Assembly: GCA_010093605.1 (NCBI GenBank)
Contig: MU004184.1
Location: forward strand, 250,179 to 314,178
Direction of reading: 5' to 3'
Origin: Lophium mytilinum
Taxonomy: Eukaryota > Ascomycota > Dothideomycetes > Mytilinidiales > Mytilinidiaceae
Length of the DNA stretch: 64,000 bases
Made by a program: the position numbers and the translations under genes. Each line of letters begins with the position of its first letter. Positions within the stretch are counted from its first letter, which is position 1. This document shows, in pieces, positions 1 to 64,000 of the stretch. A model generated the notes under the pieces. It searched no databases and was not told where the DNA came from. It was given only the letters and a program-made list of their open reading frames with translations.

Positions 1-2335
1 GTGACGTACCTGTTGTGCCTCTCTCGGAGTACCCGATCCTCCCACTCCGCCACCCCGAGAGGGCGAGGGGCGAAAAAATAAAGCTAATTATATGCCCCAC
101 TAAGCGAAGTTCGCATATCACATGTTTCCCACGTCCGTCACTTCCCCACCGTTATTATTTCTGCTGGCGCATCTTACCAGCGAACCGTTCAAAGACGTCT
201 TCAGATTCCTACCTATCGCTGCACTTCTTCAATTCGAGTGCTGCGCGCACCGCCGATCACGCGTCACGCGTCTCACCTCCGCACCACTTCCGCACCACCT
301 CCGTGAATCAACATCACGGTAGCTATCTACCCCTAGTCATCCAAGCCGATCTTTCAATTGCGCCCTTGGTACGCATGCTAAAGCTTCTGTGTCTGAAATG
401 CCCCATCCCCAATATCCCGTAGTCTTTTGACACACCTGACACACCTTCAGCTCTCACTTCAGGTCGCTATGAATCAAGCAGATGGTTTCTGGGGCGCATA
501 CTTGCTCCCCTGCCGCAAGAACCCCCGTCACAATAGATGGGGTTCGTTATGCTTGACAGGCGCGCCAGTCCCCGCCCCGGCTCCCACACGCACCATCTGG
601 AGAAGATCTTCGGCGCAACGATCCAGTCGATCTGCCCTTCGACGTGAAAGCTTCAACTTTATCGAGAATCATACACTAGACTAGGTCGTCGCCGAAGCAC
701 GCCAGCTTTCACACCCTCCACCGCCTACTCTTTGCCCGCCAGAAAACCCTTTTTGAATACCAGCACCGTTGAAGGAGACTAGGATATTGCGGTGGAGTTA
801 TACCAGATATAAGTCTTCAGGATTCATGTTTGTGGGTGCTCTGTGATCGGTATAACATTCAAGAGCAGCATATGGCACAGGTCTCAAGAGACTAGGGAGG
901 CGGCAGTATTGTCCACGAAGAAGTCATGTTTCACAGATTTCCAAGACCGGCTCCATCAACAAGTCTTCGATTCGAATAGCAAATAGTACAGCTGTTGGAT
1001 GAAAAAGCAAGCCCGTCTAAGATTTGGGGGACCGGAAGATAAGCGATATTATAAGTCTCCAAAGACAGCGGCTCAAAGGGTCGAGGTGCGGCCTATGGGC
1101 ACTGCTACTACTGCCCTTTGCTCCCTGTCGGTCGCAAGTACCGCCGTCTGGTCCTGCGAAGAACACTCATAGTTCTTCCTTCAATTTCCTCAGTAAGGAA
1201 ACGGTCTATCTTGGGGTCCGAAACAACTACTAGGCGTCCACGGAGAGCGCAAGACGATGTTCCGACCAAAGCTCGCTGCCAGTGTGGAGCGAAACGAAAA
1301 CAGGGCTAGACGGCTGGACATTTGCTCCGGCAAAGAGGCGCAGCTTGGGCTACGGTAGGGGCCAGCACCTCTTCTATAAAGCCTTATGTACCTGTAGCCC
1401 TGTTCGTCCTCTCTACATTATCATCCTCATGAGAGGATGGGACCGAAATCGCAATGTTCTGAGAAAGACCACTTTCTTATCGACGGCTACAAATGCTCTT
1501 GGCGTATGATCATCATGATACTAGTGTTTAGGCGTTCACAGTAGAGCCGATCCCCCGAACGAACAAAACTACAAGACCCCCCACTATTGTAACTACGAGA
1601 CCAGCAGCAAGAACGTTCATCTCTCACCACCTAGAGCGCGGGTTTACAAAGGTTTCCCATAACAGGACGCCATCTCGAGACGATTCACCAATCAATGGCG
1701 CGACCGAGCAAGGACGAAACACACGACGACTCATCTTTACACCTTCGTAATACTCCTCCGAAACGGCATCTTGGGCTTAGCGCCCACATCTCGAAGGAGA
1801 TGCTCCACGCTCCCGCTAGTAAGATCCAACAAGTCTTTCTTCCAGCACCAGATTCCTCAAGACACCAGCCCTCTTTTTTCTCCTCGCATCTGTCGCCAAC
1901 ACCACGAGATCAGCCTCCACTTCCTACGATACATTCCTTCCTGAGCCAGCAATTGGAGGCAGCCTAGCCATTCTTCACCTCGACGCGTCTTCCTTTGCAA
2001 ATCGACACTCTGAACCCTTCCACATAGACACATTTACCGTTTCTGAGGTCCCCGCCATTCCCTCGCGACCCTTACAAACTCTTCCCAAATACCCTGCAAC
2101 AACCATGCTCTACGACGGTGCCTTCTGGTATTGGTCGGAATGCTTTTCCTATTCGAGTATGGTACGCCTCGCCTACCGACTCGCAACCACGGCGCTACAA
2201 GGCACACGATCTGCGGCGCCGTCGCGCGCTATTGGGAAAGCTTGTCTTGACGTCGAAAGCCGGACATTGTACGAGATGGGAACAGCGGCTTAGGCATCCT
2301 TTTGACAGATGTCTTACTTGCTGGTTGGGCTACCC
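1..2335. other. no recognised gene
   Basis: Only short overlapping frames are present, on both strands, the longest about 135 codons at 15-422. None shows a family motif, and none has a convincing intron set or a clean start context. A frame starting at 2105 follows a C-rich leader, which is a common look for fungal 5' regions, but it is short and overlaps an equally long frame. I see nothing else in this stretch. Confidence 0.5.
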
Positions 2336-2637
2336 TTGACGGTGGTGTTGAGTGAACAAGACTGAAGCCTCAGCCGTGTTATATCCGAGTGCTCGAAACA
2401 TATTGCCTAATTCGCGGTGCCCGTACATGTGTGTGCGTGCTTTCTTTGCCACCGTTTGGGGTGGCTCTAGGGGGTTTCAAAACTCAAAATGCGATGTAAA
2501 GATCGACGCAGTAGATATTAAGTTGTCTTTTGACTAGTATCACTTGCTACCTGGAGTATTCCTGACAGTGGTATCGAGCGAGCAAGAGTGAAGCCCTAAT
2601 TATAACACATCCATGTCTTCGAATTGACTACATGAAG
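2336..2637. repeat. two diverged copies of a ~70 bp unit
   Basis: The blocks at about 2336-2406 and 2567-2637 align. Both carry a 'TGACRGTGGTRTYGAG' start, then 'GARCAAGASTGAAGCC', then a TTATA/ATAA stretch. The copies lie 231 bp apart. They do not form part of any convincing frame. Confidence 0.6.
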
Positions 2638-2831
2638 AACGTGATGTTGGGACCAGACTAGGCCCAAAATGGACTCAGTTCTCTCGCTTAGCGTTGATAC
2701 GCTGAGCCAGCTTCACTATAACCCCCTCCGCCAAACGCTCAAAACATCAGCACACCACGCACACCTAGCCCACACGATAAGTCCCCAAACAACCCACAAA
2801 TCACTCACACAACCTACACACAACCGTCCAA

Positions 2832-3131
2832 ATGGAAGTCATCACCACCAAGACCCGTTCCCAGACGAAGAAAGCGACAGAAGAGAAGGAGAAGATCGAC
2901 GCGGCCGCGACCCTCTTAAAGCTACATCAAGACGACGCCGAGGCCCTTCGCACACAACTGGAGGAACAAGACCGTGCTCGCCGTGCGATCGAGGAGGCCA
3001 AGACCCCCCGCCCTGGGAGCGTCGCTTCGCAGGCCACGATCGACGACCGCAGCGTCCCGGCGAGCTTCCGGGAGGGGCGGGCGGAGGTGGAGCTGCGTGC
3101 GCTGATCGAGCGGCGACGTGCTGGGGGTTAG
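2832..3131 (+). CDS. small orphan coiled-coil protein, 99 aa
   Basis: This intact frame begins at an ATG after a long C/A-rich leader of the kind seen in front of fungal genes. The product is hydrophilic and charged. Residues ~15-60 form a likely helix or coiled coil rich in Glu, Lys, Ala and Gln, for example EEKEKIDAAATLL and LRTQLEEQDRARRAIEEA. The C-terminal third is Arg/Glu rich (ELRALIERRRAGG). The gene is more GC-rich than its surroundings and the third-position pattern looks coding. I do not recognise a family. The coding signal seems to continue past the stop in another frame to a good intron at 3317-3362. The true protein may therefore be longer, with one frameshift near 3120-3190 in this copy. 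Confidence 0.55.
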   Translation: MEVITTKTRSQTKKATEEKEKIDAAATLLKLHQDDAEALRTQLEEQDRARRAIEEAKTPRPGSVASQATIDDRSVPASFREGRAEVELRALIERRRAGG

Positions 3132-3600
3132 GGTGGCCTGGCGTGAGCGACCGCGCGAAGCGTAAGCTTCTTCGAACACGGCGGCTCTGTCAGCGTCGTG
3201 CGAAGAACGCCGGGGTAGCTCGTTCATGACCGTCTTAAAGACATCCTCGACCAAGGCGGCAGACGGATTCGGGAAGGGTGCCATGGGTGGTCTCGGGAGC
3301 TCTGAGAATGGTGCCAGTAAGTAAGGTTTAAGATATTGTCAACGCATTGCTGACATTCTTAGCTATCCTGGGAGATCATCAACGTCACTTCCGTTGACGC
3401 GCAAAGAAGTCTCCTTCCCCCCTCAAGCGGTCATAGATCTGGCAGCCAGTCTGTCCCCTCGGCAAGGCGGCTCTGCATCTGACGGTGCTCCCTCTCGGCA
3501 ATGTGGTCCTGGATCTGGACGCAATCCCACTTAGGAAAGCGATTCTGGTTAAGGAGGCGGTGTCTCTCAGCAAGGCGGTCCTAGACCTGGCGGCGCCCAT
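3132..3600 (+). other. probable downstream exons of the 2832 gene, with intron
   Basis: A frame from about 3180 (ending SSENGA) stays open up to a GTAAGT donor at 3317. A GCTGAC branch site and a CTTAG acceptor ending at 3362 complete a 46-bp intron. After it comes a segment reading EIINVTSVDA in one frame and a Gly/Ser/Arg-rich stretch with repeated 'CTCGGCAAGGCGG' blocks. The EIIN segment, with an intron just before it, has a close relative at 29.78 kb. The exact frame across the junction is not clear, so I do not give a protein. Confidence 0.4.
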
Positions 3601-5214
3601 CGGCTCTTTCGTCCAAATCCTTCACGGCAAGCCTTCAAGCAAGATACGCATTGGAAGTCTTTGAATAGCGTGGGCATCTGGCATGGCGTAGAGTACGGCA
3701 AATTACGACACACCTCTCTTTTCCTTCCTACACGCAATCTAGCCTGCTCTTCGCTGGATTGGTTATGTTTTTTCCTCTGCTTTGAAGCGATGCGCAGTCG
3801 ATGGCGAGATTAGAAGAAATATAAGAGGATGTTGGAGGCGTACCGGTCACTATATTTGAACAGCAATAGCAGAGGATGCGTGTTGTAATTGTTTGGAATA
3901 GCGGCGTTATTACATGTCTGGCGGACGACGTGCACGAATACACTTCTACATATCCTGAACAAGGAGCGCTTCTTCCACGTGTTCTTGTCTCTGCTCTGCT
4001 TGAGATCGTCTGTAGCATCTTTTGTGTTACAATGAACTTCTCCCATTGCTCCCATAATTGCGACATCTTGTAGCATTCTTCCTTGCCAATTCTTGAAGCA
4101 TAACATATAACTTTCCCTGCTCGTGCTTAGAGCTACACACCTTCACGAGTGCCTTAACACATATCTCGGTTGCTTTCTTCCGTCACGGTAGCAGGCCTTA
4201 GTAGGCCTTCAAAACGGGCACGTGGTTTTTGACTACCTACGCTATAGTCTTGCTTAATCGACACCACTGTTAGGATTTCTCCAGCGAGCACGTCCTCGGT
4301 CAGGTAGAGAGTAACCAGATATGTACTGTGGAGTTCTACATCCAACTTGACTTTGGAAGACTTGAGGAGGTGCTGGGCAGGTGACAGCGTGGAAGGGACT
4401 GGAGTCACATCAACATTCAAGATTGAGATACAGGACAGAAGCTATAGATTCAGACGGCATGATAGGCCTGATACTCGGGACTTCCCTATAGTAATGTTGT
4501 ATTCTCCCGAAGCTATTCTTGGTATCGCTTAGCACTATTATCGTACAATTCACTCAGAGTTCTCTTAATGTAGCATTATAGACTGCACGGTAACTTCGCC
4601 TAGAACTAGAACAGGGCAAATCACGATGTGCTTTTAGATATGTCGCCGGCAACCCTCGAAGCTTTCTATATTCAACCTCGCTTAACTCTTCTCCCGATGT
4701 GCGGATGGCGGACTAGGAGCGATAAGGTAATGCATAACCCCGACGCCTCTCTTTTCTCCTTCCGAGACCGTTTTGAACGATAAAGCCGTCCATGATCAAG
4801 TAGATAGAGGAATATGGCTGGGCCTCTGACTTCGCAACTCTATTACTAGGATCAAGGGTACGTGTAACGAGATGCAGGGTATACTAGCTATTCTAGTGAT
4901 GCCGGCGACAAGGGGAGTTGCAACGTACTGAAGGAAGACCCAGCCCTAGGTGAGAACCGCCAAGTGAAGAGCTATTAGCTCTGGCAGGCTTTAAGATGAA
5001 GAAGTGAAAGAGTAACCTTATGATCAGACGTGACTTGAATCTTCCACTGCATTGAAATACTCGGTGAAATCTGGAGTCACATGCCCGCAAAAAGGTAGAT
5101 ATCTTGCGATGCTTCCAATGTCAAATCACATCACAACAACTAGAATACAGTATGTTCCAGGCATATTTCCTGTGGTATCAACTCCGCATTTGCATTTGAA
5201 CTAGCTAGGGAATA
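3601..5214. other. no recognised gene
   Basis: The stretch holds short frames only. The best is an 88-codon minus-strand frame at 4154-4420, moderately hydrophilic and without a known motif. It overlaps a shorter plus-strand frame. I see no repeat, RNA gene or good intron set here. Confidence 0.45.
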
Positions 5215-6135
5215 GCAGCCATGGGCGATACGATCCTCGCGAAAGCAACCACAAGAGCAGCAGATAGTCTGGCGCTGTCCTCCACCATAGCCACCGAGTC
5301 CTCCGCCGTCTCCACATGGGGCTCCGCTATAGCAATCGCCTCGTCTGGTGCTGTCCTCATGGTGTTGCCGGGCGTAGAGGCTGGGGTTCAGGCCAGCCGG
5401 TACCTTTGCCGGCCAGTCCTCACAAGAGAAGGCGTTTGTTCTCAGCTGGTGCTCGTGCCAAGTGTCCCGGGGCTCCGTAACGTCTTGTAGGCGGTAGATA
5501 GATTGAGGAACGAGAACTAGCGGCGGGGGATCGCCGTAATTCCGCAACGGGAGTCTTCGCTGCATCTTGTCTGAGGATCTTGATTGAATTAACAGAACAG
5601 TTCTCACTCCCCATCCGCTCTATCTTACGCCTCATCCACTTGGGGCTCCGCCGTAGCTACCACCGCCATTCTGGGTGCATGAGCGAGCGATGTGGCCAAC
5701 TTTGCTACACTTGTAGCACTCTTGGCCCGAGCGTCCCGCTTTTCCCTAGGTCTCCAGCAGCGACTTCAGTCGGGCAACCACACGAGACGTGACCAGCACG
5801 AGCGTCGTCCAGGTTCTGAAAACGGGGATGCCGCATCTTCCAGACGTTGAACCGTCGCCACAATTGCAGGACCCTTGGCCAGAGCTTCCCACTCTCCGTC
5901 CCAAGTTTCCGACAGCGGCCTCCAGAGGGCAGTCTCGCGAGACGTGACCGGTCTGGCCGCATCGGTAGCACGTCTTCTCGGCCTGGGGCTGGGTGCACTC
6001 GCGGCTGAGATGGCCCTTCTCGCCACAATAGTAGCAAGTCGGGTTGCCCTTGGACGGGCCGTCGCGCGCTTGATGGGTCGCGGAACGGGCATTGTTCCCA
6101 GCGGGAGATGAAACGGAACTGGATCGTTTGCCGGT
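5215..6135 (-). pseudogene. decayed Gis2/Byr3/CNBP-type CCHC zinc-knuckle gene
   Basis: Read on the minus strand, this segment carries CCHC knuckles (CX2CX4HX4C) in the order seen in fungal Gis2/Byr3, a single-stranded nucleic-acid and ribosome-associated protein. The knuckles are CYYCGEKGHLSREC (~5998-6040), CYRCGQTGHVSRDC (~5935-5976) and CYKCSKVGHIARSC (~5677-5718). A Gly-Tyr-rich linker follows, then a damaged knuckle near 5215-5260 (CCSCG). The phrase THQARDGPSKGNPT before the first intact knuckle matches the usual end of knuckle 1, with its last Cys lost. Between 5770 and 5900 a knuckle block is present twice in damaged form. The frame changes several times, so this is not an intact gene. 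The knuckle order and Gly-rich linkers fit Gis2 better than a retroelement gag. Confidence 0.8.
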
Positions 6136-6744
6136 GTGCGGACGGGATGGCCGAGTGCACAGCGAACCTGGACGAAAGTGCTGGTCCAAGGTGGGCTGAG
6201 TAGCACGCGGTTGTCGAGCTGGTGCCAGGTGAGGCAACGATTAAAGGGATCGCGGTCGGGTCCTTGGAGTGCGCATGGTCCTCGCAAGCAGTACTCGTCT
6301 TCGTAGAACGCCGTCGTGGTACTCGGGGTCGACGCATCCGTTGTTCCGAGGATCATCCGCACGGCGAAGGGGGTTCCATCCTCAACCTCACGTACCGGTC
6401 CGAGTACTCGCTAGAGACGCTTCATGTCCGACTTCCTCACAGCCTTCACATGTTCCCTGTTAACCTCGTCAATCTCCACTGGCTTCCGCTGCTCCATGAT
6501 GCCGAGACGAGCATCAACCGTGAGACGGACACAAAAGCGGGTCATGTATGTCCTCGACCCCTGGCCGTAACGGAAAACACGGCAGAGGGGTTGCTGCGCG
6601 ATAGCGTGGTTCCACCAAAGATCGACCACATTCGCCGCCGGGGTTCGAGTCGAGCTGAGTGGTTGTCGTAGCAGTGAGGAGCAAAGAGAAGAGAGGTGAG
6701 GCGGGAGGTATAGAGGGTTGTGGCGACGAGAGAAGCTAGAAGAG
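6136..6744. other. no recognised gene
   Basis: Frames here are either extensions of the flanking fragments or short and featureless. A minus-strand frame ends at 6411 with a charged tail (EIDEVNREHVKAVRK) that I cannot place. Confidence 0.4.
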
Positions 6745-6924
6745 ATCGTTGCCGACGCAAGCACGCCGCGCTTTTTCTCGATGAAGACGCGGTGCTCGAG
6801 GCTGTTGGCGGCGCCGACCTTGCGCGCGACGTATAGAGAGCGAGTGGAAGAGGACGCCGTGCTCGAGGCTGTTACTGGCGGTGAGGTCTCGCGCGGTGTA
6901 GGGAGAGCGAGTTGAAGAAGCCAT
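6745..6924 (-). pseudogene. two tandem N-terminal pieces of inorganic pyrophosphatase (IPP1 type)
   Basis: On the minus strand the second piece reads YVARKVGAANSLEHRVFIEK. This is the N-terminal signature of cytosolic family I inorganic pyrophosphatases, for which fungal proteins have Y-T-V-R-K-V-G-A-P-N-T-L-E-H-R-V. The first piece starts MASSTRSPYTARDL and reads NSLEHGV, a weaker copy of the same segment. The two form a tandem duplication of ~68 bp (6789-6855 and 6856-6923). After the second piece the sequence reads GVLASATISSSFSR and leaves the family. The catalytic Asp/Glu/Lys residues lie further downstream in the enzyme and are absent, so no activity is expected. Confidence 0.75.
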
Positions 6925-7028
6925 GGTTGCTGCGGTTCGCGAAGTTTGGACGCGCTTCCGCCGACGCGTTCCGCAGTGTCTGCGGCTGCTACTGCTAGTC
7001 TCGAAACTGGCTCTACTCCGATTGTGAT

Positions 7029-7431
7029 CTGGAGCGCCGATGTTAGCTTCAGATCAGATTTTGAGGCAATGAGGTCGTCGTGAAGAGGGTTTGATTGCCC
7101 TTGTTGGAAGGTCAAAAACTCAATGGACTTACTCTGATTCAACACGGGGAAACTCACCGGGTCCGAACAGCTTTAGGATTGACAGAGTGAGAATGTCGAC
7201 GCGTCTCATGTACTCGGTGAATGAGGAGGGAGTCCAGCCGCCGTTTGGCATTCCCGGAAGGTCGTTCCTGCTGGAAGAGATTGAGTCGCGACCCGGCGTC
7301 ATCAAGGCTGGCATCTCGTAACGGTTCCGCTTCAACACGAAGATGGCCAGCATCGCATGCCGGGCGCACCGTTTTCGACTGACTTCCGCCACTGTCCGCG
7401 AGGTGTAGGAAGAGTGAGTTGAAGAAGCCAT
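7029..7431 (-). pseudogene. exon with duplicated pyrophosphatase-like start, followed by an intron
   Basis: A minus-strand frame begins MASSTHSSYTSR at 7431. Its start and the ~35 bp around it (including the leader CCATGGTTGCTG on the plus strand) repeat the start at 6924, so this is another copy of the same 5' region. The frame stays open for ~92 codons, for example PGMPNGGWTPSSFTEYMRR, and meets a GTGAGT donor at 7157. A CTAAC branch site and CAG acceptor close a 129-bp intron at 7029. Beyond the first ~12 residues I see no clear pyrophosphatase sequence, so the exon may be a fusion or a strongly diverged copy. Confidence 0.5.
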
Positions 7432-7439
7432 GGTTGCTG

Positions 7440-8227
7440 TGGTTCGCGAAGATTGGATGGGCTTCGGTCGTCGGTCTCTGTGACTTCCTCTTCACTTGCT
7501 TAAAGATAACGACGAGGACGCCTATAACCTAAAACGATGACGATGTTAGAGACGAGAGAACATGGTGAAAAGTCTGGTAGGCAGTGCTGGCGACCAAGAC
7601 AAAGTGGGAGTTGTTGGGTTGAAGAAGATGAACGTTGTGGGCGTACCTGGAAGTGCAACGCGGTTGTTGCCTAGTAGCTGGTGCGAACTCAAACCGGTGC
7701 GATGGATGCAAGAAGGTCGCGGAGTCGACGCGGTAGATGAGGTCGGTTTTGGAGCATGGGCGCGCATAATGAAAAGGTTTATAGAGGTGAGGGTTTCGAA
7801 GCTTTAATGGGGTGAGGTGACGAGGTAAGAACCTAGCCTGGCCCCTCCTCTAGAGATATACCTCGCTTGCTCTCTGGCTTGGCGCTCATGTCCAGCTATA
7901 CAGCTCTCAATGTCCGCATCCTAAGTTGCGTGTTTAGGAGGGGTGCTCGTAAAGCCACGCAGCGAATAGATCTACGAGCATAGCTAACTTTTACTAACTA
8001 GAAATTTTGTATTTAGATAGATCTAATTGTCCTCTAAAAATGAACAAGTTAGACGAAACGCCCATCTAGAAGTATAGCCAGTCCATGCAGCAATATACCC
8101 ATCAAACCCATTAATTAAAGAAGTGTCCATGCCCGCCACCGGCTCCGGAGCCTTTCTAGCCAAACCCCACCTCCATTAGCATCTTCCACCGTTAACTACT
8201 TCATTCTTAAATAACAGTATAATATGT
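7440..8227. other. no recognised gene
   Basis: Short frames on both strands at 7529-7807 share no motif. The part from 7850 to 8220 is richer in A and T and holds no frame of note. Confidence 0.45.
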
Positions 8228-9124
8228 CTGAGCTAGGCGTCCATCATAAAGTCAATTATGTTCAAACATCCATTGGAAAGCTAAGTGTTTTAGCTTCGCA
8301 GTTGAGGATACTGCTAAAGCGTCACATTGCCCCATGCGACGAGGATTCCGCTAGAATCCCTGTTATCCGCGATCCTCGGCATTAGGGTTTCATCTAGGCA
8401 CTACCATTAGATGCGAAGCTATGTGAAAGCTTGCTCGGAGTAAAGCCAGTGCCATAGGCTGTGGGAGGTCTTTAGTCAGTAGAGTTATGTATAGAGTTGA
8501 TTAGAATAATACTTATATCTAAGCTAGGCGTCCACATGAAGCCTTTGCTTTGAACTCTCAGACATCCATCGGAAAGCTGGTCGTCCCTGAGTGGGGTTTT
8601 ATAAAAGCCCGCAGTCAGTCCCCGCTTCGGAGTCGAGGCACTTGCCAAAGCGTCACGCTGCCCCAAGGAAGAAGATACTGCCGCAAACCTCGCTATCCTG
8701 ACCTCGGGGTTTAATCTAGGCAATACCCTAAGCGAAGCTGTGTGGAAGCTTGCTCGGAAGGGGACCAGTGCCAGGGACTCGAATGCTGGGCGGTTCCAAA
8801 ATGAGTGCAGTTGTGTAGAGGAATAGTCGAAACAGTTGTATATGTCTGAGCTAGGCGTCCATTATGAAGCGAGCATAAATTCATCGTTCTCAGACTTGCA
8901 TTAGAAAGCTGGTGTCCCAGCTTCGCAGTCGAGGTTCTTGCTAAAGCGTCAGGTTGCCCCAAGGGAAAGAGGATGCCACCAACACCCGTCACTATCTTCC
9001 GCCTTGAGGTTTGATCTAGGCACTAACCTTAAAAGCGAAGCTATGTGGAAGCTTGCCTGGAGTGAGGCTAGCGCCATGAATTGTTCGGGCGGTGTTCAAA
9101 TAGGTGGAGGTGTTTAGTGCTGTG

Positions 9125-9127
<3 letters not shown>
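8228..9127. repeat. three tandem copies of a ~290-330 bp unit
   Basis: The marker 'CTGAGCTAGGCGTCCA' (or a close variant) occurs at 8228, 8518 and 8846. Each copy then shows, in the same order, 'CATCCATYGGAAAGCT', 'CTTCGSAGTYGAGG', 'CTAAAGCGTCA', 'GCCCCA', a 'TTTAATCTAGGCA' block and 'GAAGCTRTGTGGAAGCTTGC'. The copies differ by many substitutions and small indels. A minus-strand frame is open through parts of copies 2 and 3 with similar residues (LGQRDALA and LGQPDALA), so the unit may descend from a coding or intron-bearing segment. Confidence 0.75.

Positions 9128-9191
<64 letters not shown>
9128..9191. repeat. (GA)n microsatellite, ~32 units
   Basis: This is an uninterrupted GA dinucleotide run of about 64 bp, ending in AAAAGGGG. 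It directly abuts the last copy of the 8.2-9.1 kb repeat. Confidence 0.95.
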
Positions 9192-9196
<5 letters not shown>

Positions 9197-12161
9197 GGAG
9201 AGGGCGGTGCGATGAGGGCAGAATGGCGAGCCTCCCAACACAAACAAATTTTCAGATGAAGCGCTGGACTTTGGCGTTGGGAACGAGAGACTTAACATCG
9301 TCCGCAACCGAACAGCTATGCCGTTGGCGACACACCGCATCCCGGCTCCGTGTGCGAGAAAAAGGGTGAACCATTTAAGTTCGACAGCAAGCTCTCTGTG
9401 GTATTTGTTGAGGGAAATATAAAGGAAGCTAAGCCAGCGAACGACTTACAGCGATTATGCTATGCAGGAACCAACACTGCTCATTGCTTAACTCTTCCTA
9501 CCGGCCGTATAGTCCTGTCCTCCCAAGAGGGGTTTCGAGAACGAATTTGAGAGTCAGCGGGAGGTAGGAGGTCCTGGATGCAGCCAAAGCACGGTCTTGG
9601 GTTTACAGCTTGTCATCGCAGCGCCTCCGTCACTAATGCGATCCATTCTGGTTCTCCATCTAGAGGAAGGTTGATCAATGGCCCAAGAGCCACGGCATTC
9701 AGGGAGGAGGGAAAGTCGATGAACACCATCTGCGTTAATGAAGAAGGTGGGCCCATTCACCTAACCCGTCGCGTCGGAGAGGCCTCTCCGTATGTGACTA
9801 AGTCCAGCTATATGTCAGCATTGGCCCAGCCAGGCGCCTCCATGTAGCCGTTTAACGATGCTGTTCCGCGCTCATATGAGACTCATTTTCCCCTTGAGAT
9901 CTTCCCATCGGAGGTGCGATCCTAATGCCAGTAAAGGTCATTCGCGGCGAGATATTGCGAGAATCGATAGCATCACGGGCTCCACCTGCTAGGAATAAAG
10001 TGACCTAGCTCATGTCGGCATCGGGCGAAAGACTGCTGGCATCTTTAGTTTCAAATTGAGTCAGCATCGCGCTCAGTCGCAGGGCAGTCGTTGTGGTGAC
10101 AGTAGCTGATAGACGGACTGCTATCTAGCGAGCTGGAGACGGACCTCGACAGTTACCCTCCGCCGCGACGAATTAATGCATTCTGTCCTCCAGTACGGTA
10201 CGTCTTCATGCCCCACTGTGACTAGTACGACGGTCATGATTAGAAATGGGAGGCAATCTGTAGATCAGGCGTTGGGGCTCGAGGACCGAGTCGGGGCGGT
10301 CTCCATCGCGGTGCGGGAAACAGACCTCATATAGGCCTAAGCCTTGATCGCAATGGAGGCAGGCGAAAGTGCGGTTGGATTCTGTAGGACGGACCTGCTT
10401 CCACAGGAAGCGACAGCCACCAAGGTGGGTAGCTCCAGCCCGACAATGGCATCGACCAAGCCGGTTGTAGGAAATCGACCCCGGGCAGGGTCCGTCGCCT
10501 TACTCGAAGGATGGGAGACCTTAGCACTGACATAGCTGGTCGCACCAGGAGAAAGAGCTTCGTTCTCATTCCGACATACATCCCATTCCTTGCCGCACCT
10601 CGACTTCCGGAGCGCTCCATAGCGTTGAAGACAACCGATAGTATGTGGTGCCTGCGAAAGAGGTCATACAGCAGATGGAAAGGTAAATCGATTCTTGTGT
10701 CTGGGTTCGGATCGGCGCGATGCACTATAGAAGATGTTAGTCATTGAGGAGCTCATCCTGGAGGTATCCAATCACAAAGTAAATCAGATTTTCGCTACCT
10801 AGAACTTCGCGTCATGCGAGAAAGTCGACGCGAGAGAGAGAGCTCTTTTCAGCAGCTAGGGAAGTTGCACTCCCCGGTGGGTGATCAGGGTGACTTTAAA
10901 GGACATCTGCCGCGCCGGATGGAGCTTTCTTAATGTGTGATGGGCCTCCTCTTCGAGGTGTGCCGCTTCGATGGGAGTGATGGGCTTCCTCTTCGAGGTG
11001 TTCCGCTTCGATGGGAGGTGGGACCTGCGGATATAATTAAAGAGCTGCCTGGACTGGGTCTTTGCGAAGGTAGCGATAAGGTTCGGTATTCTCAATGACC
11101 CGGATGGTGACACTCGAGGTCTAGCATCCGTCCTTGCCTTCGCTGCGAAGTGTCTTTCAGCTCAACGCGTTCGCAGACCTCCGGACTTATGCCAGAATCC
11201 GTAAAGTAGAGGGCGTGGCGGGCATAGATACCAGTTCAACATAGGTTTCATACAATGTACTTGGGGATAGTGTCCTAGTTGGGAGAAGCCCCTTGTGTCT
11301 GCAATACCCTAGACCCGCAGCACATCGCTTGCTCTGCAGACTTTTTAACGCACCAATTATATCCTTGCTCTAGTATGACGATCGAGGGAAGGTGGATTGA
11401 TGGACTCTGACAGGCTTTTGCGCTAGATGGACCTGTACAGGTTAGAGATGTACTACTTTTGGAGGTCTAAGCGCGTAGATACCGTGGCCATTAGGCTCTG
11501 GGATTGTAGGGTTTTCTCGTACCGGGTGGAGCTCCGATAAGTATGTGTCTAGTATCAATCCCAGAGAAGGACGAACAGGTTGGACTGTGGACATAGGCTG
11601 TCTGGCTTACAACGTTGAAGTCGTGAAGATGAACACAATCAACTCGGAGTTGGCGGCAGTGCGAATCGTGGGCACGAAGCCTCCCAGGTGTGATGTGACT
11701 CAAGCCGACGTGAGAGAAGGGCCCATGAACAGCACAATGACTGACGAGAGAAAGGGAGTAGGGCTGGGCATGAGCGGATGCCTTCGGAAGAAGCGTTGAA
11801 GGCTTGAAGAGGCCAAGGATCCTGAGGTTCCTAAGCGCGGGTACTAATGGAGAAGTTTCGTGATCTAAGTTGGTGATGCCAGCGTGAACATTGTGGATCA
11901 AAAGCACCAGCCGAGGAGCGGGACCATTTCCTGTCACGTGCACACACATAGAATTTGGGTACGATCCCAATGCTCCGTATTAGGATACGACTACGTTTTC
12001 TTGAGGAATGCGGGAGGATGTTCGCAGGTATACTAGTACAAAGATAGTGAACGCGATATGTTATGTATTAAAGTAACGCTTTTAGAATATCACGTTTCAT
12101 CTTTGTTACATGATCTAGTTGTATCACGGGCGAGTAGCAACTTATACTAACGTTACTCTCA
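9192..12161. other. no recognised gene
   Basis: Open frames include a 132-codon minus frame (10327-10725) and a 159-codon minus frame (11491-11970). Both overlap plus-strand frames and lack motifs or a coding-like residue composition. Apart from the short duplication at 10937 I see nothing. Confidence 0.4.
10937..11016. repeat. 40-bp tandem duplication
   Basis: Two adjacent 40-bp units (10937-10976 and 10977-11016) share 'GTGATGGGC', 'TCCTCTTCGAGGTGT' and 'CCGCTTCGATGGGA', with two differences. On the minus strand they lie in an 85-codon open frame of unknown nature. Confidence 0.85.
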
Positions 12162-12656
12162 TTATCTATTATAGCGACATTTCCGGCAATTTGTACTGCT
12201 CGAGTGACCAAAAACTCCGCAGTCACTACGGCATCCCGTCCGGTCTATTTCGCCATACTCAGTCGCTCGTCCTACGCAGGTGCCGAGCTTCGTACGGTAA
12301 AACCGTCCGTGAGAGGAGCGAGTAGAGATGAATGCCAGACCCCCCAAGTCTGTTCTTATGGATAGAGGCTCGGCATTGTATCCAGCAGCGTCTCCGCCAG
12401 ATGTTGAGGTGACTTGGCGCTGGTACCGTAAAACTCTATGTCGCCAGATGAATCGAGAACCGCTGTCTAAAGTAGCGGGAGGCTTCGAGCCATGGCTTAC
12501 AAAGTGCGGAGCGCGATCGAGAGGTCTTCGTCTGACGACGACTTCGTCTGACGCGATCTGAAGCGGGGTTTCAAACCTGTAAGTCCCGCGCATGGGAGAG
12601 GACGCCGAAAGATATGTAGCGCGAGCCCCATGCCCCGTGCCAGAGGGTGTCTCCAC
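12162..12656 (-). CDS. open frame of unknown nature, 164 codons
   Basis: A 164-codon minus-strand frame begins METPSGTGHGARATY. It is Arg/Ser rich with scattered Cys near the end (CRSDCGVFG, CRKC) but no recognisable zinc pattern. A shorter plus-strand frame overlaps it. The length alone is not enough to call a gene. Confidence 0.15.
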   Translation of the reverse strand: METPSGTGHGARATYLSASSPMRGTYRFETPLQIASDEVVVRRRPLDRAPHFVSHGSKPPATLDSGSRFIWRHRVLRYQRQVTSTSGGDAAGYNAEPLSIRTDLGGLAFISTRSSHGRFYRTKLGTCVGRATEYGEIDRTGCRSDCGVFGHSSSTNCRKCRYNR

Positions 12657-12659
12657 GAC

Positions 12660-14717
12660 TGGTCATCATTTCCAAGCAGGACCAGCGGGTACAACCGCTG
12701 CTTAAAGCCTCCTCACCTACCCTTCACTAGGTGATCAGACCTATGTCGAGTCTGACAAGCCAGCTACCAGTTCCTTCCGCAGTGATGCGGTTTCCGATTA
12801 TCTGAACCTTCCTTGATATGCCACTACGGTTCTTAAGTACGTTGTCGGGTAGAGTTTGAGCTTGTCGGCTACTTTGAACAGTGTTTTTGAAGGGAGCGAC
12901 GTGGAAGAATATTGCCAGTGACGGAAGAGTGAACCTAAGACGTAGGTTTGTAGAAACACCCCCCAAATTCAGCCTCGGGATGGTAATTAGGGCAGCCGGG
13001 CACAAGTCCTCGAAGCCGATCCCTCCGCGGGACTTCTCAGCCTTAGATCATGTGCCAGTGGCTTTAGCGACTGTACCAGATGGTCGTAATTGCGTTTGGA
13101 GTTTGCGTAGGGGGACGGATAGACACTCTAGCGGGTTGACGTACTGGAATCACCAGTGACTTCTTTGAGTCCGCGGCGAATGCTACCCTGGCTTTCGAGC
13201 CAAGGCCTCCTCACGAGCCTCTTCCTTTGCTTGATCAACGGTACCATGCTCCTGCCAAGAAATCTTTTGAACAAGACAGAACACTTGGAATGCCATCCGG
13301 CGACGAAGCCCAAACCTGATTTTTGTCGCTCAACAGGTTATGGAAACTTGCTCTGCCCTGCTCCTTTCGTCCGGCCCACTCAAAGAACATGATGATGTGG
13401 AATGGTGATGTTGGAATGGAGACTTTTGTACTTGTTATTTGGTATTTCCTCCGCGTCTTAGCAAGTCTATAGAGCGTATGAGTAGCCGCATGCTATTTTA
13501 TTTGAGACTGACTCTGAAAAGCTAAACAATTTGCCGTGAAGGGCACCGTCATCGACTTAAACAGTCTAGAGATCAAGCGCTCGCGACTACTAAGAACGAG
13601 GAAATGAGGTGACAAGGTAGGCTAGTAGATGGGGCGATGTCATTGAAGTTAGTGCTCCAAAGCCTTTGAATCCTCCGGGATCAGTCCCAGATGCTTCTTC
13701 CTGGATAGATTTGCTTAAGTCTTCGTCGTGTTTATGAGTAACAGCGACCTCTGGTCCGAGAGCTGGCTCAGATGGCCGATCAACATCGAGTGGCAAGTGG
13801 ACCTACGTTTCGGCAAGTTTGTTGATGTTGGAAGGTGGGATGTATGTCTTGACGTTCAAAATGATTTGAATTTCACTTTTTGCTCTGGCCCTAACGTCCA
13901 CGTCTCGCCATGTTTCTCTAAATCATCCATCTTCTCCTAGCTCCAGCCAACAGAATGTTAAAAAGGCATCTTCGCTAACGCAAAACGCTTTTATGAATAT
14001 CCAGATGATACTGTCCAGGATCCCTTTCTCGCGAAACTGGAGGATGCCGCTAGCCTCACTCTCCGCCATCATATCAGCCGTATCAGCTCCTCCACCCTCA
14101 CTCCCTCAACTCCTCGCCTCTTTGTATTCCCCTCGTTCTATTTCCGCGAAATTCGCCGCGGCTCGGCCGCGACAGTCGTGGAGAGACGAGTTGTGTGGTG
14201 TCGGACTAGAGTCAGGTCGCCCTAATAGTCCGGCATGCAGACGGCGCTTTTACTTCCGTCGCGAATTCCTTCATCCCTGTAGCATATCCTGTTAAGCTAG
14301 TGCAGGGCGTAGCCGATAATCTTGCTCAGGTAGCAAGAAGGTATCGGAGTTGGGACTGGATGGTGTCGACGGACGGTGTGACTCTTGTGGAGCTTGTAAA
14401 ATGTTAGCCGGGGCACCTAGGGGCCTAGGAGTAGATAGTTTCGTGCAATTTGGAGAGCGTGAGCATTGATGACGGGAAGGTGGAAGCTTGAGTACCTCGC
14501 TATCGGAACTTTTTGAAACCATCAAAGACTGCGTACAAGCCAGAGATTTCAGTACCGAAGTATGTAGACCTTGCTTTTATGAGCACAGCAAAAGTATGCA
14601 AGGCAGTTTGACCGAGTCCCAGACTAGAAAATGGAAGGAGGAAGAAGCGACGTCAAAAGATGGGTGGATAATCAATCTGGGAACAATATCCCGGGTAGAG
14701 AAAAGGTACCTGTGAAA
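12660..14717. other. no recognised gene
   Basis: Frames of 60-100 codons occur on both strands, such as 12881-13159 (+) and 13993-14295 (+). None has a motif, a repeat or a supporting intron that I can see. Confidence 0.4.
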
Positions 14718-14830
14718 CATAGTCCACACCGATTGCCCGAAGGAATCTGCCAATCCCGGCGATCAAGCTGACACCGTATTCAACTGCCCGAAGACCTGTG
14801 CCAAACCTGGTAGCCTTGCTGAGACCGCAT
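14718..14830. repeat. copy 1 of a dispersed sequence (second copy at ~61.2 kb)
   Basis: The stretch around 14783-14828 aligns with 61205-61262: 'CTGTGCCAA-CCTGG' and 'GCTGATACTGCATCGACCC'-like blocks occur in the same order on the same strand. In the plus frame both copies read similarly (NCPKTCAKPG here, NCSKACANPG there). Copy 1 also shows an internal partial duplication ('CCCGAAG' with 'CTGCCAATCCCGGC'). No family is recognised. Confidence 0.6.
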
Positions 14831-14899
14831 CAACCCGAACTATTTATATTGTTCACCTCCCGCGAGACCAATCATGGCCGTGTTTTCCATTATGCCTCT

Positions 14900-16300
14900 T
14901 TTCTTGCCCAGGATATAAGATACCCGTCCCGATGTGTGGAGCGTCGTAAATTCCAGCGCCTGTAAAGGGGCCCAGGATGGAGTAGCTGGTGGATCGCCTT
15001 TGCGCAAGGAATGCGTCGACGTTTTCTGCCGAGCGTGGGTGAAGCTCATCGTCCGACCAAGCTTATGGCATCAGAGATGTGGTGAACTGGCATTGAAGGT
15101 GATTTTTGTGCACTCGGAGAAGTACCGAAGCAATGCCGGTAGTCGGTGACAAGCCGCGGGGAGTTACTATCTGTCGGTGATGGTGGGAGTGATGTACTGG
15201 AAGCTCTAGAGAGCGTGCGACGGATGGCGACGTTTCTCGCCGACCGTATTCCTAGGGTGAGGGTCCTTCAGCTCGAATGTTGGCTCAATATACGATGTCT
15301 GTTTCGTGACGGGATTTAGTGGAGATACTCAAGCAGGAGTCACTCTCGCTCTGGGAGCAAGTTGATACCTGCCTGTCAGATCAGCAAATGAAGGCCGATG
15401 GCAACGCTGACTCTCATGAATTCTTGGCGATGTTGTGGAGAGCGACCCATAGATTCTTTGTTGTCTTATCTTATGGACCTGAATGGCTATGCCTAACGAG
15501 AGCGCCTCAAGAGAGAGAAGAGGGCGCTTAATTTGCAGTATGTGAAAAAAAAGTGTAGCAACAGTGATAAACACGAGACAAAAAGGCTGCCGTGGTGGTC
15601 GTGGAGGCGGGAACTCTGGAAGTTTTTGGGGATTGAAGGCCATTGGGAGGGGTCCATCAAAGGTCTTCATAATTCGGGGCGGGATAGAGCAGCAATTCTT
15701 GCTTCCGATGGGAGAGGTTGTATCTCGGAGGTATAGACAAACCCGTTTTGCGTGACTCGGATGCGGGCCAACAGGTGTGGTGTTGCATTGACGGTGGCGA
15801 AGGTCGGGAGATTTTCGAGAGATCGTTGGAGTCAACTACGAGGAAACCGAGTAGGAACGCCCTCATATTAGCTTGCTGTGGATCTCTACATGATATAAAT
15901 GTAGGTGGGGGAAGTCAGACTAGGGCAGCGGTGTTTTCGCGGGAGTGGTGTTGAAGTGACGCTCGCCACGGCTGGGTCCGTTTGACGCACAGCCGGGAGT
16001 ACAACCAGCATTACAACATCTGGATGCAGCATATAGGGTATTGATCAAATCATGGCGATGACGCGTAAAGTTACCCAGCAAGTTGATGGGCGTCACATAT
16101 CAGGACTGCTGCCGGAGGTGGCATGCAAACGCCAGGGTCCGAGGTGAAGAAACCCATCGCATGAAAGAACAAATAAGCAACGCTGCTAGTCGTCCTAAAG
16201 CCTTCATATATACAAGAGGCAACTCTTAAGGCCGCGTTGCTGTTGCGGCTAGTGGATATAGTCTAAAAAAATAGAGCTTCAAAAAGAAAACACGTCCGTA
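14900..16300. other. no recognised gene
   Basis: A 168-codon minus frame (15329-15835) overlaps plus-strand frames at 15533-15954. Neither has known motifs. A Gly/Arg-rich stretch (plus strand, ~15590-15640) is low complexity. I see no RNA gene before the U6 region. Confidence 0.35.
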
Positions 16301-16303
16301 GCG

Positions 16304-16314
16304 GGGCTCGAACC
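16304..16314 (-). promoter_or_regulatory. downstream B-box for U6 copy 1
   Basis: On the minus strand this reads GGTTCGAGCCC, a full match to the Pol III B-box consensus GGTTCGANNCC. It lies ~23 bp beyond the T-run that ends the U6 gene. A B-box downstream of the terminator is a known arrangement in budding yeast SNR6, where TFIIIC uses it. No complete tRNA can be folded around it. Confidence 0.65.
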
Positions 16315-16340
16315 TCGTCTGCGCAAAAGAAAAGCTAAAA

Positions 16341-16443
16341 AAAATTTTGAAGCTACTCTTTGATAAAGCGTGTCATCCTTAGTGCAGGGGCCATGCTAAT
16401 CTTCTCTGTGTTGTTTCAAATTGACCAAATGCCCGAAGGCGAA
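16341..16443 (-). ncRNA. U6: U6 spliceosomal snRNA, uninterrupted copy
   Basis: The minus strand carries the core of U6 without a break: a short 5' hairpin (GCCTTCGGGC), then TTGGTCAATTTGAAACAA, the invariant ACAGAGA box, the catalytic AGC triad in TTAGCATGGCC, CCTGCACTAAGGATGACACGC of the internal stem-loop, and a T8 run (16337-16344) as Pol III terminator. U6 forms the catalytic core of the spliceosome with U2. The 5' end is estimated from the hairpin. A TATA-like element lies upstream and a B-box downstream, so the gene looks active. The second copy at 47.5 kb is nearly identical but has an intron between GAGAAG and ATTAGC. Confidence 0.95.
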
Positions 16444-16453
16444 GTGCGTTAAA

Positions 16454-16471
16454 TTTATAGTAAATATATAG
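16454..16471 (-). promoter_or_regulatory. TATA element of U6 copy 1
   Basis: The minus strand reads CTATATATTTACTATAAA just upstream of the U6 5' end. The same 18-bp element sits at the same distance in front of the second U6 gene, while the sequence further upstream differs. That supports a promoter role, as expected for Pol III U6 genes. Confidence 0.8.
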
Positions 16472-16744
16472 GCCAACTGCAAACAGACCCCAACAAAACA
16501 CGCCCCAACCGGAGTCGGCAATCCGTGTCCCCGACTACGTCACGCATCCCACCAACATAATGCAATGTTCCAGAGATAGTTCCACAGCAGCGGTGTTCTT
16601 GTGCGGCCCTTCAATGCGGATGCGTCCAGCTCATGGGCTTTTGCACTTCCCGAAGCAGCACAACACAACCTGCATATCCACTCTCATCCTTATTACGGAC
16701 CACCACAGATCTATCATCCTTTTCACAGACACGGCACACCCTGA

Positions 16745-17233
16745 TTGCTTCGCGATTCTCATTGTCTCCAGAAGTTGAAGCTCACTGAAGCACAGGTCTC
16801 CCCAGGTCCGCAGCTACAAACTACCACTACGTCTCTCGTTGTGGAAACAACTGGAATACCTCGTTCAAAGCAGCTAACCCCAACAGATCCCGAGACGTCT
16901 CCTCCTCCCCTCAACTATCGTCGTTCAAGCTGTAACGAAGCATTGCCTGCTCTCTTTATCCTGAAGGCCGCACTACTGCATCGCCTCAACATCACAGCGA
17001 CACGAAACCTCCCAGCAGATTTGTTCTTCATAGACTGTCAAGACACCACCATGATGTCTCTTCCACCTCTCCACGAATCCTCAGCGAAAGATTCCGATGT
17101 TGGCCACGAGGACTCGCGAGAGATCAAGATGAAGCTTCTCAAGTCACCAACACAGGAAACCGCGACAGAGGAATCGATTGCTGAACTCGAGCTGGTGCAA
17201 GGGTGGGACCATCTTACAATATTCTCCCTATAG
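16745..17233 (+). CDS. possible small hydrophilic protein, 162 codons
   Basis: This plus-strand frame ends IAELELVQGWDHLTIFSL. A better start may be the tandem ATGs at 17051 in the context CACCATGATG, which would give about 60 residues (MMSLPPLHESSAKDSD...). That shorter part is acidic and polar (DSREIKMKLLKSPTQE) and looks more coding-like than the upstream half. The leader is rich in C and A. No domain is recognised. Confidence 0.3.
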   Translation: MLRDSHCLQKLKLTEAQVSPGPQLQTTTTSLVVETTGIPRSKQLTPTDPETSPPPLNYRRSSCNEALPALFILKAALLHRLNITATRNLPADLFFIDCQDTTMMSLPPLHESSAKDSDVGHEDSREIKMKLLKSPTQETATEESIAELELVQGWDHLTIFSL

Positions 17234-17264
17234 AACTGGACACGGTAGTCCGCGTAGTCCAGCG

Positions 17265-17437
17265 CCCGCCGACTTCACCAACATGTTCGCATCGGATCCG
17301 GGCATCAGTCCAATCCATTGCCCTCCCACCAACCTCATCCACTCAGACCCGGGCAGCAGCTCAGCCTAGTGTCCGCCAACTCTACCAGCCTTGTCTCCTC
17401 CGATCCGGGCTCCAACCCAGTCCGGCATTGCACGCTG
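17265..17437. repeat. three imperfect ~55-60 bp direct repeats
   Basis: Three adjacent units each contain a 'CCNAC' start, a 'TCACCANC'-like block and 'GAYCCGGGC'. They begin near 17265, 17326 and 17379. In one plus-strand frame they read SDPGISP and SDPGSSS, and in the third unit DPGSNP. The open frames through them are short. Confidence 0.6.
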
Positions 17438-17439
17438 AA

Positions 17440-18430
17440 CCGGTCTGCCAATGCGGACACTCCACGGTATACGAGCGGACGTTGTGGGAGACCGCAAGCA
17501 TAACGATCTTGATGAAGCGCGGGAAAGCAACGCAGTCCGACGGACGCTACGTGCATTCCCGCTTTGGGTCCGCACCAGATCATCAGTGAAGACAGCTTGT
17601 GGGTAATGTCGCGAGACTGGGAACTCTTTCAAGCCTCCTTGCGGATTCATTCCCGACCTCCAAGCTCTTTTGTCGCCACCATTACGGCCTTGAATCTAAG
17701 TTTCTGCGTGTCAGCATACTTTTGGATGTTTAGCGGCCGGCCGTTCGCGTAAGAGCGGACGAAGACGTGTTGGGATGTTTTCGATCGGGTTCACGCAGCC
17801 GGGACGGGGACGTAGTGGTACTGACTGGGAAGATTTTCTTCATAGGTTACACACGGCCATCATGGAGATGATTTTGCTATTCGCGGTGGCGAATCAGGAG
17901 TGATCGCGAAAGCCGCTAGGCTCGTACGGTGAGTAGAGGCTTGATAGCTGGCTGAGTAGCTCTTTGGGCCAGCGGATAGAGAGAAGAAGAAGATTTCAGT
18001 GTGGAGAGCTTGCATAGGATAAAGGAGATGTGGTGAAGGCCTGGGTGCTTCAGTCGCGACGGCAAAGCTCAGGGTGTGGTCGTAGAAGTGAGATTAAATG
18101 ATAATCATGTGCCTATTACTACCGTAGTGACAGTTCCTAGAATCCCTGATCCTGCTGTTGATAACGAAAATGGTCGGACAGGCAATTAGATCGCGAGTCA
18201 AGCGGATGTGAGAACATCAGAGAGTATTCTCGTAGGAGGGTATAGTAACGTAATTGAGCCCACCGCTCATGGCAGTACGAGCTTCTTCATGATTTATTGG
18301 ACCATCTATAGCTGCACACACGTTCTCTGGATAAGATGTCAAGTACGTACACTCAGCGAATTGAAAGCTGCTCTAAACGCTACACCACCACCATATGAAG
18401 TCCTCCAACACCCCAATCGCAACCTCATCA
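17440..18430. other. no recognised gene
   Basis: The stretch has short frames only and no motif. It leads into the tandem array that starts at 18.4 kb. Confidence 0.4.
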
Positions 18431-18437
18431 AAGAATA

Positions 18438-20910
18438 TGTACGGGTCAGAACACCTTCACCGTTCCCATCAACTGCCAGGCAGGGCTGAGTACGTGGTAA
18501 CTTCAAATCCCGCGCATTCCCGCTTTCGTCGCCGAGTTCCGAGCGACTTCGATTACGATCTGAACCCACTGCCTTGGGGGCTTAATGCTAGTTATGTTGT
18601 TGTGTACCCTAGGAACTCTCCCACCAGCGAGGACGCGTGTTCTTGATCTTGGCGAGCGCTTTGCCCAAGAAAGTGATAGGAGAAACTAACCTGGACAAGC
18701 GCGTGCCGTGGACATAGAATCATTAGCGATACTGAGAAGCATTAGTAAAGTAGAATAATAGAGTGTGAAATTCTCCATAGTCACCGACTCCAAAGCGGCA
18801 GCCGACATGCTGCCCGTCTTCAGTGCCAGCCATGCTTGTACGGGGCAGAACACCTCCACAGTCTCCATTGCGCGAGGCAGCGCTGAGGACGTGGTAACTT
18901 CAAATCCCGCGCGTCCTCACTACGTCGCCGGTAGACCGTGGCCTACCGAGTTCCCGGCGACTTTCGATTACGAGTAAATCCCACTGCCTTGAGAGGTTAA
19001 CCCATCCATGTGAGGAACTCTCCCACCAGCGAGGACGTGTGCGGTTGATCTTGGCGTGCGCCATGATGCCCTGGAAAGCGATAGGAGAAGCCATCGAGGA
19101 CTAGCGGGTGCCGTGGACGTAGTATCGTCAGTCTCCACGAGAGATATTAGCGAACAACGAGAGTATCAGACTCCTCAATCGCGGACTCCAGAGCGCCAGC
19201 TATCATGCTGCCATCTTCAATGCCAGCCATGCTTGTACGGGTCAGAACACCTTCACCGTTCCCATTGCGCGAGGCAGCGCTGAGGACGTGGTAACTTCAA
19301 ATCCCGCGCGTCCTCGCTATGTCGCCTGAGCCGCGGCTCATGAGTCGGTGGCGACGTCCGATTACGGATCTGAATCCACTGCCCTGGGGAGTGCGATTCC
19401 CTCATCTTGTGCCGATATCGAAACTCTTCCCCCAGAAAACCCACCAGCGAGAACGATTTATTTAATCTTGGCGTGCGCGGTACCGTGGCAAATCATGGGG
19501 AGCGAGCAAGCTCGGCCGGCGCGTGCCGTGAGAGCGTGAAGGCTCTCCTGATGCTTCGTCATCGCGGGAAGCTAATTTGAATCAGTATTGACAATGGCAT
19601 CTCCTCATAGCTGGATTCCACATCAAGCATTTGCTATGCTTAGTAGCAGCCGCTTTCTTCTCGTGAAGGCTTGTACAGGTCAGAATACCTTCACCGTCTC
19701 CATCAACTGCCAGGCAGGGCTGAGTACGTGGTAACTTCAAATCCCGCTCGCCCTCGCTATGTCGCGAGTCCGTGACGACGTCCGATTACGGATGGTATCC
19801 CACTGCCCTGGGTAACTTTAGTTTTCATCGGACTCTCCCCCAGAAACCCACCAGCGAGGACGATTTGTTTGATATTGGCGTGCGCGGTACCTGAATAGGT
19901 TGGTAGAGCAAGTCCCTGTGGCGCGAACAAGCTCGACCAGCGCATGCCGTGGGAGACCAAGCAAAAGCTTTATTGATGCTTCGCGATCGCGGGAAGCCGA
20001 CTCGATTGAGCTTCAACGTTGGCATCCCTTCGTGACTGAATCCGAATCCAGCTTTCGTACTGCTTGCTTAAAACCACCGTCTTCTCATGAAGGCTTGTAC
20101 GGGTCAGAATACCTTCACCGTCTCCATTGCGCGAGGCAGCGCTGGATACGTGGTAACTTCAAATCCCGCCCGTCCTCACTTTTTGTCACTCGGTAGGCCG
20201 GGCCCGCGCCTACGAGCTCTCTGCGACTTCCGATTACGGCTTGGCACCACTGCCTTGGACTATCAAATGCGCGCCTGCTGGCCTTCCTTGAAGAGAGTCA
20301 TGGTCAGAGATCCGCCCGGTGGGGAAGGTTGTGTTTGTTCTTGGCATGCGCGGTAGTTAAGGGTCATGGGGAAAGCCCACTCTATCAGCGCGTGCCGTGG
20401 AGATAACGTAGGTGGTTGTCTTGCGTATCGATGTTGTTGTGAGGGATTTCTCTACAGTACGCTAGCGAACAGGGCCATCAAAGATCGCACCGCTCTCTCC
20501 AAAGACACAGTCGCGTCCAAACGCCGACCCGGAAACCACCAGCCACCTCGCCGATATATTTAGAACCAGCTGGAACACATGTACGGGTCAGAACACCTTC
20601 ACCGCCCTCATCGCTGCCAGGCAGGGCTGAGTGCGTGGTAACTTCAAATCCCGCGCGTCCTCGCTTTTGTCGTCCGTGGCAGCACCCAAATAGCTAGCCA
20701 CGTGTTCCCGACGACATCCGGTTACGGTAATGAATCCCACTGCCCTGGGTATGTTGCCACAACTTCAAAGTTTGAGAATGAGCAGGCATTCCGGAACTGG
20801 CCCCCAGTTACCCACCAGCGAGGACGCATTGTTTGTTCTTGGCGGGCGCCGGGCGTCGAGGATGCCATGGGAGGGCAGGCTCGGCGGGCGCGTGCCGTGG
20901 GGAGGGAGGG
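18438..20910. repeat. six tandem ~400-480 bp units with a conserved ~75 bp core
   Basis: The core begins 'TGTACGGGTCAGAAYACC' at 18438, 18837, 19234, 19672, 20096 and 20580, so spacings are 399, 397, 438, 424 and 484 bp. It ends in an almost invariant 'GTGGTAACTTCAAATCCCG'. A second conserved block, 'CCCACCAGCGAGGACG' followed by 'TTGATCTTGGCGTGCGC' and 'GCGCGTGCCGTGG', lies ~180-270 bp further on in most units. Between the blocks the units are much more diverged. The middle of the core has two forms: 'AACTGCCAGGCAGGGCTGAG' in units 1, 4 and 6 (unit 6 slightly altered) and 'GCGCGAGGCAGCGCTGAG' in units 2, 3 and 5. One minus frame of unit 4 reads IKQIVLAGGFLGES, slightly like the Hsp70 'LVGGFG' motif, but the other units do not keep it. 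I do not know the function. Confidence 0.85.
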
Positions 20911-23900
20911 CTGATGGGTTTCGTTGCGGCTCGGGTGCGTGGAGAGTGTGATGCGTCGTGCGGGTACGTGCCTAAGTGGGTGTAGCAGATGCTAGCGAAT
21001 GTGGTGATGATGATAGATGAAAGGGCGACGGAGGCGACGAGGAGAGGCAGTGGCCTTCAGAGGTAGCTGCGGAGGAAGACATGGGACGAGCGGACCTCGG
21101 GAGGTCACTGATGTGAGAAGGGCGGTCCCGTGATTGGTAGTCAATGTCGGTATCGACTAGCGGGAATATGAGATACGTACTTATCTTTTGGGTGATGCCG
21201 GTGCGCGCGCCGACATCCTCTTGGCAGAAGCCGCTTGGGGGGCGTGGTGGGGAGGAGAGCGGAGGGGACAGGGCGGAGTGAAGCGTGCGGGGGAAGAGCG
21301 TAGAGGGAAGGAAGTAGAGTGAATGGAGTAGTCAAGCGAGTGGATGAGAAGAGTGGATGATGAATGTGGATGGAAGAGAGGGCAGGGAAGAAACTGGAGG
21401 GTGATGTTTTGGCGCAGACTTTGACGCGTCGGAAGTGGGTGACGTCAGCAGATATTTGCAGCGCTCGCGACCACACCACTCCGCCACACAAAGAGAGATT
21501 GATCGGGCGGTTAAAACTTAGTAGAGTATCGGGTGAGCAAACGTGAACCTTTGCCTCCGCAGTGGGACCCAAGGATGAGCTGCTCTGCCAGTATCAAAGC
21601 CACCTACAAACTTGTTATCAAGTTCCAGAAACTGAACATTGAACATGCGGAAGAGGTATTGAGTAATAAAAAAATCATTAAGATCATCGGGAGCCCGCAA
21701 GCCCACTAAATCAAGAGGTACCAGAAATATTGAATGTGTTCATGAATGAAGGGAGGTCGTGAGAAGGTGTAGATTCCAGAAGAACATACCGCGTCTGGAG
21801 GAGTCCGTTGTTGGGCGTTCCCCGCTATGATTCCCGGGTGCACGGCCTGGTTGTAGAATACTCGAAGGAGGGCTGCGGGCGGCAGTCCTGCAGATGGAAG
21901 TTTCGCCGAGGAACTCTTGTGAGGAGGCGCGGGTTGTTGTAGAGGGTAGTGGATTGTTGTTGACACACTTGGGTTCGAGTCCGCTATGCTGACGACGGGG
22001 AGCAACCGCGCCGGTACGCCGAAGCAGGGAACGCATCTTGCATCGATTAGCTCGAGAGCGGCAAAGTCACACTGTATACTTCCCTTCTATGTTCAAACTG
22101 CGTTGTGGCTCATTGCTCAGGCATGTTCATTTCCGACAAGAGCTGGTCTCTTTGGCTTGGTGTCTATGTCATCTCGGTCAGCTTCCCGTGGTCTGGCTGT
22201 CTTTTCTTCCCTGGACGATTTCGGGATCCGCTCCCAAGCCAGCTTCGTCTAAAGCCTATCTTTGCTTGTAAAAATAGAAGTGAAAGTAAAAGAAAATGTG
22301 TCACCTGTACCAACTGTTGCAGGAAGGACCTCGCCCTTGCAGCGACATATCGGTGACCGCTTACCATCACACAGTAGGAAGGCCCCCAGGTTGGGTTCCT
22401 AACGCCACTGGAGAGGAAGAACATCAATTTTGCGCTTGTGAACACACGGCGTGCGTGGACCGAGGTAATGGTTTATCAACTGCGGGAAAGTCGAAGACAC
22501 TCCTCTTGCGCCGGGGAGGTAGATGATCGTCGAAGAAAGTGTAGGCTGTGCGAAGTTTGGAAAGGTCCGAGGACTTACTTTACGCAGGGATGGTGGCAGG
22601 ATGGAGATCTCAATCCAGTCTAAGAGAAACTATTAGCATAGCGCATGAAGCCTGAGTGGATAGGAGCGAACCCTGTTGAAGCCTCCGCAGTTGTGGCCAA
22701 AGTGTGACCATGCGAAGGCGCGGACTTACAACGCAAGAGATCAATCATCTCATGCCGCAGACTTGGCGTCGCAATTGTAACCGTGTTGATATTGTTTGAG
22801 ACTTGCTTGCTGTGATCGGGGGTTGGAAGGGTGTGAATTTCAACCGCGAGGGTTTGACGCCAAGCTGACGTGGGAGATGTCGCCGAAGGCAATGTTGCGC
22901 GTCCGAGGAAGGAGGAAGGGGGCAGATGCTCCAAGATACGGACCAGCAGCTTGCTGTCAGTATGGTCTTTCTACTCGCGAGAAAGTGACGCTGGCGGGGG
23001 GTGCTTTGCTGAGACTCAACCAACTGGAACACGGTGACATTGTCAGTGACATGCCTTTCGTCACTTTGAGGATTGTGCATACTGACCAAATCGTTTGCAG
23101 GCGAGAGAGGTGCTTTTGCGTGAGATGGTGATAGTGGGAGAAACAGGGAAAAGGTTTGTGTTATGATTCGAGGATGTTCTGAAGGCAAGTAGATGTCGCT
23201 TAAAGCCGATTCTGCGCATTGTTGCTGGGCAACCCAGAGCGCCGCTCTGACTGCGAGTGCCACTGTCTCTTGATGATCCGAACCAGATCCGAACTCGATC
23301 CGTGTAGCAGCCCGTCTGCCTGTCCGTCTAGTGGACCAGATGTCCGGTTAAAATGGTCGATTACTTTCTTCTAGCGTTGCTGAGTCATGCTGAGTCAGCG
23401 AGTTTTCCACCGACTACAAGAACTCGATCCCACACAGTACCTGAACCTCAGCTCTCTTGTAAGTCCCAACTCCACCCCATCGTTCGAGCATCGTTCACTA
23501 ACAACATTCACAGTGCCCTTCGGCTTAGCTGAGGCATAGCTCCTCTTCGGTTTAATCGCTGGAGATGCTTTTTTCAGTCTTTGGAAACCGTTCTTGGGCC
23601 GCTGGGCTTGCTTACGTCCAGGAGCACCGTGTCGCTCGTATTGCACTGCCTCGGGCCGACGCGAACTTTTTTCATTGAACTTCTCAGCTTGTCTGGGGCT
23701 TCGAAGAAGAAATGGTCTTTCTATCTGCTTCCTTCACTCTTTGTGCGACGCTGGAATATTCTGCCTTGCTTGCTTGAATCGCTGTGACCGTGTTTTTTTC
23801 GTGAAGCTGCAGTTTTTGACGCGTTTACGTCATTGCTAGGACGCGCTGCCTCAACCACCACACGCTCAGCATATTTGCGATGGCTGCTTGCGTGAATACA

Positions 23901-24084
23901 AAGGTGTGTGGGAACCCTTAGAGCTTGCCCGATCCACATCCCCCTGCGTCATATCTCCTGCTGTTTGTGGGTTGCATGCAATGCCAGCCTCCTCGGCTTC
24001 AATTCTCTGCCGCTTGATTTGGATTACGAGAACCTACGCAGCCTAGATGCTAACGGGTCTATCCAAGCTCCGGGATTCGCTGTC
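20911..24084. other. no recognised gene
   Basis: Several frames of 80-170 codons overlap each other on both strands (21141-21572 minus, 22745-23263 minus, 22796-23131 plus). A minus frame at 23395-23720 is Lys/Arg rich (KPKRSYASAKPKGTVN) and could be an exon of a basic protein, but I cannot name it. No repeat or RNA gene is seen. Confidence 0.35.
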
Positions 24085-24503
24085 TTAAAAATGGCGCAGT
24101 GCTTGAGAAGCGTATATGCCTGCACACTCATGTTGCATAAGTGGAGCCGGGGCAATAGTTTCATTTATCAGATCTTCTCCATCTACCCCATCTATCTTCC
24201 CAGACGTCCATCTATCTACTCTCAAGGAATCTCCACCAAGATAGCACTCCAAAGCCTGCCGTCTTCGTTTCCCCTCGTTCCACTTTGGCGCCTCGCTATT
24301 GCCCATCGCGTCATGGAGTTGGAGATGTGTGGCGGCGTCAGCGTAGCGGTTGAACTCAAGGTCGCAGACAGCGCACTGGAAGGTGGTGATAGTGGCACTG
24401 TGGTTCTCTTGGGGGCCGGAAGGATGCCAGTCGTCGAATGGGTTGGAGGTGACCGTGGTTGGTTGGGGAGGCTTGGATGACCGACCTCAGCCTCGAAGGC
24501 AGC
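24085..24503 (-). pseudogene. fragment with one C2H2 zinc finger
   Basis: On the minus strand an open frame from ~24500 reads PFDDWHPSGPQENHSA and then a C2H2 finger, CAVCDLEF followed by HLQLH (C-X2-C-X12-H-X3-H, ~24312-24380). Behind it comes a basic patch, WNEGKRRRQALECYLGG, and the frame runs on to 24085. Upstream of 24503 the frame is closed and coding signal moves to another frame (HQGMLPASCRHHQHAAFEAE), so a frameshift or a missing intron boundary lies there. A single finger cannot identify the family. It may be a DNA-binding protein remnant. Confidence 0.5.
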
Positions 24504-24722
24504 GTGCTGATGGTGACGACAGGACGCAGGCAGCATGCCTTGGTGACTGTAGCTGATGCTCGGAGCGAAGCGTGCCGGAGCCATCATGGGGAGCGGGTCG
24601 ATGGGATGGCGCAAAATCTGCTTATTCTCTCTGTTGGAGGCTGAAGTGGAGAGGCTGGTAGACATGCCGTCTGAGAGTTGTGGGAATATGCTCGAGTGTG
24701 GTGACGCTTTTGATGACTATCG

Positions 24723-25295
24723 TTGCAAGTAGTAGAGTTCGTAAGGGATGATTTCGATGATGCTCAAAAATTTGAATTCACATGTGATCCTAAAGAGAAC
24801 CGTTCAATTTGTGTTGCCCGACACATCTCGCTGTCCCAATATATCATTACTGATATCACCCCTCATCATTACAACAACGCCAAGATGACAAGCATGCATC
24901 TCCCTCCACCCCCTGATCTCGATCCCTCATTTCCTCTACCATGCTTCGACCTCCGACTCTTCTGTCCGCCTGCCTCTTTCCGATCCTCAAATCTCACCGC
25001 GTCCTTTCACATCTTGGCGATAAATCCCACGACGATGCAGACCAGTCTTGGAGGGAAGTTCAGACGAACTCTCAGCGGATGTGGTTTGCTTAGCGCCGGC
25101 AACGAACGCTTCCTGGATAAAGATGGACCAGATCAATTCGAGGAAGTAAGAGCTGATGGACTCTCAGCGGATGTGGCTTGCTCTGTTCCGGTAACAAATA
25201 TCCCTCCGGAGGACGATCATGAACATCAAATCGAAGAAATTAAGAGTAGATGGACTCTCAGCGGATGCAGCCTGCCCTGGGCTGTGAAAGAATGA
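24723..25295 (+). CDS. open frame of 190 codons running into the ~92 bp repeats
   Basis: The frame starts MQVVEFVRDDFDDAQKF. Its middle is hydrophobic and Pro-rich without a clear membrane segment. From residue ~113 it reads through two and a half copies of the ~31-residue repeat (TLSGCGLL...DQFEEVRADG, then LSADVACSVPV...HQIEEIKSR, then TLSGCSLPWAVKE), where it stops. The repeats keep frame here, which suggests they were once coding. No family is recognised. Confidence 0.3.
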   Translation: MQVVEFVRDDFDDAQKFEFTCDPKENRSICVARHISLSQYIITDITPHHYNNAKMTSMHLPPPPDLDPSFPLPCFDLRLFCPPASFRSSNLTASFHILAINPTTMQTSLGGKFRRTLSGCGLLSAGNERFLDKDGPDQFEEVRADGLSADVACSVPVTNIPPEDDHEHQIEEIKSRWTLSGCSLPWAVKE

Positions 25296-25520
25296 TCTCT
25301 GGAGGACGATGGGGCATATCAAGATGTGAATGGCGAGGGGGATCGAATTCCAACAGATATGGCCTGCCCCGGATCATTGAAAAATGATCTCTAGAGGAGG
25401 ATGAAGCACATCGAGATCTGAAAGGCAAGACGGACGGCCTTCGAGCGGAGTCGGCCCGCTTGAGAGCAGCGCTGGACAATTCCTTGGGATGATGAAGCAA
25501 AACATTGCATGGAGCCCGTA
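25068..25520. repeat. five ~92 bp tandem units, with a stray sixth at ~26.18 kb
   Basis: Units start near 25068, 25159, 25253, 25347 and 25434. The best conserved start is 'GACTCTCAGCGGATGYRG' followed by 'CTTGC', and the later half carries 'GAGGACGATS' and 'CATCRAGATS' blocks. Spacing is 91, 94, 94 and 87 bp, near 31 codons. A sixth unit ('GATTCTCAACGGATATAG') lies at about 26180, just after the 25569-26144 gene. The gene therefore sits inside or next to the array. Confidence 0.75.
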
Positions 25521-25568
25521 TCCGGTGCACTCTTGGCAAATGATGCCAGCTTCGGATACACTACTTGA

Positions 25569-26144
25569 ATGACGGTCATGCAGATGGAAATTCGGAACCG
25601 GAACTTGATGGAATCCTACCGAGATAAGAGGCTCGTGAAGAAGGCTGAGCGTGCTGCGAAGCGCCCGAAAATACTCACCAGCGCCGAAGTGAATGATATT
25701 AAGGGTACTCTGCATCCAAAGAAGTACGGCAATGACGACGACGGTTCGTCAAATCACTCGGAAATCGAGGGGATCGAGAAGGACCGCCAGTATAACGCTG
25801 ATCGCTACAACACCGGAATGCCGAGGTCGCCAATCGAAAATCTGGTCAACTATGCAGACGTAGATGTGAACTTTAAGTCCGAGATGACGAGCTTCTACTG
25901 CGTCCTTCGTATCACAGAGCTCATCAGGCTAAACAGTCGGAATCGAGGATTCACCGGGAGGACTATGAAGACTATCGAGAACCTTTTTGGAAATCTCAAA
26001 ACCCTCGTTATGGAGAATTTTATTCAGGTAAAGAAGGAAGATCTCGAACTCAGAATGAGACGAGGAGCCTACCTACTTGAGCTACATCAACCATCAGAGT
26101 TGCGAATGCAGCCGTCTCGGGAGTGGAGGGATATTCTCTCGTAG
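25569..26144 (+). CDS. hypothetical basic/charged protein, 191 aa
   Basis: This is an intact single frame with a coding-like residue mix. The N-terminal ~40 residues are strongly basic (YRDKRLVKKAERAAKRPK). An acidic linker follows (NDDDGSSNHSEIEGIEKD). Residues ~95-170 look like a compact helical domain (FKSEMTSFYCVLRITELIRL, KTIENLFGNLKTLVMENF, KKEDLELRMRRGAYLL). The last ~20 residues are low quality and may be read from non-coding sequence, so an intron near 26060 is possible. An in-frame ATG at residue 14 could also be the start. It lies between copies of a 92-bp repeat. I do not recognise a family. It is one of the few frames here that looks alive. Confidence 0.5.
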   Translation: MTVMQMEIRNRNLMESYRDKRLVKKAERAAKRPKILTSAEVNDIKGTLHPKKYGNDDDGSSNHSEIEGIEKDRQYNADRYNTGMPRSPIENLVNYADVDVNFKSEMTSFYCVLRITELIRLNSRNRGFTGRTMKTIENLFGNLKTLVMENFIQVKKEDLELRMRRGAYLLELHQPSELRMQPSREWRDILS

Positions 26145-28062
26145 ATGATGAAGCGAACAGAGATGTGGAACAACGTATTGGATGGATTCTCAACGGATAT
26201 AGTGAGCGCCAGACTAATACTATCTCGTTCCTTGGGATGATAAAGCTGACAATGGTGTCGGACCAGGTCTTCATCCCCATCCTACCCAAGTAACTGTCGT
26301 CCTCGTCGCCTCTCATGCCCTGTCGCCATTGCCCTCCCATGCTCCGCTCTCGCTATTCGCCTTGCGTCCTTTCCGCATGCTCGCGTATCCTTGGTCTCTT
26401 CCGCCAGTCCTTCTCCGAAGCCATCCTCTTCCTACTCTTACTCTCAGAAATCAGAGTTGGTTCCTTCATCACAGCCTGCCTTCCTCTGTCGCTGTTTGGT
26501 TTCTCTCTCGCACTGCCGTCCGGTGACTGTAGTTGTAAGGCTTGGCCCAGCCCTGGCTGCCTCCTGGATTCATCGTAGATTACTGCACAAACTTCTCACT
26601 GCTCCCGTGACCGAGAATACCTACATAGCGTGGGAGTCGGGAGTCCAAGACCCTGCATCGCATATTACCTGCGCCATAATCAGGAAGATCCCCCCCTCAA
26701 GGACTATTGCACAGAGCAGCGACGGAGCCTACGATGGAGTTGATGAGCATATGGGGGTTGGAAATGGTGGGCTCCTAACATATGCGGTGGATACGCAGCT
26801 GGGCGGAGACGAGATTCTGGATGACAAAGTTTCATGGCCAGGTCCATGCCGCACCCGGGAATCAGTTCTCCAGGATGACTCTAAGATTTCGAAGAAGACA
26901 CAAGGAGATGCTGGAAAGGGAAGAGAGCTCTAGAGCACTGGCAGTTCATCATCTGGGAGGTGAAGTTGGCGGACAGCCTCTTGATACCTTAAGACATCCC
27001 CAGGAGACAAAGTCCGATCATCGAGTTTATGGCTGCCGATTACTTTCAGCCTCCACGCAAGTCTTCCCTGTCTCAAGAAACGTTCCCGCGTCTCCATCTC
27101 TCGACCTGTAGATGTTGCCGAAGTGGTTGGTGCCTATAGACCCCAGTCCCGATGTGTTGGCCGGCTCTTGAACGATCATAGCGCATTTGAAGCACTCTCG
27201 TGCCCCGCGTATGCCAGTCTTGTCGATGCAGGCTTTTTTGAACAAAGTTTGACCACATCTGTCACGCACTATCCTCTTGTCGCGCTAAAGAATAAGGGAA
27301 GGCCCGAACTGATGTAACTGCAGCACCCTACTGTAGCAGGTTCTCCTAGATGACAGGTGCATATGGTACACAATCTAGGCCAGGGACCTTGGCTACTCTT
27401 AGTAATTGGCAATGTGAGCAGTAGTAAGAAACGGTCAATCGCGGGAACCAGACTTTTGTATTCGCCCGCGCAAAAACAGACAAAACGCTATGTAGATCCT
27501 TTATGCTCATCAATAGCTTTCGTGTTTGTTACATTTACTAGCCTTAGCGTTATTGCCCTCTCCAATGCTGGAACTACCACAGCGTGGCCACCTGACGAGC
27601 GAACATGCCTCCACCTCTCTCTACTACCTGCAAGTCTAGCCGCGTCTCATAGCAGCCTTCAACTCCTCCATGGTTCTGCGAGAAGGTCATAGTCGGACGA
27701 ATGTTTTAAACAACGAGACTGCTCAATAGCGAGGGGCTGAACCTCCATGCACCCGGCATTTGCTCCTTCTATCACGGCGGAAGGGACCTAGACAACAGTG
27801 GCGGAGGCGAGACAAGCACGGCCCCGGAAGAAGTTGTGCCCGGAGGCTCCACACAAAACTCACAAGCGATGAAAATAGTTCTACCTCATAACCTCCGCGA
27901 GCTTCTTTCTCCTCACTCACACTCTGCTCTTCTCTACATCACCCCGTATCCTCACTCTCTGACCTACACAAACCTCTCACGTAAACAGCCCTCTTACATG
28001 TAGACTACTTAGACCTACATACTCCTCTCACCTACACAACGTCTTCCATAACGTCTGAGGAC
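26145..28062. other. no recognised gene
   Basis: The largest frame is 26391-26933 (+, 180 codons). It is Ser-rich at its start, acidic later (DGVDEHMGVGNGG, LGGDEILDDK), and without a motif. Nothing else stands out. Confidence 0.35.
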
Positions 28063-28071
28063 GCGAAAATA

Positions 28072-29385
28072 GTGGACGCGCCGAGTACTCCCACCTCTGG
28101 TAGTCTCGCCCCATGCACTCCAACGACAGGTCGCTCCCATGGTGACGAGCTCGTGCTGGCCACTCCGATTTCTGGCACTGAGCTCGAGAAGCTCAAAGCT
28201 CACCAGCGCACCTTGGTAAGCTTTAAATCCGTTCAACGCAGGCCTGCATATCTGACACCATGAATAGGTCAACAGGTTCAACGGCGTCAATGATGCCATT
28301 GTCAGGCCCAGCACTGTCCCGCCAGTATGGATAGTGCTGGGTTGGCGACTTAGGCGTGAACGACGAGCCTACGGGCTCGGTACCTTGAGAATAATTTATG
28401 GACGAGCCTGAAAGGCGAATTTCGAGATCCAGTAGCTTTGCTCCAAGACTCGTCAGGCGACGAGGAACAAGAAGGCACCGAATATTCCATGTCCGGTTTT
28501 GCTCTGAGACTCTTTGGGCGACGAGGAACCAGAGGGCACCGAATATTCCACGCCCGAGTTCTTCTGTGGATACCGGGACGTTCCAGGCCTCACCAGCATG
28601 GACAGAGTGGACGACTTAGGCGTGAGCGACGAGCCTGAAAGGCGAGTTTCGAGATCCAACACTTTGCTCCAAGAGTCTTCGGGCGACGAGGAACCAGAAA
28701 GCACCCAATGTTCCATGTCCGGCCGCTTCGACAATTCATGGACGAGCCTGAAAAGCGACTTTCGAGACCCAGCAGCTTTGCTCCAAGACTCGAAAGATAG
28801 TGAGGAACTAGAAGGCACCGAATATTCCACGCCCGAGTTCATTCCCGACCCATTGAGCTTTTCACCCCCGCCAACAGTCTGCTTCACTCCGGGCGACATC
28901 CGTTTGGTATTTGGGTTCACCCATCGACATGTTCCTCAGTTCTTCAGACAGATCAGAGGGTGGGCTCAAGCCGCCAGCTTCATATTGGGCGAAAACGAGA
29001 CTCATCTGCCGAAGCGTCCTCGAACACGCTCTTGCGCAAGCTGCGGAACAAAATGTTCGTGCTCGGCACCGCGTTTCAGCCACAGTCTTGCCGCCGTCCT
29101 ACCATCGTCGCAAGACCGCTATGGTGTTTTGGTCTTTCGTCAATCTTCTTGATCATCATACACTCGTTCATCGTCAGTCAACATCGTCATGTTGTAAATT
29201 GTCGCTTGGTTCGCTCAACTCCGGTCCCATCATCGCCCCGCATGGAGAGCTCCCCCCAGGGCTCCTCTGGCACCTCGATGATTTCCTTGACAGATCTCAA
29301 CTCCATCATCGAGGAAAATGGAAGATCAAATGGAAGATCAAATGGAAGATCAAATGGAAGATGAAATGGAAGATGAAATAGAAGA
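28072..29385 (+). CDS. repeat-rich acidic protein gene, 5' part
   Basis: A Ser/Thr/Pro-rich exon (APSTPTSGSLAPCTPTTG) begins near 28072 with no ATG in frame. A GTAAGC donor near 28217 and a TAG acceptor at ~28268 fit an intron. From 28399 to 28835 three to four copies of a repeat follow. In their shared frame they read LLQDSSGDEEQEGTEYSMSG, LLQESSGDEEPESTQCSMSG and LLQDSKDSEELEGTEYSTPE. The longest single frame is 28514-29152 (212 codons). The coding frame shifts between repeats 1 and 2, so this copy is damaged or has unseen introns. The acidic, Ser-rich units resemble casein-kinase-type phosphorylation tracts. No family is recognised. Confidence 0.5.
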
Positions 29386-29388
29386 CGT
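29317..29388 (+). repeat. 12-bp tandem repeat, ~6 copies
   Basis: The units read 'AATGGAAGATCA' three times and then 'AATGGAAGATGA' and a decayed copy. The period is a multiple of three, so all frames stay open: one gives a Q-M-E-D repeat, another N-G-R-S, another K-W-K-I. Confidence 0.9.
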
Positions 29389-29439
29389 CTTGCCTTCGGG
29401 CTTCACGAGCTTTTGCCCAGTCGCAAGGCTTCGCTGACA

Positions 29440-30159
29440 GTAAGTGACCTTCTTCAGAAGATCAAAGATGCCCATCAAGGCTAACAACCCGCCTCTCTAG
29501 AAAGCCCATGCCTTCCTTCAGAACGAACGAGTCATCAACGGCGCGACGAGGTCGTACAACACTTGCGGCAGGCGGTGAAGCTTTGCGGACGAGGAGCCTT
29601 GGACAGTGAGTTACATAGTGAGTCGGCAAAGCCGATGAAGGGGAGACTAGAAGCTCACCCGCTAGGGCAGTGAACTGCTCATGGCATCGCTCTCTCCAAA
29701 AGCAGGAGACTTCTCGGCCAGGGTAGCCGGTAAGTTCAACTTCAGCTGCCATTATTGCATCCCTAACATCTCTCAGTTTTCCTGCGAGATCATCAACATC
29801 ACTCTAGTTGATATGCACCACGGTGGTATCGCACTTCATTCCCTTCGGAGTCGGGTTCATCTCGGCAAGTTTCTACTGGCCATGTCAATGTTGATCGACG
29901 CCAAGGCATCTCCGCTCGCCATTTCGGTTATGGAAACGACGGTCTTTATGACTCCGGACGTGCTCGTTTCCAGGACTTTGCGACTGCCAACGCAGATGCT
30001 GTGCGTCATGTTTATCCTACCTCCGGCGTGCCTTCCGACCGGGCTCCCGAAACGAACGCACTCGGAATGCCCACGACAACACCGTCTCATATGCTCACAT
30101 CCGCCAGCGACGATCAAACGTGGGTCTCAACGCCAGGCCTATCTGCATGGCGAGAGTAG
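29440..30159 (+). CDS. 3' exons of the 28-30 kb gene, with three introns
   Basis: Good introns lie at 29440-29500 (GTAAGT, CTAAC, CTAG), 29606-29670 (GTGAGT, CAG) and 29730-29776 (GTAAGT, CTAAC, CAG). The first intervening exon is open in a frame reading RRDEVVQHLRQAVKLCGRG. The third intron is followed by CEIINITLVDM, related to EIINVTSVDA after an intron at 3.36 kb. The last exon has a long frame, rich in Ser, Thr, Arg and Pro (ISARHFGYGNDGLYDSGRAR, VPSDRAPETNALGM, WVSTPGLSAWRE), ending at 30159. The frames do not join cleanly across every intron, so the exon chain is uncertain. No domain is recognised. Confidence 0.45.
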
Positions 30160-32858
30160 GGATGGTATAAATGGAGGGGCAAGCGAGGTCATGAGGAGTC
30201 AAGGGGATGGAGCTACTACATAACACAATGGTTCGAGTTCCGGAAGGCCGCGCCGCTTCTTTATTAGGCACGTCTCCCATAGATTGGAATGTACTTTCCC
30301 TCATCATTTACCAACAAGTCGCAACAAGATACTCATCGAACGTGAATCATACCCGGGGTGTGCAGAAAGAGAATCCCATGCAGCTGTGAAGCCCGCTCTG
30401 CCAAATCGAGGAGAGTGGCGAACGGAGTTCCGCTTTAGCCCTCTCTTACGGCGCAGCAGAGCTGGCACTGTAGCTATACGGTATCTCATCGCTCCTCGGG
30501 GTCTAGCACATAGGTAAAGCTTAGCCCGCTGGGTCTTTTTGGCTGATCTCTCTTTGAAGTGTTTCATACTATAGTCCCGAATCACTTCCTGCTTCACTTC
30601 CATGTCCCTTCCTTTCTCTTAGACGATTCACTGGTGATGGAGGCCCAGAGAACGATACGCGAAGAGTCGCCTAGAAATCCCATTTTTGATAAAACCAAAG
30701 GCTACGAATATCGAGCTCCCTGTTCATGCCAATTTTACTTATTCAATGACTGGGCAATGTCTCATTTGGTCTTTCATACTACTGTCTCGCCCCTCTCCCT
30801 TCAGGACGGAACTTTCGATTCCCTTTCCAAGGCTACTAATTATGTCGACGAAGCGGTAAATCACTAGCACTTCTCTCGATGCCTGCTCTAGGAAAGCATG
30901 CAATTAGGTTAAAAGAAGAGCAGGGACATACCGACAATCTTCCGTAACTGACAAGATGTAGAAAAGCCCCGTCATGCTGTTCGCCCCTTTCTACTTATGC
31001 ATTTTCGTCAGCAGTACCCGGAATATGGCATCACCCGGTTAAGTTCTCTGTACTGATACACTGATACCGACACCTACGGTCCGACGCCGCTTTTATATCC
31101 AAACGCGCCACCTCTGCGTTATCAGAACCCGCTGGGCAAGTGATAGAGCCTGGCAACACGTATCCCTAACTTCCACGGGTTACCGCAGAGTTCACAACCG
31201 AAATCTTGTGCGCGACTTTGAAGTGTCTGTGACCCTAGGAGCCAGGGGGGAAATTCCGTACTATCCAGGCGCACTCGATAAAGACTCCCTGACTGTCGAG
31301 TGTCTACAATCACTCTTTTTAAAGTTTAGACATGGATCATGAAAAGCACCTCCGCGCCTGACGGTGGGTGCTCCTCAATATGGTAAGAAACTCCAAAAAA
31401 TGTTGTGACGGGGGGGTTTATTCGCAGAAATGGGAAGGTATAATAAGAAGTCAGGCGTGAAGAAGCCACCAAAGACTAACCAGTGAGACAGGTCATAGCT
31501 TATCCTGAATAGCCTCAACGTCGATCATTTAGGCGTATAGCAGTATACCCAAAAGCGAGTGAGCACTAGGAAGCCTTGCTACCCGCATATTACTTCGAAA
31601 TCCCCATAGCTCGGCAAAACAGAACACAAGAACTAACAAGGTTGTGTTATACATAAAAAGGCACGAAGCGCTGCTAGGTCAGATAGCCTAGGAACACGGA
31701 GTGTTATTCAGCATGGGGGGGTGGAACCTCGAGGTGCCAAGATGAAAGAATGGGGACTGGGCAGAAGGCGATGTCCGCTGAACTAAAGCACAGTGTATCG
31801 ATGCTGAAGGGCGGTGGTACCCAGTCTCGAAGAGTCCCTCGAAGTGATCGATAGTGGTTATCACTACCACGCTTCATCATCAACCACCTTCAGGCCTTGG
31901 TAGTACATCTAGATCAATCAAAGGGGTGCTGATCACCATCTCCACTGCAAGCACGCTGCCCCCAATTCTCCACCCACATGGGGTATCTCTGCCCGCGATT
32001 TTACTCACTGGCCCTCTCCCTCTCCATGACGAAGTCCTCAACAAGGTGTTGCCAAACACACACATGAAGTCGAAGCCCCAAATGAGTTGAGCAAACGGAC
32101 CATGGAGTCGAACCTCGGTCAGTTTTGCACAAACAAATCATGGAGTCGAACTTCAGTCAGTGTTGCCCAAACCCCATCAAATCCTCCATCAGCTTATTTT
32201 CCTCTCCTCCTCTGCCCTTCCTGCCCGAGAAAGGTTTTTAGAGTGCGAAGAGGAAGGCTTTATAGGCAGAATTTGGTTCAGAAGTCGGCGGGCACGTGAG
32301 AAGCACGAGATATTTCCACCAAAACCCCTCTAACATCTCCACGTGCTATCACAGCTCGTCACGGATGTCAACGTCTTTGTAGCCAGTCTCCTCTCGAAAT
32401 CGTGAGTAGAACGTCTGGTCAGTCCTCCGCAAAACTTATGGGTAGCCCTCGAAATAACGTCTACATAGTCTTCGACACAGCGTCTGGTCATTGACCTCTA
32501 CGCCTGCCACATGCACGCCACCGCGGCTTGGGTTGAGCCTGCAATCGCCTCCTAATGTCTACTGTCGTTTGAAGCTGCCCAAAGACTCTCTCAAACACCT
32601 ACCTACATTATCCCGCAATTCGTCCATTTGACCGCCCCAATGGCTGTCCAGGCCATCAATGACAGTGAAGGGAACCCGGCAACCTGCTCTTCCTCAAGAA
32701 CAACACTTCCACGGGTGAAGGCACTACTTCACTTCTTTGTCACCTGTCCTGTTACGGTTAGGCCTACCCACTAGCGTCTCGCTTTCTCGACTAGAAAAGG
32801 ACGCCCAACCCTCTTCTTCCAACCTTCAAGCCTCGCAAGTCACATCACATCCTCTTCC
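30160..32858. other. no convincing gene
   Basis: A 102-codon plus frame at 30559-30867 (QRTIREESPRNPIFDKTKG, then a Phe/His-rich stretch) is the best candidate and has no known motif. The remainder has short frames only. I see no repeats of note between 31 and 32.8 kb. Confidence 0.4.
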
Positions 32859-32915
32859 TTGATCACTAAAGATTCACATTCCAACCGCAACCCATCCAAC
32901 CACAAGCCAAACAAG

Positions 32916-33458
32916 ATGCACTACACACCAGCAGACATCCGCGGCCGGACGGCCTACCGCCCAGAGATCGTCAACCCCTACCTCGTCCCGCGCCACCACC
33001 CCTACAACCCCGAGGAGGACCCCAACTCCATCGAGAACATCGTCAGAGACCTGCGTCAGATGCTCCAATATCGACGCGCCGCAGAGGCTGCTGCCGCCCC
33101 GGCTCCGATTCCTGCCCCTACTCCCACCCCGGCCCCGATTCCTGCTCCTACTCCCGCTCCCGCTCCCCGCGCCGCCCAGACCGCGACCGTCGCCTACCTT
33201 GGCTGGCGAGTCCGAGACCCCCGCCTGGGCCCCATGATGGTACCGGCGGTGGGGCAAGGCATCACTCCGCTGACCGCGGAGGCCATGGCGCTGCTTGACG
33301 AGATCGTGCCGCCAGAGAAGTACTACAAGAGCACCCCAAACAACTGGAGGATAGACGTACTACGCAAGAGCACCTAGAGGACCTCGGTATGTTATTCCAT
33401 GTGTGCAAAATGATCATGACTAACGCCTGATATAGACGACAACACAGCGGCATCTTAG
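32916..33458 (+). CDS. orphan gene with Pro/Ala repeats and a terminal intron
   Basis: The ATG at 32916 follows a C/A-rich leader with AACAAG before the start, a good fungal context. The product begins MHYTPADIRGRTAYRPEI, has a charged helix (SIENIVRDLRQMLQYRRAAE), a low-complexity block of Pro-Ala-Pro-Thr/Ile units (~residues 60-88), and then a conserved-looking tail (TVAYLGWRVRDPRLGPMMVP). The frame stops at 33377. Past ~33290, however, another frame has a helix-like tail (AAREVLQEHPKQLEDRR) that reads into a clean intron at 33387-33435 (GTATGT, CTAAC, TAG) and ends LDDNTAAS at 33458. One frameshift near 33290-33305 would explain this. The gene is GC-rich and recently intact. No family is recognised. 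Confidence 0.6.
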
Positions 33459-33459
33459 T

Positions 33460-34080
33460 TCCACAGCATCTTCTGACTCGATGGCAATCAGGTTGTGATT
33501 TGGGGCGGGGGGCGGTCGGTTTTGGGGGGTGTTTCGGTGTGTTGTGGGGATTCTGCGGCTTCCTTTTCTGTTCATCTTGAAGAAGGCTCTGTGCACTGGA
33601 TATTGCACGGTGGTAGCTAGTATTTTGGCCTGTTGGGATGGCGACGTGTCCGGCTTCAATGCCAAACAAGAGGCTTTTCTTCTCTCCGCAATCTAAACTT
33701 GGAATGTGATTATGGTTGTGATTAAGTCTCACATCAAACTGCTTGAAGAGTGCTCTTGCCGTCTGAATGCAACCGTCTGAAGTCCTTTAGCCTATTGTGA
33801 AAATTGAGGGTACGATGTCAAGTTCTGCACGGGCCATAACTGGTGTTGACCATTTCGGCTAATCATAGGGGCGCATGTCTTGGCGAAGCGCTTCCGTTTG
33901 CTCTCACGAGCAATTTTTCACAACTCGCTATTCCCACTACTTGACCACTCCAATTACCCTTTTCGCCTGAATCAGACCCCCTGAAAGATCCAAACGGGAT
34001 CAAAGGATGCTTCTCCGCGCCGAGTCCTGTCGCACGCGTTTTGGTCACGACCATTGTCCTCCCCGGCTGGCGATGGCACT
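33460..34080. other. no recognised gene
   Basis: A G-rich stretch lies at 33500-33550 ('GGGGCGGGGGGCGG'). The overlapping minus-strand frames look like shadows. Nothing else is seen before the large array. Confidence 0.4.
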
Positions 34081-37000
34081 ACTTCGGCTTCAATTCTGCT
34101 CACCGCACACCACTGTCAGGAGCAGCCTAAGTAGCATGTTGTTGGTAAGCCAAAGGGGAAGCTCCTAGTACTCTCAGCATTCCGCTCGTTTCTAAACATT
34201 GCTTTTGCTCGTGACATACCACTGTCAGGAGCGCGCCAACTAGCAGTCTGCTTACCTGCCAAAAGTAAACTTTCCACTACCGCTACCATCCTAACACCTC
34301 TCGAAAATCTCCTTTATCCACCGGACACCACTGTCAGGAGCGGCCCCACCGGCAGGTTGTTAGTCAGTCAAAAGGATACCTCCCTGCCCCGGCAGCACTC
34401 TGATTAGACTTAGGCTTTGTCTTGGTCACAGGAGACCACTGTGAGGAGGACCCTAACTAGCAGGTGACTGGCCAGTCATAAGGAATCCTCCAAGCCCCGG
34501 CAGCATTCTGATCCGACTCAGGTTTCGCGTTGCTGGAAGAATATCGCTGTTAGGAGGACCCTGGCTAGTATATCGTAGGTTAGCCAACAGGAAACCTCTC
34601 GGTTTCGTGAGTACTTCAATTCCAATTGGAGTTCGCTTTTCCTCTTGGTACACCGCTGTCAGGAGCGGCCCGACTAGCAGATTGTTGGTCAGTCAGAAGA
34701 AAACCTCATAATCGCGGCAGCTTTCTGACCCCAATTAGGCTTTGTCTTGCTCACAGAATACCGCCGTAAGGAGGACCCTAACTAGTAAGTGACTGGTTAG
34801 TCAAAAGGGAACACCCCCCCGGACTGGAGTAGTCTGACTCCGTTTGGACTTCGCTTTTCTCGTGGTATACCGCTGTCAGGAATGGCCCGGCCGGGAGAAT
34901 ATTGGTTAGTCAAAAGGATTTTTACTACTGTTGTTACAGTTCTTTTTCCTTCTAGACTTCAATTTGTTCCTTCAAGACTTCGCATTTGCTCGCCGGATAC
35001 CACTGTCAGGGGCAGCCTGACTGGTACGTTGTTAGCCAGTTAAAGAGACTCCTCCCATTGCTGCTAGAATTCCTATACCACTTATACTTTACTTTTGTTC
35101 GCGGGATGTCACTGTCAGGGGCGGCCTGACTACTATGTCTTCGGTCAGTCAAGATGAGATCTTCCACTGCTGGCAGCGTTCCCATCCCTTCTACGGCTGA
35201 GAGGATGCTATTGGGCTCATCAGGCTTCACATTTGATCACGGATTGCCACTGTGAGGAGCACCCTGCCTGATACGTTGTTCCTCAGTCAAAGGGAAACCT
35301 TCCGCTGCTGTCAGCAGTGAAAGATGGGATGTGGGTCGATTGGGCCGCTCAGGCTTCACATTTGATCACGGAATACCACTGTCAGGCGCGCCTCAGCCGG
35401 AAGGTTGATGACTAGTCAAAAGTGAACCTCCCGCTGTCGTCGGCATTCAAATCTAGAATGTGGGTTGATTGAGCCGCTCGGGCTTCACGTTTGCTTACTT
35501 GATGCCACTATGAGGCGCACCCTGACTGGTAGGATATTGCTTAGGCAAAAGGAAAATCCCGCTACCGCTTAGGTTCTAACTACACCTGCTGTTAAGGGCA
35601 CGCGATCGAACTACCTAAAATATACGTCTGTTCACCGAATACCACTGTAGGGAGCACCCCGCCTGTTAGGTGTTTCAGTAGTCGAAGGGAACCCCCCAGC
35701 TATCGCCAGCGCTCTCATCCAGTCGTTGGGTAACATCCTGCGACCTGACTGCTCGGGCTTTGTATCTGCTTGCCGAATGCCGCTGCGAGGAGCGGCCTGA
35801 CTGGTAGGTTGCTAGCTGAATAAAAGGGAACCTCCGCACAGTCGCTAGCATTGCGATCCCAGCTGTGATGGACAGCCTGCAATCAGACTGCTTGAATCTA
35901 CGGCTTTGGTTTTTATTAGCGGACTTCGAGCTTTTTCGTATAGAGTAACTTTTCCCTATCCTAGTACGTGTTTTTCCCCATTCTCTTTACTCCCGAAACA
36001 AATCAAATTCTTTATTCCCGTTCGAGAATGCCTGCCGCCAATCCCTTTGCGAAGGTGATTGGGTGGTGGAGGCAGAGGTGAGAGAAGTTGAGGTTGGTGC
36101 AGTGGCCCTTAGAGGAGAAGACCACAGCTGCGAGAACCGATGAGGTGGGTGGATGCTCACCCGGGCTAATGGCTAAGCCTGCGGTGAGACACAGCTTCTC
36201 GAGCTACATATCTGCTCACCGGATGTCACCGTGAGGAGCCCCTAGGGAAGCTCGTTCCCTAGTCAAATGCAATCGTCCCACTGATACAAGCAGCTGGAAC
36301 CCACCTGCGGGTGGGTGATAGAGGACGGTCGAACTCCTGGGGCTACACTTTGGCTCACCGAATACCGCCGTGAGGAGCGCCCCCACGAGAAAGTCGATGA
36401 TAAGTCAAAAAGATGCCTCCCACTGCTAGTAGGATTTGGAAACTCCTTACGAGTGAGTGATAGAGAGCGGTCGGCCTCCCTTAGACTACAGATTTGCTAG
36501 TCGGATACCACTGTAAGGAGAACCCCCACGGATGTTTTGTTGCTAGGTCAAAAGGAAGCATTCCACTGCCGCCAGCATTCGAAATGATCCTGTGGGTAAC
36601 AGCAAATGGGCGGAAGGTATGGACTCTCCTCTGTCTCGGACTATTACCTGTTTTGCAGCTTCAGCTAATGGTGACCATACAGCCAATGACGGGAGTGCCA
36701 AAACAGATGGATAGGAAGACACAGACGCCAGAGATGTTGAAGGTAGCCTCGCCTCCAGGGCATACGATGAACCTAGGCACACAAACGCCTGACTAATCTC
36801 TTGCTTGTCAAACACCACCGTCAGGAGTCTCCCGGCGAGCACCTCTTCGGCCAGTCAAACGAAACCCTTCCAACACCTAAGAGGACATCGCCGACAGTCA
36901 GCCGTAGGCACAAAGATATCTCACTGGTCGAGCGCCTCTATTGCTCGCTGAACACCACCGTAGGGAGTCCCTTGGCGAGTACCTCTGCAGTCAGTCAAAC

Positions 37001-39190
37001 GGTATCCTTCCGCCGCGTAAAGGCCATCACGGACCGCCTTCGGCACACATATTCATACATCACTGCCCAGACGCCTATTTTGCTCGCTGATCACCACTTT
37101 GAGGAGTCCTCTGGCTAGCACCTCTTCGATCATGCAGACCGTATCTTTCCACCGCCCATGAGAGCAACACTGGCAGCATTCTATATATATACGTTGAGGC
37201 ATGCGGAAATGACGATGGATGGGCTGCAGTGTTTCTCTAGGAACACCACTGTAGGGAGGATCCCAGGTGGCACGTCTTCGGTGGGTCAAACAGGACCTTT
37301 TCGCCACCCTCAAGGACAACACAAACAACCTTCGATATTGCCCGTGAGGAACGCGGGGATAGCAATTTTGATGATCAAGAAATTCTCTACAGACATCACT
37401 GTGGGGAGGACTGCAGCTAGCACGTCGTCGGCCAGTCAAAATGTGTTCTTCCGCCGAGTAACGTTTTTGGCGTAGGTACTGATGGTTTTAGATCCCCGTC
37501 GTCGGTCTCATTAGCTCTGGTGAGAGTCTTAAGGGGGCTCTGGCCGAGGCGATGGAGGAGCGCCCGCCCTTTCCACCGCGTCCTCGCCGCCGCATTCCCG
37601 TGCGGGACCGCGGGACTGCCTCCAGCCGCCCTCGTCGTCACCACCATCCCTGCCAGCCGCCGAGAAGAAGAAGAGGAGGAAGAAGCAAAAGGATGAGGAG
37701 GAGGACGTAGAACAAGAAGAAAAAGGCTACAAGATCGTCTAAGTATATCCGTCTCTGGTGACATTCTGGATGTATACATCTCTAACAGACTCTCCCAGCA
37801 TCCCTACCTTCTATAACGCCACTCCGGCTCCAGATTTAATAAATGAACATCCTTGTATAGAGCACCCTGATTCACCGGTATTTAGAGAGCTAATAGGTTA
37901 CCTAATTCCCACTGCGAGACATTCACAGCGCAGTCGTGCGCAGAACATACGTACATTCGACTCTACACGCGGATACGGAACTACTCGACCTACAACCTGA
38001 CTCCCATGAAATCGCTTCACGGAGGATCCTGACACTCAGATGTTCGCCTAGTGAAGCAGTAGCCCACTGCGTCGACTCCCGCTCACCACATCCACACAAA
38101 GAGCATTTAAGCCTTGGCTCTACAGACAGCTATAGGCCTGCTCCAGCTTCAACTTTTGTCACTGGAAACCGCTGTATGGAGCAGCCTGGTTAGTTCCTGG
38201 CTGGCTGGCCAAAAGGCTCTCTTGTTGCGGTCGTCTCCTCGCTAGACTCTCTTCCATATTGAATACCATACCGCAGCACAAAACGGTTGGTACGTGGATA
38301 TTGTCCACGTTGAGCTCAAAGCATTTTCGCTCATCGCCACCGCACGGAGTACGCTGACTAGGGGCTGGCTGGGCACCTAAAAGGCTGTCTTGCTTCTATG
38401 CTTTCTACGCCAGATGCTCTTCTACAATGGAGTTTGCAGGTTGTTAGCTTTGGATTGTGCACATATCACTATATAAGATCCACACTTGCACACTCGACGC
38501 CACCGTGTGGTGAAGCTCGACCTAGAGGAAGCTAGCTAGCAAACAGCCTTCCCGCTTCCCGCCGCCATAGTTTTGGATTACTATGTTGATTGTAGACTGT
38601 AGGTCTAAATTTTAAGTACGTGGTTATACCAACGCGCAAATTCCGCTCTTGTATACTCGAGGCCCTCGTGCGGAACAACTCAGCGAGTACTGCACTGGCC
38701 AGTCAAACGGCCGGTTGATTCCCACTCACCCTGTGACAGATTCCCACTTTCATCAGAGACCAAAGATTATCAGCTTAAGGTTGTGAATATATACCACATG
38801 AGCTCTGCTCTTGCGCGCTCCTGTCGACCGCGGGAAGAAGCTCGGCTAGCAAGTCAATGGCCTGTCCATAGGGCTCCCTAACTCATACTGACTGCCATGG
38901 CCACAGCCCGTAAGCGTGTGGGTTGTGCTCCCTGTCATATGCTGGCACCTGACCTCCGGAGGATCGTCGGCCCGGCCTGTAGCCTGACGCCTTTGTTTAC
39001 AGCGCCGGCCTCCGGTCTTCCTCTCTCTCTTAGCATACAACATCTAGTTATCTCTTCACCTACGTATTTCTCTGTGATCGTGAGCCAATAGTCGGGACAG
39101 TTGCTCTATCAGATCCCATCTTCACCAGCTCAGGTCCTGTATACTCAACGCCACCGAGTTGGTCGCTGGCCAGCCAAAAGGTTTCGTGTC
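34081..39190 (+). repeat. 5-kb array of ~28 divergent units with growing period
   Basis: Each unit contains, in order, 'GCTTYRCATTTGCTCRCSGRAT', 'ACCACTGTCAGGAGC', a 'CCTGACTRGTAGGTTGTTRG' block, 'GTCAGTCAAAAGG' and 'AACCTCCCRCTGC'. The CCACTG landmark falls at 34110, 34219, 34328, 34436, 34544, 34653, 34761, 34870, 35000, 35109, 35247, 35376, 35505, 35642, 35780, 36226, 36365, 36508, 36815, 36955, 37094, 37246, 37396, 38169, 38337, 38500, 38663, ~38825 and 39151. Spacing is 108-109 bp for the first seven steps, then 129-138, 139-152, and 162-168 at the end. Larger gaps (446, 307, 773, 326) match missing, decayed or interrupted units. Several units can form a short stem between TRACTRG and CYRGTYA. 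The period is not a multiple of three and no frame survives, so the array is non-coding. Its role is unknown. Confidence 0.9.
37500..37742 (+). other. GC-rich segment interrupting the array
   Basis: Within the 773-bp gap of the array lies a GC-rich segment with a frame ending AAEKKKRRKKQKDEEEDVEQ and a stop at 37742, preceded by a Pro/Ser-rich stretch. It starts without an ATG. A GT...CTAAC...CAG intron-like segment follows (about 37744-37800). It looks like one exon of a basic-then-acidic protein inserted into, or left behind in, the array. A 120-codon minus frame overlaps it. No family is recognised. Confidence 0.4.
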
Positions 39191-39219
39191 TTTCACCGCG
39201 TCACTTCTCGACTCTACGG

Positions 39220-39959
39220 GTAAGTACGCCATGTCAAGCCCCGACCCCTGTCCATTCGAATGATGAGACCTATTGAGAGCTTTCAATTGATCTATCCGAA
39301 GCGCCCAACCGCGGTTGCTATTGCATTGCACGGCGCATCTGCGACCCGCTGGTTGGGCTTGTGGGAACTAAACAGTCTGACCCTACACCTATCTCACGCA
39401 TTTCGATTTAGCATTGTCTAAGCACCTGTCAACTAATCTTCTTATAGATTCTTACGATGTTATCTCGTCAATCCCACAAGTGAGTACACCCTGTCAATTT
39501 TTCAACCCCACCTGTTCGAATGATGAACCCCCGGAAGCCAACACACGTCTATTCGAAGTGCCCAACCGCGATTGCTATTGCATTGCATAGCGCATCGGCG
39601 AACCGCTGGTTGGGCTTGTGGACACCGCCCAATCTGAAACTACGCCTATCCTCACACATGTCGTCCTAACATTCTCAGAACTCTTGCTCACTAATACTCC
39701 TGTAGACTCTCAAGATGTTATCCCGCCAGCTCCACAAGTAAGCCCGCCCCATCAGATCCCAGCTACACCTATTCAAATGATGATACCATTTTTTACTTGA
39801 TCTATCCAAAGCGCCCAAACACGGTTGCTATTGCATTGCACTACGCATCTGCGAACCGTCGGTTGGGCTTGCGGAAACTAAAGATTCTGACACTACGTCC
39901 ATCCTCATTCTTTTTGAGCTAGCATTGTTTTGTACTCTCGTTAACTCTTTTTCGCATAG
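39220..39959 (+). repeat. three tandem introns with a shared hairpin and duplicated 32-nt exons
   Basis: Three introns (39220-39447, 39480-39705, 39738-39959; 228, 226 and 222 bp) are copies of one another. Donors are GTAAGT, GTGAGT and GTAAGC, and each ends with a CTAAY or TTAAC branch and TAG. All share 'GTTGCTATTGCATTGCA' in the loop and arms 'GCCCAACC'/'GGTTGGGC' that can pair (arms partly changed in copy 3). The two exons between them are each exactly 32 nt (39448-39479 and 39706-39737) and copies of each other (reading SYDVI..PQ and SQDVI..PQ). So the unit intron plus exon, ~258 bp, was duplicated. Confidence 0.85.
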
Positions 39960-40190
39960 ATGCCCACGGGTCCCTCTCACGAGGCCATCAACAGCGACAG
40001 CCTATACCCTAGACCAGGTGGCATGCTTACGACGAACCTACCAACTCTTCCTACAATTGCTGTTGGCGCTGCTGATGGTCAGCCGAACCACACTCCCCCT
40101 GCAATGTACCAAAAAGGTCGACGCATGAAGCCGCGACTCATCGGGCAAGTTCCTGAGAGCTTCGACACCCAGGTCACAGGTGCTGGATGA
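39960..40190 (+). CDS. last exon after the tandem introns, 76 codons
   Basis: After the third intron a frame begins MPTGPSHEAINSDSLYPRPG at the first base of the exon and ends SFDTQVTGAG. A second frame is also open for ~55 codons. If either 32-nt exon is entered in the phase giving DSxDVI, it leaves the intron in phase 0 and joins this frame. Using both exons would shift the frame. The protein is polar, Pro- and Gly-containing, with no recognised domain. Adjacent to its stop another 105-codon frame (40187-40504) overlaps by 4 bp; it is basic (LDIRKLERKKEGL) and of unknown nature. Confidence 0.35.
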   Translation: MPTGPSHEAINSDSLYPRPGGMLTTNLPTLPTIAVGAADGQPNHTPPAMYQKGRRMKPRLIGQVPESFDTQVTGAG

Positions 40191-40663
40191 CTGATGGGCA
40201 CACGGGTGGTGGGAAACGCCTGGGCCCAGAGACGAGGCAAAAAGGGTCTACTGCAGGAGCTGGACGTGCACAGATGAAGGGACTCATGCCAGAAAAGGTT
40301 CAGCTGGATATTCGTAAACTAGAGCGGAAGAAGGAGGGGCTTGTCTGCCATTGCGGAGGTCCGAGACGGGAATTGAGGCGCACAATCATGATTTGGAGGG
40401 CGTCGATCATAGGTAGTCATACTCGAATATGGAATCATCTTTCGAAGACTCTTTGGTGGGGACTCAAGCGCAATCGTGCAGCTCTCTTGAAAGTGATAGA
40501 TTGAGACAAACATATAATTTGATTTGCCGCTTTAGAATTGTGTTTACAGCTACGTACCGAGAAGTGTGACCCAGGATATTAGGAGAGAATAGAGCCCGCC
40601 AGAAGGACGGAAAGATAAGCTAAAGACGGTGTATGGATATAGTGTGGATGTTGGACGAGAGTG

Positions 40664-41190
40664 ACTGAGGCAAAGATTTGAGGCTGAGGCTGCCAAGCAG
40701 TGGCTAAAACCCTATTTTCTCAACTTCGTCATACTGGTCTACTTCGCCCTCGCTACACCACCAACTGCCCGCCCCCATGTACCTCCAACGCCATCCATGG
40801 TCCAAGCAAGAAACCCGAAGCACCCGCCAGTCTTACCGTCAACCTCCTATTCGACTGATCCCTCCAGTGCTTCTCAAGCAACATCTGGGACGATGGATTC
40901 CATGTCCTCCAATATTCCTCTGAGGCCCAGGTCCCAAGTAAGCGCAGACACATCTCGATCCAAGCAAGTCTAACCAGTGTAGGACCGCTTGATGGCTCTC
41001 CAATCGTAAATGCCAACTGGACACTGGAATCTCTGAAAGTAGCTGTGGCGCAGAAAGTCGATGGCCGCTGCACTCACTGCAACATGTTTGGTCATCTAGC
41101 TCCAAAATGCCAGAATGGGTCGATATCGGAACGTTTCTTTCGGCCAGTGTTCTCGATCCTCAATTGCCACAAATGTCGGCGCTAAGCGAC
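40664..41190 (+). other. CCHC-knuckle coding remnant, paralogue of the 55.6 kb frame
   Basis: An open stretch from ~40664 is followed by a 45-bp intron-like segment (~40943-40986, GTAAGC...TCTAACC...GTAG) and a second stretch reading LDGSPIVNANWTLESL, which ends in a CCHC knuckle (CTHCNMFGHLAPKC). The LDGSxIVNANWxLE segment recurs on the minus strand at 55.6-55.7 kb. One knuckle of this form occurs in gag-like proteins of retroelements and also in host proteins. I cannot decide between a fossil of a mobile element and a host gene family. Confidence 0.5.
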
Positions 41191-41827
41191 TTCAAGAAGA
41201 CCCCGATGCGCAGTCAACGTTTGGAGCCGACGTGACGACATCAGACCGCAAGGAGTGGCGGTGCCGGCTCAAGCTCGTTTGCCAAGAGAATCTCCGGGAT
41301 GACACGTTCAAAGAGGCTATCCAAGGCCTGTTGAAGATATGTTTTCCAGCATGTGTGTTGGATGGGATCGGGTTAATGTTATCGAGAACCAGACGTTGGA
41401 AAACGGTTTACGCATGTCAGTTCCGCCTGTAACTCCACGAGGTCTTGCCGCATAGCATGGGAAGGATTCAAAGAACAGATTTGTCTACTGTTGCGACGGC
41501 ACAACATCTGCCTCTGCAACGACAGATACATCTAGGGTGTCATGCGCGCTTGCAATAGCTCATGTAGGCTCTCCATCTGTTCCCGCTGCAGCCATTTGCT
41601 AACACAGTATGATCTAGGCGATAGCTTGGCCAAGGACGTGATCTAAAGGAGATATCCGCCGACGCTCTACCTCCACCTTCCTCTCAGGATAGATCGCCTC
41701 TAACCGAATCAAGACGTGTCGTAAATGGAGGACACCTTGCCAGCTACCTTGCTTGCACTAGTCTTTTGGATTGTAACGAAGAGCAAGGTCCAAGAATAGC
41801 TTCTTCCTGCAGCCGCAGCCCATCTAC

Positions 41828-42410
41828 CATTGAGGGCGGTGTCAAGAAGGTCACCAAGGCTGACTCAAAGCAACCGCCAGACCGACGAGCTCGTCGCCCT
41901 CAAGGAGATTCACTCGGAGTCTGAAGAAGGCGCCCCGTCCACCCCCGCGAGGTCTCGCTGATGAATGATCTCAAATACGTCAACACCGTCTCCCGGTACG
42001 ATGTCATCCACACCGAGAACAAGCTGATGCTCGTCCTCGAGTACATGGACAAGGATGTGAAAGAGTATATGGGCACAACGTCCCGACCAGTCCGGGCCTA
42101 GAGGGAGGCGTCAAGAAGGTCACGAAGGCTCTAGTGAAGCAGACCGCCAGACAAAACGTTCTAATGGGTCTGTCTTTGGAGTACGGCGTCAAGAAGGTTA
42201 ACAAGTTTCCTGCGATGCAGACCGTCAAGCACAACGTCCCAATGGGTCTGTCCCTAGAGGACGGCGTCAAGAAGCCCACCAAGGCCACCAAAGCTACCGC
42301 GAGTAAATGTCCCGGCTGGTCTGCCTCTTCAGGGTGGTGTCAAGGAGGTCACTGAGGCTGTCGCTAAGCAGACCGGAAAACATAATGTCCTTAACGGTCT
42401 TCCTGCAGCT
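41828..42410 (+). repeat. 78-bp (26-codon) tandem repeat around the kinase fragment
   Basis: Units begin 'GGCGTCAAGAAGGTCACC' or close. One partial unit is at ~41831, then full units follow at ~42106, 42184 and 42262, and a decayed one at ~42338. They are separated by exactly 78 bp and read GVKKVTKA..KQT, then NVLMGLSLEYGVKKVNK, then NVPMGLSLEDGVKKPTK. The first partial unit runs straight into the kinase fragment. The Lys-rich repeat protein is not recognised. Confidence 0.75.
41866..42101 (+). pseudogene. Pho85-type cyclin-dependent kinase fragment (N-lobe)
   Basis: The plus strand reads [20 protein letters not shown], then APST, then after a frame change EVSLMNDLK and [20 protein letters not shown] followed by VKEYM. 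This follows the Pho85/PhoA family ([35 protein letters not shown]...[26 protein letters not shown]). The catalytic Lys of beta-3 (ALKEI) and the hinge (LEYMD) are kept. The Gly-loop before it and the whole C-lobe with HRD and DFG are missing. The frame changes once near 41935. The fragment has no intron and stops at 42101. The kinase acts in phosphate and cell-cycle signalling; this piece cannot. Confidence 0.85.
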
Positions 42411-43416
42411 GGCGAGAGAAATATCTATGGTGCCCGGAGACCCTATACCAATTTCCCTTGAGACTTCTTCATCGTCCATGGAGAGAGGATCGCGAGGATG
42501 CACGAAGTTGTAAGTTCTTTCATGTCTGCTTCTGTCTACTACATTACTGATCTTTACTTAGCACCAGAAGACAGGATGACCGCCCTCCCCGCTACCGGTA
42601 CTCGGTTTATCATACCCTTTTTCATACTCGGGAGCAAGGACGAACATTGGTCTGAGCTTCCTCGCCGGAGCACCGTTTGTCTTGACTGGGCTGCTAGGCT
42701 TGAGTAAGGGACTTCAAGCGCGATTCGGGCTATCTACATTGAACGCGGTCTAAAAAGTCGTAATTGGGGTGACTTGCTAGGCTGGACTGGTGGTGCTAGT
42801 GCACGAGCTGGTCAAGCACAGTTTCGATGGATGGTGAGACGTTTTCGGGACAAAGATGTTACTTTATTGCGTCATGCGAACTTCCTTCACGGTAAGCTAT
42901 TCACCAAATAGTACATCGTCATAGACTCAATCAAAAAATATCTACTACAATATCTACGAGCTGAACTCGAACGCATTTGGAGACACTGTCATCTTCCGCT
43001 AATACAAGATTGAGATGCAAACAAGATTGTTCGCCGTTTCGATTGTCTTGGCTTAAGCACTTAGCATCACTGCGACGTTCTAAAATCCTATAGAGGACTA
43101 AGGTATGGTGGCTGGCTGGAAGTGTGCTGATGTTGCAGTGTCCGCTGCTTATTATGACTAGGCATTTTCGTAACGTCCGATCAAGCCGCGCGTTCGGCTC
43201 ATGTACGTTTTACCCCTCATCTTTCCTCAACTGTGTACTTATCTGAAACAGATCGCGACAACAAAAGGTACTCAAGCTCTCCTTGCAAGGGTGGAACGAG
43301 GTTGTCGAACGTTTGGGTTCTCGCTGCAACACTACTAACACCAAGGTCAACGAATTGACAGAGATTCTGTCCCCCTCATAACTTGACGCCGCTATTCCTC
43401 CGATGATATCGCCATC
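42411..43416. other. no recognised gene; possible exons
   Basis: A 69-codon plus frame at 42498-42707 (APEDRMTALPATGTRF) follows an intron-like GTAAGT...TTTACTTAG segment. Around 43240-43380 a plus frame reads LKLSLQGWNEVVERLGSR and ends soon after. Both look like exon remnants of unknown genes. Confidence 0.35.
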
Positions 43417-43740
43417 ATGATGGGAGACGCAAAAGAAGATTCACGAAAGTTTGTAGCGCCTCAACCCACCAGACTTCATCGCGCGAAATCAGGAGGAGGA
43501 GTGAAAGCCGAGGACGTCTCTGGCCAAGACCATGCTAGGTATCATCCCGGACCAGGGCATGGACATATATTTGCTGGGGATGAATCTAAGGTGTTTTATA
43601 CAGGCACGCGAAGAAAATCTCTGTCTGTGCTTCCCGTGGTGTACATATTATTAGCGAATGGAAGGCCGCGACAATCGACGACTCCGATAGTGCGTCCTTT
43701 CATCAACACGGGGCTTTGCTACGAGCTTTCGGAGGGCTAA
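43417..43740 (+). CDS. open frame, 107 codons, unknown
   Basis: The frame starts MMGDAKEDSRKFVAPQ. It is hydrophilic, with HARYHPGPGHGHIFAG in the middle and a more hydrophobic tail. The first half looks coding-like. No domain or intron support is seen. Confidence 0.25.
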   Translation: MMGDAKEDSRKFVAPQPTRLHRAKSGGGVKAEDVSGQDHARYHPGPGHGHIFAGDESKVFYTGTRRKSLSVLPVVYILLANGRPRQSTTPIVRPFINTGLCYELSEG

Positions 43741-43906
43741 CGATTACCTAGGATATATGTAAGGACGAAGAGATCCCGGCTGGCTGAATGCGCGCTGCCA
43801 TCAAAGTCACTCATCTCCTACCATAGACACGAGCCAAAATATAGAACCGAAGAGTGAACGCAGAGGGAGGCGAACATTCTCAATCTCGGCTCGAGTAACG
43901 ACTCGG

Positions 43907-44317
43907 GTGCTTAGATGGCTGCAAATTGGATACCCCAGTATTCGCTGGACGAAGACACAATTACTCGAAATTTCGCACGGCCTTAAATTACCTTTAATAG
44001 GCTCCATATCGGGAGAAGACAACAGCACAAGGAGCGTGAGCACGAGCGAGATTACGACGTTCTTCTCAAGACGACGAGGCGTTCCAGGATGCTTTTCCAG
44101 TCCCGACATTCCTGTTCTTGCGGGCAAAGCCATCAACCAGGCGAGGGACGAGTACTGCAAGCAGTGGCGCGCTCTCACCTACCGTCTGGGTTTCCCCGGA
44201 GTTCCGGATCCCCTAGACGCACCGATTCCACACGGGAAAGGCTATGGAGCCAAGCGAGCCCGAATCAGGGACCAAAATGACGATTTGCAGGAGGTGTTTT
44301 CCGAAGAGGAGGAGTGA
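43907..44317 (+). CDS. hypothetical protein C-terminus, 136 codons
   Basis: The last ~65 residues look like real coding sequence: INQARDEYCKQWRALTYRLG, then PGVPDPLDAPIPHGKGYG, then a basic and acidic tail (AKRARIRDQNDD, VFSEEEE) typical of nuclear proteins. The N-terminal half is less convincing and may belong to an upstream exon or intron. A minus-strand frame overlaps but has weaker composition. No family is recognised. Confidence 0.4.
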   Translation: MLRWLQIGYPSIRWTKTQLLEISHGLKLPLIGSISGEDNSTRSVSTSEITTFFSRRRGVPGCFSSPDIPVLAGKAINQARDEYCKQWRALTYRLGFPGVPDPLDAPIPHGKGYGAKRARIRDQNDDLQEVFSEEEE

Positions 44318-45649
44318 TGGTGCGACCCCGCCGTCATCGATGGGTAACCGTTGGTTTTCAACAGTGCCACCCCGAGATATTCATCTATTATTATCTTTGG
44401 AATTAGTTTGCCTCTCTACGACAGGAGTTGTACGACATCGGGGACGAGTTCCAAGCCCTGATCTTTCGGGACAGACTAGGGACCCGAAGGGAAATCCCAA
44501 GATCTACTCAGCCGAAAGATAAACAAGAAAATGGGAGCTAAGGATCCTATCAGGGCACCTAAGGCAGTCGAGATCTTGACTAACTACTAGCATAAGATCC
44601 CATGGAAGAGAATAATGCCACAAAAGCTACGGTCGAGAAGATCTACCGCCACGACCCGCCACCCTACGTCACCATTCCTCATAGCAAGTTCAGCATCGTG
44701 GAAGATGGGAATGAATGCACCCGCCTATACCACTTCACTGTTATGGAGCCTGTACTGCATAATTCTACTCGGGCACCGAAAAATAGTAAAGGTGGATATG
44801 GATCTCCACGGGACATCTGACTCAGCTTCTGATAACAGTTCTGGATTCGAGATAACATTCACTTTAAGCTCTGGCTCCTCTGCACTCTATGCGAGGACGG
44901 TTCTGTTGCTAGCTAGCTTGCAGCGTGAATTCGAGGCTCGTGTCGTGACCGTACGCCTCCAGGTCCATTATCCCGAGCCACGCCCGTGATCTCAGGTTTC
45001 TTGTTCCAAGCGTCTCGCGATCTCGACATTTATGTGATCGGTGAGGGTCCCTAGCGAGACCTTCTGACAATGAGGCCTGAGGAGAGAGACGAAATATTTG
45101 CGGCGCCAGTCCTCCCAGTCCTCCCAGTCCTCCCAGGCGCAGCACTCAGCCCACCGACTTTCCAGTCCGCAACGCACCCCGAGCAGTTTTGGATTTAGAC
45201 CGTCCTACAGAAGGCACCTAGTGACGGCGACGGAAGTAAGGGACACCTACACGATAGATTGCCCTCATACGGATATTCGCACTTCGTTCCTGTCGCGCAA
45301 GGAGCCATCGCCGCACCCTGAGGACTTGATGCCAGGGAGGTAAAAACGAGTCACATTACTGCTACCCCGAGGGAAACTTCGGCAAGAACTAGATACTAGC
45401 GGCCGTTCTAGAGTTGGAAGTATTCTGGAAGTCGTCTTCGGAGGCAGATCCTCGATCTACGCAGGCCAGCGCGCTCACTTGGAGCCGAGTTACGAGGGAA
45501 CTCTCTTTGAAGCTCCTCAAAACAAGAACGTCGGACTCAAGGACGCTATGATTAAGGACAGCAATACTCAGGGCATCATGATCGAGGAAAAGAACAATGG
45601 AAACTCCACAGATTGCTGAGCTGAGCTATGCAGAGATGTACAGCAGTGA
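44318..45649. other. unrecognised frames and a 9-bp tandem repeat
   Basis: The 72-codon frame 44602-44820 (KIYRHDPPPYVTIPHSKF) looks partly coding. A minus frame at 44992-45177 holds a helix-like VSLGTLTDHINVEIARRLEQ. At 45110-45138 'CAGTCCTCC' is repeated three times. Around 45430-45600 a plus frame reads SSIYAGQRAHLEPSYEGTLF. None can be assigned. Confidence 0.35.
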
Positions 45650-45967
45650 AGCCGCGTCTTCCGTGATACTCCAAACGGCACCGCATGCCGCGCCTCCGTC
45701 GACGGCGGTCCGCTGGCCGGACGACACGAATCAAAGGGCGAGTTCGGCTTCTTCGTTTTAGAAGACTACTCTGACGGGCCGCCTTCAACGCGCTTGCACC
45801 CAACGATCTTGGACTCGCTCCAACCTCCCACAAGCGCAGAGAACTTGGAGCAGGAGAACGAAGACGCCGAAAACCCTCTTTCGGAGGTGACTTCCGAGAT
45901 TGAAGCTGGCAAGAGTGACCTCGAAAAGCCTGTCGCTGGTCGTCCAACCTCTGAGACCGCCTTGTAG
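45650..45967 (+). CDS. exon-like open frame without ATG, 105 codons
   Basis: The frame is open between stops. It reads VFRDTPNGTACRASVDGG, then FGFFVLEDYSDGPPST, then an acidic Ser/Glu tail (NLEQENEDAENPLSEVTSE) before its stop. Residue use is coding-like and there is no ATG, so it is probably an exon. The minus frames over it are Arg/Ser-rich shadows. No family is recognised. Confidence 0.4.
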   Translation, partial: SRVFRDTPNGTACRASVDGGPLAGRHESKGEFGFFVLEDYSDGPPSTRLHPTILDSLQPPTSAENLEQENEDAENPLSEVTSEIEAGKSDLEKPVAGRPTSETAL

Positions 45968-46176
45968 GCCTGGTCGAGGACGTAACCAAAGTCGACGACA
46001 TGCCAAGCCAAACGTCAGACCTCCCGTCCGGGAAGGTGACACCTTACTTGATGTGGAGGAGGTAAAACTCCCGATTCACGTTGAGAGGAAATGGAAGACG
46101 AGGAACGGCCAGGCATGCATCGTGGCGGCTTCGACTTTGGCGCAGTCTATGGCAGCAGTTAGCATCTTTAGTCCTA

Positions 46177-46560
46177 TCAACAACACAGACAGCAGGGAAG
46201 ATTGCGACCTTGAAAGACCTCCTCTACGACCGGTCCCATGATCTTTAGTGCGGCCTCACACGCGTTGTATCTCAGGATGACCTTGCTCTCGTCGGTGGTC
46301 AAGAGGTCCCCGATTGACTTCCCACGCCCAGCACCCGCGAACAGACCATCTACCTTCAGCACGCGTCGCGCGGCAAAGCGATGGCGTTCTGCTCCTGTCG
46401 CGGTTTTGTACTCGGCGTCCGAGAAGTCTCGACAGGGTGAGGTGGCGACGGCGTAGGGGGCACCGACCAATTTCTGCCAGGTTGGCTCAACGAACTGCTT
46501 GACGACGCGTTCGAAGTGGGCGGCGCTGCAGCTTGAGGATATGCCTGTCCTAGCATCTAG
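46177..46560 (-). CDS. exon-like frame, ~97 codons, unknown
   Basis: The minus frame (46470-46177) reads ATGAERHRFAARRVLKVDGL, FAGAGRGKSIGDLLTTDESK and VILRYNACEAALKIMGPVVE. The mix of helix-like and basic segments looks coding. The upstream frame (to 46556) is Ser-rich. I cannot assign a family. 'GAGRGKSIG' is not a standard P-loop. Confidence 0.4.
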   Translation of the reverse strand, partial: LDARTGISSSCSAAHFERVVKQFVEPTWQKLVGAPYAVATSPCRDFSDAEYKTATGAERHRFAARRVLKVDGLFAGAGRGKSIGDLLTTDESKVILRYNACEAALKIMGPVVEEVFQGRNLPCCLCC

Positions 46561-46946
46561 ACGCTGGACAAAGCCAGCTCACTCCGGCCAGGCGTTGGAG
46601 GGCAGGGTTTGGTGTCGAATGTCGAAGCTCAAGTGATTAGCTAAGCAGCTGGTAGTGAGGCGACGAGTTAGAAATGTGCTGGAATAAAGCGTTCGCGCGC
46701 CTCCTAGATTGGTGTTGAGGTGCTCGGTTTCAGTATGGAGATCTTTGAGGCGTGGTTCGGCTGGATATATGACTAGAGCGAGGCTAAGGTGGAGGGTGAG
46801 GAGTGAGAGGGCATGAGGGATTAGAATAGCTGCTCACTTACTCGAGCCCGAGCCTCATCTGTAGTTTGACCCTAATGATTGATGGGTCCACCGTGGTACA
46901 AGTTTGAAACACGATGATGAAGTGAAGGCACACCGCCCAGGTACTC

Positions 46947-47177
46947 TTGAATCTGCAAGTGGACCGAATTGCCCAGTATGGTCAGTCATCCTTGACGTTA
47001 CCGGCGAACGCATACGCATGCGAGGTACCAATTGGGAAGATGGGTGCTGATGGCCAACTGGCAGAGTCTGGTTCGGTGAAAGATCGCGCTGAGAGATGTA
47101 AGAAGCTGGCGTTTGTGAGCTTCCCCTCAACCTCTTCGTTTGGATGGCTCGCCCAGGTCGAGCTCGAGGGAGGATAA
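46947..47177 (+). CDS. open frame, 76 codons, unknown
   Basis: The frame reads NAYACEVPIGKMGADGQLAE and SVKDRAERCKKLAFVSF, then ends ELEGG. Composition is coding-like. It may be the tail of a longer gene. A 105-codon minus frame overlaps it. Confidence 0.3.
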   Translation: MNLQVDRIAQYGQSSLTLPANAYACEVPIGKMGADGQLAESGSVKDRAERCKKLAFVSFPSTSSFGWLAQVELEGG

Positions 47178-47462
47178 TAAAATGCTGAGGGGGCTTTCAG
47201 ATCTCTTGCGATGAATACACATGGATATGTAGAGTAGAGCAGCGGTGTTAATTGGAGTGTTAACACGCTCCCATGCATGAACGCAGGAGGTAGCCACAAT
47301 GCAACCCCGCGACCTCCATTACAGAGACTTCCAGGGATCTAGCGACTAAGATACAAATTCTTGTGATGAACAGTGATAAGAAATGAAGAACGAGATGCTG
47401 GAGAACATTTACACACCCCGCAAAAAGAAATAATTCACTCCACAAAAAGATTCACCTACTCT

Positions 47463-47476
47463 GCGATTAGAACTCC
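47463..47476 (-). promoter_or_regulatory. degenerate B-box behind U6 copy 2
   Basis: Right after the T7 run, the minus strand reads GGAGTTCTAATCGC. Its GTTCTAATC part differs from the B-box core GTTCRANNC at one conserved position. It sits within ~10 bp of the terminator, closer than in copy 1. The call is weak. Confidence 0.3.
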
Positions 47477-47479
47477 AAA

Positions 47480-47630
47480 AAAATGTTGAAGCAACTCTTT
47501 GATAGAGCGTGTCATCCTTAGTGCAGGGGCCATGCTAATCTGGAAGATATTAGTTTTGAAGCTGAGTGACGGGGGGATGGTACACACCTTCTCTGTGTTG
47601 TTTCAAATTGACCAAATGCCCGAAGGCGAA
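47480..47630 (-). ncRNA. U6: U6 spliceosomal snRNA with a 48-nt spliceosomal-type intron
   Basis: On the minus strand the U6 5' hairpin, the TTGGTCAATTTGAAACAA segment and ACAGAGAAG are followed by a 48-nt insert (47540-47587), then ATTAGCATGGCC, the internal stem-loop and a T7 terminator (47477-47483). The insert starts GTGTGT, has CTAAT nine nucleotides before its end, and ends CAG. Removing it restores the exact U6 sequence of the copy at 16.4 kb. mRNA-type introns in U6 are known from fission yeast and several other fungi. They are thought to arise when a lariat intron is inserted near the catalytic site of U6. The 3' stem differs from copy 1 by a few bases. It is probably active after splicing. 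Confidence 0.93.
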
Positions 47631-47640
47631 GGGTCTTATT

Positions 47641-47658
47641 TTATAGTAAATATATAGG
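47641..47658 (-). promoter_or_regulatory. TATA element of U6 copy 2
   Basis: The minus strand has the same CTATATATTTACTATAAA element as copy 1, at nearly the same distance from the 5' hairpin. Flanks beyond it differ between the two genes. Confidence 0.8.
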
Positions 47659-47699
47659 TTGAGTGGAGGACGGTTGGTCAGTGCGCTTTTGTTTGGGCG

Positions 47700-49528
47700 C
47701 CCGGCACCACCACGGCACTAGGGTCCGCGACAACTTCGGCTCTTGAGTGTTCAATGACATCGTCTCATGTAGGAGCTATTGCAGGGTGCTGCTCTTGCTC
47801 AGCTTGGTGATTGAGGAGAGGCAGCGCGCCGCAGCCACACGGGTTTCTCTACGATCCACGAATCTCCTCTCAATTAGTTGTCGCATCCCTTGCGTAGTCG
47901 CCTTGTCCCTCCTTCTCTCCGTCCAGATCCTACGCCTCCGTCACCTCTAGCCGCCGCTATCACTGTCTGCGCTTTTGTCACCTCATTCGCATCCTCTGCC
48001 ACCTCTTTCACTTCCACTATCACCCGAACGTGGGCAGCCACCCCGTCAGATGCTCCCTATTTATCCAATCGATATAACAATCAAACCACAGAATGCCTTT
48101 CCAGTCGTCTTTGCGCCCAAAACAGTCACCTCAACGCCGCGGGCTGAACTTCTATCCCCATTGTCGCGGAACCAACACAAGACCAATCCACCGGGCACTT
48201 CATCTCGCACCCCGGAGAGTATCTAGGCTTCCACCGGCACCGTCGAATATTAAGGATGTAGGAACACGAAATATAAGCCTCGACATGATGGACAGAAGAC
48301 CGCTGGACTCTAGAACTATATTAGGTTGAAGTCGATACGTAGCCGAAATTTAGTGGGTGGGGGAGATACAAGGAATTCACAGAGAATAAGTTTAATTAAG
48401 CTGTCCGAGGATGGTGAATACAAAGGGTATTAAGAGAGGTGCATAAAGTTTAAGCAAAGACAAAGTGAATCAAGAAAGTATCGGACTGAGAATTGACTTT
48501 AACTCTTAATAGAATGATGCTGGATATAAGCAACCATGTTAGTCCCATTTCCTTCGCCAGCGCCCGTCCAAGAGTTAGAGCACCTCCATGTCTTCCGCAA
48601 GCTCTCATCGTCCACCAAATCCTCCAGGGCCACTGTGGCGTTCTCACTCGGGAGTAGTCCTGCATTCCATGCCTCTCACAGACCTGTCGCCGGGGAAGTG
48701 CAATCTACTAGCTGCGCGAGACAGCAACGATGCTGCTGCTTACTGGCATTCCGTCCAGTATTGCCAGGATAAGGCTGAACGGTCTTACTATATTCGTGCG
48801 ACATTTTGGACATCTGTTGCTTGAGCGCTATTGCTAAAGTAGGAAGGGGGCGACTAATCATGTAAGAGGTCTTGTAACTAGGCGGAGAGACTATAGGGCG
48901 ATCGTGGGCACCAGGTACAATGAGGAGAGCGGATGGAAACCACCTGCCATCGAGTTGAGGTATCCTGGGCCGTTGAAAGGGCTTGTACGTCTCTAGAGGA
49001 GCATAGGACTGTCAAGACGAGATTCTGATGTCAGTTGCGACGCGGCGAGGGGGTGGTGATTATCGCCATCATCCAGACGAGCCCAATGCTGAAGTGATTG
49101 CTGTTTTTAGGGCACCAGTAAAGAGTAAAGTTAAGCCTCTGGGGCCTTAGTGACAGTGGATGGTGCTGTCATGAGCATGCGCGTCACATTTAAAGGTGCT
49201 TAGTTAGGGGGTTGGTCGAGTTATGTGGCACAGTATGAGCGAGAAGTTAAGACGTAAAGGTGCCAGGTGTAGTCGAAGTGCTACGTGATGACTGACGCTG
49301 GGCTTCCTGTATCCTCCCAACTCCATCTCACAAACGACACCCCGAGAGCTTCGTCCCCTATCCCCAACCGGATCATCATTGTATCCTTTGGACGGGGTTT
49401 GCGAGAGACGACTCGTAATCCAGGCCACGGACTGCCAGAGCTGCGCGGACGTGCGGAGGAACCAGTTGTCAATTCAGTTGAGGGGCGATCAGCATCTCTA
49501 CATGGAATCAGATGGGCCACTTGTAGAT
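47700..49528. other. no recognised gene
   Basis: Frames of 60-90 codons on both strands (47878-48226 plus, 48536-48824 plus, 49204-49520 minus) have no motifs. Around 49045-49150 a plus frame without ATG reads HHPDEPNAEVIAVFRAPVKS, which may be an exon remnant. Confidence 0.4.
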
Positions 49529-49790
49529 TTATATGAGTGGCAACTTACCGAGCAGTGTGTCGTTGGAAAGCTTGGGCAAACCAAGGAATGGTCTGGTAGG
49601 GTGCTTGATATTGAGAGGCTCGTGGTCGGGTCCCTCAAACTCGTCGAGAAACGGCTGATATATGGCGTCGATGGCCGAGGGCCGCTGCGTGGGTGTGTAC
49701 TCGAAAAGCTTCGAGGTCAGATTGATGGCACTGGGGTCGGCTCTGCGGAACACCATCTAGATTGTGCGCGATGTGAGGATATGACTAGAA
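49529..49790 (-). pseudogene. GSK3-type protein kinase C-terminal fragment
   Basis: The minus strand reads VFRRADPSAINLTSKLFEYT, then PTQRPSAIDAIYQPFLDEFE and, more weakly, the tail of the domain (HPTRPFLGLPKL). Fungal GSK-3 kinases have [35 protein letters not shown] at the end of the kinase domain, with the Arg of subdomain XI (here TQR) conserved. The piece starts just after an in-frame stop where the family has the K-V-F-R entry, and all catalytic motifs are missing. It runs on ~20 residues past the domain and stops. It is a dead fragment of a signalling kinase. Confidence 0.85.
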
Positions 49791-49799
49791 AAAACTGAG

Positions 49800-50539
49800 T
49801 GTCTACCAACCTCGTTCCGAGGCAACTCCAACTACCCCGACATATTAACAGGCTCAGGCTTCAGCGATCACCTTCGGAGATCTCTAAATCGTAGCTCGAA
49901 TCGCTCTCCGTGTCTGGCAAAAGGCTGCTTTCGTCATTTGCAGCTTCAGCACGCGAATATTGGTCCTAGACGGAAGCCTCGGGGTCTACCTGCAGCCTCC
50001 TTGGACGCAAATACGCGACCATTTCCTTGTCGAGCTGCTCCTACATCAGGTTTAGACGGCCGGCTCCGCTACCGCAGCGACCTTATGTAGCTGACTTCCG
50101 CTCCACGCGGTTGCCGCCAGCGTGCGGCCACAGCACGCCGAATTCTCAGCGCGGTGGGATGTAGCAGTCCATTTCTAGCCACCCTTCTCTCCCTTGTCTT
50201 CACTGGAGCGTCTGCTGCTGTTGTACCCGCGGTTGCTGCTGTCACGCCGGGTGTCGTTGTCGTAGTGGTTCTCGTCCCACAGCTTGGCTAGCTGGCTTGA
50301 GCGCAGTCCATGGCCTGGACACCCCTTTGCGGAATCTACTCATGCTCTGGCGGACTCACTACCTGGTGGATCCAGGCCAGAAGGTGAGTTCGGGGCTTAA
50401 TCTGTAGAGGTGAGATCGAGGCTTGATCCAAAGAGGTGAGACACGTCGAAATCCGAGTCCCAGAGGTTCCGGCGCTCTCCTTGGCTCATCTAGTACCATG
50501 TCTTCATCGGTGCTTCGACACCAGGCAGGACATGACACT
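49800..50539 (-). other. unassigned coding-like stretches
   Basis: On the minus strand about 50290-50190 reads LAKLWDENHYDNDTRRDSS, then NRGYNSSRRSSEDKGEKGG, an Arg/Ser-rich tail. Around 50040-49990 it reads EQLDKEMVAYLRPRR, slightly like the C-terminal LDxEM-x-Y motif of REF/Yra1 proteins. The pieces are in broken frames. I do not assign them. Confidence 0.35.
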
Positions 50540-51455
50540 CTGTTGCGTCCTTGTCCGTCGCCCTCCTGGATAGTCATTGAACGGGACATAGACTTTCTCT
50601 TGCGTCTTCGTCGGGCGCCTGAGGTCCTGGCAGTCAGGGATGACCTTCACTGCTTTCTCGAGCAGCTTGTGGCGCTCAAGCTCTGGGAGAGACAGCCCGA
50701 GGAGCGGGCGATCTCATCCAAGGAAGGCAGCAGGCGCGCAAATTACCCGATCCCGACACGGCGAGGGCACTTGCGGTAGCGGTATTCACGAGAGTTGACA
50801 CCGCGATCGACGTTCATGGGCTCCTCGATCAGCCCGTGGCGCTCACTGTCCTGGCGCTTGCGGTAGCGGTATTCACGGGTGTTCACGCGACGTCCGAAGT
50901 CATCTTACTGGGGTGGCGTCGAAGGGGATGTCCAGTCTTGAGGCAGATGCTGTCGTCGCCCTATGCATCCGAGCAGTCTTGCAATGGTCCAAACGCGCGT
51001 GGCATGACGGGGATGAGCTTCATGACCTTCACAACCAGCTTGTGGCGCCCATCCTCGAGGTCCTTGCGGTAAGACTATCCACCGGTGTTCACGCGACGTC
51101 CGAAGTTGTCGTACTGAGGTGCCGGCGAAAGACATCTGCCGACAGTTAGTACATGTTTGAGGGAGGATAATGAACGACAAACGTACCTATATTCGTCGGC
51201 GGGAACCACGTTACTCATCCTGCTCTTCTGGGTAATCTCTTGGATTCGCAGATTTAGAGCGTACGCGTCAAGCTGCTCGGTAGTCATACCAGCGGTGATG
51301 GCGGTTGGGAGGCCCATCATTGCGGCAGCCTGGTTGTCCGTGGTATCGGCCCAGCGGTGCGCTTCTTGCGTCGGCGGTTGCCATCGGCGTTGACTAAGAT
51401 GACAGTCAGCGACGCGACGGACAAAGACAACGCTCGTAGGGGTTGACTCACGGTA
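50540..51455 (-). pseudogene. branchpoint-binding protein (SF1/BBP, Msl5) fragment with two introns
   Basis: On the minus strand the order follows fungal SF1/BBP: NADGNRRRKKR, then (other frame) MMGLPTAITAGMTTEQLDAY and ALNLRIQEITQK, NVVPADEYR, SPAPQYDNFGRRVNT, a broken REYRYRKxLEDxRHKL-type segment, and ERHKLLEKAVKVIP followed by RRPTKTQEKVYVPFNDYP at the entrance to the KH domain. Two introns remain: 51394-51451 (GTGAGT...TTAG) and 51136-51186 (GTACGT, perfect TACTAAC, CAG). The helix-forming REYRYRK/ERHK segment is present about three times (51120-51000, 50920-50820, 50800-50640), so it was amplified locally. The KH core, the zinc knuckles and the Pro-rich tail are missing. The frame is broken at several points. 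SF1 recognises the intron branch point. Confidence 0.88.
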
Positions 51456-51539
51456 ACTTGAAAAAAAAGACTTTATCACCACGGGTTGTGGGATCGTACC
51501 CATCCAGAGTCAGTCAGGGCGCTGGTGGATAGTCGAGAC

Positions 51540-51660
51540 GGAAACTATGGTGAAGGAGGTGGACTGGAGGTGAGGTGGACTAGTGATGAAGCGGACCAGA
51601 GGTGAGGTGGACAGGAGGTAGGGCTGGACTGGTGGTGGGCAACTCTCGGCTACTCTTTAG
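51540..51660. repeat. degenerate GGTGAGGTGGAC repeat
   Basis: About four to five purine-rich units built around 'GGTGAGGTGGAC' or 'GGAGGTGGACTGG' lie upstream of the SF1 fragment. They are imperfect, with spacing of roughly 15-25 bp. Confidence 0.55.
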
Positions 51661-51768
51661 TCCGACGAACCAGTCCGGTAGGTGAAGCGAGAGACAGTGT
51701 CACGTGACCATTTCAAAGAGTGCTACGACCAGGTCCAGTCTTGTTCAGGCTCCCGTCTGCATCAGCTC

Positions 51769-52212
51769 TTAGGATACAATGTTACAGTACAGGGGCGAGT
51801 CCGACCACGCCGAAAGACGAATTGATGTTGAGCTGCCCAGTGAACCTGACGCCAACGTTGTTGAGATTCTTCCCTTGAACTTCGACAATGGAGACATTCC
51901 ATCCGATAGATTTTCCACCTTGAGGGTCTTGAAGTCGGTTCGAGAGTACTTTCCATCGTTCCCTGACTGTTTCTTGACTGACTTGTTTCCAGGCCGATGC
52001 TCTCTCCATTCGTATCCTGCGATAAAAGATGCATTGCCGACGTAATCTTCGACGACGTCTTTTCGCATAAACCTCCAAGGCCTGTCAAGTGCCTTCCCTG
52101 GGTTTGACCAGTCTCCAAAAAGACTGCTGTCACTCGCATCGCCACGGTGCGACCCGTCAGCCTTTGGGGCGACGGCATCCGATACTCGGTCTTCAAGCTT
52201 GAAATCAATCAT
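51769..52212 (-). CDS. open frame, 148 codons, unknown
   Basis: The frame begins MIDFKLEDRVSDAVAPKADG and contains DASDSSLFGDWSNPGKALDR and YEWREHRPGNKSVKKQSG. Composition is acidic/polar and coding-like. The other two minus frames and one plus frame are also open here, which weakens the case. No family is recognised. Confidence 0.3.
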   Translation of the reverse strand: MIDFKLEDRVSDAVAPKADGSHRGDASDSSLFGDWSNPGKALDRPWRFMRKDVVEDYVGNASFIAGYEWREHRPGNKSVKKQSGNDGKYSRTDFKTLKVENLSDGMSPLSKFKGRISTTLASGSLGSSTSIRLSAWSDSPLYCNIVS

Positions 52213-52724
52213 CCCCCGAGGAGGCTGTTACGACCAAGACCCCAAACTTCTGCGCTGCCGCCTCTCTCACTTGCAGAGCGACATGACCTAGAGAAAAGCC
52301 GGCGACTTCGGTTGATCCTCACGCACGAATGAAGGTGCCGACGACGGAGAGTGTGGTCTTGCAAGACCGGCTCTTGGGCTGCAGTTCATCAACTGAGGAA
52401 CTTCTTCATGTTTGGTAAACGACATACCCCTCTTGCCTCCGCCGAGATGTTGACGCGACAAGACCCTATCTCGTCCGACCTTGAAGAGCTCCTCGTATAC
52501 GTGGGGTGGGAGCGCGCTGTCGTCGCTATCTTTTTCTCTGCGCCCCGGTTCCCATCACGTTTCAGTCCTCCGGTCTCTTGAGGATTATCGAACGCCAGAG
52601 GAGGTATACTTGTCATGTACTAGCTTATTAAAGTTAGTGCCACGCCCCCGTCCTGCTCCTCTACCAGGTCTAGGATTATACCTTGCGAGTACCGGTGACG
52701 GGGAGGCCTGGATCTCTGACCTGA

Positions 52725-53018
52725 CGCACTCCGACTGGAAATTTATACGCAGTACCCTCCACCTTTTGGCTCCGAGAGGTTCACCGCTTTAACCTCTTCG
52801 AGAACGGTCCAGACATCAGGTCGGCTCTGTCCCTCACTGTCGCAAAGCCTGACACCATCTGCGAGGTCTACAAGTATCCTGATACTAACGATGACCGTGT
52901 CGCTCATGATACAGGTGAACTTCACTTGCTGACCAAGGCCTCTTTCACTCTCCTTATCACTTCGACCGCACGTGTAACAGTCTCATGTTATTCAAATCTA
53001 TGGTTAGGACCCGAATAG
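52725..53018 (+). CDS. exon-like open frame, 97 codons, unknown
   Basis: The frame lacks an ATG. It reads GNLYAVPSTFWLREVHRFNL, then FENGPDIRSALSLTVAKPDT, then EVYKYPDTNDDRVAHDTGEL and a Thr/Leu-rich tail. Residue composition is strongly coding-like. I do not recognise it. Confidence 0.4.
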   Translation, partial: RTPTGNLYAVPSTFWLREVHRFNLFENGPDIRSALSLTVAKPDTICEVYKYPDTNDDRVAHDTGELHLLTKASFTLLITSTARVTVSCYSNLWLGPE

Positions 53019-53430
53019 TTGGACCACGTTTGGCGCAAAGGGAGATCCCATCAAGGTCAAGAAAAAGAGAGACGCTGTTGGACTGTTATTTAAGCCTTCT
53101 AAAATTGCCAAGCATGCTGTGCGGAGGAGATAAGTCATGTTGCATGCTCGCCAAATTATGCATGAGGACGACAAGAAGAAGTATAAGGAGCTGGTGAAGC
53201 TGTTCTACAGGAATGACGACGAGGAGGAGTATCTTGGTCAGTTGGGCTAGGTTACTAGTACAACCAGTTCGGGTTCGAACCCTGCTGGACGTCTCAGAAG
53301 GAGTACCGTGCCCTCTACCAGAGCAAGAGGGTTAACGTGGAGAGTGACCCCTGCCGCTCATTAGACGCGAACTACAAGATGTACGACATTGAGCTTGATG
53401 ATAGTCGTCCGCTTAACGACCGTTTCTGAG
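53019..53430 (+). pseudogene. unassigned lysine/glutamate-rich coding remnant
   Basis: In one frame the plus strand reads DPIKVKKKRDAVGLLFKPSK and, after a stop, QIMHEDDKKKYKELVKLFYR with an acidic NDDEEEYL. Another frame further on reads YKMYDIELDDSRPLNDRF and stops near 53428. These look like pieces of one decayed charged protein, perhaps together with the 52725 frame. No family is assigned. Confidence 0.35.
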
Positions 53431-55544
53431 ACTCTTTGTTTCAGTGTGCGTCCTCGTCGTCACAGCTCTCGGAAGCAGGAAGCGGAGAAGAGACAGCAGG
53501 TCAGGGAGTAAGAGGTGGCAGCGGAGAAGACGAAAAAGAAGACCGGGTCCCGTACTCAGCCTGGTACCGAGAGGCGGCACATGAATCCGGTAGCATAATA
53601 GCCATAGTATGGTATGCGTACAATCTCTATACTTAACAATCATCTGACTAATGTAGCTTCCATACAGGCGGAATACCGTCAAACTGCGCCCCGAACCGCT
53701 TTCCCTTGACGATCATCGGTCCGCAGCTACGCCACTCACGGAGCCCAATAATCTGATCACCTACTAAGATGGATGTCCGGGGTCTAGTCTAGGAATTCCG
53801 CAACTCATATATCAGGATTGGTGGGAAATGGTGGAGCACCGTCTTTTTTCGTTGTTAAAACTAGCATGAGTGAACTCAAAGTGCTGCCAGCTGAAAGTAT
53901 GTCAACCAAGCACACCTGTAGCAACAGTTCTCTAAGATATTTAGCTTCTTGAAAACTTCCAGGACGTCTTGGTGTTTGGACTCGTCAGCACACACGTCAT
54001 GTCCTCGGAACTGATCCCGGTGCGTATAAGTGGTACAAGCAACACCACGCTAACATCAGCCAAGCTTGGAGCTCTACAGCTCTTACAGCTCTTTCTCCTC
54101 TACTAGACAGATGATTACAAAAACACATTGAACACCTCAATCAAGTATACCGGGTACTTCTGCCACACTTTGCCGTGAGTGATAAATGAGCCTATTCTTC
54201 AAAAACCCGGAGATACTCTACACTCATCTGAACATCACTCCTCTATCGCCGCTGACATAAGACCTCGAACCCTACTTCCACGTTCAGTTAGTCGAATCTC
54301 CGGAATTGCGAGCTTCATTACCGTATCAGACCCGCCTTCATTCACTTTCTTTTTCCCCTTTCCAGTGAACGTATCGTATCGAATCCACTTCAGCACATCT
54401 CGAAAAGCCTTCAACAAGCCCTTCTACACTCTGCTATCCAACCTCTCGACCATGCTAAGCTTCTGCCTCAACCATGCCAAGCTTCTGCATCTACTAAGGT
54501 ACTCCGTACTTGGAGCTCACAAACCTACGAACGGGACGTGACACTTCGGTCACTAGAGCGTTAACAAGGCACAATAGCGGGTACCCCAAGTCAGCTTCTT
54601 CGAACGACTTGCAAGTGATGCGATAGGCGACGCATACAGTATCACAATGGAAGGACAGACTGGCCCAACCAAGATCGCGCCGCCACTCGTGACATAGTTT
54701 TCCCGGAGGCTGGCAAAGAAGGTAATAACGGAGATGATGAAGCCGATGGAGAGGAAGATACAGGAATTAACGCAGGCTACTCACGAAACGTGAGGCCAAC
54801 ACCAGCATCGTGAAGCGATGTGTCACGAAAGGCCGATTTCACATTGCAGCCCCGTGTTCCCAGGTCACAAGCGCTTTTCAAGGGCCCCTACTCAAAAGGG
54901 AGGTTCCTGGCCAGTTTTCGCATTTCTCAACCGGTTAACTTCGTCCAGTACTTGCCGTAGTGCATCAGTAGGTGTTGTCACTTCAATCATGGCTCGTCGT
55001 ATACGCTGAGAGAGGCGGACCAAAGGCCTTGAAGTAAACATTAGAAGAAGAGGATGAGATCCTCAGGGTGTAGGTCGAGCGAGAGACAAGATCTTGCTAT
55101 GAGGTCGACTGGCGATCGGGCACTTTGGGGTTCAGTGGAAGAGGTGAATTGAGATAAAACAGGACTGGACAGTTGCGTTTCCCGAGAAAGAGACGTTCGA
55201 GGCGCCAGGGAGCTCGATCCTCGTAACACCACGGATAATGTACACAAACACATTCAAAGACACAGTTCAAGGCCGTCAATCATGGAGAAATTGCACAAGA
55301 AAGAACGCATATGAAGCTATGGGGCACAAATACTATTAAAGTGTTGCCTTACTAATTTTAGTTTAACATCTTCGTTCATGGCTATGTATCCAGAATACTA
55401 CTGCCAATATCACACCGGACTTGCTCCTGAGCTTTTAGCACACCTAACCCGTACCCACAAGAAACTTCCAAAAAGCTGATGTATCCAGAGCTCTCAGTCA
55501 CCTGCTCATCCTTTTCGACACACTCTACTACGACCTCTACGGCC
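53431..55544. other. no recognised gene
   Basis: The longest frame is 54179-54541 (+, 120 codons). It is Ser/Phe rich and featureless. 55041-55279 (minus) is short. A frame at 53436 is Gly/Glu rich. I see no RNA gene or repeat. Confidence 0.4.
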
Positions 55545-55973
55545 CTAGTCTCGGTAACTTGCACGGTAACCTGAATCAAAACAACTGTCGGCTTCACACT
55601 GCTCCAGATGAAGATACTCAGTGGTTTCGTCAAACAGTCCTTCGAAGAAACCGTACGGATCACCTTGCTCATTGGCCAGAAATTCCAGGTTCCAGTTGGC
55701 ATTTACGATTGAAGAGCCATCAAGCGTATGGAGGAAGATATGTGGACCCAGCGAAGCTTGAGTGAGGGCCCCGAGAATGGTGACAGCTAGTATGTAGCTT
55801 GCCTGATTACCGGCGTTGTGGAACCATAATGGCTCAGTAAGGGAATGTGGCTTGGCGGTGTTCAAGCGAAGAACCTGATGGGCCGGAAGGACTGGTGGTA
55901 GCAAGACACGGTCAACAGCCTTGCGTACGAGGTCACCGATGTCGGCAACGTTGCGGCCATTGTTGGCGACCAC
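55545..55973 (-). other. 142-codon frame, paralogue of the 40.7-41.2 kb remnant
   Basis: The minus frame starts MVANNGRNVADIGDLVRK and contains LPAHQVLRLNTAKPHSLTEP, a hydrophobic stretch (YILAVTILGALTQASLGP) and LDGSSIVNANWNLEFLANEQ. The last segment matches LDGSPIVNANWTLE at ~41.0 kb on the plus strand, and nucleotide identity across that block is high. No knuckle follows in this copy. It could be a host family or a fossil element; I cannot tell. Confidence 0.45.
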
Positions 55974-55999
55974 GTGATAGGGGCACCATTATGAGGCGC

Positions 56000-56572
56000 A
56001 AAGTGTGCGGCGCGGCGTGACTGTGTCGGGTCGAGCGTCTCAAGGTTGGCGTGTGGCGTTTGGAGTGATGTCGTCGGTGTCGCCTTGAAAGATCATATAA
56101 ATCGTTCCCCTACTTACCCTGCGGGCATGCGCTGAGAGTGGCTGGACTGTTCGATCTCGTGGCGCGGATGTCGTGTCGGAGAGGCAACGATGTAGCGAAT
56201 AGGGTAGGTGAGCAGAGGGCTATCAAGCTACTGGCGTAGGGCTTGAATCTGTTCCGATGACAAGATGGCCTCCTCATGCTTAGACCTGGGAGACTTCTGC
56301 GTAGCGTAGGAGCGCGGGAGGGCCATCAAGCTCCTGAAGTATGGCTTCTTTGCGTTCCGTCCACAGAACGATCTCCTCATCCTCGGAGTTGGGTGACTCA
56401 TGTGCAAGGAAGGTGTTCCTTGCACTCGTTATACGTGATCCGGATCTGCTCCCTCTCTTTCCTTCGCTCTTCTCGAGTTGCCGGCCCGGAGTGCCGCCTG
56501 AGTCAGGTTCCTAAATTCAGCCATGGTTGTGACCTGGCGGAGCGCCGGAGGGCGAGGAACCGGGAGTACTCA
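56000..56572. other. no recognised gene
   Basis: A minus frame around 56400-56290 reads SEDEEIVLWTERKEAILQEL and then DGPPALLRYAEVSQV, with coding-like composition, but it is short and unassigned. Confidence 0.35.

Positions 56573-56610
<38 letters not shown>
56573..56610. repeat. poly(G) homopolymer, 38 G on the plus strand
   Basis: This is a pure G run, 38 bases as given, flanked by TACTCA and TGCTCTTGG. Such a tract can form G-quadruplex structure and is prone to length error in sequencing. Confidence 0.9.
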
Positions 56611-56611
<1 letters not shown>

Positions 56612-56635
56612 GCTCTTGGTTGAGGTCCAATTGAT

Positions 56636-57146
56636 TCAGCAAGAAAGGGGTGGAGGCCTCGGATTGACAAACAACCTAGGTGGCGAGGACGATCCTGGGT
56701 CACGCTGTGGTCTCAGAGACACGAAGTCTGTGACGAAACTCGGCAGATCCGTGTCGCACATATCGAGAACTTCTCCCAGCAGGCGGTTTCGTGCACGAAG
56801 GAGTGCGGGTGACTCGAAGCAACGGATATTTGGGATGCCTGGGCTTGCTCCAATCTGGATTCTGTCAGTTAGGCGACGGAGTTTGTGTGAGAGTTGCACG
56901 CGACGACTCTCGATGACGTAGCGGCGGGGAGAGGGGTGTTGAGGTGTCTTACAGGTCAAAGACGCACTGGACGAGAGGCAGGCTGCAATGTGTGTAGGGT
57001 GTAGTATAGACAGAGTGTAGGTGTTGAGGTGGCGAAGTTGTCGAGGTGATGTTGGAGGATGAAAGAAGCGACTTCCTTGGGTGGTCGAGATCGAGAGGTA
57101 GTTTTCGGCAACAAATGGCTCGGACGATACCTGGACCTTCAATCAC
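56636..57146 (-). CDS. possible spliced gene, unknown
   Basis: Minus frames at 57142-56636 (168 codons) overlap a GTAAGA donor (~56951), a CTAAC site and a CAG acceptor near 56862. After the acceptor a frame reads IQIGASPGIPNIRCFESPAL and LLRARNRLLGEVLDMCDTDL. The 5' part is Ser/Thr/His-rich and of leader-like composition. The intron and the second exon look plausible, the rest less so. No family is recognised. Confidence 0.3.
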
Positions 57147-58208
57147 GGAGGTCTGCGTGATCGGGGCAGAGGTAGGGACTAGAAATTGTTGGTGCTGCTG
57201 AGGGTGAAGACGTTCGAAAGTGTGGCCGTTGCTGCGTTGAGTGAGATGAAGATGGTTGTAGATGCAATACTTCTCGACACGCGGCGGATCTATCTTCCGA
57301 GGCGGCTCGGCAGAGTTTGTAACAGCAGCACGCGGCAGACGTAGGAACCTGAGACAGCGCCATGATGGGAGAAGATGATCGCACCTTGCGGGTTAGTCAA
57401 CGGGGGCGAATTGAACGCCCTGCATTGAACATACTGACATAAGTTCCCAGGATACTGGACACAGAAGCCAAGACCCCCTTTTGGAGCATATCTCGAGCAG
57501 ACTTGCTAACAAGTACGGCGTTGTGAAGTAATTGCTCCGTTTGCGTGCCTAATATCGACGCAAACTATGCTCACTACAGACCTTAAATAAAGCAAACATA
57601 GAACCCGTGAAGGGATCACATGTTGCAGCTGGGAAAACAAATGATCTACCATATTTATTATATATATTTCCGGGGTAGTTCTGCTAAGGCATATGCAACA
57701 CCATAGAGCCGCACACTTCTATAATTATTAACTTGCCGCTTTACTTTACATGACACAGGTTCTCTAATAGGAGAGGAAACCATGTAGTATATACGTGTAT
57801 AAGAGATTCTGCGTTGATATATGATAGATCCTGAGGCGTACTCTATAGATTATTCACTCAATAAAAAGTGGATCTATCGTGTCTTTTGCATTTCTTCGTA
57901 TTTCAGTACGTAAGGCAATACTATTGGGATCAGATCACTTGCTTGCGACTCAAAGCAAATCTATATGCAATTGAGCAGAGCGGCTTTGGGAAGCTCCGCT
58001 TGCCGCCCTACCGGCCTTCGCCGGTTCTGGCTCCGCACAAATACCACAAACACAAAAAGCGTCTCCAAATCCTACACAATAAAACTGCCTTGCTGTCACC
58101 CATTCAATCCGAAGCCTACCGACTCCTCCGCCCACCTTCTCCAAACCCACCTGCTTTAACTCCTACTCCTTCAAGGCTCGTTCGCCAAATCTATACCTCT
58201 GCAACAAA
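57147..58208. other. no recognised gene; 5' region of the next gene
   Basis: The part 57590-57860 is AT-rich, with TATATATATTT at ~57660. From 58000 to 58205 the plus strand is C- and T-rich and looks like a promoter and leader for the gene starting at 58209. The 177-codon frame 57868-58401 overlaps that gene in another frame and is probably not real. Confidence 0.45.
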
Positions 58209-58919
58209 ATGCAAGCCGTCTCTTCATTCCACCGAAGCCCTGCCGACGAAATGGACGCCACGAGGCTCTCTACCAGCGTACACCGACAATCGAAAGAACT
58301 TCCTATGGTTCCAATTAAGGCCGAGGCGGAGGGCCCAGAGCGGTCCCACGACACGAAGAGTCAACATCATATCAAAATCCACTATGTTTTGTATGTCATA
58401 GAGTCACTGGAGCGATCCCCAACCCTTCCTATCCGTCCCATTCAATTTCGTGGCCCAGTGGACGACTTGGACGACACTCAAGAGGAACAAGACGCGGGGC
58501 ATGATGCACAGGGAGACGAAGACGAGGAGGACGACGAAAGATCCAATGATGAGGAGGAAGAAGAAGAAGACCCAGACCGCGTCTTTTTCGACGCACAGGT
58601 CGAAAATCCCAGCAACTGCCAATGCATCGTCGGGCATCGAGGCAAGAGCTCTAGCTGCACGTGCTGTGGCTCTTGGGTATATGACATAAAGATGCACTTG
58701 CAAGGAAAAGTGGAAGACTATGAGTATAACCTTGCTCCAATCGACGAGAGTGATATAGCGATGCTGTATTTCCACTCGTCGAAAGACTGCGACTGCCAAT
58801 TGCCGGACGGCCTGGGCAACCCAAGGTCCGAGTGGAAGACTTGGCTAGACAACGAGTACGTGTTCCAGGATAGGAACGACGACGACTACGATGAAGAAGA
58901 AGGTTCACAGAGGGATTGA
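58209..58919 (+). CDS. orphan acidic, Cys-containing protein, 236 aa
   Basis: This is the longest frame of the window and it is intact. The ATG lies in CAAAATGC, a good fungal context. Residues ~85-122 form a long acidic stretch (DDLDDTQEEQDAG, NDEEEEEEDPD). The C-terminal half looks folded, with clustered Cys: NPSNCQCIVGHRGKSSSCTC, then CGSWVYDIKMHL, then KDCDCQLPDGLG and WKTWLDNEYVFQ. The Cys-X-Cys and Cys-X-Cys-Cys pairs with a His could bind zinc, but the spacing fits no finger I know. No signal peptide or membrane segment is seen. The minus frames over it are shadows of the acidic tract. Its coding-like composition suggests a live, lineage-specific gene. Confidence 0.65.
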   Translation: MQAVSSFHRSPADEMDATRLSTSVHRQSKELPMVPIKAEAEGPERSHDTKSQHHIKIHYVLYVIESLERSPTLPIRPIQFRGPVDDLDDTQEEQDAGHDAQGDEDEEDDERSNDEEEEEEDPDRVFFDAQVENPSNCQCIVGHRGKSSSCTCCGSWVYDIKMHLQGKVEDYEYNLAPIDESDIAMLYFHSSKDCDCQLPDGLGNPRSEWKTWLDNEYVFQDRNDDDYDEEEGSQRD

Positions 58920-59252
58920 ACGTATGAGGAGATGGTGGGATGGCAGACAACGACTACGTTCACGGTCGAGGACCTGGCTAATGCCTACGGAAATCACTAG
59001 GTCAGATTCCGCTTCGCGTGCTGAGGTCTGGTTGGAATCAGCTCTATCATCCATGTCATTGTTTCTAACGTTCTACGCAGCGTATCTATCTAGGTGAGAA
59101 CTCACCGGGTCTCTCCTTCCTGGCTCAACGTGCCCACATCTCGAAATCAAACCAATTTTCGCCTGGGAGCACTGTCAACATCGCACGCGCCGGGCTCAAC
59201 AAAACTTGCACAAACAAGAGCTTACACCAATTAAACCACATTTCCTTCCGCA

Positions 59253-59411
59253 TGGAGCAATACCAGGCAAATGCAGCGAAGACTCACGTTGCGGAAGCCC
59301 AGCCATCGTCCGCCGCCAGTCTTCATTCCTCCAAACGCCTCAGATCCCCCCGACGACTCTTACGGAGGGTTGCCGGACCTGATCCTTCGAAGTCTATACA
59401 ACCGAGCTAAA
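59253..59411 (+). CDS. possible small protein, 52 aa
   Basis: A short frame starts MEQYQANAAKTHVAEAQPSS and ends with a basic tail (SSKRLRSPRRLLRRVAG). The start context is CGCATGG. It may be a first exon. There is no homology that I recognise. Confidence 0.25.
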
Positions 59412-60639
59412 GACCCACCTTGCTTACACCAGGTCTAGTATCACAACATGATCCCACACAGCCGAATGCAGACCACGTCATCTCCACCACGCTCAAGAAC
59501 TCGGCGGCTACTAAGCCGGTTCAAGTTGTGGCAAGTGTTGGATGATAGACTAGATAGCAAATCACTCTACTCTAACAGACGCGGTCTCCTCGTAGAAATT
59601 GGAGCTACAAGTGATGGTTCCTGCCCGTCAAGAATGTTACGACATGTGAGTTATTGAAAATGATGGTGAACGTCTAGGGCAACCAGAAAATTAGTTCCTT
59701 GAAGTTTTTCAACATTTTAACACCCCTTTATTACTTACAAGCACTCCATCACGAAATACATGCTCCTATTGCTTGCCTGATTGTTTTACCCCACCCAAAG
59801 GGTCTACTCAGCCCTCACGTTCGACTATCCCCAGGGTCCCGTTGTATTTTGTCTCTGTTATCCAACAGTGCCGCTGAAGTGTAAATGTGAGAACAAAACG
59901 TCAAATTCCGCAATCCACGACGTACAAAATGGAACGAAAAGAAGTGAGAGTAGTACGACGAGGATGGAGAAATTTCGGAACAATAGAACACTATATCTAG
60001 ATATTGAAGTCTTTAAAGGTTGTAAGAATTCTCTAGAAAGACCGTGCAGTATCTTGTGGAGCTACTACCGTCGAGCCACACGCACAAAAGTTCGTACTCA
60101 CATACAAAGAGTTGGTACACTGGAGCAAGAAGGATAGTATGTTAGTTACGCCTACGGAGGATACTATGTGCTTGGAGATCCTCGCTCGTGGGGACTGTAG
60201 ACAAGTATTTAAGGGAAAGAAATGTCAGGCTACCATATCATTCATTTCCACGAGTTGTTTTCCCATAGAAAATCAAATAGCTGTGTCGGTATTTATCCCT
60301 CGCACACAGTGTCAGACATTGCTGATTCTTGAAACGATGAGAACATCCCGAATCTTAAGTGCAGGAGGATGTTCGGATATATAGGAATTAGGAAGAATTG
60401 AGCGGCTAGCACTCACTGGTGATGGGAAAGGGAGATGCACGAGGAGAGTCAGTTAGATGTGCCTTCATTAATTTGGGTTTAAAAATGTCGCGAGCGCCTC
60501 AGGGGACCTGCGGTTTACTTTTATGTATTAATGATGTCCATGATTTCAAGCGTTTGATAGAGCACTATAACATAATATATCCTTTTTGAATTGCTCGATC
60601 ATACATCTAGGCCAGTGATTGGTCTCCATAATCCGATTG
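59412..60639. other. no recognised gene
   Basis: Short plus frames (59448-59657, 59781-60137, 60112-60384) have no motifs. The region is AT-richer near 60500-60600. Confidence 0.4.
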
Positions 60640-60945
60640 TGTTTGACCCGGTTAGTAGACTTTTAACGATAATGTGCGGGTGTTGGTGTTTATTCGCGTG
60701 CATGTCGATGTCCTTCTGCATAGGAGCACTACCGTAGACCGCAATTGTCTTGACCTCCGGCATATACTTGCTGAAGCGGGCATATTCGTTTTTGATTTGG
60801 CAGGCCAAGTCGCGGGTATGGCACATGACAAGGACGGAGATTTCTGCGGCCATCGGTTCGATCTGCGGCAGCGTCGCGAGGACGAGGACTGCGGTCTTGC
60901 CTAGACTGGATTTGGCCCGGTAGACGACATAGGTTCCGAGGATGG
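60640..60945 (-). pseudogene. Sub2/UAP56 DEAD-box helicase fragment
   Basis: On the minus strand the frame reads PAILGTYVVYRAKSSLGKTA, VLVLATLPQIEP, then [38 protein letters not shown] and NKHQHPHIIV. This follows Sub2/UAP56 closely ([23 protein letters not shown]...[32 protein letters not shown]). Motif I has AKSSLGKT in place of AKSGLGKT, and motif Ia has TRDLA in place of TRELA. The DEAD box (DECD in Sub2), motif III and the whole second RecA domain are missing. Upstream a -VQQ- segment of the Q-motif region lies one base out of frame. Sub2 acts in spliceosome assembly and mRNA export. This piece is too short to work. Confidence 0.88.
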
Positions 60946-60949
60946 CCGG

Positions 60950-61320
60950 GAGATACCAGCCTGCTGGACTGCGTTGGAGAACCGGGGTCTCGACGATGTT
61001 TCAAGAAGGACAACAGGAAACAAGCACGTGTAGCGTCCGTCCAGCGTTGATCTGTTCGAAGGCATGCTCTCGAGTCCCATCTTCTTTTAGTAACCGTGGA
61101 TCCGATACGGAGCAAGGGATCCCAACTATCAGTGCATCTGACGTGGAAAAGGCTCGGTGGGGTATTTTGTCCACAGCCCAGCGTCCGATACTGCCACACA
61201 CCGTATCAAACTGTTCAAAGGCCTGTGCCAACCCTGGCACCATGCTGATACTGCATCGACCCATCACTAGCTATAATAGTACCCTGTGCCTGCGGCTCTT
61301 GTTGAAGGGAGCTTACCAAA
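60950..61320. repeat. copy 2 of the dispersed sequence shared with 14.7 kb, in unassigned sequence
   Basis: Bases ~61205-61262 match 14783-14828 on the same strand. A minus frame across 61001-61267 reads SMVPGLAQAFEQFDTVCGSI and GRWAVDKIPHRAFSTSDALI. It lies between the Sub2 and Yra1 fragments and does not resemble either. Confidence 0.5.
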
Positions 61321-61329
61321 TATCATCGT

Positions 61330-61830
61330 CATACCAGTGTCTCCATTGGCAGGACAGTGAACAGCAGCACCTCCGTTGTTAACCACCGCATCACCATTGC
61401 CAGCATCCCCAACGAAGCAGTCGGCCATCTCGCCGTCGGGCTGATTAGCTGTTTTAGGATTGCGACAATTCTAAGAGCGGAACCCTTCCCATCTCTGCCA
61501 CCGGTGGCCGACTTCGTGCGACTTGGCGGCGTTCTTCGGGTTGCTGTATATATGAGAGCCTGGAGACTGAATACGCGTTTGGGATACATACGTGACGCGT
61601 TCGCTGAAGGACTTGACGGGGGCAGCCGGGGGGAGGTCGCGTTGACGACGACCTCGATCTTCACAGGATAACTGTCCACCTTCACACCGTACAGGGTCTT
61701 GGCAGCTTCGGCAGCAGCTGTTCCCTTGACGAAGGTGATTGTGGCGATACCACGGCTGACACCGTTGGGTCCGTAGGTGACAAGCGCCTTCTTGACTGGT
61801 CCAACAGTTTTGAAGAATTACTTTAAAGGA
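61330..61830 (-). pseudogene. Yra1/Mlo3 (ALY/REF) mRNA-export adaptor fragment
   Basis: The minus strand reads FFKTVGPVKKALVTYGPNGV, SRGIATITFVKGTAAAEAAK, TLYGVKVDSYPVKIEVVVNA. This is the second half of the RRM of ALY/REF proteins, with RNP1 in SRGIATITF. A frame change follows, then PVKSFSERVT, an intron at 61544-61591 (GTATGT...ACAG), then NPKNAAKS. The conserved C-terminal helix comes later as GEMADCFVGDAGNGDAVV, and NGDTGM follows near the end. The start of the RRM (beta-1) and the RGG region are missing or scrambled. Yra1 bridges Sub2 and the Mex67 export receptor. The piece lies ~400 bp from the Sub2 fragment on the same strand. Confidence 0.87.
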
Positions 61831-61839
61831 ATGAACTCG

Positions 61840-62580
61840 ATTAGTGGCGCATTCCGAGAAGTTGTAATCGCTCTTTACCGCCGATGTGGTAAGCACAAGT
61901 CGCTTCGCCCACTAGGTAGCCCCATGCTAAAGAATGAGAGAAATTGTCAGCAACTCACCTACAAACTTGCGCGCGATGCGGAAGAACTTGGGCACTGCCT
62001 CGCGAACCTTCAGCTTCTCTTGCCTCACTCACCAGTCGGCCCAGACGCGCGAGTGAGAAGGACCCCGGCTTCGACGCATGTGTGCACGCGAAAATCATCT
62101 TTCTGGCTATGGAGTGTGGCCAGTGTCGAGCCCTCCGTCGTGATATTATTTCCGAGTTGACGGGTTGTCGGAATGGAGCCGGCGGTAAAAAGGACAGATT
62201 TCCTTGACGCATCAAGTGAGGTCGAGATGAAGTCGCTGTTCGTCCAGGTCGTTAGGGTTGACATGGTGTTGATGAGTGTAGTAGTCAGAGAGGTGATAAG
62301 AGATGAGGAAGTTACTTTGGGTGAAGTCTACAAGCGATCTGACCACGTCGTACGCCGAAAGCTTAGTAAGCGGCCTAAGTTACGTCGTCTTGAACTTCTC
62401 CTTCGTTGCACTCGAGGAACTCATCTGTCCCTTTTCCTCATCACTTCGTCAACTTTCCACCCAGTTAAGTCTCACTAGACAACTGAGTGTCCACTCCTGC
62501 CATCGACGAGAGGCCTCTGAAGAAAAGTCCGCCACAACCTTCAAATTCGACCTGAACACCCGCCTCCACTTCCGTTCTCA
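61840..62580. other. no recognised gene
   Basis: Minus frames at 61955-62264 might hold the remains of the Yra1 5' end, but I see no certain match. Plus frames at 61777-62160 and 62173-62478 are featureless. Confidence 0.35.
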
Positions 62581-62589
62581 GCACCAACA

Positions 62590-63101
62590 TCCTCACCCTC
62601 ACACCAGAGCCTTGATGACGGCGACGATGAAGCGGAAGAGGAATAGACAGGAACCAGTACCGATCTTTCACGAAGCGCATCATCACCGCCAGTGTCACCA
62701 CTCGACATGTCACCAAAGGCAGCCTCCGCTCTCCAGACCACCGACCACCGCCGTCCGAAGCGCCTATCATCCCAGGCTTCCGCTCCTCTTAGCTTTCCAG
62801 CTCGACGCAAGTCCAACGATCAGTCTCCGCGTGGCTCAACCAGTTCTCTCCTCCAAGAACATACCATTTGGCCCAAATTGATGATGGAAATGACGACCAG
62901 ACGTCTAGCTCCGCGTCCACTAATGCTGGAACTAATGACAATTTCGACAGCCTTAGCGCCGGTACCCAGGCACACCACGTCGAAGACAACGTGTACGCAG
63001 ACCGGTTAGGTATGACAGCGAGTGATGACGAGTTTTTCACCGAGCAGGAGGAGCCACCAGCGGACTCGGTCACAGCGGCGAAGGATTGTTGGTATGACTG
63101 A
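62590..63101 (+). pseudogene. Ser/Pro-rich host coding remnant
   Basis: In one plus frame the sequence reads SLDDGDDEAEEE, then after a stop SRSASSPPVSPLDMSPKAAS and RRPKRLSSQASAPLSFPARR. The next frame (62868-63101) reads IDDGNDDQTSSSASTNAGTN and SDDEFFTEQEEPPADSVTAA. SP sites, basic patches and acidic tails look like a disordered nuclear or signalling protein. No family is assigned. At least two frames are involved. Confidence 0.4.
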
Positions 63102-63358
63102 GGCCTCTGGGTGAGGACAATGGGAAGGCCGGCGTGACGTTTCTCGCGCTCCCACCAGGTAGATGGAGGGCAAGCGACGAAAAGCCTTCCAGTGAGGAGG
63201 AGTCCCGCGGTCAGAGATCTTAGAAGCCGAGATGGACCAGTTGTATGACCGAGGTCTCTAGGCAAGACGAATGAAACGGTCGGCATGCAATGCGTCGTGT
63301 TGCTTCAGGTCGGTGTTTAGATGCCTGAATGTGCAAATTGCATACACAGCGTTTGGAG

Positions 63359-63507
63359 ATGTCCGAAACCAAGGCTGCTACCGTTAGGAAGCGTTACGAA
63401 GATGAAAAGGCCGCCTATGCTGCCGTACGTCCTCCATTTTCCTACGTACCGATCCGCTTATTGACCTGTAGCAGGGTGCTGATGACGAAGATGAGGTTTC
63501 CGAGTAA
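63359..63507 (+). pseudogene. Nhp6/HMGB-type protein, C-terminal exons only
   Basis: The plus strand reads ETKAATVRKRYEDEKAAYAA up to a GTACGT donor at 63425. The intron runs to the TAG at 63471 and the last exon reads QGADDEDEVSE then stop. Filamentous-fungal Nhp6 proteins end in a similar way (YEEKAAADKKRYEDEKA-YNA, then a short acidic tail), with helix 3 of the HMG box leading into it. The intron splits the protein just before the acidic tail. The HMG-box helices 1 and 2 are absent upstream. Nhp6 bends DNA and helps chromatin factors. This is a terminal fragment with a good intron and no visible damage. Confidence 0.75.
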
Positions 63508-63509
63508 AC

Positions 63510-64000
63510 CGCAAGCTCTTACGACGCTTGTCCTCCATCCCAACTACTCTCTCTGGTTTCTCTTTATTGCTCTAGCAATATGAAGCTTATACTTACAGAA
63601 CCATTGTGAGTGCGAGGACTCACTCTTGCGATGTCTGCTCTCAGGTTTTGTCTATTGCTGAAGTGTCATTCGGAGTCTCGATGCCGGCGCCACGGATCAG
63701 CAAGTCATTTCTGGTGTCCGGTCGGTTCGAGCCTCGACCAACCTTTGGCATGATTTGTCAAGAAGGGGTGGTGGTGTTACAGATGACTACAAAGAGGCGG
63801 GTTTGGCGATCAGGCTTCCGATGACCATCAAGTGTGAACTTGTATAGATCTCGTCGATGGCCCTCGAAGATATCATTGTGTTCCAGCCTCGTGGATCTCC
63901 TCCAAGCTGGGTAGTAATGAGTATCGGTCGCTATCGCTACCCCCTCGGGGAAGATCCTGCTTCAAGACAAATGCGGCCCAACGCTCCAAGGTCAATGAAT
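63510..64000. other. no recognised gene
   Basis: A 72-codon plus frame (63606-63824) contains a 'GGTTCGAGCC' sequence within a short inverted repeat at ~63722-63741, but no tRNA folds around it. Nothing else is seen. Confidence 0.4.

What the first reader, a model, noticed from the sequence alone, without database searches (positions are those of the whole stretch)
34081..39190. 5-kb ordered array whose period grows along its length
Twenty-nine landmarks of a shared ~60 bp core can be placed. Spacing is 108-109 bp for the first seven steps, then ~130-138, ~140-150 and finally ~163 bp. The core stays recognisable while the spacers lengthen. Such a one-way gradient is unlike a homogenised satellite. 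It suggests stepwise growth from one end, or a size-constrained unit such as a binding or folding element. It is non-coding and fits no family I know.
Basis: seen in the sequence. Interest (0 to 1): 0.85.

Follow-up and report, generated by a model that had tools for sequence, protein, structure and literature searches.

The report
Helically phased fungal DNA repeat arrays
The 5-kb array is the largest one seen of a DNA module scattered over this genome, probably a fungus, and neighbouring modules sit almost only at distances that fit whole turns of the DNA helix, which suggests a protein-binding element rather than ordinary repeat junk.

Summary
The array is real: about 30 head-to-tail copies of a core, with steps of 108-109, then about 129-138, 139-152 and 162-168 bp (a trend, not strictly one-way). 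It is one of many. A strict core pattern has 79 hits in the 43-Mb genome and none in the reversed control; 72 of 79 are exactly 45 nt. A rough estimate is 960 copies.

Flanking boxes, where recognisable, sit at fixed offsets (CGGATAT at -42, CTTTACAT at +72). The copies are not coding, show no helix shared by most copies, match no Rfam family and share no long flanks.

The new finding is the spacing. Of 192 steps of 60-175 bp, 180 lie within 2 bp of n x 10.77 bp, and off-lattice steps carry weaker cores (period fitted on the same data). Of 145 successive step pairs, 108 differ by at most 1 bp although adjacent spacers are about 50% identical.

Best explanation: an operator-like protein-binding module whose neighbours must lie on one face of the helix; arrays grow by local duplication. 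The binder is unknown. If each length class arose only once, the quantisation alone is not significant.

The parts
34068..39197 (+). The whole array, from 42 bp before the first core to the last half core; about 30 cores, all on the + strand
   Evidence: Direct reading and scans
34110..35156 (+). Block 1: cores at 34110, 34219, 34328, 34436, 34544, 34653, 34761, 34870, 35000, 35109 (each core 48 bp); steps 108-109, one of 130
   Evidence: part of it matches contig C16 at 88.9% over 289 bp without gaps
35247..35827 (+). Block 2: cores at 35247, 35376, 35505, 35642, 35780; steps 129-138
36226..36555 (+). Block 3: cores at 36226 (3-bp deletion in the core), 36365, 36508; steps about 139 and 143
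36815..37141 (+). Block 4: cores at 36815, 36955, 37094; steps 140 and 139
37246..37443 (+). Block 5: cores at 37246 and 37396; step 150 (152 from block 4)
38169..38872 (+). Block 6: cores at 38169, 38337, 38500 and weaker ones to 38825; steps 168, 163, 163, 162
39151..39197 (+). Last, half core (3' part only)
   Evidence: nhmmer, E = 0.00026
2298..2345 (-). Outlying copy of the core
   Evidence: nhmmer, E = 1e-14
2524..2571 (-). Outlying copy of the core, about 226 bp from the former
   Evidence: nhmmer, E = 1.3e-16; step 226
4264..4311 (+). Outlying single core
   Evidence: nhmmer, E = 5.2e-12

Best explanation
The array is a row of operator-like DNA modules. The core (0 to +47) has two strong boxes, CCACTGT.AGGAG and GTCAAAAGG, separated by a variable stretch of fixed length, with TTG at -14. 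Further boxes, recognisable in a minority of copies, sit at fixed offsets: CGGATAT at -42 and CTTTACAT at +72, so that a module spans about 122 bp. I propose that a large DNA-binding protein or complex reads these boxes and that neighbouring bound complexes touch, stack or loop, so that neighbouring modules must lie on the same face of the double helix. The linker between modules then changes only by about one helical turn (about 7, 18, 29 or 40 bp) and the repeat takes lengths near 86, 108, 119, 129, 139, 151 and 162 bp. Arrays grow by local tandem duplication; blocks of one array start from units of different but phased length, which gives the apparent growth of the period. Shown: the family, the fixed offsets, the spacing stasis, the quantisation of steps, local duplication, no coding, no shared RNA helix. 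Inferred: binding by a protein, contact between neighbours, selection on helical phase. Unknown: the binder and the role; a lack of divergent-gene settings would fit a boundary, terminator or chromosome-organising role.
For: Core length fixed: 72 of 79 strict genome hits are 45 nt. Specific to this genome: 0 reversed-control hits, 17 stretches in the 257-Gb prokaryote set, 3 in IMG/VR. Boxes in register: of 36 CTTTACAT matches (at least 7 of 8 letters) 33 start at +72; of 42 CGGATAT matches (at least 6 of 7) 40 start at -42 to -40. Steps: 180 of 192 within 2 bp of n x 10.77, where about 37% is expected by chance (4/10.77); top score quartile 49 of 49; off-lattice steps have weaker cores, p = 0.002. 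Run-level null 0 of 2000; of 34 length changes of at least 3 bp inside arrays 22 are lattice steps against 9.5 expected. Loci fetched later show the same classes. Stasis: 108 of 145 step pairs within 1 bp with adjacent spacers about 50% identical. No 11-bp subrepeat in the spacers. 151- and 162-bp units of different arrays are as close across as within the class, so length does not follow descent closely. No shared RNA helix and no coding.
Against: No binding, chromatin or comparative data; one genome only; no binder known. The period 10.77 was fitted on the same steps. Treating each length class as one observation, the lattice is not significant (902 of 5000 random sets as good). With free phase, periods of 10.5 to 11 bp all give R of 0.80-0.90, so a canonical 10.5 bp with an offset is not excluded. 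The 137-138-bp steps lie 2-3 bp off the lattice, and steps of 170-260 bp were not shown to follow it. Accessory boxes were found at their offsets in only 58 of 262 (CGGATAT, -42 to -40) and 99 of 262 (CTTTACAT) array copies. C>T and G>A are 258 of 531 changes at conserved positions and TpA/ApT is 1.26 in units against 0.78 outside, so a point-mutation process such as RIP could add divergence without indels. Two long stretches fold slightly better than column shuffles (0 of 25 and 1 of 25 as low).
Confidence: 0.5

Rival explanations
1. Neutral dispersed satellite: units spread and multiply through small DNA circles or unequal exchange, and the lattice reflects how short DNA circles close (best near whole turns), not function.
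For: Local duplication and block structure; class-level test of the lattice not significant (902 of 5000); C>T/G>A bias and raised TpA could give divergence without indels.
Against: Lengths stay within 1 bp in 108 of 145 step pairs although adjacent spacers are about 50% identical; a simulation with only 0.02 indels per substitution keeps 35% within 1 bp. Transitions are only 0.50-0.55 of spacer mismatches. Off-lattice steps go with weak cores. Strong boxes beside freely varying positions are not uniform decay.
Confidence: 0.25
2. Nucleosome-phasing repeat: each unit positions one nucleosome, and 151 and 162 bp are nucleosome repeat lengths.
For: 151 and 162 bp are the commonest classes and lie near fungal nucleosome repeat lengths (recalled).
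Against: Steps of 86, 107-109 and 129 bp are shorter than a nucleosome core; L057 has 12 steps of 107. No A/T-dinucleotide excess at 10.5 or 10.75 bp in the spacers, although WW has z 4.1 at 10.0 bp there and AA/TT has z about 6 at 10.25-10.5 bp over whole units, which include the boxes.
Confidence: 0.1
3. Decayed tandem parts of a small transposable element (a SINE-like or other non-autonomous element).
For: Dispersed single copies and arrays; 23 single copies show weak similarity beyond the module; a stretch of the window array is shared with C16.
Against: BLAST of 136 flank stretches (up to 500 bp) of 68 clusters finds only three short matches between different loci (27, 32 and 52 bp) and no shared body. 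No tRNA in the window, no Rfam match in the array. Target-site duplications were not searched for.
Confidence: 0.08
4. Tandem genes of an unknown small RNA.
For: Unit of about 150 nt with conserved boxes; a weak folding excess in two long stretches.
Against: No consensus pair in 42 copies, no convincing covariation in 145 copies, the best 5-bp helix is complete in 32% of copies (expected 31%), and those helices that exceed their shuffles (z 4-6) are complete in at most 21%. Rfam shows two matches far below threshold only.
Confidence: 0.07

Closest known systems
Satellites with a conserved protein box (alpha satellite with the CENP-B box; recalled)
   Same: Head-to-tail non-coding repeats with a conserved short box in a diverged unit.
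   Different: Here the arrays are short, on 19 of 24 contigs between genes, not homogenised, and their unit length takes several values about one helical turn apart.
Helically phased operators and DNA-looping sites (lac-type; recalled)
   Same: Sites that must lie on the same face of the helix.
   Different: Hundreds of copies in oriented arrays, read here from sequence only.
Interspersed-homology recognition in Neurospora RIP (PMC4858203; passages read)
   Same: There, homologous triplets with a periodicity of 11 or 12 bp are recognised, and slightly underwound duplexes were proposed to pair; a helical-register rule in a fungus.
   Different: That is an induced process acting on artificial repeats; no link to a fixed module is shown here.
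Polar fork-barrier arrays (fission yeast RTS1; recalled)
   Same: Short oriented repeated motifs bound by a protein in intergenic DNA.
   Different: A single locus; no sequence comparison was made.

Membership tests
Classical satellite DNA | Head-to-tail non-coding tandem repeats | tested here: met
Classical satellite DNA | Homogenised units (concerted evolution) | tested here: not met
   Adjacent units: core identity 0.65-0.67, spacer parts 0.51-0.62
Classical satellite DNA | Long arrays in heterochromatin or at centromeres | tested here: inconclusive
   Strict hits on 19 of 24 contigs; fetched arrays lie between ORFs; no chromatin data
Helically phased operator array | Conserved site boxes with fixed internal spacing | tested here: met
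   72 of 79 strict hits are 45 nt; box offsets where recognisable
Helically phased operator array | Site-to-site distances in whole helical turns | tested here: met
   180 of 192 steps, in-sample; class-level test not significant
Helically phased operator array | A sequence-specific binding protein | not testable with these tools
   No binding data
SINE or other retroelement | Common element body with defined ends or target-site duplications | tested here: inconclusive
   No body shared outside the arrays; target-site duplications not tested
SINE or other retroelement | Internal Pol III A and B boxes | not tested
   No box scan was run; looked at by eye only in the printed consensus
Structured RNA gene or self-cleaving ribozyme repeat | Covarying helices or an Rfam match | tested here: not met
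Protein-coding repeat | An open frame across units | tested here: not met
   In each of six frames 17-44 of 178 units are open over the core region, shuffles 44.6; common length 151 is not a multiple of 3

The most novel reading that the evidence does not exclude
A genome-wide chromosome address or pairing system: about a thousand copies (estimated) of a module, in arrays kept in helical register, so that a nucleoprotein filament, or duplex-duplex recognition of the kind proposed for Neurospora, can read or pair intergenic sites on nearly every chromosome.
Probability: 0.12. Interest if true: 0.92.

Novelty: new variant of a known kind. Interest (0 to 1): 0.74.

Why it matters
Repeat lengths locked to the DNA helix across many diverged arrays, with length conserved better than sequence, would be a natural record of selection on three-dimensional DNA geometry. 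It gives a direct handle (bait sequence, linker-length tests) for finding a large DNA-binding factor and for asking what phased arrays between genes do. Seven literature searches, of which I saw listings and passages of one paper, showed no title or abstract start that describes such a family.

Tried and rejected
RNA structure: RNAalifold on 42 copies, mutual information on 40 and 145 copies, helix scan on 145 copies, folding against column shuffles (stopped by the time limit after 12 of 14 tests, two reverse-strand tests missing). Coding: six-frame stops. Known RNAs: Rfam, ARAGORN. RIP: indices and change types: one index raised, one not; GC 0.473 in units against 0.520; not the main story but not excluded. 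Transposon body: flank BLAST. Spacers made of 11-bp subrepeats: identity 0.258 at lag 11, mean 0.259. A/T periodicity: no excess at 10.75 bp in spacers. Gapped alignments to place the 11-bp indels were too permissive. One search had one window unit (36226) out of register and gave r = -0.17 with unit index; one search leaves that unit out, uses base distance and gives r = -0.52. Organism: an rRNA family search failed on the server and a 5.8S word had no match, so 'fungus' is an inference from U6/U2 genes, short introns read by eye and genome size. Pfam on ten window ORFs gave one sub-threshold match.

Rows dropped: loci L028 and L038 (overlap L027 and L037) and the part of L049 that overlaps the window were left out from then on; the 201 hits still include such overlaps. 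Spacing tests use steps up to 260 bp (129) or 60-175 bp (192). Structure tests used 145 of 178 units that pass two box filters. The adjacent-unit alignments take only units within 3 bp of a class, so they are biased to equal length; the unbiased figure is that. Only 24 regions of the 38 hits that one search added were fetched.
Full report
OBSERVATION. The array at about 34.07-39.20 kb is real. Core starts and steps were read directly: seven steps of 108-109 bp, then 130, 109, 138, 129, 129, 137, 138; past a gap of about 447 bp, 139 and 143; past 307, 140, 139, 152, 150; and, past two longer gaps, 168, 163, 163, 162. Three further copies lie far to the left in the window. Tandem Repeats Finder reports only two fragments of the array.

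NOT A SINGLE LOCUS. The window lies in a 43.18-Mb genome of 24 contigs. A strict core pattern finds 79 places on 19 of 24 contigs and none with the pattern reversed; 72 of the 79 are 45 nt long, 4 are 44, 1 is 41, 2 are 56. The 45-nt form gives 17 stretches in the 257-Gb prokaryote collection and 3 in IMG/VR. In the window and the fetched loci a weight matrix (threshold 12) cores in 68 clusters: 23 single, the others of 2 to 29 cores, the window array being the largest; many clusters are cut by the ends of the fetched stretch. Among 286 cores with score of at least 20, about 8% of those that did not bring in their locus match the strict pattern, which gives a rough genome estimate of 960 copies.

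ANATOMY. Aligned without gaps on the core (178 units), the copies show TTG at -14, A-CC(A/G)C(C/T)GT-N-(A/G)GGAG at -1 to 12, CC at 16-17, a variable middle of fixed length, and GTCAAAAGG at 39-47. CTTTACAT (at least 7 of 8 letters) starts at +72 in 33 of 36 matches, and CGGATAT (at least 6 of 7) at -42 to -40 from the next core in 40 of 42. These accessory boxes are recognisable in a minority of copies: of 262 array copies 58 have CGGATAT at -42 to -40 and 99 have CTTTACAT at +72 (looser cut-off); of 23 single copies 5 and 8. The module thus spans -42 to about +79 (122 bp). The linker left over is about 7, 18, 29 and 40 bp for repeats of 129, 140, 151 and 162 bp (arithmetic). No CGGATAT match was found in the 108-bp class.

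SPACING. In the first set of loci the best period is 10.75-10.80 bp, R = 0.80, n = 129 steps up to 260 bp. Loci fetched afterwards repeat the classes (107, 129, 150-151, 161-162) and add 86; their 71 steps up to 175 bp have a mean cosine of 0.88 at 10.75 bp. Over all 192 steps of 60-175 bp, 180 lie within 2 bp of n x 10.77 bp, the period being fitted on these data; the 12 others have weaker cores (Mann-Whitney p = 0.002), and the top score quartile has 49 of 49 on the lattice. With runs of equal steps collapsed (81 runs, 38 arrays), none of 2000 jittered sets fits as well. Taking one value per length class (7 classes), 902 of 5000 random sets fit as well, which is not significant. Against a single origin per class, 151- and 162-bp units of different arrays are as close across classes as within them (0.438/0.330 versus 0.435/0.342). 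With free phase, periods from 10.5 to 11 bp all fit (R 0.80-0.90).

STASIS. Of 145 successive step pairs in 28 arrays, 108 differ by at most 1 bp, 3 by 2 bp and 34 by 3 bp or more; 22 of those 34 changes are lattice steps against 9.5 expected. Adjacent spacers are about 50% identical without gaps. A simulation with 50% substitution and 0.02 indels per substitution leaves 35% of units within 1 bp, with 0.1 only 4%. Three intron-like repeats in the same window, an imperfect control, align with 6, 6 and 11 gaps for 64, 70 and 42 mismatches. Spacers hold no 11-bp subrepeat.

ORIGIN. Similarity falls with separation inside arrays for the spacers of the 151- and 162-bp classes and is lower between arrays; in the 108-bp class only the within/between contrast is clear, and the 162-bp core at three or more units apart (0.558) is not above other arrays (0.562). 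In the window, position-neighbours group and the Mantel r is -0.52 (0 of 5000; 25 of 26 units). A stretch of the 108-bp block matches contig C16 at 88.9% over 289 bp without a gap. Units of different length class in one array are hardly closer than units of other arrays. The growing period is best read as a row of locally amplified blocks; other arrays run in other orders.

WHAT IT IS NOT. Not coding: 17-44 of 178 units are open per frame, shuffles 44.6. No RNAalifold pair and no helix complete in more than 32% of copies; two long stretches fold slightly better than column shuffles. No Rfam match in the array at the curated threshold, two chance-level ones below it, no tRNA in the window. One of two RIP indices is raised and C>T plus G>A are 258 of 531 changes at conserved positions, but spacer mismatches are only 0.50-0.55 transitions. 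Flanks share no body: three short matches (27, 32, 52 bp) between different loci among 136 flank stretches.

SURROUNDINGS. With ORFs of at least 170 codons as stand-ins for genes, 31 of 65 clusters outside the window have one on both sides: 15 convergent, 15 in tandem (10 in the direction of the array, 5 against) and 1 divergent; 34 clusters lack one on at least one side. The ORFs were not confirmed as genes. Arrays thus seem to avoid divergent, promoter-bearing gaps.

READING. The simplest account is a DNA element read by a large sequence-specific complex, with neighbours required on the same face of the helix. Binding, contact between neighbours and selection on phase are inferred, from one genome. 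The binder and the role are unknown. A neutral satellite whose lengths were set by circle closure remains possible at about one in four.

Noticed in passing
window 47480-47627 (-): A U6 snRNA gene (Rfam 57.4 bits) whose ACAGAGA region seems to be split from ATTAGCATGG by an intron-like insert of about 47 nt, GTGTGT...CAG (reading of the insert by eye).
   Followed up: partly
window 16341-16440 (-): A second U6 gene without insert (86.5 bits).
   Followed up: no
window 23504-23670 (+): A U2-like match barely above the curated threshold (46.6 against 46 bits).
   Followed up: no
window 39228-39960 (+): Three diverged tandem repeats of about 250 bp that start like introns (GTAAGT/GTGAGT/GTAAGC) and hold TGATGA and CTGA, as in a C/D snoRNA host gene; directly after the array; no Rfam match (boxes by eye).
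   Followed up: partly
window 9128-9191 and 56573-56610: A perfect (GA)32 tract and a run of 38 G.
   Followed up: no
L008 (contig C16:746000-755999), 4129-5732 (-): A second array with 108-bp steps that shares a gap-free 289-bp stretch (88.9%) with the window array.
   Followed up: partly
single copies, about +105 to +125 from the core: Consensus of the 23 single copies shows a weak region like GGGGTACCCCAAGCAG, partly palindromic, outside the module.
   Followed up: no
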